This document shows positions 1-37,622 of a DNA stretch of 37,622 bases, one piece after another. Origin of the DNA: Frankiaceae bacterium (lineage in GTDB: Bacteria; Actinomycetota; Actinomycetes; JADGOV01); assembly GCA_017882785.1 (NCBI GenBank), contig JADGOV010000018.1:1-37622 (forward strand). The letters are read 5' to 3'. The translations under genes were made by a program, and so were the position numbers. The notes under the pieces are model-generated. The model was not told the DNA's origin, made no database searches, and saw only the letters and a program-made list of their open reading frames with translations. The stretch's first letter is position 1. Each line of letters starts with the position of its first letter.

Positions 1-1137
1 GCGGTGACCAGCGTGGGCGCCAGTGCTCCAGGGGTGGTCACGCGCGTTCAGGAGCAGGTCGCCAGGTTCGCTCATACCTGCTTCCTCGTCACCGAGTACG
101 AGGGCTACGTCGACGTGGCCGATCGGCTCAACGAGCTGACCCCGGGGCAGTTCGCCAAGCGCACCGCCCTGTTCAGCACCGGCGCGGAGGCCCTGGAGAA
201 CGCGGTGAAGATCGCGCGTGCTGCCACGGGTCGTCCCGGGGTGGTCGTGTTCGACCACGCCTATCACGGGCGCACCCTCCTGACGCTGGCGATGACGGCG
301 AAGGAGGTGCCCTACAAGAGCGGCTTCGGTCCGTTCCCGGGGGACGTGCACCGAGCCCCTTTCGCTTACCCGCTGCGCTGGCCGACCGGTCCGGAGAACG
401 CCGCCACTGAGGCTCTGGCCGCGCTCGACGACCTCCTGGGGCGCGTCGGTGCGCACACGATCGCCGCGATCGTCGTGGAGCCGCTGCTGGGTGAGGGCGG
501 GTTTGTCGTACCCGCGCCCGGTTTCCTGCAGGGAGTCCAGCAGGTTGCCAGCCGACACGGCATCGTCTTCATCGCCGACGAGGTCCAAGCCGGGATGGGG
601 CGCACGGGCACGCTGTTCGCCAGCGAGTACGAAGGCCTCGAGCCGGACCTCGTCTGCACAGCCAAAGCACTCGGTGGTGGGTTGCCCTTGGCCGCCGTCA
701 CCGGCCGCGCCGAGATCATGGACGTCGTCCAGCCCGGTGGGTTGGGCGGCACGTACTCCGGCAACCCACTGGCGTGCGCGGCCGCTCTCGGTGTCCTCGA
801 GATGTTCCGGGACGGATCGTTGCTGAAGCGGGCGCAGGCGATCGAGATGCTCGTCCGCGCGCGCCTGGAGCCGCTCGCCGCCGAGCTGTCGACCATCGCT
901 GAGGTCCGCGGCCGCGGCGCCATGCTGGCCGTGGAGTTCGTCCACCCCGGCACACTGGACCCCGCCCCCGAGATCGCGCGCTCCGTGCTCGCACGCTGCC
1001 ACAGCGAGGGGGTGATCACCCTCTTGTGCGGTACCTACGGCAACGTGATCCGACTCCTCCCACCACTGGTGATCCCCCAGGACCTGCTCGAGGACAGTCT
1101 GGACGTCCTCGTCGATGCCATCCGGAGTGCCGGTTGA
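1..1137 (+). CDS. Class III PLP aminotransferase, GabT-like (5' end outside window)
   Basis: This is an omega-amino acid aminotransferase of the 4-aminobutyrate/6-aminohexanoate type, which would move the terminal amino group of an omega-amino acid to a 2-oxo acid and leave a semialdehyde. The reading frame is open from base 1 and begins mid-domain, so roughly 60 N-terminal residues lie upstream; the GTG at 4 is an internal codon. Visible fold-type I features are the GAEALENAVKIAR cofactor-phosphate segment, AYHGRTLLT, the IADEVQ aspartate (codon 577-579) that contacts the pyridine nitrogen, and the Schiff-base lysine in TAKALGGGLPL (codon 664-666). The stretch PYKSGFGPFPGDVHRAP is typical of GabT proteins. 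The stop overlaps the next start (TTGA), so the genes are coupled. Substrate chain length cannot be read from sequence. Confidence 0.93.
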   Translation, partial: AVTSVGASAPGVVTRVQEQVARFAHTCFLVTEYEGYVDVADRLNELTPGQFAKRTALFSTGAEALENAVKIARAATGRPGVVVFDHAYHGRTLLTLAMTAKEVPYKSGFGPFPGDVHRAPFAYPLRWPTGPENAATEALAALDDLLGRVGAHTIAAIVVEPLLGEGGFVVPAPGFLQGVQQVASRHGIVFIADEVQAGMGRTGTLFASEYEGLEPDLVCTAKALGGGLPLAAVTGRAEIMDVVQPGGLGGTYSGNPLACAAALGVLEMFRDGSLLKRAQAIEMLVRARLEPLAAELSTIAEVRGRGAMLAVEFVHPGTLDPAPEIARSVLARCHSEGVITLLCGTYGNVIRLLPPLVIPQDLLEDSLDVLVDAIRSAG

Positions 1138-2663
1138 GCACCGCAACGGCAACGGTGAGCAGTCCCAGCCGCGATCCCCGTACCGGTGCGACCCACCCGG
1201 GCCCGGCCGATACCCCACCCGAGCGGGTCACCGCGCTGGTCGAGGCGGCCGCCGCAGCCGCGCCAGCGGTCGCCGCAACCAGCCCTGTCAACCGCGAGCG
1301 TTGGCTCGTCGCGCTGGCCGAAGCGTTCGAATCCACTGCCGCCCGCCTTGTCGAACTCGCCGACGCCGAGACCGCGCTGGGCCTGGAGCGCCTGGGCGGC
1401 GAGCTGGGCAAGACTGCTGCCCAGGCCCGGTTCTACGGGGCGGTGACTGCCGAGGGCAGCTGGCTGTCCGCGCGCCTGGACCGCGTGGCCGGGAACGCGC
1501 CGGTGGACCTGCGCCGCGCGAACCTGCCGGTGGGTCCCGTCGCTGTCTTCGGAGCGAGTAACTTCCCCTTCAGCTTCGGCGTCGCCGGCCACGACACACT
1601 GTCCGCGCTGGCCGCGGGCTGTCCGGTTCTGGTCAAGGCACACCCGGCGCATCCCCGACTGAGCCTGCGGATCGGACAGCTCGTTGCCGCGACCCTCGCG
1701 GACGTCGGCGCTCCGGCCGGAGCGTTCGGACTCGTCGTTGGCTTCCAGGCTGGCCTGGCGCTTGTCGACGCACCCCAGATGCGCACCGTGGCCTTCACCG
1801 GCTCGCAAGCCGGCGGAACGGCGCTGGTCCAGCGGGCGGGGGCGCGGCCAGACCCGATCCCGGTCTTCGCGGAGATGGGTACTGTCAACCCGGCAGTCGT
1901 GACGCCCGCCGCGGCGCAGGCTGACCTTGCCGGCATCGCCGAGGGGTTCCTCGCCTCCTTCACCCTCGGTCAGGGCCAGTTCTGCACCAAGCCGGGGCTG
2001 CTCCTAACCCCCAGGGGCGCCGGAGCGGCCAACGCGGTCGCCTCGGCGCTCTCTGCTGTCCCGCCGGGATGGTCGCTGACGGAGCGCATTGCCGCGGGCT
2101 ACCACGATGGCCTGCGGGCGCTCGTATCCGCGGGCGCCCGACTCGTCGGGGAGGGGTGCCGGGCGGAGGCCGGGTTCGCCGTGGCACCGACCGTCCTCAG
2201 TGCCGACCTCGATGACCTCCAGCCCGGTTCACGGCTCCTCGAAGAGTGCTTCGGCCCGGTCGCGCTCGTCTTCGAGTACGACGACCTGGTTCAGCTGCGT
2301 GCTGCGCTCGGACGCCTGCAGCCCAGCCTTGCTGCTGCCGTGGCTACCGCCGGGCCGGACGACCCCGACACGGGGTGGCTCGTGGCCCAGCTCTCGACCC
2401 GGGTCGGCCGCGTCGTGGTGGACGGCTGGCCCACGGGGGTAGCGACGTCCTGGAGCCAGCAGCACGGCGGCCCATGGCCGGCCGCGAGCCGACAGGACGC
2501 GACGAGTGTCGGCGCCGCCGCACTGGACCGTTTCACCCGCCCGGTGGCCTTCCAAGACGTGCCCGAGTCGGCGCTGCCGGCGGCCCTGCGCAACGACAAC
2601 CCGTGGGGTCTGCCGCGCCGCGTCGACGGCGTCCTGCAGCCTCCGAAGGGCGTTGGTCCGTGA
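1134..2663 (+). CDS. NAD(P)+ aldehyde dehydrogenase, 2,5-dioxovalerate (KGSA) dehydrogenase type
   Basis: The protein (509 aa) oxidises a semialdehyde to the matching carboxylate, probably the product of the upstream aminotransferase. I chose the TTG at 1134 because it overlaps the previous stop as TTGA and has GGAG six bases upstream; a GTG at 1155 is the alternative. Aldehyde dehydrogenase residues are present: Asn143 in GASNFPFSFG, Glu247 in FAEMGTVNP and the nucleophile Cys284 in GQFCTKPG. The GASNFPFSF and GQGQFCTKPG wording and the length fit the alpha-ketoglutaric-semialdehyde dehydrogenase subfamily. In this context glutarate or adipate semialdehyde is an equally reasonable substrate (inference). 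The stop overlaps the CoA-transferase start as GTGA. Confidence 0.93.
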   Translation: MSTATATVSSPSRDPRTGATHPGPADTPPERVTALVEAAAAAAPAVAATSPVNRERWLVALAEAFESTAARLVELADAETALGLERLGGELGKTAAQARFYGAVTAEGSWLSARLDRVAGNAPVDLRRANLPVGPVAVFGASNFPFSFGVAGHDTLSALAAGCPVLVKAHPAHPRLSLRIGQLVAATLADVGAPAGAFGLVVGFQAGLALVDAPQMRTVAFTGSQAGGTALVQRAGARPDPIPVFAEMGTVNPAVVTPAAAQADLAGIAEGFLASFTLGQGQFCTKPGLLLTPRGAGAANAVASALSAVPPGWSLTERIAAGYHDGLRALVSAGARLVGEGCRAEAGFAVAPTVLSADLDDLQPGSRLLEECFGPVALVFEYDDLVQLRAALGRLQPSLAAAVATAGPDDPDTGWLVAQLSTRVGRVVVDGWPTGVATSWSQQHGGPWPAASRQDATSVGAAALDRFTRPVAFQDVPESALPAALRNDNPWGLPRRVDGVLQPPKGVGP

Positions 2664-3844
2664 GCCGTCCGCTCGACGGGGTCCTCGTCGCCGACTTCAG
2701 CCGGGTGCTCGCCGGCCCACTGGCCACGATGACCCTGGCCGACCTCGGCGCCACAGTCATCAAGGTCGAGCGGCCGGGCCTCGGCGACGACACCCGGACC
2801 TGGGGGCCACCCTGGTCAGGCGACTCGGCGACGTACTTCCAGTCCGTCAACCGCTCCAAGCGCAGCATCACCCTCGACCTGTTCGACCCGGCCGACCGTG
2901 GGGCGGCGATCGAGCTGGCCCGACGCGCCGACGTCCTCGTCGAGAACTTCAAGCCGGGCAGCCTCGAGCGCCACGGACTCGGCTACGGCCAGGTCGCGGC
3001 GATCAACCCGACGGTTATCTACTGCTCCATCACCGGCTTCGGGAGCGGGGCCGGCGCGGACCGCCTGGGCTACGACTTCGTCGCCCAGGCAGTGGGCGGC
3101 CTCATGAGCATCACGGGAGAGAAGGCCGGCGAGCCGACCAAGGCGGGCGTCGCGGTCGTCGACGTGCTCACCGGCAAGGACGCCACCATCGGCATCCTGG
3201 CGGCACTGAGCGACCGACAGCGCAGTGGTCGCGGCTGCCGGATCGAGGTCAATCTGCTCTCGAGTCTGCTGGCATCGCTGGTCAACCAGGCCCAGGGCTT
3301 CCTCGAGACCGGCACAGTGCCCGGACGCCTGGGCAACCAGCACCCCTCGATCGCGCCCTACGAGACGCTGCGCTCCCGTGACGGCCTGATCGTGGTCGCC
3401 TGCGGCAACGATCCTCAGTTTGCCCGGCTCGTCGCGGTCCTGGGCCGGCCTGAACTCGCACAGGACGAGCGCTTGAGCACCAACGCCGCCCGGGTCGGCA
3501 ACCGGCAGGTGCTGATCGACGTCCTCGAGGAGCTCCTGGCCGCAGCAGACTCGGCAACCTGGGAGGATCGCCTCAACGCCGCCGACGTCCCGGCTGGCAG
3601 GGTCGGCGACATCGCCGACGCCTTCGCCCTGGCCGAACGGCTCGGATTGGAGCCCACGTGGCCGGGCACGGCGGGGGGGCCTCCCCAGGTCCGCCACCCG
3701 GTGACGTACTCCAATGATCTCGTGCGTCCACCCGAGCCGCCGCCGACTCTCGGCGCGGACCAGGCCGTCATCCGCGCCTGGTTGTCCGAACCCCACGGGT
3801 TTCCGCCCACCCCTGCTGCCCCTGCTGGAGAGGTCCTCTCATGA
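2660..3844 (+). CDS. Class III CoA-transferase (CaiB/BaiF family)
   Basis: The protein (394 aa) is a family III CoA-transferase, which exchanges CoA between acyl-CoA esters and free acids through an aspartyl-CoA thioester. The start GTG at 2660 overlaps the preceding stop and has GAAGGG nine bases upstream. The N-terminus LDGVLVADFSRVLAGP, the LGATVIKVERP segment, VENFKPG and GYDFVAQAVGGLM are family hallmarks, and Asp168 in VVDVLTG is at the position of the catalytic aspartate. In the operon it follows a transaminase and an aldehyde dehydrogenase. A plausible role is therefore activation of the dicarboxylate (glutarate or adipate) for beta-oxidation, which is inference. The 3' end runs into the next ORF as ATGA. 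Confidence 0.92.
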   Translation: MSRPLDGVLVADFSRVLAGPLATMTLADLGATVIKVERPGLGDDTRTWGPPWSGDSATYFQSVNRSKRSITLDLFDPADRGAAIELARRADVLVENFKPGSLERHGLGYGQVAAINPTVIYCSITGFGSGAGADRLGYDFVAQAVGGLMSITGEKAGEPTKAGVAVVDVLTGKDATIGILAALSDRQRSGRGCRIEVNLLSSLLASLVNQAQGFLETGTVPGRLGNQHPSIAPYETLRSRDGLIVVACGNDPQFARLVAVLGRPELAQDERLSTNAARVGNRQVLIDVLEELLAAADSATWEDRLNAADVPAGRVGDIADAFALAERLGLEPTWPGTAGGPPQVRHPVTYSNDLVRPPEPPPTLGADQAVIRAWLSEPHGFPPTPAAPAGEVLS

Positions 3845-3942
3845 CGAACGCCCGGGGTAACCTCCACGTCGGGATGAGCGCGGCATGCCTGCCTTCGGGG
3901 GATCACGAACAGCCGGCACGGCTGACCGCATACAGACCGTGA
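3841..3942 (+). CDS. Small coupled ORF, 33 aa, unknown
   Basis: This ORF starts with an ATGA overlap on the CoA-transferase stop and has a strong ribosome site, GGAGAGG at 3827-3833, seven bases before its ATG. It encodes only 33 residues, starting MTNARGNLHVGM and ending ARLTAYRP, with no recognised motif. It is in the same frame as the hydrolase that starts 19 bases after its stop. Such a good start signal followed by so short a frame suggests either a true small protein or the stump of a deleted operon gene. I cannot tell which. Confidence 0.35.
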   Translation: MTNARGNLHVGMSAACLPSGDHEQPARLTAYRP

Positions 3943-3960
3943 CGTAGGAGACGCCTCCGC

Positions 3961-5211
3961 ATGCAGCAGGACGAGACCGGCCATGCACGGCACCAGGGCG
4001 CAGCGGGGCCCTTCCCGCCAGAGTCGCCGGCCACCGTGGGGAACTGGCAGGACCCGCCGCATCATCGTTGGGCGTTCCTGCACATGCGGGAGGTGCTGCT
4101 CAGCCAGCTCATCGCAGCCGAGCCGGCCACCACACTGGCGCTCCCCGAGGCTCAGCAGCCGGTGGGGAGCGTCGAGCTCACCCGACTCGACGGCTCGATC
4201 GGCACGCTCGATGAGGTGCTCGCCGACACATGCACCGATGCCTTTCTCATGCTGCACAACGGCCGGGTCATCGAGGAGCGCTACTCGGCTGGGATGACTC
4301 GCCACAGCCGGCACCTCGTTATGTCCGTCTCCAAGTCGATCGTCGGCTGCGTCGCCGGGTGCCTCGTCGAGCGGAGGCTCATCGACGAGGGTGCCGATGT
4401 CAGCAAGTACGTACCGGAGGCCACCGCGTCCGGTTACAACGGGGCGACAGTCCGCAACCTGCTGGACATGCGCACGGGGGTGGCCTTCCGTGAGACGTAC
4501 ACCGACATCGACGCCGAGGTCCGCGTCATGGAACGGTCGATGGGGTGGCGACCGATGGAGCAGGGCGACCCGGTGGGTGCCTATGCCTACCTGACCACGC
4601 TGGGTACCGCGGGTCCTCACGGCGGGAGGTTCACCTACCGCTCCGCCGACACGGACATGCTGGGTTGGGTGTGCGAGCGAGCCGCAGGAACGCGCATGGC
4701 GGAGCTCATCTCCGGCTCCATCTGGGCGCCCATGGGTGCTGAGTTCGACGCCGAGATCACCTGCGACTCGGTCGGCACGGCGATCCACGACGGCGGCATC
4801 TCAGCCACGGTCCGCGACCTCGGCCGGTTCGGACAGATGCTGCTCGAGGACGGACTGGCCGGAGGCCGGCGCGTCGTGCCCAGCCGCTGGCTCGCCGAGT
4901 CCCATCACCCTGGGAGTGACGTGCGGGAGGCATTCGCCGCATCTCCTGACGAGGCCGTCCTGCCGGGAGCGTGGTACCGCAACCAGTTCTGGTTCATCCC
5001 CGGCCGCAACGGGGTCAACCTCGTCTGCCTCGGCATCCACGGCCAGATGGTGCACGTCAATCCGGCGACCCGAACGGTGACGGTGAAACTCAGCACATGG
5101 CCGGACGCACAGAACCTCGCGCACCTGATCGACACGCTGCGTGCGTGTGCGGCGGCGGGGGCGTACCTCGCCGAGCGGGACGACCACCCGGTGACGTCCA
5201 CAGCGGGCTGA
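3961..5211 (+). CDS. NylB-like serine hydrolase (6-aminohexanoate-dimer hydrolase family)
   Basis: This 416-aa cytosolic enzyme has the class C beta-lactamase/DD-peptidase fold and would cleave a linear amide. Ser122-x-x-Lys125 lies in MSVSKSIVG, the tyrosine base is Tyr226 in FTYRSADTD, and the third box is His360 in GIHGQMVHV. From memory of NylB of nylon-oligomer-degrading Arthrobacter, the match runs end to end: WQDPPHHRWAF, the catalytic block, ETYTD with Tyr180 at the place of NylB Tyr170, an acidic Glu191 at the place of Asp181, GGISATVRDLGR, and VTVKLSTWPD near the C-terminus. There is no signal peptide. GGAG lies ten bases before the ATG. It follows three coupled genes for omega-amino acid breakdown, which supports an amide-hydrolase role. 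An esterase on another substrate remains possible. Confidence 0.88.
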   Translation: MQQDETGHARHQGAAGPFPPESPATVGNWQDPPHHRWAFLHMREVLLSQLIAAEPATTLALPEAQQPVGSVELTRLDGSIGTLDEVLADTCTDAFLMLHNGRVIEERYSAGMTRHSRHLVMSVSKSIVGCVAGCLVERRLIDEGADVSKYVPEATASGYNGATVRNLLDMRTGVAFRETYTDIDAEVRVMERSMGWRPMEQGDPVGAYAYLTTLGTAGPHGGRFTYRSADTDMLGWVCERAAGTRMAELISGSIWAPMGAEFDAEITCDSVGTAIHDGGISATVRDLGRFGQMLLEDGLAGGRRVVPSRWLAESHHPGSDVREAFAASPDEAVLPGAWYRNQFWFIPGRNGVNLVCLGIHGQMVHVNPATRTVTVKLSTWPDAQNLAHLIDTLRACAAAGAYLAERDDHPVTSTAG

Positions 5212-5224
5212 GTTGAATGGGGAT

Positions 5225-5287
5225 CGCCGATCATGCTGAAAGGCGCGTTCTGGGGTCAGCGGGACCTCAGTTGAAGCATGATCGGCG
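5225..5287. repeat. Inverted repeat, 13-bp perfect arms
   Basis: CGCCGATCATGCT at 5225-5237 is the exact reverse complement of AGCATGATCGGCG at 5275-5287, with a 37-base loop that contains a smaller GGTC/GACC hairpin. It lies just after the hydrolase stop. No T-run follows, so it is not a classical intrinsic terminator, though it could still act as a transcript end or operator. The core AGCATGATCGGCGC recurs in the inverted repeat at 20616-20671. Confidence 0.7.
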
Positions 5288-5341
5288 CTGCGCGGCAAAC
5301 AGACTCGACTCAGGTCGCTTGCGTCTCCTCGGTTGCGACTA

Positions 5342-5370
5342 TTGTCATGGCTCGTCACGATTTGTAATTC
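5342..5370 (+). promoter_or_regulatory. Promoter for the permease gene
   Basis: TTGTCA (5342-5347) and TAATTC (5365-5370) are separated by 17 bases, a good housekeeping-type match, and end 33 bases before the permease ATG. The permease can therefore be transcribed separately from the upstream operon. Confidence 0.55.
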
Positions 5371-5403
5371 ACTGGAAATGCCGGCCAGGTATCTTGCCGG
5401 CGC

Positions 5404-7281
5404 ATGGAGACGCCGCCTCAGGGCTCAGGTAGTCAGCTGCACAAGGATCTCAGGCAACGGCACCTGAGCATGATCGCAATCGGGGGCGTCATAGGCGCCG
5501 GTCTGTTCGTCGGGTCGGGCGTGGTTATCAACACCGTCGGCCCGGGGGCGTTCCTCTCCTACGCGGCGACCGGCGTACTCATTGTCATGGTCATGCGGAT
5601 GTTGGGCGAGATGGCGACGGCGAACCCCTCGACCGGGTCATTCGTCGAGTACGCCCGGCAGACACTGGGCGGCTGGGCCGGCTTCTCCGTCGCCTGGCTC
5701 TACTGGTATTTCTGGGTGATTGTCATCGGGTTCGAAGCGGTAGCCGGTGCCGGCATCTTGCAGCTCTGGCTGCCGCATGTCCCCCTGTGGGTCATGTCGC
5801 TGGTGCTGCTACTCCTCATGACAGCGACGAATATGTACTCCGTCCGCTCCTACGGAGAGTTCGAGTTCTGGTTCGCGTCCATCAAGGTCCTCGCCATCTG
5901 TGTGTTCCTGGTGTGTGGCTCGCTGTTCGTCCTCGGCCTGTGGCCGGGACGCGCCCTGGACTTTTCCAACCTGACCGCGCATGGCGGCTTCTTCCCGAAG
6001 GGGGCCGGCGCGATCTTCTCCAGCGTCGTCATCGTGATCTTCTCGATGGTCGGCGCGGAGATCGCCACCATCGCCGCCGCCGAGTCGGCCGAACCCGAGC
6101 GGGCCATCGCCAAGGCGACGAACTCGGTGGTCATCAGGATTTCGATCTTCTTTGTCGGCTCGCTGTTCCTGCTTGCCGTGATCCTGCCGTGGAACTCGAC
6201 GAAACTTGGCTCCTCGCCCTACGTCAGCGCCTTCCAGGAAATGGGCATCAGCGGGGCTGCGGACATCATGAACGCGGTGGTGCTCACCGCCGTCCTGTCG
6301 TGTCTCAACTCCGGGCTCTACACCTCCTCCCGCATGCTCTTCGTCCTGGCCGCCGACGGCGAAGCCCCCCGTCGCCTGCTGGCGGTCAATCGACGGGGGG
6401 TGCCGGTGGCCGCGATACTCACCTCGACGATCGTCGGCTACGCCTGCGTCGTCGCCGCGTACGTCTCGCCGAAGACCGTCTTCCTCTTCCTGTTGAACTC
6501 CTCCGGCGCCATCATCTTGTTCGTCTACCTGCTGATCTGCGTGTCTCAGCTGGTCATGCGCCGGACCCTGCCGCCGGAGCGGCTGCGGGTCAAGATGTGG
6601 TTCTACCCGGTCCTCACACTGCTCACCATCGCCGCCATGGTGGCCGTCCTGGTCTCGATGGGGGTACGCAGCGACACCCGGTCGCAGCTGTTGCTCAGCT
6701 TCCTCGCCTGGGGGGTCGTGCTCAGCGCGTACTTCATCCTCCGCCGCCGCCCTCGAGTGATCACTCTCCCGGAGGTCGCCGTGGCGGGCGGTGCAGGTGC
6801 CGCGGCGTACGGCGACTCCTCGCCCGGGACGGCGGCTCTCGGCCCGGTCTCGCGGGTACTCGTGGTCGCCAACGAGACTGTGCAGGCCACGGCGCTGCTC
6901 ACCGAGCTGCGCGGACTGCACGATGAGCACTCCGCGCGGTATTTCGTGTGCGTACCGGCCCGCCCCCTGCACTCCGGTCAGGGTGCGGTGTGGGCTCCGG
7001 ACACCGCGGTGACGGCGGCCGAGCGCCGCCTTGAGACCACGCTCGGGATCTTGCGCGGTGCGGGGCTTGTGGTGGAGGGCGAGATCGGGGACTACCGGCC
7101 CATGCACGCGATGGACCGAGCGGTCGCGGAATTCCGGCCCGACCTCATCGTGATCTCCACCCACCCCGAGGCGCGGTCCGCCTGGCTGCGCCAGAACATC
7201 GTCGAGCAGGCGAGGAGGAAATACCCGGTTCCGGTCCGGCACGTCGTCTCGGTGGTGCCCGAGGTGATCTTCGGGACCTGA
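5404..7281 (+). CDS. APC-family amino acid permease (GabP-like) with C-terminal soluble domain
   Basis: This 625-aa proton-coupled amino acid transporter sits in the plasma membrane. The first 460 residues or so hold about 12 membrane segments. The N-terminal LRQRHLSMIAIGGVIGAGLFVGSG is the APC/AAT signature, and the overall pattern resembles GABA permeases. After the last helix (SAYFILRRRPR) comes a low-complexity Gly/Ala linker and a cytosolic domain of about 150 residues (SRVLVVANETVQATALL ... DLIVISTHPEARSAWLRQN), which looks like a universal-stress-protein or nucleotide-binding fold. That domain may gate transport (inference). The position next to the aminotransferase operon and NylB-like gene suggests uptake of omega-amino acids. 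A convincing Shine-Dalgarno sequence is lacking; the start is set by family N-termini. Confidence 0.9.
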   Translation: METPPQGSGSQLHKDLRQRHLSMIAIGGVIGAGLFVGSGVVINTVGPGAFLSYAATGVLIVMVMRMLGEMATANPSTGSFVEYARQTLGGWAGFSVAWLYWYFWVIVIGFEAVAGAGILQLWLPHVPLWVMSLVLLLLMTATNMYSVRSYGEFEFWFASIKVLAICVFLVCGSLFVLGLWPGRALDFSNLTAHGGFFPKGAGAIFSSVVIVIFSMVGAEIATIAAAESAEPERAIAKATNSVVIRISIFFVGSLFLLAVILPWNSTKLGSSPYVSAFQEMGISGAADIMNAVVLTAVLSCLNSGLYTSSRMLFVLAADGEAPRRLLAVNRRGVPVAAILTSTIVGYACVVAAYVSPKTVFLFLLNSSGAIILFVYLLICVSQLVMRRTLPPERLRVKMWFYPVLTLLTIAAMVAVLVSMGVRSDTRSQLLLSFLAWGVVLSAYFILRRRPRVITLPEVAVAGGAGAAAYGDSSPGTAALGPVSRVLVVANETVQATALLTELRGLHDEHSARYFVCVPARPLHSGQGAVWAPDTAVTAAERRLETTLGILRGAGLVVEGEIGDYRPMHAMDRAVAEFRPDLIVISTHPEARSAWLRQNIVEQARRKYPVPVRHVVSVVPEVIFGT

Positions 7282-7593
7282 CTCCCGGACCAGGAAAGGC
7301 GGCCGGGCGCACGGATGGAGTAACCGACTGCTCCGATAGGAGCGGATCGTCGTGGGCAATCGCCTGGCCGCGCGTCGTAGCGTACTATTCAGTTACGCGC
7401 AGTGACCTTGCAATCGCTCTACGCGACGGAGACCATCCTGGCCTCCGGGGGAAAGTAACGATCCGAGCAGCCCACACCGACGCATCCATGCGCACGGAGA
7501 CAGACGGTCGCCTAGGCGGCTCGGGGAGCGAGTGGCGAGACCGAACCCGCCCAGCTAAGGCCGCACAACGAGGCCTGACACTCGGACGGGAAC
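7282..7593. other. Intergenic region, no gene found
   Basis: These 312 bases contain no credible ORF on either strand. A short hairpin (GCTCC-GATA-GGAGC, 7330-7343) lies after the permease but lacks a T-run. A TACTAT box occurs near 7383 without a clear -35 partner. The rest presumably carries the promoter and leader of the lipoprotein gene. Confidence 0.5.
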
Positions 7594-8262
7594 ATGACGA
7601 TAATCAGTGGCGCCCTAGGGTTGCCGCGCAACAAGCGCCCGAGGTGGCTCACCGGAAGCATGGCGCTGGCCGGCCTGGTCGCCGGGGCTCTGCTGACGGG
7701 CTGCTCGACACCGCACCTTGCGGACATGAGCCCACAGGTCACGAACAAGGCGGAGGCCGCAGCTCCGAAGACGACATCGGTCGCCAAGACCGCCACGATC
7801 GTCAAGCCCAAGGTCAGGCCGACAGGCGACCTCGCCAAGGGGTCGCTTGTACGCAAGCTCGACGCCGGGGCGCTCTCACTGGTCGTGAACTACTGGTCCG
7901 ACCAGGATCCGGCCACGTGGTCCGCTGACAAGGCGGTCGTCCTGCGGTTGTCGGCGCACCTGGAGCGCAAGGGTGTCATCTCCCCCACCGCCGTGCCGGT
8001 CAAGATTTCGCGCTTCTGGGTGACGCTGGACGACGGCACGTCGGTCGCGACCCTGGTTGATGACCGTGGCGAGTTCGTCATCACCCCGCCGTATTCCTAC
8101 GGCAGCGCGCTCACTATCCGGCCCGCCAACAAGACGGTCACATCCGCCATCATGTCCGTGGAATTCGACCTCCTGATTGAAACCACGCCTACATCGAAGG
8201 CGTACTTCCGCCAGACGGTGCTCGACACCGTCAACCTGCACTTCGTCAAGAACGGATCATAG
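7594..8262 (+). CDS. Predicted lipoprotein, unknown function
   Basis: The 222-aa product has a lipoprotein signal: positively charged RNKRPRW, a hydrophobic stretch, and the lipobox LLTGC with Cys37. It should therefore be exported and anchored to the outer face of the membrane. A lysine/alanine/threonine-rich spacer (about residues 45-80) leads to a domain with alternating hydrophobic residues (LSLVVNYW, VKISRFWVTLDDG, FVITPPYSYGSALTI) that suggests a beta-sandwich. I do not recognise a family. The stop lies two bases before the glycosyltransferase start, so the two are one transcription unit and may work together on a cell-surface polymer. Confidence 0.75.
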   Translation: MTIISGALGLPRNKRPRWLTGSMALAGLVAGALLTGCSTPHLADMSPQVTNKAEAAAPKTTSVAKTATIVKPKVRPTGDLAKGSLVRKLDAGALSLVVNYWSDQDPATWSADKAVVLRLSAHLERKGVISPTAVPVKISRFWVTLDDGTSVATLVDDRGEFVITPPYSYGSALTIRPANKTVTSAIMSVEFDLLIETTPTSKAYFRQTVLDTVNLHFVKNGS

Positions 8263-8264
8263 TA

Positions 8265-9785
8265 ATGACCGACATGCTGATTGCCCGGACCACTCCCGGG
8301 AATGTCCAGACCGTCACCAGTCTCGCAGCCCGTACTGCGCCCCACCGTGCGGCGCTACGCGCAAGGGTCGCCGTGGCCAAGAACGCCTTGGTGGGTCCGC
8401 CCGTGCCCGCCCCTCGCAACGAAGAGGCAGCGGAAGTCGAGCGGCACGCGACCATCGCCTGCATCATCCCGGCTTACAACGAAGAGCACACGATCGCGAG
8501 CGTCATGCAGTCGCTGCTGACCCAGACCCGCCCGCCGGACGTGATCCACGTGATCGTCAACAACACCGACGACAACACGCTGGAGGTGCTCAAGCCATTC
8601 CTCGGACGCCACACCCGGGTGGTCAAGGGCATCACGTACCGACCGGTCGTACAGGTCCACGACATGGGCCAGAACGCCGACAAGAAGGTGGGTGCGCTGA
8701 ACTACGGCTACCGACTCGCCCGGAGCTATGACTACATCCTTGGTGTCGATGGCGACACCACTCTCGACAGCCACGCTGTGGAGTACCTGGAGCTGGAGAT
8801 GGTGGACGACCCGCGCATCGGCGGACTGTCGGCCATCTACTCGATCGACAAGTCCACGATCAAGGGTGGAATGGCGAAGTTCCTGGTCGCCGGCCAGCGT
8901 GCCCAGTTTGCCGCCTTCAACCTCGACAACCTGCTGCACGGTCGCAACATGGCTGTGCTCGGTGGTCAGTGCTCGCTGTTCTCCGTGCCCGCCCTGGAGG
9001 CGGTCATGGTCAAGCATCACCAGCGTTCCCCGTGGGTCCGTGACTCCGAAGTCGAGGACAGCCTACTGTCGCTGCAGATCAAGGACGCCGGATTCAGCAC
9101 CAAGATCAGCTCGAGGGCTCGTGCCTTCGTCGGCCCGATGACTGACCTTCGTGCCCTGCACGGCCAACAAGTCAAGTGGACCTACGGCAGCATCGACCTA
9201 CTATGGCCGGGCCAGCGTGGCGACACCAAGGGCCAGCCCACGCACCCGAACCTTCGGCTGCGCTGGTTCGAGAACGTGTCGATGGTCTTCAACATCGCCA
9301 CCCGGATGGCGTTCCTGCTCCTGCTGTTCGCGGCGCTGAGCATCCACGCCTTCATCTTCAACCCAGTCTGGCTGATCCCGCCGGCCGTGGCTGTCGGGCT
9401 GAACCTGCGGATGGCACTGGCCATGCACGACAAGTCCAAGTCTGACATCGGCTACGCGCTCGGTGTCATTCCGGCCGAAGCGTACATGTGGATCCGGATG
9501 GGTCACTTCATGACCTCGTGGGCCCAGTTCTTCTCTCGCGTCGAGAAGGACAACTGGGCAGCCCAGGCAAGTGCCGAGAAGGGCAAGGGCAAGGCCTACA
9601 TCTTCCCGGCCATCGTGGCAGCCACCACGTTCGGCATCCTCATCTTCGCCTGGGGCCAGCAGTCGGTGGGTGTCCAGTCAGCGATCTTGTCCCTGGGATG
9701 GCCGATCCTGTACCTCATCACGATCACCCAGACCCTGTTCATGATCAGGAAGTTCATCCGCAGGCAGCGCGGCTTCACCGTCTGA
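8265..9785 (+). CDS. Processive family 2 glycosyltransferase, membrane-bound
   Basis: The 506-aa inner-membrane enzyme would polymerise or transfer sugars from a nucleotide-sugar donor. The GT-A domain begins at about residue 62 (ACIIPAYNEE). Donor and metal motifs are Asp162-Gly-Asp164 in GVDGDTT, the catalytic Glu264-Asp265 in EVEDSLLSL, and QQVKW (301-305), a variant of the QxxRW motif of processive synthases such as chitin, hyaluronan and poly-GlcNAc synthases. About four membrane helices follow (residues 345-500). The N-terminal 60 residues are Arg/Ala-rich and probably cytosolic. It is coupled to the upstream lipoprotein gene. An extracellular polysaccharide role is inference from the motif set; the sugar is unknown. 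Confidence 0.85.
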   Translation: MTDMLIARTTPGNVQTVTSLAARTAPHRAALRARVAVAKNALVGPPVPAPRNEEAAEVERHATIACIIPAYNEEHTIASVMQSLLTQTRPPDVIHVIVNNTDDNTLEVLKPFLGRHTRVVKGITYRPVVQVHDMGQNADKKVGALNYGYRLARSYDYILGVDGDTTLDSHAVEYLELEMVDDPRIGGLSAIYSIDKSTIKGGMAKFLVAGQRAQFAAFNLDNLLHGRNMAVLGGQCSLFSVPALEAVMVKHHQRSPWVRDSEVEDSLLSLQIKDAGFSTKISSRARAFVGPMTDLRALHGQQVKWTYGSIDLLWPGQRGDTKGQPTHPNLRLRWFENVSMVFNIATRMAFLLLLFAALSIHAFIFNPVWLIPPAVAVGLNLRMALAMHDKSKSDIGYALGVIPAEAYMWIRMGHFMTSWAQFFSRVEKDNWAAQASAEKGKGKAYIFPAIVAATTFGILIFAWGQQSVGVQSAILSLGWPILYLITITQTLFMIRKFIRRQRGFTV

Positions 9786-9819
9786 GCGCAGGGCTCGTCG
9801 CTGAATGCCCGTGCGTACG

Positions 9820-9832
9820 TACCATCGTGGGT
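9820..9832 (+). promoter_or_regulatory. -10 box and leaderless start for the phzF-like gene
   Basis: TACCAT (9820-9825) is followed by exactly seven bases and then the in-frame GTG at 9833, the usual layout of leaderless actinobacterial transcripts. No -35 of note is visible. Confidence 0.45.
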
Positions 9833-10612
9833 GTGACTCAACCGGTCTTCGTTGTCGATGCTTTCGCGGACGCTCCGTTCAAGGGGAACCCTGCGGCTGT
9901 GGTGCCACTCAGCGAGCACCGATCCGATGAGTGGATGCAGTCAGTTGCACGTGAGATGAATCTTTCGGAGACGGCCTTCGTGGACATGTCGACGCAGCAC
10001 GGCGTGAAACCCCTTCGGTGGTTCACCCCAGTAGCTGAAGTTGACTTGTGTGGGCACGCAACTCTTGCCACTGCCCATGTGTTGGGTGGGTTGCAGCGAT
10101 TCTCCACGCGCTCCGGTGAGCTGCAGTGCTCGGCTACGGGTGACGGATGGATAGAGATGGACTTCCCCGCGGATCCACCGAATCGAGTCGGCCCCATGGA
10201 CTGGAATGCGACGCTGCCGGGCATCCCAGTGATGTCCGCGTGGCGCGGGGTGTCTGACTTTCTGGTGGAGGTGGGGGGCAGTCACGAGGTCCGGCGACTG
10301 GAGCCGGCTCTTGACGCCATTGCTCGCCTGGAATCTCGGGGCCTGATCGTCACCGCCCGTAGTGATGTTGACGGCGCCGATTTCGTCAGCCGTTGCTTCT
10401 ATCCATCCATGGGCATCCCAGAGGACCCTGTGACCGGCTCCGCTCATTGCACGTTGGCTTCGTTCTGGTCGCCGCGGCTTGGTCGGACCCAGCTCGTCGG
10501 TGACCAGCTGTCCCGGCGCACGGGGCGAGTACGGGTGAGGGTGGACGGGGACCGCGTGCATCTTGCCGGGCAAGCGGTCACCGTCCTGCGCGGCGACTTC
10601 GTCGACCTGTAG
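9833..10612 (+). CDS. PhzF-family isomerase/epimerase-like protein
   Basis: The 259-aa protein has the two-lobed DAP-epimerase/PhzF fold and would catalyse an isomerisation of unknown substrate in the cytosol. Family marks are the N-terminal QPVFVVDAFAD, FKGNPAAVV, the general acid/base Glu46 in NLSETAFV, DLCGHATLATAHVL, and PEDPVTGSAHCTL near residue 200. I chose the GTG at 9833 because it gives the family N-terminus and matches a -10 box seven bases upstream; the GTG at 9827 is an alternative. It is slightly short for the family but has both lobes. No phenazine genes are nearby, so phenazine synthesis is not implied. Confidence 0.88.
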   Translation: MTQPVFVVDAFADAPFKGNPAAVVPLSEHRSDEWMQSVAREMNLSETAFVDMSTQHGVKPLRWFTPVAEVDLCGHATLATAHVLGGLQRFSTRSGELQCSATGDGWIEMDFPADPPNRVGPMDWNATLPGIPVMSAWRGVSDFLVEVGGSHEVRRLEPALDAIARLESRGLIVTARSDVDGADFVSRCFYPSMGIPEDPVTGSAHCTLASFWSPRLGRTQLVGDQLSRRTGRVRVRVDGDRVHLAGQAVTVLRGDFVDL

Positions 10613-11320
10613 CCGAAGCCGACCAATGCGTGGGGCGAGTGAGCGACGGCGGCAATGTGCTGTCGGCATCGCCCTTCGCCGCGTTCAGCTGGGATGGGGT
10701 GAGAAAGATACTGTCGCTGAGGTCGGCACCGCTGAGGTCAGTCCTGTGCAGTCCTTCCGGTGCCGGGACTTGGCTCGCACGAGTTCGCTTACGCGGAGCA
10801 AGAGAGCGCTGACCTCTCGTCGGTGCGTTGCCACGTCCAGTTCCCCGAGAGATTCAGGGCTGTTCTCAGCGAGGCGCTCTGTCTCCTCGAACGCGAGGCC
10901 GAGCGCACCGTGGAGCTGACGGGCCGGTTGCAACGTCAGCGCTTCGGCCAGATACCAGAGCAGCTCATGAAGCTGCCGCATGACCAGGAACAGCTCGAAC
11001 ATCTGCGGTGCACGTCCGGGGGCCCGCCGCCAGTCCTCCCCGCCGAAGGTCAGCTGAGAGATCTTCTGCCCGGCGCCAAAACAGTCATAGGCTGCACAGC
11101 CCGGAAAACCCTGCTCCCGCAGGTGGGTGTGAATGGCGCAGCGGAAGTCCGATTGCAGATGGGGACAGGCCTTCCCCGCGTCCTTGTCAATCGCGAAGTC
11201 TGTCGAGGCTGAGAAGGCCGGCACGACACAGCACAGCCCAAAGCAACTCTCGCAGTCACCCCGCAGGCTGAGGCGAGCGCTGTCGGCGCGATGCACGGCA
11301 TGGTCGCATTCCTCGGACAC
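10578..11320 (-). pseudogene. Pentapeptide-repeat protein with repeats deleted and frameshift
   Basis: Read from the GTG at 11320 (GGGGAG ten bases upstream), the N-terminal 170 residues match the cysteine-rich head domain of actinobacterial pentapeptide-repeat proteins: GDCESCFGLCC, FRCAIHTHLREQGFPGC, YDCFGAGQKISQLTFGG and MFELFLVMRQLHELLWYLAEAL. After SELVRAKSRHRKD the frame loses homology and stops at 10685. The true C-terminus continues in another frame: TDLSGADLSDSIFLTPSQ then LNAAKGDADSTLPPSLTRP. Only two pentapeptide units remain where relatives have many. So the repeat block was deleted and the frame lost near 10745. The head domain could still be made as a 211-aa protein. The restored frame would overlap the phzF 3' end. 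Confidence 0.7.
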
Positions 11321-11393
11321 CGTGCGTGATCTCCCCTCGATGGCTCGACACCCGACGGACGCCTGCGCCCCCGCCGGAAGGAGGCCCGATTCC

Positions 11394-11936
11394 TCACACG
11401 TCGGCGCAGGCGTCCTCCGTCGTCTGCGCCAGACGCAGGCCGGGGCCGGCGATGACGGCGACGTCCCGCGGCGTCACCGGGTGCCCGGCCGCGCAGCGTA
11501 CCTCGGCGTGGACCGGCTCTCCACAGGTGCGATGCGTGAGCACCACGGGCGGCCCGATCTCGTCGGCTGCCCAGACATCGCCCCAGTGGAGCAGCGCGAC
11601 GAGAGCGGGGTAGAGCTCGCGGCCCTTGCGGGTAAGGCGGTATTCGTGGCGGGTGCGCTGCCCCGGCTCGCGGTAGGGGGTACGGGTCAGTAGCCCGTCG
11701 TCGACCATGGCGCGCAGGCGCGTCGCGGCGACGGCTTCGGTCACTCCGACCCGCCGGGCGAACTGGTCGAACCGCCGCGTGCCGTAGAACGCTTCGCGCA
11801 GCAGCAGCATCGCCGAGCGGGTACCGACCACCTCGAGGGCACGAGCGACGGAACAGTTGGCCGTGGAGAAGGCGTCCCGGTCCTCCGACAGGTCGGCCAC
11901 CCTGGCGGCAGGTCGTCGTGCGGAGGTCGTACCCAT
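11394..11936 (-). CDS. HxlR-family transcriptional regulator
   Basis: The 180-aa protein is a winged helix-turn-helix regulator of the HxlR type, which bind palindromic operators as dimers. The domain spans about residues 25-120: CSVARALEVVGTRSAMLLLREAFYGTRRFDQF, then VTEAVAATRLRAMVDDGLLTR and YRLTRKGRELYPALVALLHWGD, with a longer C-terminal tail that includes two cysteines (HRTCGEP, EVRCAAGHP). It is divergent from the DHA2 efflux gene and probably represses it through the palindrome in the shared promoter region. The inducing ligand is unknown. Confidence 0.9.
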   Translation of the reverse strand: MGTTSARRPAARVADLSEDRDAFSTANCSVARALEVVGTRSAMLLLREAFYGTRRFDQFARRVGVTEAVAATRLRAMVDDGLLTRTPYREPGQRTRHEYRLTRKGRELYPALVALLHWGDVWAADEIGPPVVLTHRTCGEPVHAEVRCAAGHPVTPRDVAVIAGPGLRLAQTTEDACADV

Positions 11937-11955
11937 GTCCCGATCCTAGCCTGAC

Positions 11956-11984
11956 TTGTGCTGGCTGGAGCCAGATGTTACCGT
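11956..11984 (+). promoter_or_regulatory. Efflux-gene promoter with palindromic operator
   Basis: TTGTGC (11956-11961) and TACCGT (11979-11984) are spaced by 17 bases. The spacer contains CTGGCT-GG-AGCCAG (11961-11974), a perfect 6-bp inverted repeat. That places a repressor site where it would block polymerase, consistent with HxlR control of the pump. Confidence 0.5.
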
Positions 11985-12023
11985 CGTGCTGACTCTACTT
12001 GACACTAGCCAGCGGGAGCACTC

Positions 12024-13451
12024 GTGCGCCTTTCGGTCGATCCTGCCGTTGTGCGCCCCCGGCGAGTGCTGGCGGTCACCTCCGCCGCCGCCCTCGTCGC
12101 GAGCCTTGATCTTTTCATCGTCAACGTCGCGTTTGCCGACATCGGCCGCGACTTCCACGGGGCGGCATTGACCGACCTGTCCTGGGTCCTCAACGGCTAC
12201 GCCATCGTGTACGCCGCACTGCTCGTGCCGCTCGGCAGGCTGGCGGACCGCACCAGCCGCAAGGCGGGCTTCCTCGCCGGGTTGGCGCTGTTCACCGCGG
12301 CGAGTGCGGCCTGCGCCGCGGCGCCCGACCTCGGAGTCCTGGTCGCCGCCCGCGTCGTGCAGGCCGTCGGTGCCGCTGCACTGACCCCCACGAGCCTTGG
12401 CCTGCTGCTCCCGGTCTTCCCGCCGGATCGCCGCGCCGGCGCCGTCCGGGTCTGGGCGGCGAGCGGGGCGCTGGCTGCCGCGGCCGGGCCCGTCGTCGGC
12501 GGCCTGCTCGTCCAGTTCTCGTGGCGGTGGGTCTTCCTCGTCAACATCCCGGTCGGCCTGCTCGCCCTGGCCGCCACCGCTCGATTCGTGCCCGACAGCC
12601 GCGACCCCGTCCGCGGGCCGATCCCCGACCTGGTCGGGGCCGTGCTCGCCGCCCTCGCTATCGGGACACTGGCCCTGGCCTTGGTGCAGGGCGGGGACTG
12701 GGGCTGGGGGAGCGCACGCACCGGCGCATCCCTGGCCGCGAGCCTCCTGACCGGAGCGGCGTTCTGGCGGCGGAGTCTGCACCACCCCGTGCCGGTGGTG
12801 GAGCCGGCGCTGCTGCGTGTGCGCAGCTTCGCGTGGTCCAACGCGACAGCGCTCGCGTTCTCCACCGCGTTCGCGGCGAACCTGCTCGGCGCGGTGCTGT
12901 GGCTGCAAGAGGTCTGGGGGGCTTCGGCACTGCGCGCCGGCCTCGAGGTCGCGCCGGGACCGCTCATGGTGCCGGTCTTCGCCGTCGTGGGCGGTGTGTT
13001 GGTCAAGCGGGGCGTTCGCGTCGGGCACGTCGCCGCTCTCGGATGCGTGCTGTTCGCGGTAGGGCCGATCATGGTGCTGACGGCGGTGGGCCCGGTCCCG
13101 GCGTACGCGACGCAGTTCCTGCCCGGCTGGCTCATCGGCGGCGTTGGAGTGGGGTTGGCGCTGCCGACGATCCTGTCCAGCGCGACAGCCGACCTTCCGC
13201 CGGGTCGCACGGCCACCGGCAGCGCTGTGATCACGATGAGCCGTCAGGTCGGCAGTGTGCTGGGCGTGAGTGTGCTGGTTGCTGTGCTGGGGACGCCCAT
13301 CGGGTACGAGGCCGTGCACCACGCGTTCCAAGCCGGCTGGTTCGCCTGTGCCGTGGCCGGCGGGCTCGCCGCCTGCACCGCCCTTGGCATGACACCGCGC
13401 CGCCCCCCCGCGCGAGTCGAGGAGTCAGCGGCTGTCGGCGCAGCCGCATGA
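12024..13451 (+). CDS. MFS multidrug efflux transporter, DHA2 (14-TMS) family
   Basis: This 475-aa plasma-membrane drug:proton antiporter has about 14 hydrophobic segments. Diagnostic stretches are LDLFIVNVAFADIGRDF in the first helix, WVLNGYAIVYAALLVPLG, the loop motif GRLADRTSRKAGF, and the helix-5 motif region GPVVGGLLVQFSWRWVFLVN. The start is the GTG at 12024, with GGGAG five bases upstream. Its stop overlaps the thioesterase start (ATGA). The divergent HxlR gene and the palindrome in the promoter point to inducible expression. The substrate cannot be inferred. Confidence 0.92.
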   Translation: MRLSVDPAVVRPRRVLAVTSAAALVASLDLFIVNVAFADIGRDFHGAALTDLSWVLNGYAIVYAALLVPLGRLADRTSRKAGFLAGLALFTAASAACAAAPDLGVLVAARVVQAVGAAALTPTSLGLLLPVFPPDRRAGAVRVWAASGALAAAAGPVVGGLLVQFSWRWVFLVNIPVGLLALAATARFVPDSRDPVRGPIPDLVGAVLAALAIGTLALALVQGGDWGWGSARTGASLAASLLTGAAFWRRSLHHPVPVVEPALLRVRSFAWSNATALAFSTAFAANLLGAVLWLQEVWGASALRAGLEVAPGPLMVPVFAVVGGVLVKRGVRVGHVAALGCVLFAVGPIMVLTAVGPVPAYATQFLPGWLIGGVGVGLALPTILSSATADLPPGRTATGSAVITMSRQVGSVLGVSVLVAVLGTPIGYEAVHHAFQAGWFACAVAGGLAACTALGMTPRRPPARVEESAAVGAAA

Positions 13452-13972
13452 CGGGGCAGCCGCTCCCCGGATGGGGTCCGCCGCGTTCGCGCACGGTGAG
13501 CTGGTACGACCCCGCTGCCACCTCGAACGGCACGGCGGGGCGCACGGGCCTCGCGTTCCTGCAGGCCATCGTCGACGGCCAGCTGCCAGGCCCGCCCATC
13601 GCGTCGCTGTTCGACTTCCGGATCGTCTCGGTCGTCGAGGGCGAGATCGTCTTCGCCTGCACGCCGGGGGAGTCGGCCTACAACCCGATCGGCGTGGTGC
13701 ACGGCGGACTGGTCTGCACCCTGCTCGACAGTGTCGGCGGCTGCGCCGTGCAGTCCACGCTGCCGGCCGGCGTCGCCTACACCTCCATCGAGATCTCCGT
13801 GCGCTACATGCGGCCGCTGCGCGCCGACGGTAGCGAGATCACTGCGACAGGACGGGTGGTCAAGTCAGGCCGACGGGTGGCCGTGGCCGAGGGTGAGATC
13901 CGGGATGCCGCCGGCGGCCTGGTGGCAACGGCCGTCACCTCGTGCCTCGTCTTCCCCGTTGCTGGTCTCTGA
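13448..13972 (+). CDS. PaaI-type hotdog-fold thioesterase
   Basis: The 174-aa cytosolic protein has one hotdog domain and would hydrolyse an acyl-CoA thioester. Key parts are YNPIGVVHGGLVCTLLD (the His-Gly-Gly turn and the following catalytic Asp region), GGCAVQSTL, and ISVRYMRPLRADG in the second half. The ATG overlaps the efflux-pump stop as ATGA, so the two genes are translated together. A link between the exported compound and a CoA ester is possible but unproven. About 25 extra N-terminal residues precede the domain. Confidence 0.88.
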   Translation: MTGQPLPGWGPPRSRTVSWYDPAATSNGTAGRTGLAFLQAIVDGQLPGPPIASLFDFRIVSVVEGEIVFACTPGESAYNPIGVVHGGLVCTLLDSVGGCAVQSTLPAGVAYTSIEISVRYMRPLRADGSEITATGRVVKSGRRVAVAEGEIRDAAGGLVATAVTSCLVFPVAGL

Positions 13973-14027
13973 CCAGCGCGCTGCGCTCATCGGCGGAACG
14001 GGGCGGTCGTCTGCGGGGGAGCCATCG

Positions 14028-14792
14028 CTACCGGGGGCGCTGGCCGGTGTCGCTCGGCGGGGCCACGCCGGTGTCGACCACGTCCTGGGCGACCTCGCGG
14101 AGCTTGACGTTGAGGTGTTGTGAGGCGCGGCGCAGAAGGTCGAAAGCCTGGTCAGCGGTGATGCGTTCGCGCTCGATGAGGATGCCCTGGGCCTGACCGA
14201 TGACCTCTCGGGATGCGAGAGCCTGGCGCAGGTGCTCGGCTTGGTCGTGGTCGGCGGCACGGGTCTGGGTGACGGCGAGGGCAGGTCCGGCGTGCGCGGC
14301 GAAGATCAACCCTTTGGCGCGGTCGGTCGCGCCGAAGGCGGCGGGGAGGGCGGCGTAGAGGTTCAAAGCGCCCACGGTCTCGGCTCCGGCAGACAGCCGG
14401 TAGGCGAGCACGCTGCGGACGCCGCCGGCCACCGCGCGCGGCCCGAACCGTGGCCATCTGGGCTCGTCGGCCAGGTCGTGGGCGTAGACACTGTTCAGAC
14501 CGCCGAGAGCGTCCAGACAGGGTCCCTCTCCGGCATCCCGCTGGAGTTGGTCGATGTCGGTGACGAGCGCTGCGGTGCGCAGCGGGGTGCGCGGCACGGG
14601 CTCGGGCAGCATGATGCCGGCGAAGTCGCACCCGTCGATGGTGTCCACCGCCAGGGCGACGACCCGTCGAAGAACCTCGGCCACCGTAGGCGCGGAAAGC
14701 AGACTCCGGGCAATCGCTGCAAACCGGGTCGCCAGGTCGCCCTCGGCGTCCTCGATGGCGACTGGCATGGCGACTGGATTGCCGTGGTCCAC
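14028..14792 (-). CDS. GAF-ANTAR domain protein (RNA-binding antiterminator type)
   Basis: The 254-aa protein senses a signal through a GAF domain (about residues 25-175, with CDFAGIMLPEP, EGPCLDAL and WPRFGPRAVAGGVRSVLAYRL). A C-terminal ANTAR domain (about 185-240: LRQALASREVIGQAQG, ITADQAFDLLRRASQHLN) binds transcript hairpins to prevent termination. I chose the GTG at 14792 because GGAGAGG lies six bases upstream; a longer open frame continues to 14951 without a comparable site. It is divergent from a second GAF-ANTAR gene 116 bases away, so the two are probably co-regulated. The first GAF strand is short. Confidence 0.88.
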   Translation of the reverse strand: MDHGNPVAMPVAIEDAEGDLATRFAAIARSLLSAPTVAEVLRRVVALAVDTIDGCDFAGIMLPEPVPRTPLRTAALVTDIDQLQRDAGEGPCLDALGGLNSVYAHDLADEPRWPRFGPRAVAGGVRSVLAYRLSAGAETVGALNLYAALPAAFGATDRAKGLIFAAHAGPALAVTQTRAADHDQAEHLRQALASREVIGQAQGILIERERITADQAFDLLRRASQHLNVKLREVAQDVVDTGVAPPSDTGQRPR

Positions 14793-14908
14793 CCGAAGCC
14801 TCTCCGCCCTGTCGGCTGCCCGATCAAAGAGTAGAATACGGGTGCCTTCTACAGCGAGGGTTCGTCCTCGGCGCGGGCTGACCCCCCGTCTTCGTAGGTA
14901 GGTTCGAG

Positions 14909-16336
14909 ATGCAGTCGAATAGCGCCTCGCCGTACTCACATGGCGACTCATCTTCGGGGGCGGTTCTCGTCGTACTCGAGGATGAGACCGGGGCCGTGGT
15001 GGCCGTCCGCGGTCAGGTCGACCCGGTCACCGACATCGCCGGTGCCGGGGTCACGACCCCGGCTGCAACGCCGGATGCCCGGCGTGGGGTCGTGCTGCGC
15101 TTTCCCTCCGAGCTGACCCACCTGGTCTCTACGATCACCGCGCTCACCGCCGTCCCCGAAGCGGCAAGCAATCGCCTCGGGTCGACGGCTCGCTCCCGGG
15201 CCGCGGGGCCCTCCATGGTCGTGACCCGCCCTGTGCTCGACGCGGCGCTCTCTTTCGTCGTGACACTGGCGAAGGCCGCCGTGGTCGGCGCCGACGGGGT
15301 GAGCATCACCCTTCGACGTCACGGCCGCCTGGACACGGTAGCGGCGAGCGACGATGTCGTGGTCGAGATGGATCGGGAGCAATACGACGGCGGTGAGGGG
15401 CCCGCTCTGGACGCCACCGACGGTCGGCGGGTGCACGTCAAGTCCCTCGACGGGGAAACCCGGTGGCCGGTCTTCGTCCCCAAGGCCAGGGCCCGCGGGG
15501 TTCGGACCATCCTGTCCACCCCGATGGTGACGGCCGACCGTCCGATCGGGGCGCTGAACGTGTACGCCCGGACAGCGGTGTCCTTCACCCGGGAGGAGGC
15601 TGGATGGGCGGAACTGTTCGCCGCCGAGGCGGCGGCGGTGGTTGCCGCCGCCGGACCGGACGAGCCGGACGAGCCGGGGGGTCAGCGGCTCCGAGAGGCG
15701 TTGCAGGCTCGGGAGGCGATAGCCCAGGCGCAAGGCGTGATCATGCACCGGGACCGCGTTTCGGCGTACGCCGCGTACGAGGTGCTGCGCGACACGAGCC
15801 GCCGGACCCACCTGCCGTTGCGCGACGTTGCCGCAGAGTTCGTGGCCTCGACCCGGGACGGGGCCGCGGCGCGGGTCGATTCGACCGGAAAGGAAGGCGC
15901 GAGCGGGCACCCCGAGGAGATAGCCGTCGGCTCTGCCGTCCGGATGGCGGCCTTCCTGACGGACGTCGTTCGGTCGGCACCGCCTACGCTGGAATCGTCA
16001 CCACGACAGCCCGACGGCACGATCTACCTCACACTGGCCGGTGACTGGACCGGGGGCGCTGCCGATACGCTGCGCCCACTGGTCGACCGTGTCCGCCGGC
16101 ACCGGCCGACGCTGGTCATTGCCGAGTTGTCCGAGGTCGGTGTGATGGACTCGGCCGGTGTCGACGCGCTGGTCGCGGCCTCGGAAAGCCTCCTGCGGGC
16201 AGGGGGACGTCTCGAACTGCACAACCCGTCGCCTCCTGTCCGGTCGCTGTTGGACAGCACCGATCTGGCTCAGGTGGTCAGGATGGCTGGCGCCACATCC
16301 GCAAGGGGGGGCACCGATGCTGGGCCAGCCGACTGA
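14909..16336 (+). CDS. GAF-ANTAR-STAS fusion regulator
   Basis: The 475-aa protein joins three modules. After a weakly conserved N-terminus (1-95) comes a GAF domain (about 100-245: ADGVSITLRRHGRL, EGPALDATDG, TRWPVFVPKARARGVRTIL). An ANTAR domain follows (about 258-312: LREALQAREAIAQAQG, RVSAYAAYEVLRDTSRRTH), then a STAS domain (about 365-465: IYLTLAGDWTGGAADTL, then VGVMDSAGVDALVAA). Ser415 in the MDSAG turn is the residue phosphorylated in anti-sigma-factor antagonists. The protein could therefore link RNA antitermination to a partner-switching kinase pathway (inference). The stop overlaps the next ORF by 20 bases. It lies divergent from the other ANTAR gene. Confidence 0.88.
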   Translation: MQSNSASPYSHGDSSSGAVLVVLEDETGAVVAVRGQVDPVTDIAGAGVTTPAATPDARRGVVLRFPSELTHLVSTITALTAVPEAASNRLGSTARSRAAGPSMVVTRPVLDAALSFVVTLAKAAVVGADGVSITLRRHGRLDTVAASDDVVVEMDREQYDGGEGPALDATDGRRVHVKSLDGETRWPVFVPKARARGVRTILSTPMVTADRPIGALNVYARTAVSFTREEAGWAELFAAEAAAVVAAAGPDEPDEPGGQRLREALQAREAIAQAQGVIMHRDRVSAYAAYEVLRDTSRRTHLPLRDVAAEFVASTRDGAAARVDSTGKEGASGHPEEIAVGSAVRMAAFLTDVVRSAPPTLESSPRQPDGTIYLTLAGDWTGGAADTLRPLVDRVRRHRPTLVIAELSEVGVMDSAGVDALVAASESLLRAGGRLELHNPSPPVRSLLDSTDLAQVVRMAGATSARGGTDAGPAD

Positions 16337-16580
16337 TGCCCTGGACCGGGCCCGCCGAGACGCGTCGCTGTCCCTGGGGGACCTGTGGCTGCGGTACTTC
16401 GCGTTGGGCGGCATGACCACGTCGCTGGACGTGGAGGCGTACCTTTTCGGTGCGCTGCGCCCGACCCCCCACGACCGCGACCTACTCGTGCATGCGCTCA
16501 ACGAGCGCTTCTCGGAGTTGGGCCGCGACCATCCGCTGCCCTACTCCGACGACCCGGAAACCCCAGCCGACGAAGCCTGA
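16317..16580 (+). CDS. Small conserved-looking protein, 87 aa, unknown
   Basis: The ATG at 16317 lies inside the last 20 bases of the GAF-ANTAR-STAS gene and has AAGGGGGG six bases upstream, so translation is coupled. The product is soluble and mostly helical: LDRARRDASLSLGDLWLRYFALGGMTTSLDVEAYLFGAL, then HDRDLLVHALNERFSELG. I recall similar short proteins next to actinobacterial ANTAR genes but know no function. Its stop codon is part of the first arm of the terminator that follows. Confidence 0.7.
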   Translation: MLGQPTDALDRARRDASLSLGDLWLRYFALGGMTTSLDVEAYLFGALRPTPHDRDLLVHALNERFSELGRDHPLPYSDDPETPADEA

Positions 16581-16603
16581 CCCCGCGCGCGTCAGGCTTT
16601 TCC
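16573..16603 (+). terminator. Intrinsic terminator after the ANTAR-STAS operon
   Basis: AAGCCTGAC (16573-16581) and GTCAGGCTT (16591-16599) form a perfect 9-bp stem around a nine-base GC loop, with the right arm continuing into TTTT. The stop codon of the 87-aa gene lies within the left arm. Confidence 0.8.
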
Positions 16604-16877
16604 GCCCACCGCATCGCGCTGATCCTCCCGAGGTCGTCGCCGACTGACAGCAGGTCCTGTAGCGATGCCACCGGGACGTCGTTGACGTAGAGGGCGTAGG
16701 CCGGGTGGCGCCCGTCCCGGGTGTCGATGTAGCCGGCCAGCGCCTTGGCCGACAACAGCAACCGATTGTGAGGCCATCGCCTGCGGCCAGCGTGCCGGCC
16801 TTGGCGACCACGTGACCGGCTGCCGGGCTCGTGCGCTCCGTGTTGCAGAGCGAGCCGTCGCGACCGAGGATGGGCAG
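16600..16877 (-). pseudogene. C-terminal fragment of a D-Ala-D-Ala carboxypeptidase (PBP4-like), frameshifted
   Basis: Two reading frames together give the C-terminus of an actinobacterial penicillin-binding serine carboxypeptidase. One carries LPILGRDGSLCNTERTSPAAG and HVVAKAGTLAAGDGL, with KAG in place of the KTG box. The other carries NRLLLSAKALAGYIDTRDG, RHPAYALYVNDVPVA and LLSVGDDLGRISAM. A one-base loss near 16766-16770 (expected GLNNRLLL) separates them. The SxxK and SxN halves are absent, so this cannot be a working enzyme. It would have acted on peptidoglycan outside the cell. It abuts an unrelated monooxygenase fragment, which suggests deletion joined two gene stumps. Confidence 0.65.
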
Positions 16878-16965
16878 AGTCGTGGAACACGGGAAAGTCC
16901 GGGGCCGACCATGCAGCGCAGCAGGCTCACCACACTTCGCGGGGTCACGAGGTCTGTCGGGGAAC

Positions 16966-17149
16966 CGCAGCGTCCCACAGCTCAAGCGTGCGGGGCTGAA
17001 TACCGACGGCCTTTCGCCCACGGCGCCGGAGCGGCCAACTCGTCGAGGAGAAGGCAGCAAACGCCACACCGCCGAAGCTCGACAGCCGCGGTCAGCCCCA
17101 CCGGTCCTGCGCCCACGATGAGCACATCGACGTCTGGTTCTCGATCCAC
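16966..17149 (-). pseudogene. N-terminal fragment of an FAD-dependent aromatic monooxygenase
   Basis: From the GTG at 17149 the translation reads REPDVDVLIVGAGPVGLTAA with the FAD-binding GAGPVG motif, then VELRRCGVCCLLLDELAAP and APWAK. An extra base near 17009-17012 shifts the frame, after which AVGIQPRTLELWDAA continues the PheA/TfdB-type flavin monooxygenase pattern. Homology then stops abruptly and the frame closes. The catalytic and substrate domains are missing. This is a remnant of about 60 codons out of roughly 400-500. Confidence 0.65.
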
Positions 17150-17245
17150 CCGTTGCCCGCTCAGCGACTCGACGATCCCTACCGCGAAAACCTCCAGCCC
17201 GGCGATCAGCGTTCGCGCGGTCATCCCGTGACCCATCACTTGACG

Positions 17246-17596
17246 TCAGTCCAGGGCCGGCCGGTCCTTCTTTGGCAGCTTGCTCACCACAGCGTCGTAT
17301 GACGCGTCAACGGCATCGAGCAGCTCCTCGTCCGGTATCGAGCCACCAATGCGAAGGGTGTTCCAGCCGGCGCGACCGATGTAGGCCATCACCTGGGCAT
17401 CCTGCGGAAAGCGCACGAGCCACTCGTCGGCCTCCTCCCGGGTCCGGCCGCACTTGAGCCCCACCGAGGTCCCCGACCCGAGGAAGGCGAAGATCTTGGC
17501 CGCCACCTTCACGACGACGTCGCCATCCCAGGGCTCGTCGCGCCACGCGCCCGGCTTGGCCAGACAATGGCTCAGCACCTCCTCCGGGGTCAGCAT
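17246..17596 (-). CDS. MmcQ/YjbR family DNA-binding-fold protein
   Basis: The 116-aa protein has the CyaY-like fold of the YjbR family: LTPEEVLSHCLAKPGAWRD, EPWDGDVVVKVAAKIFAFL, VGLKCGRTREEADEWL, MAYIGRAGWNTLRIGG and EELLDAVDASYDAVV. It is complete and of normal length. The biological role of the family is unsettled. The ATG at 17596 gives the family N-terminus; the frame is open further upstream, but that part overlaps a methyltransferase remnant and has no homology. It is an intact gene between pseudogenes. Confidence 0.87.
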   Translation of the reverse strand: MLTPEEVLSHCLAKPGAWRDEPWDGDVVVKVAAKIFAFLGSGTSVGLKCGRTREEADEWLVRFPQDAQVMAYIGRAGWNTLRIGGSIPDEELLDAVDASYDAVVSKLPKKDRPALD

Positions 17597-17628
17597 CGAC
17601 CGCAGTGTGCGCCACCGGGGTCGCGGAA

Positions 17629-17739
17629 ACCGGGCGGCGCGGCCTGTCGCGCAAGCTGCGCCTGCACCACCGCGAGGCGCGCCGACAGTGCCCTGCCTGG
17701 GTCGTCGTTTGGGGTGTGCCAGCGCTGCCAGTCGACCAT
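17629..17739 (-). pseudogene. N-terminal stump of a SAM-dependent methyltransferase-like gene
   Basis: The ATG at 17739 starts MVDWQRWHTPNDDPGRALSA and continues RLAVVQAQLARQAAPPG. This resembles the N-terminus of actinobacterial class I methyltransferases of the WHxxYDDPxSxLxxRLxxVQ type. After 37 codons the similarity stops, just where the SAM-binding motif should follow, and the frame ends at 17590. It sits directly upstream of YjbR on the same strand. The rest of the 17597-17933 interval holds nothing else I can identify apart from the ribosome site of the next gene. Confidence 0.5.
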
Positions 17740-17933
17740 CCACAGATGATGGCGGAGACGGTGGCGACGAACCACAGTGGCCGGTCCTCGTCGTGATGGG
17801 GCGGTAGAGTCCCCTGGCAAGGCAACCCGGGCGCGTCTTCTCCCACCGTGGTCCCGGCACGTCGGGCTCCCGACGAAAGGGCGTGCACGACGAGGACGCG
17901 GCCGGTGCAACGGTCGGATGGAGGGGCATCACA

Positions 17934-19286
17934 GTGGGCAGGGCCAACCGGGAACGGCGTCGGATGAAGGAGAAAGCGCGCAAGCGCCCACACCCGGCGA
18001 CTCCGCATCGGGTGTTGTGGGCTCCGAGCGGGCAGCCGACGCTCGAGGAGTTGGTCGCGCTCGAGGTTTCGGCGGCCTTGCGCGCGTTGGCCTACGACGA
18101 CAGTAGATCCTTCGAGGAGGCGGCCGCGAGAGTGGCCGAGCGGCCTGGAATCGTCGGCTGGCGGCGGGCCACCGAGCGTGCTCTTCTCGGCCACCTACAG
18201 TCCGCTGTCTCCGGGGCCTGGCGCCGGGGGTGGCAGCCGGACGACCTGGTCCGCGTGGCGCGGCGCCGGCTGAGCGGCCCGCATGTGCGCCTGATCCGGG
18301 ATGCGATCGCAGCCGAACTGAGCGGCTACGCCGCGGCAACCATCGACCCGCGGTGGACGGCACAGTTGGCGGAGCTTGAGGCTCGCGTCTGGTGGCGACC
18401 CGACGAGACCTATCTCGGCGCCTGGGCCGAGGAGCAGAACACCGAGTGGGCCGCGGTGGTCCACTGTGCCCTGGAGGCGTTCGACCTTCTTTCCGGTCTG
18501 CCGGAGTTGGAGAAGTTGGGGCCGATCCCCGGTACGGCTCGTCCGACCCGCTCCGCGGCGAACCGGCCGAGGCCGGCCGTTGACGAGCGGATGCTCAGCC
18601 GGGTCCGGGCATTGCTGGCCAAGGCCGAGTCGACCACCTTCCCAGCCGAGGCGGAGGCCTTCACTGCCGGCGCCCAGGCACTGATGGCCCGGTACAGCAT
18701 CGACCTCGCGTTGCTGGCAGCGACCAACCAGAGCTCCTCCGACGAACCGTCCGGCCGGCGGATCGGGATCGACACTCCCTACGAGGGTCCGAAAGCGATG
18801 CTGCTCGGGGCGGTGGCCGAGGCCAATAGGTGTCGCATCGTGTGGAGTCAGCAACTGGGTTTCTGCACGGCCGTGGGATTCCCCACCGACCTGGACGGCA
18901 TCGAAATGCTCTTCACCTCGCTGCTCATCCAAGCCACCACCGCGATGACGCAGGCCGGGTCCCGGACCGATGCCTACGGCCGCTCCCGGACCCGGGCCTT
19001 CAGGCAGTCGTTCCTGACCGCCTACGCCGCACGCATCGGCGAGCGGCTCTCCGAAGCCACCGAGACGCAGACCGCCGAGGCGGCCACGGAACCCGCTGCC
19101 CGTAACCTGCTGCCGGTGCTCGCGGCGCGCGACCGGGCGGTCGAGGACGCGGTCGCGGCCATGTTCCCGCAACTAACTGAGCGCGTGGTCTCAGTCACGG
19201 ATCGGGAAGGCTGGATCTCCGGCCGGAGCGCGGCCGACCTCGCCACCCTGCACGACGGCAGAGAAATGCTCGCAAGCGAGGGGTGA
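17934..19286 (+). CDS. DUF2786 domain protein
   Basis: The 450-aa cytosolic protein has an N-terminal basic tail (GRANRERRRMKEKARKR), a helical region rich in Trp/Arg (about 60-200), and a DUF2786 block at about 220-260 (ERMLSRVRALLAKAESTTF, then EAEAFTAGAQALMARYSID). A C-terminal half with ANRCRIVWSQ, FCTAVGFPTDLDGIEMLFTSLLIQA and FRQSFLTAYAARIGERL follows, as in full-length family members. The GTG at 17934 is chosen because GGAGGGG lies seven bases upstream and the N-terminus matches relatives. The function is not known. The gene is complete. Confidence 0.85.
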   Translation: MGRANRERRRMKEKARKRPHPATPHRVLWAPSGQPTLEELVALEVSAALRALAYDDSRSFEEAAARVAERPGIVGWRRATERALLGHLQSAVSGAWRRGWQPDDLVRVARRRLSGPHVRLIRDAIAAELSGYAAATIDPRWTAQLAELEARVWWRPDETYLGAWAEEQNTEWAAVVHCALEAFDLLSGLPELEKLGPIPGTARPTRSAANRPRPAVDERMLSRVRALLAKAESTTFPAEAEAFTAGAQALMARYSIDLALLAATNQSSSDEPSGRRIGIDTPYEGPKAMLLGAVAEANRCRIVWSQQLGFCTAVGFPTDLDGIEMLFTSLLIQATTAMTQAGSRTDAYGRSRTRAFRQSFLTAYAARIGERLSEATETQTAEAATEPAARNLLPVLAARDRAVEDAVAAMFPQLTERVVSVTDREGWISGRSAADLATLHDGREMLASEG

Positions 19287-19334
19287 AGCGGCGCTCATAC
19301 GGCGAAACCGACCGGCGTCGACGTCCGCGTCAGC

Positions 19335-20621
19335 TCACATCCCGTCCGAGGGGCGGACGCAGGCTGCTGCCCGCTCGCGCAGCAGGGTGAGCTCAGGTGC
19401 ACTGTGAGTGAGCGCTGCCGCCCTTTCGAATTCGAGCCGGGCCTCCTCGATGCGCCCAAGCCGAGCCAGCAGGTCCCCCCGCACGCTCGGCAACCAGTGG
19501 TAGCCCTTCAGCGCCGGGACCGAGGTCAACGCGTCGACGAGATCGAGGCCGGCCTGCGGACCGAACGCCATCGAGAGGGCGACCGCGTGGTTCAACTCGA
19601 CGACAGGCGACGGGGCCAGTTGGGCGAGCGCGTCATAGAGGCCGCGATCCGCACCCAGTCGGTCTCCGCGGGCGTGCGCGCCCGGGCGTGACAGGCGGCG
19701 ATCGCGGCCTGCAGGGCGTACGGGCCGAGCCCACTGCCGAGCCCCTCAGCCCGCTCCAGCGCGGCGAGGCCTCGACGGACGAGGACGTGGTCCCACCGCC
19801 CCCGGTCCTGGTCGAGCAGCAGGATCGGCTCTCCCGTCGGGCCGACCCGAGCCCGCAACCTCGATGCCTGAATCTCCATCAGGGCGATGAGACCGTGTAC
19901 CTCGGGCTCCTTCGGCGCAAGCCCGGCCAGTATCCGGCCGAGGCGAAGCGCCTCCCCGCACAACGCCGGCCGCAACCAGTCGTCACCGGCCGTTGCTGAG
20001 TAACCCTCGTTGAACACCAGATAGACGACGCCGAGCACAGCGGACAGCCGCGCTGCGAGTTCCGCTCCCCGCGGCACCTCGAAGGGCACCCGAGCCTCGG
20101 CGAGGGGCCGCTTGGCTCGCACGATCCGCTGTGCGACGGTCGACACGGGGACGAGGAACGCCCGCGCGATCTCCTGAGTGGTCAAACCGCCGAGCAGGCG
20201 GAGCGACAGGGCGACGCGGGCCTCCGTGGAGAGCACCGGGTGACTGGAGATGAACACGAGGCGCAGCAGGTCGTCGCCGATGTCGTCGCCCACGGCGGTA
20301 TCCATCATCGGATCGACCGACTGCTGTGCGGTCTCCAGTGCGCGGCCGAGCTCGGCTTGCTTGCGCTCGAGGAGCGTTCTCCGGCGCAGCGCGTCGATCG
20401 CCCGCCCGACGTTTCGCGACGGCCATCAGCCAGGCGCCTGGGTTCTCCGGTACGCCCGAGTCCGGCCACTGCTCCAACGCGGCGACGAGGGCGTCCTGCG
20501 CGAGGTCTTCGGCCAGCCCGACGTCGCGCACGACCCGGGCGACCCCGGCGATCACCCTGGCCGACTCGATCCGCCAGACCGCGTCGATCACGTTCGAACG
20601 TACGTTGGGTTCGCGGATCAT
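19335..20621 (-). pseudogene. ECF42-type sigma factor with C-terminal TPR-like domain, two frameshifts
   Basis: Three frames in series give a full-length protein of about 425 residues. The first holds the sigma-2 region: VIDAVWRIESARVIAGVARV, GLAEDLAQDALVAALEQWP and ENPGAWLMAVAKRRA. The second holds sigma-4 and the first part of the extension: DDLLRLVFISSHPVLS, LSLRLLGGLTTQEIARAF, VYLVFNEGYSATAGDDW and YALQAAIAACHARAR. The third holds LYDALAQLAPSPVVELNHAV, GYHWLPSVRGDLLARLG and EARLEFERAAALTHSA. A four-base GGGC duplication near 20399-20409 and a one-base loss near 19640-19644 break the frames. The ATG at 20621 is the likely original start. The domain set is that of COG4941/ECF42 sigma factors, which partner with DGPF proteins. 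It cannot be made as one chain unless the frameshifts are sequencing errors. Confidence 0.75.
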
Positions 20622-20671
20622 GCTCGAACGTACCTTCCGCAGGTCAATGGGACGTTCGTTCGAGCATGATC
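20616..20671. repeat. Inverted repeat, 15-bp perfect arms
   Basis: GATCATGCTCGAACG (20616-20630) is the reverse complement of CGTTCGAGCATGATC (20657-20671), separated by 26 bases. The left arm contains the start codon of the broken sigma-factor gene (ATG, minus strand, at 20621). The right arm continues as AGCATGATCGGCGC (20663-20676), which is identical to 5275-5288. Confidence 0.7.
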
Positions 20672-20672
20672 G

Positions 20673-20741
20673 GCGCAGCACTTCGCCCCCAGGCCGGGTC
20701 TGCGGCCGGCCGGCCCAGCGCAGCATTTCGCCCCCAGGCCG
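20673..20741. repeat. Direct repeat pair, 24 bp, one mismatch
   Basis: The unit starting GCGCAGCAcTTCGCCCCCAG at 20673-20696 recurs at 20718-20741 with a single C/T difference, offset by 45 bases. It fills the space between the DGPF and sigma-factor pseudogenes, where intact loci usually have a very short gap. The origin is unknown; it may be tandem duplication or debris of a small mobile repeat. Confidence 0.65.
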
Positions 20742-20956
20742 TTACCGCTCCGCGGCGACCTGCGCGCGCAGTCGCTCCTCTGCCTCCCGCTGCTCGGAGG
20801 TCAGTGCCGGACCGAAGTCGTCGGCCTCGAAGACCTGGCGGATCTCGATCTCGACCTCCCCGTCGTGTACCTCCCCATCGCGTCGATGAGCTCCTCGCTC
20901 GGCAGGACGCCAGCCTCGGTCTCCTCATTCGCCTTGACCATGATCATGAATCGCAC
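20742..20956 (-). pseudogene. YciI/DGPF-family protein with large internal deletion
   Basis: From the GTG at 20956 the frame reads VRFMIMVKANEETEAGVLPS, then EELIDAMGRY, the normal N-terminus of DGPF (YCII-related) proteins. Homology breaks near 20858-20870 and resumes in a different frame with EVEIEIRQVFEADDFGPALT, then SEQREAEERLRAQVAAER, the normal C-terminus. About 60-70 central residues, including the DGPF motif itself, are missing and the frame is lost. It lies just upstream of the ECF42-type sigma pseudogene in the usual order. An ATG at 20947 would be the start if transcription begins at the ECF-like promoter. Confidence 0.75.
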
Positions 20957-20959
20957 GGC

Positions 20960-20986
20960 GTCGTTCTAGGGTCCGCGACATCGACA
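20960..20986 (-). promoter_or_regulatory. ECF42-like promoter upstream of the DGPF remnant
   Basis: On the minus strand TGTCGA (20986-20981) is followed after 17 bases by CGAC (20963-20960). This matches the TGTCGA / CG(A/T)C promoter signature I recall for ECF42 sigma factors. It lies immediately before the DGPF gene, the usual ECF42 target. The site looks intact although the gene and its sigma factor are not. Confidence 0.5.
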
Positions 20987-20993
20987 CGAGGAA

Positions 20994-22409
20994 TCAGGTT
21001 TGTCCAGCCGTCCCGCCGAGGCGGTACCGACTACCGACCGGGGCCGCCCGACGGACGGCATCGACCGACTCCTGGACGTCGGCCGCGTCGGTCGACCAGT
21101 TGCTCACGGAGACCCGCAGGACGTCGCGGTTGCGCCATCGGGAGCCCGACATCCAGGCGGTCCCGTCAGCGAGCACCCGGGCCGTGACCGCGCGCGTGCG
21201 TTCATCATTGCCGAAGGCGGCACAGACCTGCGTGAACACGACGTCGTTGACAATCTCAGCCCCGTCGATGGCGGCGATGCCCTCGGCGATCGTGCGGGCG
21301 TGCGCGCATAGTCCGTCGAGGAGGTCGGCAACGCCCGATACACCGAGGGACCGCAGCGCCGCCCACACGGGTACGCCGCGCGCCCGGCGAGACATCTCCG
21401 GCACCTTGTCGAAGGGGTCACCCGCGTCGTCGGCCTGGATCAGGTAGCTGGCGTGCATCCCCATCGCCTCCCGTAGCGCGGGCGGGCGGGCGACGATGAC
21501 GATGCCGCAGTCGTAGGGCACGTTGAGTGTCTTGTGCGCGTCGGTGGCCCAGGAGTCCGCCGCGTCGCAGCCGTCCATCAGGTGGCGTAACCGCGGCGAC
21601 GCCGCCGCCCACAACCCGAATGCCCCGTCGACGTGGACCCAGGCGCCGTGCTCGTGGGCGAGTGCGATCGCGGGTCGAAAGGAGTCGAAGGCGCCGGAAT
21701 GCAGGTTGCCCGCCTGCAGGCACACGATCGCCGGGCCGTCTCCCGCGTCGAGTGCCGTCTTGAGGGCGTCGACCCGGATACGCCCCTGGGCGTCGGCCGG
21801 CACCGTCGTCGGCGCGCCGAGTCCGAGGTAGCGCAGAGCGAGGTCGACTGAGGCGTGGCGATCCTCCCCCACGAGTACCCGGACCCGCGGGGCGCCGGCC
21901 AGGCCCGACCGGTTGAGATCCCAGCCGGCGTCGGTGAGGACCTGGTGACGGCCGGCCGCCAGAGCAGTGAAGTTGGCCATCGTGGCCCCGGTGACGAAAC
22001 CGACGTCCGCCCCGGTCGGGAAACCGAAAAGGTCCAGCAGCCAGCCGCCGGCCACCTCCTCGGTGGCGGCCACCCCGGGCGTGGCGAACCGCATCCCGCT
22101 GTTCTGGTCCCAGGCACTGGTGAGCCAGTCCGCAGCGAGTGCTGCGGGAAGCGTGCCGCCGATCACCCAGCCGAAGAACCGGCCCGAGGGCATCGCCATG
22201 AGACCCGGCTCGACGAGCTCGGCAAGGCGATCGACGACCTCGGCCGGTTCGCTCGGACCCTCAGGCAGGGGGCCGCCGAGGCGGTCCCGCAGCTCGTCCG
22301 CGGTGGCGCGCGGTGGCACGCGGCGATCGGGCATCGAGGCCAGCCAGGCGCGGGTGTGGGCGGTGGCCCGATCGAGGGCCACGGTGTAGGCGTCGGGTCG
22401 CGAGGTCAC
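20994..22409 (-). CDS. PLP-dependent group II decarboxylase (aromatic-L-amino-acid decarboxylase family)
   Basis: The 471-aa cytosolic enzyme belongs to the group II PLP decarboxylase family, which turns an amino acid into an amine; some relatives act as aldehyde synthases. Features in order are LVEPGLMAMPSGRFFGWVIG, the active-site entrance GFVTGATMANFTALA, AIVCLQAGNLHSGAFD, WVHVDGAFGLWAAASP with the pyridine-nitrogen Asp, and the Schiff-base lysine in WATDAHKTLNVPYDCG (Lys293). The start GTG at 22409 gives VTSRPDAYTVALDRA and has CACAGT seven bases upstream, a leaderless layout; the GTG at 22418 is an alternative. The amino acid substrate cannot be assigned. The gene is divergent from a membrane-protein gene. 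Confidence 0.88.
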   Translation of the reverse strand: MTSRPDAYTVALDRATAHTRAWLASMPDRRVPPRATADELRDRLGGPLPEGPSEPAEVVDRLAELVEPGLMAMPSGRFFGWVIGGTLPAALAADWLTSAWDQNSGMRFATPGVAATEEVAGGWLLDLFGFPTGADVGFVTGATMANFTALAAGRHQVLTDAGWDLNRSGLAGAPRVRVLVGEDRHASVDLALRYLGLGAPTTVPADAQGRIRVDALKTALDAGDGPAIVCLQAGNLHSGAFDSFRPAIALAHEHGAWVHVDGAFGLWAAASPRLRHLMDGCDAADSWATDAHKTLNVPYDCGIVIVARPPALREAMGMHASYLIQADDAGDPFDKVPEMSRRARGVPVWAALRSLGVSGVADLLDGLCAHARTIAEGIAAIDGAEIVNDVVFTQVCAAFGNDERTRAVTARVLADGTAWMSGSRWRNRDVLRVSVSNWSTDAADVQESVDAVRRAAPVGSRYRLGGTAGQT

Positions 22410-22474
22410 GCCCAACACTGTGGACCACCGAGCCGGGCACCGTCACGGAGGTTGTCGTAGGACAGGATCGCGGC

Positions 22475-23014
22475 ATGCTGCTCACTTCGGCCGGCACGGT
22501 CGAGAACACTGCGAGCGACGCCGTCCTGGTCGCTGTCATCGTGGCCATCGCCGTTGCGGTGGGCCTTCACCGACGACGGCGGCGGAACGAGCTGGGGCTC
22601 CAGCGAGGCGAGCGGGTTGTCGCCCTGTCCCAGCAGTGGCTGGATCCGATCATCGTACTGGTGATCGTGGGGGCGACGTTGCGGCAAGAACTGACCGACC
22701 CCGCTCACGTCGGCTTGGCGGTAGCCGGCGTCCTCATCGGTGGGGTGGCCGGCTATGTTCGTGGCCGGTTGCTATTCCTCGAGGCGCGCCCGGACATCGG
22801 TCGTGTCGTCCTCAGGCGAGGCGTCGCCGAGATTGCGATCGTGGCCGGCCTGCTCGTTCTCACCTACGCCGCTCGGCACTTTTCCGACGACATTCGTTCG
22901 CCGCTCAACCTGCTCGCCACAGTGGCCCTCACCGTCGGCGTCGCGGAGTCGGTGACCCGGGTTGCATACATCACCTGGCGCTACCAGCAGGCGAACAGAG
23001 CTCGGGTCAGGTAG
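22475..23014 (+). CDS. Small integral membrane protein, unknown
   Basis: The 179-aa product has about five hydrophobic helices: DAVLVAVIVAIAVAVGL, LDPIIVLVIVGATL, VGLAVAGVLIGGVAG, EIAIVAGLLVLTYAA and LNLLATVALTVGVA. A basic RRRRRN loop follows the first helix, which predicts a cytosolic location for that loop. AGGACAGGA lies eight bases before the ATG. The last eight bases overlap the convergent membrane-protein gene. I recognise no family and no catalytic motif. Confidence 0.7.
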   Translation: MLLTSAGTVENTASDAVLVAVIVAIAVAVGLHRRRRRNELGLQRGERVVALSQQWLDPIIVLVIVGATLRQELTDPAHVGLAVAGVLIGGVAGYVRGRLLFLEARPDIGRVVLRRGVAEIAIVAGLLVLTYAARHFSDDIRSPLNLLATVALTVGVAESVTRVAYITWRYQQANRARVR

Positions 23015-23687
23015 CGATCGGGCGAGGTTCAGGTGCGCCCCGCAGTCGGTAGTAGCCCAGGGTGAGCACAACGGCCAGGAACGGCGAGACCAGGGTGCCG
23101 GAGACGATCCCGCTGATGGCGTTGCGAACAGTCTCGGGCAGCACGGCCAACACGAGGGCAATGACGAGGTCGACCACGATCAGCAGCAGGAAGACAAGGA
23201 TGATGGTACCGAACACCGGGCCCCCGTAGCCGCGGACGAGTTGGCGGCTGCGACCGAAGGAGGCGCCCACGCCAGCCCCTTCGAGCACGATCACCGGCAC
23301 GATCAGGCACCAGATAGTGAGTAGGATCAGCCCGGGAACGATCAGCAGGGCCAGGCCGATCGCGATCCCGATGCCCGCCAGGATGGAAGCGCCGGCGACC
23401 CGCCAGATCGCGGGCCGGGCGGCCTGCAGCGTGCCTCCCAGGGAGAGATCCGCCCGACCGTCATGGACGTCCTCCACGGCCTTCACCAACGCCGCCTGGA
23501 GCAGGAAGGCCGCGATGATGCCGACGATCGCCCCGAGCACGACGCCTAGCCCCCCGAGCAGCCCGACGAGCACCGCCTGCACAATCGCGATCACGACGTA
23601 CAGGACGAAGGCGATCGTGATCAAGTGCCCGAAGTGCGCCCGGTACAGCGCCCAAGCCTCACCCAGCACGCCAGAAAGTGGATTCAT
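23007..23687 (-). CDS. Polytopic membrane protein, YciC/GPDPase-membrane-domain-like
   Basis: The 226-aa protein has about six long, glycine-rich hydrophobic helices. It begins with MNPLSGVLGEAWALYRAHFG, the pattern of membrane proteins related to YciC and to the membrane domain of glycerophosphodiester phosphodiesterases. LIVPGLILLTIWCLIVPVIV followed by EGAGVGASFGRSRQLVRG is the characteristic middle section. Family members have no established enzymatic role. It is convergent with, and slightly overlaps, the preceding gene. Confidence 0.75.
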   Translation of the reverse strand: MNPLSGVLGEAWALYRAHFGHLITIAFVLYVVIAIVQAVLVGLLGGLGVVLGAIVGIIAAFLLQAALVKAVEDVHDGRADLSLGGTLQAARPAIWRVAGASILAGIGIAIGLALLIVPGLILLTIWCLIVPVIVLEGAGVGASFGRSRQLVRGYGGPVFGTIILVFLLLIVVDLVIALVLAVLPETVRNAISGIVSGTLVSPFLAVVLTLGYYRLRGAPEPRPIAT

Positions 23688-23820
23688 CGACGAAGGCTAA
23701 CGGTGCACGCGCCCGGCTGCGCCCCGGAATGCGTGCGCCACGCCGTTTGTGGTCTTCGATTGACTTATCGCCCGCATGACGTGCTTCCCGGTCGGTGGGT
23801 CGGCAGGCAAGACTGGGTTC

Positions 23821-24072
23821 GTGGAATGGACAGTTGAGCAGCTTGAGGCGATGGAGACGCCCGACCTCGGCCGGTTGGCGCGAACCGTGGTCGCCACACT
23901 TGCGGCCCGGTCGGGCAGCGACGTCGAGTTCCGGGAGATGCTGGCGACCATGCAGGCGGTCAGCGAGGGTCTGGCGGTTTCCGCGCGAGGTCTGGCGGAC
24001 AGCCACTCCTGGGCCAACGTGGGCACGGTGCTGGGCACCAGCCGCCAGGCCGCTTGGGAGCGCTGGCACTGA
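23821..24072 (+). CDS. Small helix-turn-helix protein
   Basis: The 83-aa product is helical. Its C-terminus, RGLADSHSWANVGTVLGTSRQAAWERW, has the shape of a helix-turn-helix (SWANVGTVLGTSRQAAWERW as the two helices), as in small actinobacterial DNA-binding proteins. The GTG at 23821 begins VEWTVEQLEAMETPDL. The frame is also open to an ATG at 23776, which would add 15 residues; neither start has a clear ribosome site. It may act on its own promoter or on the ATP-grasp gene 100 bases downstream, but nothing shows this directly. Confidence 0.65.
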   Translation: MEWTVEQLEAMETPDLGRLARTVVATLAARSGSDVEFREMLATMQAVSEGLAVSARGLADSHSWANVGTVLGTSRQAAWERWH

Positions 24073-24133
24073 CGTGGGGATGGTCGCTGGCCGCCAACAG
24101 CGTCGAGGTCGTCAAGCGCTACCGTGCAGCGGC

Positions 24134-24175
24134 GTGGTCGTCGCCATGAGCGACCTACCGGAGAGGCGTGTATGA
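24134..24175 (+). CDS. Possible 13-aa leader peptide ahead of the ATP-grasp gene
   Basis: TACCGT at 24120-24125 could be a -10 box placing a leaderless GTG at 24134. The frame reads VVVAMSDLPERRV and its stop overlaps the ATP-grasp ATG (ATGA at 24172-24175). The ribosome site of the ATP-grasp gene lies within this frame. The -35 is poor, so this is a weak call. It would couple translation of the two frames. Confidence 0.2.
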   Translation: MVVAMSDLPERRV

Positions 24176-25647
24176 ACCTGTCGGTCTCAGCCCCACGTCC
24201 CACTCTGCACGGGATTTCCGCGATCCGGTCGTATCTGCGAATGAACACCTCGCCCGTCTTCTTCATCGGGCCGACCGCGTTCAACCTGCTCGGCCTTGAT
24301 CGCTGGGTGCGCAACTTCTTCTACGTCTCCTACTACGACTGCTGGGACGGCGCGCACCCGCGGGTGTTCGCACCGACGACCAAGCCCTACGTCGAGTTCA
24401 CGAGCAGCGAGGACATCAACAACTACCTGCTGCGGGACGCGGAGGTGCAGCGGTTCATCGCCAGCAAGGATGGACGCCCGAGAGTGGCGATGGTCTTCCT
24501 CGACGAGGAGACGGAACGAATCTGCGCCGAGCTCGGCTATCAGCTCATCCTGCCGCCCGATGCGCTCCGTCGCCGTCTCGACTCGAAGATCGTGACAACC
24601 GTGCTGGGCAACGAGGCCGGCGCACCGAGCGTACCCAACGTCCTCGGAAGGGCTGAAAGCTATCAGGAACTGATCGCGCTCTCCACTGCGCACGGTCTCG
24701 GGTCCGACCTCGTCGTCCAGATGCCGTACGGCGACTCCGGGAAGACCACGTTCTTCATCGCCGAAGAGACGGACTGGGCGGCGTACGCCGAGGAAATCGT
24801 CGGCGAGGACCTGAAGGTCATGAAGCGCATCAACAACCGAGCCGCCGCCGTGGAGGCGGTGATCACGCGGAACGGCACGATCGTGGGGCCGTTCATGACC
24901 GATCTCACCGGCTATCCCGAGCTCACGCCCTACCCGGGCGGCTGGTGTGGGAACGACCTGTACCCGGACGCACTGAGCGAGAAGCAGCGCGGCCGGGCCA
25001 TTGAAGTGGTCCGCCGGCTGGGGGGGCGACTCGCGCAGGAGGGGTACCTGGGCTTCTTCGAGGTTGACGTCCTCGTCGACCTCGACACCGACGAAACCTA
25101 TCTCGGCGAGTTGAACCCGCGGATCTCCGGTGCGTCGTCGATGACGAACGTGACCGCGGGCGCGTACGCCGACATCCCGCTGTTCCTCTTCCACCTCCTC
25201 GAGTACATGGATGTCAACCTCGACGTGGACATCGACGAGATCAATGAGCGATGGAAGGAACTCGCAGCGGTCGATGTCTGGAGCCAGCTGATCATGAAAG
25301 AGCCGGCGGACCTCATCGAGCGAATCCACGCTGCCCCCGGTACCGGCACCTATCACCTCCATGACGACGGCCGGCTGTCCTTCGTCCGGACTTCGCTGGA
25401 CTGGCATCAGATCGCCAGCGAGGACGAGTGCTTCTTCCTGCGGGTCTACGGCCCGGGTGACTACCTGTTCAAAGGAGCCGATCTCGGAATCCTCGTGACC
25501 AAGGGCCGTCTGCAGACCGATGATGGACAGCTGACCGAGCGGTGCCGCCAGTTCATTGCGGGCATCCGCTCCCACTACATCACCGGGCCTATCGGTGAAG
25601 CCGACCTGCCCGCGCCGATCTCGCACATCAGCGCCTCGGGATACTGA
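24172..25647 (+). CDS. ATP-grasp domain carboxylate-amine/thiol ligase-like protein
   Basis: The 491-aa soluble protein has an ATP-grasp fold, which uses ATP to make an acyl-phosphate and join it to a nucleophile. Visible parts are an N-terminal FFIGPTAFNLLGLDRW segment, LVVQMPYGDSGKTTFFI (glycine-rich ATP loop), and the magnesium-binding GYLGFFEVDVLVD followed by TYLGELNPRISGASSMTN. The ELNPR glutamate and asparagine are the usual metal ligands. The carboxylase-like C-terminal part includes DWHQIASEDECFFLRVYGPG. There is no biotin-carboxylase partner nearby, so a substrate cannot be named. GGAGAGG sits five bases before the ATG. It is monocistronic as far as visible. Confidence 0.85.
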   Translation: MNLSVSAPRPTLHGISAIRSYLRMNTSPVFFIGPTAFNLLGLDRWVRNFFYVSYYDCWDGAHPRVFAPTTKPYVEFTSSEDINNYLLRDAEVQRFIASKDGRPRVAMVFLDEETERICAELGYQLILPPDALRRRLDSKIVTTVLGNEAGAPSVPNVLGRAESYQELIALSTAHGLGSDLVVQMPYGDSGKTTFFIAEETDWAAYAEEIVGEDLKVMKRINNRAAAVEAVITRNGTIVGPFMTDLTGYPELTPYPGGWCGNDLYPDALSEKQRGRAIEVVRRLGGRLAQEGYLGFFEVDVLVDLDTDETYLGELNPRISGASSMTNVTAGAYADIPLFLFHLLEYMDVNLDVDIDEINERWKELAAVDVWSQLIMKEPADLIERIHAAPGTGTYHLHDDGRLSFVRTSLDWHQIASEDECFFLRVYGPGDYLFKGADLGILVTKGRLQTDDGQLTERCRQFIAGIRSHYITGPIGEADLPAPISHISASGY

Positions 25648-25850
25648 CCGCGGCGGCCCGTCGGTCCTGGCGATGGCAACGATCGAAGCGGTGCTCGTGC
25701 TGGCGCTGAGCCTGCCGCGCAGGTGCGAGGCCCTGGTTCGCGGCCGGCGGGAGCTCGTGGTCGGGGCGTGGTGAATGGTCGTGAGCAGGCGGATCGCTGC
25801 CGCGCACCGTGGCGGCTGACGTCGAAACCGGGGCCGTGCCCGGTCCCTCC

Positions 25851-26024
25851 TCACGCGGCGTAGTTCCGCAGGACCCGCAGCGCCGTCGCGGCATGCGGGC
25901 CGTGCGTGCCCGGCCCGGACAGTTCCGCTGGCAGCCGACGCGCGCCGACGCGGCACCGACCACGCTGGCGAGGATCGGCGGCGAGGTCGTCGAACACGTC
26001 CGCCGGCTGCTCCCGCTCGGCCAT
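25851..26024 (-). CDS. Small ORF, 57 aa, unknown
   Basis: The ATG at 26024 is preceded by a very strong GGAGGAGG (26029-26036) four bases upstream. It lies 28 bases after the VOC-protein stop on the same strand, so the two could form an operon. The product starts MAEREQPADVFDDLAADPRQ and ends HAATALRVLRNYAA; it is charged and has no membrane segment or known motif. It is the only candidate in the 405 bases between the ATP-grasp and VOC genes; in 25648-25850 I see no gene. Confidence 0.45.
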   Translation of the reverse strand: MAEREQPADVFDDLAADPRQRGRCRVGARRLPAELSGPGTHGPHAATALRVLRNYAA

Positions 26025-26052
26025 CCCGCCTCCTCCGAGCCTGCCCGCCAGG

Positions 26053-26460
26053 TCAGCCGTGGTTCGGGGATAGCGGGGCGAACAGGTCGACCGGGGTCCC
26101 GTCGGGATCGTGGACCACGGCGTACCGCATGCCCCAGAAGGCGTCCCAGGGTGGGAGGTGTCCGTCGTAGCCGGCGTCGGTCAACTCCGCCCAGGCCGCG
26201 TCGACCTCGCCCGGGCTGTCGCAGGCAAAGGCGATCGCCATCCGATGCCCGCCCCCGGTAGGCGGGGACCAACCGGGGTCGAAGGACCGAATGGTGTCCT
26301 CGGTATCCCATGCCACCCGCAGGCCGCCGCCCAACTCGGCCTCGGCGTGCGGACCGTTGTCGGCATCCGACGGGACCTCCAGACCCAACCGGCGGTAGAA
26401 GGCGAGGGTGGCGGCCATGTCGGACACGACGAGTTCGATGACGGCAGGGCGCGGTTTCAT
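26053..26460 (-). CDS. VOC (glyoxalase/bleomycin-resistance fold) family protein
   Basis: The 135-aa protein has the paired beta-alpha-beta-beta-beta modules of the vicinal oxygen chelate fold. The first half has IELVVSDMAATLAFYRRLGLEVP, the second HRMAIAFACDSPGEVDAAW and WGMRYAVVHDPDGTPVDLF, the typical metal-edge strand. Such proteins bind metals or small hydrophobic compounds; the reaction is not predictable. It probably heads a two-gene unit with the small ORF downstream. Confidence 0.87.
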   Translation of the reverse strand: MKPRPAVIELVVSDMAATLAFYRRLGLEVPSDADNGPHAEAELGGGLRVAWDTEDTIRSFDPGWSPPTGGGHRMAIAFACDSPGEVDAAWAELTDAGYDGHLPPWDAFWGMRYAVVHDPDGTPVDLFAPLSPNHG

Positions 26461-26490
26461 GCCGACGACGGTAGCCAGGCGCGCAGGCCC

Positions 26491-26787
26491 TCAGCCACCC
26501 GCCATCGCCCCTACCACCAGAAGTGGCTGTGCGCCGCTGGCGACTGCATCGGGCAGCGGTGCGTCCGGTCCCTCATGGGAGAGGTCCTGCTCGCAGGCGA
26601 AGAACCGGACGAAAGGCCGGCGCCGGTAGGTGACCTGGTCGCGGATGGTGCCGCGCAGCATCGGGTATCGGGCCTCCAGCGCGTCGAGGACTTCGCGTTG
26701 CGTCACGGGTCCCTGCAGCTGGACCTGCACCTCGCCGGAGACCTGAGCGAGTGTGCGCAGGTGTGCCGGCAGCACGACCCTGATCAC
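26491..26787 (-). CDS. MoaD/ThiS-family ubiquitin-like protein
   Basis: The 98-aa protein has a beta-grasp fold and ends in GAMAGG, the double glycine that is activated as adenylate and thiocarboxylate in sulfur carriers. [20 protein letters not shown] is the first hairpin and [19 protein letters not shown] the helix. The GTG at 26787 overlaps the stop of the BNR-repeat gene (GTGA), so the two are translationally coupled. No molybdopterin or thiamine genes are visible, so the acceptor pathway is open. Confidence 0.85.
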
Positions 26788-27899
26788 GGCAGGGTCTGGA
26801 CCTCGACGGACAACACGGCCGGAAGGTCTCGGACGATGGGCGACCAGCTGTCCCCTGCGTCCGCCGAGGCGTAGACCTGCCCGCCGGTCGTGCCGAAATA
26901 CACACCGCACGAGTCGAGGGAATCGACGGCCATCGCGTCCCGTAACACGTTGACGTAGCAGTCCTTCTGCGGCAGTCCGGCGGTGAGCCCTTCCCACTCG
27001 TTGCCGCCGGTGCGGCTGCGGTACACGCGCAACCTTCCGTCCGGCGGAAAGTGCTCCGAGTCGCTCGTGATGGGGACGACGTAGACGGTCTCCGGCTCGT
27101 GGGCGTGGACGTCGATGGGGAAGCCGAAGTCGGTGGGCAGGTTGCCGCTCACCTCATGCCAGGAGTCGCCCCGGTCGTCGCTGCGCATGACGTCCCAGTG
27201 CTTCTGCATGAAAAGCACATCGGGACGGGAGGGGTGCATGGCGATGCGGTGCACGCAGTGGCCGACCCCGGCGTTGGGGTCCGGGATGCCCTCGGAGCGC
27301 AGTCCGCGGTTAACCGGTTGCCAGGTCGTGCCGGCGTCCTCGCTGCGGAACACGCCCGCGGCGGAGATGGCGATGAAGATCCGGGCGGGATCGGTCGGGT
27401 CGAGGAGGATCGTGTGCAGGCACATGCCACCGGCGCCCGGTTGCCACGACGAGCCGGAGTCGTGACGGCGGAGCCCGGACAGTTCCCGCCATTCCCGTCC
27501 GCCGTCGGTCGAGCGGAACAAGCCAGCGTCCTCGACCCCGGCGTAGACGGTGTCCGGGTCGGTCAGCGACGGCTCGAGATGCCAGACCCGGGCGAACTCC
27601 CAGGGGTGCGGCGTGCCGTCGTACCACTGGTGGGTGCCGGGCACCCCGTCGTAGGTGAACGTATTACCCACCGGTTGCCACGTGCCGCCGCCGTCGTCGG
27701 AGCGCTGCACCACCTGCCCGAACCAGCTGGTGGACTGCGAGGCGTAGAGCCGCGCGGGGTCGGCCGGTGAACCTTTGACGTGGTAGATCTCCCAGCCGGC
27801 GAAATGCGGGCCGTTGACGGTCCACTGGTCGCGCGTCCCGTCCGCCGTCAGGATGAAGGCACCCTTGCGGGTACCAACGAGTACCCGTACCTGGCTCAC
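26784..27899 (-). CDS. BNR/WD40-like repeat beta-propeller protein
   Basis: The 371-aa protein is built from repeated Asp-box units: [59 protein letters not shown] and [12 protein letters not shown], which form a beta-propeller as in sialidases and sortilin-like proteins. There is no signal peptide, so it is cytosolic, and the sialidase catalytic residues are not evident. The N-terminus [14 protein letters not shown] gives the GTG at 27899 as start, supported by AGGAGG four bases upstream. Its tight coupling to a MoaD-like protein suggests a joint function, of unknown nature. Confidence 0.85.
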
Positions 27900-28005
27900 T
27901 GGTCCTCCTGAACTGGCTGGCACAGCCTCCGCGGGGACGCAAGGTAGCAGTACGAATCTCGGCTCGGCAAGTGCGGGACGCGGCGGTCGCGGGCCGCGCC
28001 CCGTC

Positions 28006-28620
28006 TCATCGGCCCGCGGTCGTTGCCTCCCGCACAAGGGAGGCGGCTGTGGCACAAGCGACCTCGGCAGCCTCGGGGTCGGCGTCGAGCGCGCCCGCGG
28101 CGAGCCCGCCGTCGAGCAGCAGCGACAACGCACGGGCAAGCTGCCCCGGCCGTGCGACGTCGGCCTGCCGGGCCAGCTCGCCCATCCACGCCAGCACTGC
28201 CTGCTTGTGGGCGATGGTGCGGGCGAGCAGGGCCGAGCCTGGCGCCGCCTCGGCAGCCGCGTTGATGAAGGCGCAGCCACGGTAGCCCTCCCGCTGGCAG
28301 GCCGTACCGAGGGCGTCGAAGAGCCCGACGAGCTGGTCGGCGGGGGCGGGTCCCGCAGCCTCGGCGGCTGCCCGGAGCTTGCCGGTCCAGACGATGTCCA
28401 CTTGGTCGAGATAGGCCACGATCAGATCGTCCTTAGCCGGGAAGTGCTTGTAGAAGGTCGCCTTGGCCACGCCCGACTCGGCGATGATCATGTCGACCCC
28501 GACAGCGCGCAGGCCGTGCGCGTAGAACAACCGAGCGGCCGTGTCCAGGATGCGGTCCCGGGCGGCGCTCGACGGAGCTTTGGTCGCGTCTGTCATGGGT
28601 CTGGTCACGGGTCTCGTCAT
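28006..28620 (-). CDS. TetR-family transcriptional regulator (1)
   Basis: The 204-aa repressor has an N-terminal helix-turn-helix (residues 20-65: [40 protein letters not shown]) and a helical ligand domain with [14 protein letters not shown], common in regulators of stress-inducible oxidoreductases. The ATG at 28620 has GGAG six bases upstream. A 16-bp perfect palindrome and a second inverted repeat lie directly upstream, and the same decamer occurs in the promoter of the reductase at 30502. It probably represses both itself and that reductase. Confidence 0.9.
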
Positions 28621-28637
28621 GGGTTCTCCGGCACGCT

Positions 28638-28672
28638 GTCGTCTGCAGACGACGATACACAGACTGGTCTGT
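28638..28672. promoter_or_regulatory. TetR operator region, two palindromes
   Basis: GTCGTCTGCAGACGAC (28638-28653) is a perfect palindrome. ACAGAC-TG-GTCTGT (28659-28672) is a second inverted repeat. Both lie between the two TetR genes, just upstream of TetR 1. The GTCTGCAGAC core is shared with 30417-30426. Confidence 0.6.
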
Positions 28673-29290
28673 CTACTCGTCCTTGTTGTCCGTTACTGCC
28701 CCTCGGGCGAGGAGCCCGGCGGCGAGGAGTGACCAGACTTCAGCCCGTTCCTCCGAGGAGGCTGGCTCCGCCCAATCCGCGGCGTGTGCCGGGTGGTGGA
28801 ACCTCGTCGTCGCCTGCAGGAACGCTCGGCCGACGCGCGCGGGGTCCACCTGAGCGAATTCGCCGCTGGCGACGCCATCGGCGATGATCTGGGCGACCTG
28901 CCCGGCGAGGTGGTCGACATGGGTCCGGACCACCACGCGGGATTCGGCGGTGATCTGGTGGAAGGTGGCAAAGAGCTCGGGATCCGCGCGTGCCATTCGC
29001 TGTTTCGTGGTCGCGAGGTGCTCGAGCCAGCTCCGCAGGCGCGGCGCGGCGGGCCCCGCTTCGGCAACGATCAGCGCGAGCGGGTCGGACACCCGGGCGA
29101 GCCAGCGCTCAGCGACGGCGTCACGCAGCGCCAGCTTGCTGCCGAAGTGCCGGTACACGCTGCCGTGGCTGACGCCGAGCGCCTTCGAGACGTCGAGGAC
29201 GGTCGCCTTCCCGGGCCCGTACCGTCGCAGGACATCCTCGGCCGCGTCAAGGATCGCGTCCGCCGTCAGGATCCCGCCCTCTGCGGTCAA
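28673..29290 (-). CDS. TetR-family transcriptional regulator (2)
   Basis: The 205-aa regulator has a helix-turn-helix at residues 10-55 (DAILDAAEDVLRRYGPGKAT, VLDVSKALGVSHGSVYRHF) and a C-terminal YcdC-like helical domain (HLAGQVAQIIADGVASGEF). It starts at the TTG at 29290, which overlaps the stop of the aldo/keto reductase as TTGA, so the regulator is co-translated with the enzyme. It may control that promoter. The DNA site is not evident apart from several GTCAG elements upstream of the reductase. Confidence 0.88.
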   Translation of the reverse strand: MTAEGGILTADAILDAAEDVLRRYGPGKATVLDVSKALGVSHGSVYRHFGSKLALRDAVAERWLARVSDPLALIVAEAGPAAPRLRSWLEHLATTKQRMARADPELFATFHQITAESRVVVRTHVDHLAGQVAQIIADGVASGEFAQVDPARVGRAFLQATTRFHHPAHAADWAEPASSEERAEVWSLLAAGLLARGAVTDNKDE

Positions 29291-30297
29291 GCCCGCTCGC
29301 TGTCGAGGGCGGCCATCTGGAAGGCGCCGTACCGCGCGCCGGCGACGGCACCGGTGGGCACCGCGGCTTCGATCGCAGCGATGTCGTCGGCGGTCAACTC
29401 CAGCTCTGCGGCTCCGAGGGATTCGCCCAGCCGGTCGCGGCGTCGAGCGCCGACCAGCGCGACGATGTCCTCTCCCCGCGACATGACCCAGGCGATGGCC
29501 ACCTGGGCAACAGTCACACCCCGTGCGCTCGCAACCTCCTGCAGCGTGTCCACGAGTGCCAGGTTGCGCTCAAGATTCTCCCCGGTGAAGCGGGGCAGAC
29601 GGGCGCGGAAGTCGCCCTCCTGCCCGCGCTGTGGCGACCAGTGTCCGGAAAGGAGCCCGCGGGAGAGGACGCCGTAGGCCGTGATGCCGATCCCGAGCTC
29701 GCGGGCTGTCGGCAGGATGGTGTCCTCGATGCCCCGGGAGATGAGGGAGTACTCGATCTGTAGGTCGGAGATCGGGTGCACCGCCTGAGCGCGACGCAAA
29801 CTGTCCGCCCCGACCTCGGAGAGCCCGATGTGGCGGACGTAGCCCTGATGAACCAGCTCGGCGATGGCGCCGACCGATTCCTCGACGGGCACTGTGGCAT
29901 CGAGCCGGGCCGGACGGTAGATGTCCAGGTAGTCGGTGCCGATCCGGCGCAGCGTGTAGGCCAGGAAGTTCTTGACGGCGACCGGGCGGGTGTCCACGCC
30001 GTGCCAGCCACCGGCGGCATCCCGCAGGACGCCGAACTTGACGCTGATCGTCACCTCGTCCCGGCGGCGCCCGCGCAGCGCGTCGCGGAGGAGCAACTCG
30101 TTGTGCCCCATGCCGTAGAAGTCGCCGGTGTCGAGCAGGGTCACGCCCGCGTCAAGGGCGGCATGGATCGTGGCCACACTCTCGGAGTCGTCCGCCGGCC
30201 CGTACAGGTCGGACATGCCCATCAGGCCAAGTCCCATCGGGGCCACCTGGGGACCTGTCGAACCCAGCGAACGAAGGTTTCCCAAGGTCGTGTTCAT
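29287..30297 (-). CDS. Aldo/keto reductase
   Basis: The 336-aa NADPH-dependent cytosolic oxidoreductase has the TIM-barrel AKR pattern: VAPMGLGLMGMSDLYG, TLLDTGDFYGMGHNE with the catalytic Asp and Tyr, VTISVKFGVLRD with Lys, and VRHIGLSEVGADSLRRA. It ends in the cofactor-binding IVALVGARRRDRLGES. The ATG at 30297 is preferred because a promoter with -10 TACAGT ends exactly seven bases upstream, which implies a leaderless message; the GTG at 30306 lies inside that promoter. It is followed by a coupled TetR gene. One catalytic His position reads Lys/Val-rich in this subfamily and could not be checked. Confidence 0.9.
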   Translation of the reverse strand: MNTTLGNLRSLGSTGPQVAPMGLGLMGMSDLYGPADDSESVATIHAALDAGVTLLDTGDFYGMGHNELLLRDALRGRRRDEVTISVKFGVLRDAAGGWHGVDTRPVAVKNFLAYTLRRIGTDYLDIYRPARLDATVPVEESVGAIAELVHQGYVRHIGLSEVGADSLRRAQAVHPISDLQIEYSLISRGIEDTILPTARELGIGITAYGVLSRGLLSGHWSPQRGQEGDFRARLPRFTGENLERNLALVDTLQEVASARGVTVAQVAIAWVMSRGEDIVALVGARRRDRLGESLGAAELELTADDIAAIEAAVPTGAVAGARYGAFQMAALDSERA

Positions 30298-30304
30298 GGC
30301 GCGC

Positions 30305-30334
30305 ACTGTACCGAGTTGGACTAACAGATGTCAG
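30305..30334 (-). promoter_or_regulatory. Promoter of the aldo/keto reductase, leaderless
   Basis: On the minus strand CTGACA (30334-30329), an 18-base spacer and TACAGT (30310-30305) are followed by seven bases and the ATG. Direct TGTCAG repeats (30329-30334 and 30340-30345) and a GTCAG-TG-CTGAC palindrome (30350-30361) lie in and upstream of the -35 region and may bind a repressor. Confidence 0.6.
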
Positions 30335-30414
30335 CCACTGTCAGCGCGGGTCAGTGCTGACGTAATTCGGCGTCGGGTCTCGGGGACACCGCGCGGCCGC
30401 CCGAGGCCGGGAGG

Positions 30415-30444
30415 TTGTCTGCAGACAGATCTGTCTGTTACGGT
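30415..30444 (+). promoter_or_regulatory. Promoter with TetR-type operator for the NADP reductase gene
   Basis: TTGTCT (30415-30420) and TACGGT (30439-30444) are 18 bases apart. The region carries GTCTGCAGAC (30417-30426) overlapping the 14-bp palindrome AGACAGATCTGTCT (30422-30435). The first decamer is identical to the core of the operator upstream of TetR 1. Confidence 0.6.
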
Positions 30445-30501
30445 CCCGCGCATGGGTAGACGAACCTGTCTGCTGGCGACGCCAAGGAAGGGGAACCAAT
30501 C

Positions 30502-31182
30502 ATGAAGATCGGCGTTCTGGGCACCGGCACGGTGGGCCGCACCGTTGGCTCTCGGCTCGCCGAACGCGGCCACGAGGTGATCCTGGGCACTCGTGACGTC
30601 TCGCGCACCCTTGCCCGGACCGAGCCGGACGCGATGGGCAACCCGCCCTTCTCGACCTGGCACGAACAGCATCCCCAGGTGACGCTCGGCAGCTTCACCG
30701 AGGCCGCGGCTCACGGCGAGATGGTCATCAACGCGACCGGCGGCGGGGGGTCGATCGAGGCGCTGACCGTCGCCGGTGCCGACACTATGGCGGGCAAGGC
30801 GTTGCTCGACATCGCCAACCCGTTGGACTTCTCCCACGGGGTGCCACCCACATTGTTCGTCAAGGACACCGACTCCCTGGGTGAGCAGATCCAGCGAGCT
30901 TTCCCCGACGTGAGGGTCGTCAAGGCGCTCAACACGATGACCGCTGCCCTGATGGCCGACCCGGCCCAGACGGCGGGTGGCGAGCACACGACGTTTGTCT
31001 CCGGCAACGACGAGGATGCGAAGAAGGCGGTGACCGCACTCCTGGAGGATCTCGGACACGCGGACGTGATTGACCTGGGAGACATCACCACCGCTCGTGG
31101 CTCCGAGATGCTCTTGCCGATCTGGCTGCGACTGTGGGGTGCGCTGGGCACGCCGATGTTCAACTTCAAGATTGTTCGCTGA
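30502..31182 (+). CDS. NADP(H)-binding reductase, F420-dependent NADP oxidoreductase-like
   Basis: The 226-aa soluble protein starts with a Rossmann motif, MKIGVLGTGTVGRTVGSRLA, followed by HEVILGTRDVSRT, typical of the short FNO/COG2085 family that binds NADP(H). INATGGGGSIEAL, LLDIANPLDFSHGVPP and VRVVKALNTMTAALM are family stretches. Whether F420 is the partner is not visible here. GGAAGGGG precedes the ATG. The operator in its promoter matches that of the nearby TetR 1 gene. The last 17 bases overlap the convergent CDF gene. Confidence 0.88.
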   Translation: MKIGVLGTGTVGRTVGSRLAERGHEVILGTRDVSRTLARTEPDAMGNPPFSTWHEQHPQVTLGSFTEAAAHGEMVINATGGGGSIEALTVAGADTMAGKALLDIANPLDFSHGVPPTLFVKDTDSLGEQIQRAFPDVRVVKALNTMTAALMADPAQTAGGEHTTFVSGNDEDAKKAVTALLEDLGHADVIDLGDITTARGSEMLLPIWLRLWGALGTPMFNFKIVR

Positions 31183-31822
31183 TCGAGCAGCAGGTGTCGC
31201 CGCGCCATGCCTGGACGCCTTCCTTGGCGGCGACAGCGGCGATGACCAGCCCGGCCGCGGCATCGGCCCATCCCCAGTGCAGGGCGGCGTTGAGGACCAG
31301 ACCGGCGAGCAGCACCGCCGACAGATAGCTGCAGAGCAGGGTCTGGGTGGAGTCGGCGAGCACGGTTGTGGACCCAAGTTCGCGCCCGGTGCGGCGCTTG
31401 GCCCAGGTGAGGGCTGGCATGACGACCAGCGACACAGCTGCTAGACCGATGCCGACGGGGGAAGCGCCGGGGTCGGCGCCGCCGAGTAGGGCGTGAGTCG
31501 AGTCCGCGGCGACGTAGGTGGCCAAGGCGAGGAACGCGAGCGCTATGAGGCGCAGCGTTCGCTGCTCGCGCTCTCGTGCTCGTGCGCCGCCGCCTGCGTA
31601 CTGCCAGCTCACCGCGACGGCGGAGGCCACCTCGATCGCAGAGTCCAGGCCGAAGGACACCAACGCCACCGACCCGACCGCCATTCCGGCCGCTACCGCG
31701 ACGAGGCCCTCGACGGTGTTGTACGTGACCGTCGCCCACGCCAGACGCGCCGCCCGCCGGTGTAGCACGGCTTGGCGCCGCGGTTCCAGCGACGGCGTGG
31801 TCCCGATCGTCGTCACGTGCAT
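31166..31822 (-). CDS. Cation diffusion facilitator-type transporter, short form
   Basis: The 218-aa membrane protein has about six helices and would export a divalent metal ion in exchange for protons. Metal-site motifs of the family appear as SFGLDSAIEVASA in helix 2 and VLADSTQTLLCSY in helix 5. The usual C-terminal cytosolic domain is absent, as in other short actinobacterial members. It overlaps the CmtR-like gene by ten bases, so it should be induced by the metal that regulator senses, most likely cadmium, lead or zinc. The cysteine-rich C-terminus (DTCCSISEQS) is notable. Confidence 0.85.
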   Translation of the reverse strand: MHVTTIGTTPSLEPRRQAVLHRRAARLAWATVTYNTVEGLVAVAAGMAVGSVALVSFGLDSAIEVASAVAVSWQYAGGGARAREREQRTLRLIALAFLALATYVAADSTHALLGGADPGASPVGIGLAAVSLVVMPALTWAKRRTGRELGSTTVLADSTQTLLCSYLSAVLLAGLVLNAALHWGWADAAAGLVIAAVAAKEGVQAWRGDTCCSISEQS

Positions 31823-32142
31823 GTCGGCGCGCGATGGGTCGGACAGTTCTCCGGATCCACGGCGAGAACAACCCCGAGCAGGTCGCCGAGGGCATGCCCG
31901 AGCCGGGCGTCGGCGAGCTCGTAGCGAGAGCGCCGACCCTCGGGGACGGCCACGACCAGCCCGCAGCCGCGTAGGCAGGCGAGGTGGTTGGACAGGCTCT
32001 GCCGGGAGACGTTGAGCATGGTGGCCAGCTCGGCGGGGTAACCGGGCGCATTCCGCAAGGCCAGCATCAGCCGGGCCCGGGTGGGATCGGAGAGGGCCTG
32101 GCCGAAGCGGGCCAAGACCTGCCCGTACGTCATGGTCTGCAC
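31813..32142 (-). CDS. ArsR/SmtB-family metal sensor, CmtR-like
   Basis: The 109-aa repressor is a winged helix protein with ALSDPTRARLMLALRN and the recognition helix VSRQSLSNHLACLRGCGLVV. Cys56 and Cys60 sit in that helix with the spacing of Cys57/Cys61 in mycobacterial CmtR, and Cys100 in the tail matches Cys102, the third Cd(II)/Pb(II) ligand there. I chose the GTG at 32142 because TATCGT lies six bases upstream (leaderless layout). ATGs at 32133 and 32157 are alternatives, the latter inside the operator. It is coupled to the CDF gene. Confidence 0.87.
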   Translation of the reverse strand: MQTMTYGQVLARFGQALSDPTRARLMLALRNAPGYPAELATMLNVSRQSLSNHLACLRGCGLVVAVPEGRRSRYELADARLGHALGDLLGVVLAVDPENCPTHRAPTCT

Positions 32143-32148
32143 CCGACG

Positions 32149-32171
32149 ACGATACATCGCTCAGTGTATCG
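32149..32171 (-). promoter_or_regulatory. -10 box and operator for the CmtR-like regulator
   Basis: CGATACA (32150-32156) and TGTATCG (32165-32171) form an inverted repeat with an eight-base centre. The -10 TATCGT (minus strand, 32154-32149) overlaps one arm, so bound repressor would block its own promoter. Confidence 0.55.
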
Positions 32172-32197
32172 ACAGCTACACGTCGCGTTGGACGCCC

Positions 32198-32210
32198 TAG
32201 CGTGGACCGG
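32198..32210 (+). promoter_or_regulatory. -10 box and leaderless start for the MBL-fold gene
   Basis: TAGCGT (32198-32203) is followed by seven bases and the in-frame GTG at 32211. The -35 (GCTACA at 32175-32180) is weak and lies next to the CmtR-type operator, so divergent control is possible. Confidence 0.45.
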
Positions 32211-32975
32211 GTGCAGGACCGGCAGGCCTTCCGGCTGACCTATCTCGGGCATGCAACGGTTGCCCTGGATCTGGCCGGCGAGCGGGTGCTGACCGACCCG
32301 GTGTTGCGGGATCGGGTCGCCTTTCTGCGCCGCGTCCCCCCATCGCCGCCCTCGCCTCTGCCGGTGAGCGTCGCTGTCGTGTCCCATCTGCACCCCGACC
32401 ACTGCGACCTCCCCTCGCTGCGTGCTCTCGGGCAGATCCCCATCGTCGTCCCCGCCGGTGCGGCCGCCTTCCTCCACAGCCGCGGGCTCAGGCGCCTGGT
32501 GGAACTCGCGCCGGGTGAGTCGGCGGCGGTGGGGAACGTCGTGGTCACAGCGACCCCGGCCCGGCACGACGGCCGGCGGATGCGATTCGGTGGGCCGGAA
32601 GCAGCCGCAGTTGGATACGTCGTATCGGCCGCCGGACGGCGGGTTTACTTCGCCGGAGACACCGACCTCTTCGAGGGCATGCACGCCCTCGGCCCCCTTG
32701 ACGTCGCCCTCCTGCCGGTCTGGGGCTGGGGCCCGACGCTCGGCGCAGGCCACCTCACGCCCGAGACGGCCGCCGAGGCGGTGGCGCGGCTGCGCCCCCG
32801 GCTGGCCGTGCCGATGCATTGGGGTACCTTCGCGATGGTCGGCCTCGGTCGGCGGACGACGGCGCGACCTGCGCACCGATTCGTCGAGGCGGTCGCGCGG
32901 TGCGCCGTCCCCAGCCGGGCGCTCCTGCTGCCACCCGGCGGCAGCACCGCGCTCGACACCCCGCTCGGCGGATAG
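32211..32975 (+). CDS. MBL-fold metal-dependent hydrolase (UlaG/YtnP-like)
   Basis: The 254-aa cytosolic enzyme has the metallo-beta-lactamase fold: FRLTYLGHATVALDLAG, the dinuclear metal motif VVSHLHPDHCD, VVTATPARHDGRR, VYFAGDTDLFEGM and RLAVPMHWGTFAM, each giving metal ligands. The pattern is that of UlaG/L-ascorbate-6-phosphate-lactonase-like proteins of broad function. The GTG at 32211 follows a -10 box by seven bases; the GTG at 32202 is the alternative. The substrate is unknown. Confidence 0.87.
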   Translation: MQDRQAFRLTYLGHATVALDLAGERVLTDPVLRDRVAFLRRVPPSPPSPLPVSVAVVSHLHPDHCDLPSLRALGQIPIVVPAGAAAFLHSRGLRRLVELAPGESAAVGNVVVTATPARHDGRRMRFGGPEAAAVGYVVSAAGRRVYFAGDTDLFEGMHALGPLDVALLPVWGWGPTLGAGHLTPETAAEAVARLRPRLAVPMHWGTFAMVGLGRRTTARPAHRFVEAVARCAVPSRALLLPPGGSTALDTPLGG

Positions 32976-32990
32976 TGCTGGGCTGACGGG

Positions 32991-33426
32991 TCAGGCACCT
33001 GCGGGGGAACGACCCAGGCTGCGCGGCTGCACCGCCTCGAGGATGCTCCCGCTGATGGTGACGTCGAGCAGGCGCTCGACGTCACCGGTGCGGGTTGCTC
33101 GTGCAGGGCGGCCCATGCCCGGTCCAGTGCCGGATAGTGGTCCGGGCCGCGGGCGGCCGGATTGTGCAGACGCCCCGCGTGCACGATCGCCCCCACGAGG
33201 CAGGCGGCGATAACCTCCGCGTTCCGCGGAACGGTGAAGTTCAACGGTCCGACCGCGGGTACGCGCCCCCGACGGGAGCGGACGAGAAAGAACGCCTCTT
33301 GCACCCATCCCGTCGCAGAACGGCCACGGCGCCCTCCAGGACTGCCCGGACCTCCTCCGCCGGGCAAGCCGGTGTCCACATTCTGCGCCGGAACCTCAGG
33401 CCACCGCCAGCCTCCGCGTTGACCAA
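32991..33426 (-). pseudogene. DUF6197-like protein gene, two frameshifts
   Basis: Three frames in order read EEVRAVLEGAVAVLRRDG, then WVQEAFFLVRSRRGR with AACLVGAIVHAGRL and ALDRAWAALHEQ, then DVERLLDVTISGSILEAV. The RDGW-Q-F and CLVGAI stretches resemble DUF6197 proteins, a family of unknown function; this assignment is from memory and tentative. Breaks lie near 33301-33312 and 33086-33100. The upstream frame reaches GTG/ATG candidates around 33426. It could not give one polypeptide as it stands. Confidence 0.5.
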
Positions 33427-33527
33427 GCCACGGCCTGCTTGCGGGCCGTGGGGACGAGCCCCCTTGCCGACGCTTCGCGATCATGCGAGACAATGTCGAC
33501 GCGGATGGCGACGGAGGGAATCGGTAG

Positions 33528-35783
33528 ATGTCCGAGACGATGACGGGATCCTCAGCGGAGGCAGGCCAGCGGCCGATGGTCGTGCCAAGTGCCGAGCAGG
33601 ACATCGACCGGCTCGTCAGCGGGCAGCACCATGATCCGCACGCTGTGCTCGGCGCGCACGCCTTGCCTGCTGGGTCGCACGGCGAGGACACCGTGGTGGT
33701 ACGGGCGTGGCGCCCCGACGCCCTGGGCGTGACATTGGTCGCCGACGACCAGCGGACGGAGATGCGCCGGGTGCACCCTGCCGGGGTCTTCGAAGGGACG
33801 CTGCCCGAGCGCCTCTCGGCCAGCTATCGGCTCGCGATCCGCTTCGCGGACGACCTCGAGGTGACGTTCGAGGACCCGTACCGATTCTGGCCCACGATGG
33901 GTGACCTCGATCTGCATCTGCACGGCGAAGGCCGCCACGAAGGATTGTGGCGTCACCTGGGCTCGCACGTCCGTGAGCACCAGGGAGTGACCGGCACGTC
34001 GTTTGCCGTCTGGGCGCCCAATGCGCAGTCCATCCGGGTGGTCGGAGACTTCAACCGCTGGGACGGGCGGATTCACCCGATGCGCGTCCTCGGCGGCTCT
34101 GGCGTGTGGGAGGTGTTCATTCCCGGTGTCGCCGCTGGCGCGCGCTACAAGTACGAGGTGATCAGCGAGCAGGGCTATCTCACCCTGCGCAGTGATCCTT
34201 TCGCCTTCGCCGCCGAGGTGCCTCCGGCGACGGCCAGCGTGGTCGATGTCAGCAGCCACCAGTGGCAGGACGGCCGGTGGCTTGCCGAACGCGCGGCCAC
34301 CGACTGGCTGACCTCGCCGATGAGCATCTACGAGTGCCATCTCGCCTCGTGGCGGCAGAGGCTGGATGAGGGCGGAGGTTGGCGTCCGCTGACCTACCGG
34401 GAGCTGGCGGAGGAACTGCCGGCGTACCTGGCGGAGATGAAGTTCACCCACGTGCAGCTGCTGCCGGTCGCGGAGCATCCCTTCGGCGGCTCCTGGGGTT
34501 ACCAGGTCACGGGTTACTTCGCGCCGACGGCGCGCTTCGGCTCACCGGATGACTTCCGCTATCTCGTGGACAAGCTGCACGAGGCCGGCATCGGAGTCCT
34601 CGTCGACTGGGTCATCGCGCACTTCCCCAAGGACGACTGGGCCTTGGCCCGCTTCGACGGCACGGCGCTCTATGAGCACGCCGACCCCCGTCAGGGCGAA
34701 CATCCGGACTGGGGCACGTTGGTCTTCAACTACTCCCGCAACGAGGTCCGCAACTTCCTGTTGGCCAACGCGCTGTACTGGATCGAGGAGTTTCACCTCG
34801 ACGGCCTACGCGTCGACGCGGTGGCCTCGATGCTCTACCTGGACTACTCCCGTCGCGAGGGCGAGTGGGTCACGAACCGGTTCGGCGGCCGGGAGAACCT
34901 CGACGCGATCGATCTCATCAAGGAGATCAACGCGGTGGTGTACCAGCACCACCCGAGCGTCCTGCTCGTCGCGGAGGAGTCTACGTCGTGGCCGGCAGTG
35001 TCCCGACCCACCTACCTCGGCGGGCTCGGTTTCGGCTTCAAATGGAACATGGGCTGGATGAATGACACCCTGACCTACTTCACCAAGGACCCGGTGCACC
35101 GCCGTTTCCACCATCACGAGTTGACCTTCGCGTTGCTCTATGCCTTCCAGGAGAACTTCGTCCTACCGCTGAGCCACGACGAGGTGAGCCACGGGAAGGG
35201 ATCGCTGCTGGAGAAGATGCCAGGGGACCGTTGGCAGAAGTTCGCCAACCTGCGGGCGTTGATCGCCTGGATGTGGGCGCACCCCGGTCGGCAGTTGTTG
35301 TTCATGGGTGGCGAGTTTGGCCAGTCGGCGGAATGGAACCACGACCAGAGCTTGGACTGGCACCTGTTGGAATACCCCGAGCACGCCGGAATGCATCGGA
35401 TGGTCGCGACCATCAACAGCATCTACCGCAGCCTGCCCGCTCTGTGGGAGCGCGACTTCGACTGGACCGGGTTCGGCTGGCTCGATCCCAACGACGTCGA
35501 CCACAGTGTGCTGTCCTTCCTGCGCCACAACGCCGACGGCACGCAACACGTGGCTTGCGTGGCGAACCTGACGCCTGTGGTGCGCCGCGACTACCGGATC
35601 GGACTGCCGTCGGGCGGCCGATGGGTCGAGGTCCTGAACACCGACTCCCCGGACTTCGCCGGCGGCGGGATCGGCAACGGCACTGTGTATTCCGAAGCGG
35701 TGCCCTGGCAGGACCGGGAGCACTCCGCGATGCTCACACTGCCCCCCCTGGCGGTGCTGTGGCTCGTTCCGGAGAACACCTGA
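33528..35783 (+). CDS. glgB: 1,4-alpha-glucan branching enzyme
   Basis: This cytosolic GH13 enzyme makes the alpha-1,6 branches of glycogen by moving an oligoglucan block. The 751-aa length is normal. An N-terminal domain (about 20-120) precedes a CBM48 module (TGTSFAVWAPNAQSIRVVGD, FNRWDGRIHPM) and the catalytic barrel. Nucleophile Asp430 lies in DGLRVDAVASMLY, acid/base Glu483 in LVAEESTSWP and transition-state Asp551 in PLSHDEVSHGKGS. The spacing of these three equals that of E. coli GlgB. GGAGGG lies nine bases before the ATG. No other glycogen genes (glgA, glgC, glgE) are in the window. Confidence 0.97.
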   Translation: MSETMTGSSAEAGQRPMVVPSAEQDIDRLVSGQHHDPHAVLGAHALPAGSHGEDTVVVRAWRPDALGVTLVADDQRTEMRRVHPAGVFEGTLPERLSASYRLAIRFADDLEVTFEDPYRFWPTMGDLDLHLHGEGRHEGLWRHLGSHVREHQGVTGTSFAVWAPNAQSIRVVGDFNRWDGRIHPMRVLGGSGVWEVFIPGVAAGARYKYEVISEQGYLTLRSDPFAFAAEVPPATASVVDVSSHQWQDGRWLAERAATDWLTSPMSIYECHLASWRQRLDEGGGWRPLTYRELAEELPAYLAEMKFTHVQLLPVAEHPFGGSWGYQVTGYFAPTARFGSPDDFRYLVDKLHEAGIGVLVDWVIAHFPKDDWALARFDGTALYEHADPRQGEHPDWGTLVFNYSRNEVRNFLLANALYWIEEFHLDGLRVDAVASMLYLDYSRREGEWVTNRFGGRENLDAIDLIKEINAVVYQHHPSVLLVAEESTSWPAVSRPTYLGGLGFGFKWNMGWMNDTLTYFTKDPVHRRFHHHELTFALLYAFQENFVLPLSHDEVSHGKGSLLEKMPGDRWQKFANLRALIAWMWAHPGRQLLFMGGEFGQSAEWNHDQSLDWHLLEYPEHAGMHRMVATINSIYRSLPALWERDFDWTGFGWLDPNDVDHSVLSFLRHNADGTQHVACVANLTPVVRRDYRIGLPSGGRWVEVLNTDSPDFAGGGIGNGTVYSEAVPWQDREHSAMLTLPPLAVLWLVPENT

Positions 35784-35826
35784 CAACCCGTCTTCTCCAA
35801 AGTTTGAGGAGGCGTGCCGCGGCGGG

Positions 35827-35856
35827 TTGCCGAAGCGGCGGAGGATGTGCTGAGAT
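35827..35856 (+). promoter_or_regulatory. Candidate promoter for the leader-CDO-rhodanese unit
   Basis: TTGCCG (35827-35832) and TGAGAT (35851-35856) are 18 bases apart. The ATG of the small leader ORF follows exactly seven bases later. The -10 is imperfect. Confidence 0.35.
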
Positions 35857-35863
35857 AGGCGCC

Positions 35864-35938
35864 ATGGTGCCGCGTCTGCTGCTCGATCCGTTCTGGGTCG
35901 GCCGCCGCGGCGACCATTTCGATCAGGTTTGTCGCTGA
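35864..35938 (+). CDS. Candidate cysteine leader peptide, 24 aa
   Basis: The ORF reads MVPRLLLDPFWV, then GRRGDHFDQVCR, ending with a cysteine two codons before the stop and lying 60 bases before the cysteine dioxygenase gene. Actinobacteria often place short ORFs of the RR(H)VDL-x-RVC type, with C-terminal cysteine, ahead of sulfur-metabolism genes, where ribosome stalling at Cys codons can sense cysteine supply. The fit in wording, length and place is good but not proof. It may be read from a leaderless message. Confidence 0.4.
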   Translation: MVPRLLLDPFWVGRRGDHFDQVCR

Positions 35939-35998
35939 CCCGGCGCGGCCCAAGGCTGCGCACCGGCCCACGTCCTGCTGATCGAAAGAAGCTCTGCC

Positions 35999-36505
35999 AT
36001 GCCGGCATATCGCGCTTCCCACCTCGCGCTACCACGCACCCTCGAACTGCCTGAACTCATCACCCTGGTCCGCGACGTTGCTGCCGAGGAGACGTGGTGG
36101 CGCCCGCTCGTCCGCTTTGATGCCGGTGGTCGCTGGTGGACGCTGCTGCATGGCGACCGGACGGTGGACGTGTGGCTGCTCAGCTGGCTGACGGATCAGG
36201 CGACCGAGTTGCACGATCACGGCCAGTCAGCGGCGGCCTTCACCGCGGTCGAGGGCGCGCTGCAGGAGCTTCGTGTGGCACCTTCGGGCGAGGTCTCCGT
36301 TAGTGCCCTGCCGAGCGGGCATACCCGATGGGTGGCCCCTGGCGTCGTGCACGACGTGCGCAACTCGATGACCGAACCGGCGGTCAGCGTCCACGCGTAC
36401 TCACCGCCGCTGACCACCATGACCTACTACCGGTCCACCCGGCGGGGGTTGCGTGCCGGGCGGACAGTGTGCACCACTGAGCCGGAGCAGGCGGTCGGGC
36501 AATGA
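35999..36505 (+). CDS. Cysteine dioxygenase type I
   Basis: This 168-aa cupin-fold non-heme iron enzyme oxidises the thiol of L-cysteine (or a related thiol) to a sulfinate. The iron ligands are His72 and His74 in TELHDHGQSAA and His118 in APGVVHDVRN. SVHAYSPPLTTMTYY is the conserved C-terminal strand with the tyrosine region. The length suits bacterial CDO. The stop overlaps the rhodanese start as ATGA. Expression may be tuned by the leader ORF upstream. Confidence 0.9.
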   Translation: MPAYRASHLALPRTLELPELITLVRDVAAEETWWRPLVRFDAGGRWWTLLHGDRTVDVWLLSWLTDQATELHDHGQSAAAFTAVEGALQELRVAPSGEVSVSALPSGHTRWVAPGVVHDVRNSMTEPAVSVHAYSPPLTTMTYYRSTRRGLRAGRTVCTTEPEQAVGQ

Positions 36506-36987
36506 CAGCCGCCGGCATCCGCCCGCCAGTTGGCCGTAGTGTCGAGGAGTTGTTGCGCGCCGCCCGCGAGCGCATCAGGCGGCTGGATCCTGAGCTCGCC
36601 CGGAACGCGCAGCAGCAGGGCGCCGTCCTCGTGGACATCCGACCCGAAGTCAACCGGCGGGCGGAAGGTGAGATACCGGGCTCGTTCGTCTGTGAACGCA
36701 ACGTCCTGGAGTGGCGCTTGGACCCGACTGGCTCGGCACGCATCCCGCAGGCGTCCTACGACCTTGCGGTTGTCGTGGTCTGCAACGAGGGGTACACCTC
36801 GGGACTGGCCGCGGCGGCCCTGCTCGATCTCGGCGTGCATCGGGCCGCCGACCTCGTCGGTGGGTACCGCGCCTGGCGAGCGGCCGGACTGCCGACGCTT
36901 ACCGGCAGCGCGTCCAGCGAGCGCTGGGTTCGCTTAGCCGACTCAGCCCAGCAGCGGCAGGGTCGCCGAATGAGCCGGTCCGCTTGA
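36502..36987 (+). CDS. Rhodanese-like sulfurtransferase
   Basis: The 161-aa protein has a single rhodanese domain: GAVLVDIRPEVNRRAEGEIP, GSFVCERNVLEWRL, and the active loop VVVCNEGYTSGLAAAAL with Cys94 as the persulfide carrier, followed by LVGGYRAWRAAGLP. It would handle sulfane sulfur from cysteine breakdown together with the coupled cysteine dioxygenase, a common actinobacterial gene pair. The ATG overlaps the CDO stop. It is soluble and of normal length. Confidence 0.9.
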   Translation: MTAAGIRPPVGRSVEELLRAARERIRRLDPELARNAQQQGAVLVDIRPEVNRRAEGEIPGSFVCERNVLEWRLDPTGSARIPQASYDLAVVVVCNEGYTSGLAAAALLDLGVHRAADLVGGYRAWRAAGLPTLTGSASSERWVRLADSAQQRQGRRMSRSA

Positions 36988-37022
36988 CCAGGCGTAGCCC
37001 GGGCCGCTGGAGTACAGAGTGA

Positions 37023-37622
37023 GATAACGGCCACGACCGATTCCAGCCCTTCCTCGGCTTCTCCGACCTTGATCGGGACTATGTCTCCCGGCGTCTGTTC
37101 CCACTCTTCGCCCAGCGAGTCATGAGCCCCGCGCGCTCCGACTACGGTCGCTATCTGCAGGCGTTGCACTTGGCGAACCCCGTCACAGACTGGGACGTGC
37201 TGGCTCGGTCACAGGGGCAGCGGGTGGGCGATGAGATCCGCCTCGTCGTCGAGCCCGCGGTTGCCTCGGATGGGAGCACCGGGAGCACGTTCGTCGTCAA
37301 CGGATTGCGACACGGCCTGCACGAGGATCCCGCCGTAGAGACGTTGCAGCGCCTGACGTCGGGGCAATGTCTGCTCCTCGTCGATCAACCCGACAATCCG
37401 GTCGACTCGAACGCGCTTCTGTTCAGCGAGAACACGGCGTCGCGCTGGGTTGGGTCCCGAGTGCGCTAATCGAATCGGCTATGTCCGCACCGTGCGCCAC
37501 CTCCGCGAGCCGCAGCTGGTCGGCGACCACGTGAACGGCCCAGAGGTGCCCCCGCATACCGGCTGCTGGTCACGCTGACCGGTCGGGTCGAGCCCGGCTA
37601 CCAGCCGTTCAGTGGGAAGGAC
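37023..37622 (+). pseudogene. HIRAN-domain protein, truncated and frameshifted (runs off window)
   Basis: An open frame begins right after a stop at 37020 with no start codon before the ATG at 37122, yet its translation already matches the family: FQPFLGFSDLDRDYVSRR, LFPLFAQRVMSPARSDYGRY, LQALHLANPVTDWDVLARSQ. The HIRAN core follows (GDEIRLVVEPAV, LLLVDQPDNPVDSNALL). So the 5' end is lost. Around 37440-37476 the frame breaks, and VRTVRHLREPQLVGDHVNGP then YRLLVTLTGRVEPGYQPFSG continue in other frames to the window end. HIRAN domains bind DNA or damaged forks. A 115-aa product from 37122 could be made but would be incomplete. Confidence 0.6.

Follow-up and report, generated by a model that had tools for sequence, protein, structure and literature searches.

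What does the gene set at the start of this contig break down, and does its nylonase-like hydrolase act in the same pathway as its neighbours? The window, by which we mean the whole stretch of 37,622 nucleotides that was analysed, begins at base 1 of contig C117 in an assembly of 3.2 Mb (230 contigs, 99% complete) from a Frankiaceae bacterium. Its first 7281 bases had been read, from the sequence alone, as a coupled gene set for degrading an omega-amino acid or its oligoamide, resembling a nylon-oligomer pathway but possibly serving a natural substrate. Pfam E-values of 2.6e-30 to 2.3e-125, far above chance, confirmed that the five plus-strand genes of that reading are real and lie where it had placed them.

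1-1137, +: class III aminotransferase, GabT/DavT-like (PF00202, 365 bits; GabT structures 3q8n and 4ffc), with its N-terminus on contig C173
1134-2663, +: aldehyde dehydrogenase (PF00171), predicted glutarate-semialdehyde dehydrogenase, whose TTG start overlaps the aminotransferase stop
2660-3844, +: class III CoA-transferase, SUGCT/GcoT-like (PF02515, 384 bits), predicted glutarate CoA-transferase
3961-5211, +: NylB-like serine hydrolase (1wyc, 269 bits; catalytic S122, K125, Y180 and Y226)
5404-7281, +: GabP-like amino acid permease with a C-terminal soluble extension (PF00324, 419 bits; TIGR01773, 561 bits against a cut-off of 678)

Organisation and identity of the genes

Contig C117 begins inside the aminotransferase gene, which is therefore 5'-truncated in the window and lacks its first residues. 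Extending the contig upstream, as the sequence-only reading had proposed, recovered them. Contig C173, retrieved with the PucR-type regulator of a relative as query, carries the missing N-terminus in its first 250 bases. Read in reverse, their translation closes with '...VDLASG', after which two bases of a further codon remain; the translation of the window opens with 'AVTSVG', and the Humibacillus (L010) aminotransferase reads 'VDLASGIAVTSVG' across the same junction. We infer from this homology that C173 and C117 adjoin. Divergent from the operon on C173 lies a gene for a PucR-family regulator (PF07905 and PF13556).

The description of the five genes as coupled held for part of the set. The aminotransferase and dehydrogenase genes overlap by four bases (TTGA, 1134-1137), as do the dehydrogenase and CoA-transferase genes (GTGA, 2660-2663). 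The CoA-transferase stop and the hydrolase start are 116 bp apart, with a likely ribosome-binding site before the hydrolase gene, and 192 bp separate the hydrolase stop from the permease start, a gap that holds a palindromic repeat found genome-wide; tight coupling is thus limited to the first three genes. The repeat spans about 65 bp (CGCCGATCATGCT...AGCATGATCGGCG), with window copies at 5218-5296 and 20607-20679 and 24 matches across the genome; its arms hardly vary among them, unlike its centre.

The permease was GabP-like, as had been proposed. By eye, its approximately 150 extra C-terminal residues resemble a UspA-like soluble domain, and the permeases of two related loci (L014 and L017) are similarly long. 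Beyond it, a c-di-GMP-II-GAG riboswitch (RF03169; 7442-7555, +; 44.3 bits against a cut-off of 40) immediately precedes two genes, one lipoprotein-like (7594-8262) and one for a family 2 glycosyltransferase (8265-9785), an arrangement that suggests c-di-GMP control of surface polysaccharide. Two divergent, overlapping genes at 14028-16336 encode products that look, by eye, like GAF-ANTAR regulators.

The protein families assigned earlier to the first three genes were right, but the dehydrogenase is of another type than GabD or NylE. Its best PDB matches were 1EYY (291 bits) and 3V4C (276 bits), with succinate-semialdehyde dehydrogenases (SSADH) at about 56 bits, and the PDB and NCBIfam comparisons together ruled out a GabD- or NylE-type enzyme in favour of the 1EYY/3V4C type. 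Among NCBIfam models the aminotransferase scored best against those for GABA transaminase, a GabT-like identity that, judged by homology, leaves the chain length of the substrate unfixed. The CoA-transferase is closest to the succinate-glutarate (SUGCT/GcoT) group. Its PDB relatives are 4ed9 and 9br7 (SUGCT), and it scored 336 bits against NF052585 (succinate-glutarate CoA-transferase), under the 750-bit cut-off; the NCBIfam scores fall under the equivalog cut-offs. Homology to SUGCT (succinate-hydroxymethylglutarate CoA-transferase; 9br6, 9br7) is near full-length at about 298 bits, whereas the window protein is bacterial and sits in an omega-amino acid operon.

Chain length of the omega-amino acid

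In Pseudomonas putida, 5-aminovalerate is converted to glutaryl-CoA, and degraded further, through davT, davD, gcoT and gcdH; CoA-transferase together with glutaryl-CoA dehydrogenase is the known second half of this catabolism (PMC6667623). We retrieved 72 loci that encode hydrolase relatives and searched their neighbouring genes. A glutaryl-CoA dehydrogenase gene lay directly 3' of the CoA-transferase gene in L110/L014, L111, L112/L043 and L113, and in L110, L111 and L113 this pair was preceded by a dehydrogenase of the window type. In Humibacillus (L010) the glutaryl-CoA dehydrogenase gene was located elsewhere in the same cluster. The best PDB matches of the enzyme from the relatives were 3sf6 (575 bits) and 3swo (548 bits), and it was present in 12 of the 13 genomes with related clusters.

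The window co-locates a class III aminotransferase, an aldehyde dehydrogenase and a SUGCT/GcoT-type CoA-transferase, as in the DavT-DavD-GcoT pathway. Since a CoA-transferase of this type and glutaryl-CoA dehydrogenase occur next to the same genes in the relatives, we take a 5-aminovalerate/glutarate module, a kind already known, to be the most likely reading of the three-gene operon, and the C5 chain length would extend to this organism. The aminotransferase would then convert 5-aminovalerate to glutarate semialdehyde, the dehydrogenase would oxidise this to glutarate, and the CoA-transferase would yield glutaryl-CoA. Omega-amino acid catabolism, the broader part of the sequence-only reading, is thus supported. 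The presence of a CoA-transferase, which that reading had contrasted with known nylon-6 oligomer degraders, is not unexpected, because the enzyme and glutaryl-CoA dehydrogenase were already known together from 5-aminovalerate catabolism (PMC6667623) and the relatives carry both.

A search of the window's own genome (99% complete) for glutaryl-CoA dehydrogenase found none, the best match being 40% identical and lacking the YEGTxxxH signature (YEGTTQV, against YEGTPEMH in the reference), and upstream of the aminotransferase on the adjoining C173 only the PucR-type regulator and then unrelated genes were present. CsiD, which provides an alternative glutarate route, was likewise sought in this genome and not found. 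An acyl-CoA dehydrogenase on contig C201 (L082) was rejected as a candidate because its motif is YEGTTQV. With neither glutaryl-CoA dehydrogenase nor CsiD, the end of the C5 route is unaccounted for in this genome. The assembly may have missed the glutaryl-CoA dehydrogenase gene, the organism may have lost it, or its operon may handle another chain length.

The operon could in that last case serve C6 (6-aminohexanoate via adipyl-CoA to beta-oxidation) or C4 (GABA to succinyl-CoA), with the hydrolase cleaving the corresponding oligomers or acyl-amides in line with the sequence-only reading. We consider this unlikely. It would fit a genome that has ordinary acyl-CoA dehydrogenases and no recognisable glutaryl-CoA dehydrogenase, as well as the GABA transaminase scores of the aminotransferase and the position of NylB as the nearest solved relative of the hydrolase. 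Yet relatives of the same operon do carry glutaryl-CoA dehydrogenase, conversion of GABA to succinate needs no CoA-transferase, and the hydrolase lies outside the NylB branch. A further point against this reading is a separate locus on contig C44 (L109, G000:C44:17000-31000), where a second GabT lies near a SpuC-like aminotransferase and an aldehyde dehydrogenase. This locus is probably the putrescine/GABA route of the organism, and because of it the window operon would not be the sole GABA route in the genome. L109 also holds a saccharopine-dehydrogenase-like gene (the aldehyde dehydrogenase and saccharopine names were assigned partly by eye).

The hydrolase and its ATP-grasp partner

The hydrolase shares its fold with the 6-aminohexanoate-dimer hydrolase NylB/EII (EC 3.5.1.46), and the best matches of its structure model (pLDDT 92.8) were NylB structures, at 38-39% identity. 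In the residue map, S122, K125, Y180 and Y226 are equivalent to NylB Ser112, Lys115, Tyr170 and Tyr215, and they are invariant in 40 relatives. E191 and D277 occupy NylB positions 181 and 266, where NylB has Asp and Asn. Glu at position 181 is shared by all sequences of the window's own group, and Asp at position 266 by almost all of them. According to structure titles in the fold search, G181D and H266N are the engineered positions of the NylB' scaffold. These substitutions raise 6-aminohexanoate-dimer hydrolysis. NylB has been described as very narrow in specificity (PMC9966071).

Comparison with characterised NylB, as had been suggested, thus showed all four catalytic residues kept, but NylB, to which the window hydrolase is about 38% identical, fell outside its clade. 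In the maximum-likelihood tree it was placed outside a 42-sequence clade containing the window hydrolase, with support of 97/95, NylB itself being a long branch. A natural rather than man-made substrate is supported; the comparison with nylon-oligomer degradation is not. With the hydrolase outside the NylB branch and glutaryl-CoA dehydrogenase carried by relatives, we rejected a nylon-6 oligomer pathway as the main reading. The plasmid copy of NylB (pOAD2) was sought in the plasmid collection and not found. Plasmid relatives of the hydrolase in Arthrobacter and Rhizobiaceae lie in other contexts (urate genes; an ABC transporter with an amidase), without an ATP-grasp annotation.

The strongest genomic partner of the hydrolase was a protein absent from the sequence-only reading, encoded 19 kb away on the same contig.

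24172-25647, +: ATP-grasp protein, a probable member of NF005096/PRK06524 ('biotin carboxylase'); present once in the genome and sharing 70% identity with its Humibacillus (L010) counterpart

Thirty relatives of the hydrolase were at least 50% identical to it and had 5 kb or more of sequence on either side; in 28 of these the ATP-grasp gene lay within 10 kb, and in 26 the distance was 2 kb or less. Of the 12 relatives below 40% identity, none had it within 10 kb. Across 297 genomes of the class, the ATP-grasp gene was found in 15 and the hydrolase gene in 24, and 11 had both where 1.2 were expected (hypergeometric P ~9e-11, a value that ignores relatedness), nine of these 11 with the two genes adjacent. 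By tree and synteny, the window hydrolase belongs to a clade of its own, linked with an uncharacterised ATP-grasp protein. In the open-access literature we found no report linking NylB with an ATP-grasp protein or an amine oxidase.

The proteins of L039 and L010 scored 752 and 732 against NF005096 (cut-off 684), and the window protein is linked to them by its identity to that of L010. It matched no Pfam model at E <= 0.01. A fold search with its structure model (pLDDT 88.9) gave no preference among biotin carboxylase, PurK and L-amino acid ligase, and such modelling does not settle whether the protein is a carboxylate-amine ligase or a carboxylase. It has a conserved E-x-N-P-R motif, which we take to be more ligase-like than biotin-carboxylase-like. 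About 1.7 kb from its gene lies one for a PLP-dependent decarboxylase (PF00282; 20994-22418, -), which is not a conserved neighbour elsewhere and could be an amine supplier.

In 21 of 71 loci, most of them mycobacterial and the others from Kribbella, Nocardioides and further lineages, a copper amine oxidase was encoded no more than 10 kb away; PF01179 was confirmed for L068. A single cluster, L021, brings together an amine oxidase, aldehyde dehydrogenases, the ATP-grasp protein, two hydrolases, an aminotransferase, a CoA-transferase, glutaryl-CoA dehydrogenase and a PucR regulator. No copper amine oxidase was found in the window's own genome, where any diamine oxidation step is unaccounted for; this organism could oxidise its amine by other means or receive it already as an amide.

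The pair might also act apart from the operon, as a make-and-break cycle for a cellular amide used in storage, protection or signalling, its place beside the operon being due to chance or to general nitrogen metabolism. Consistent with this, several mycobacterial genomes have a two-gene pair of ATP-grasp and NylB-A genes without omega-amino acid genes nearby. Moreover, in three genomes without a close NylB match (L105, L106 and L107) the ATP-grasp gene is directly beside that of a C45 (AAT-type) hydrolase, and an amidase gene, named by eye, lies close. However, across separate lineages and gene arrangements the surroundings of the pair repeatedly include genes for aminotransferase, CoA-transferase, glutaryl-CoA dehydrogenase, GabP, PucR and amine oxidase, and we regard an independent cycle as improbable. 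The beta-lactamase-fold family has many carboxylesterases among its members, and the hydrolase might accordingly be an unspecialised family VIII-type esterase with no specific amine link. This seems very improbable, since the esterases that appeared in the fold search (EstB, Est-Y29 and EstG) scored much lower than NylB, and the clade conserves catalytic Y180 and Y226 as well as the acidic residues and the synteny with ATP-grasp.

A proposed amide route and its relation to known systems

The explanation we consider best, at somewhat below an even chance, combines a C5 operon with amide supply through the hydrolase and the ATP-grasp protein. The 19 kb that separate the genes of these two proteins in the window's own genome speak against it. 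The divergent PucR-type regulator would control the operon and the GabP-like permease would feed it with substrate, while the NylB-like hydrolase would release the omega-amino acid by cleaving its amide. We infer that the flow runs from ligase to hydrolase: the amide would most likely not be a nylon oligomer but an intermediate of diamine (cadaverine) breakdown in protected form, made inside the cell by the putative ATP-grasp ligase. One amine of the diamine would be acylated, the other end oxidised to the acid, the amide cleaved and the freed amine transaminated. Because the putative ligase stands beside interchangeable amide hydrolases together with amine oxidase, aldehyde dehydrogenase and aminotransferase, the pair may work in amine catabolism by a logic akin to gamma-glutamylation.

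We tentatively suggest, while rating it as doubtful, that this constitutes a second, so far unrecognised amide-protected diamine route in Actinomycetota, with an ATP-grasp ligase in place of PuuA and NylB-like or C45 hydrolases in place of PuuD. If true, NylB-type nylonases would descend from a family cleaving amides of diamine-derived omega-amino acids. As far as we found, the natural role of nylonase relatives is not settled, and the near-constant ATP-grasp pairing of this NylB-like clade, together with its location in amine catabolism clusters, offers a concrete two-protein hypothesis for it and is a caution against annotating such genes as nylon degraders.

The operon resembles DavT-DavD-GcoT-GcdH of Pseudomonas in its aminotransferase, semialdehyde dehydrogenase and glutarate CoA-transferase steps, and in its relatives through the adjacent glutaryl-CoA dehydrogenase. 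It differs from the davT-davD/gcdH-gcoT arrangement in that its genes form one overlapping operon, its dehydrogenase is of another subfamily, its regulator is of the PucR type, and glutaryl-CoA dehydrogenase was not found in its genome. With the gamma-glutamylation of putrescine and cadaverine by the Puu/Pau systems, the likeness concerns the proposed logic alone: ATP-dependent amide formation, oxidation of the free amine, amide hydrolysis and transamination. The parts would be different, with a putative ATP-grasp ligase for the glutamine-synthetase-like PuuA/PauA, a copper amine oxidase for the flavin oxidase, and a NylB-like or C45 hydrolase for the PuuD type.
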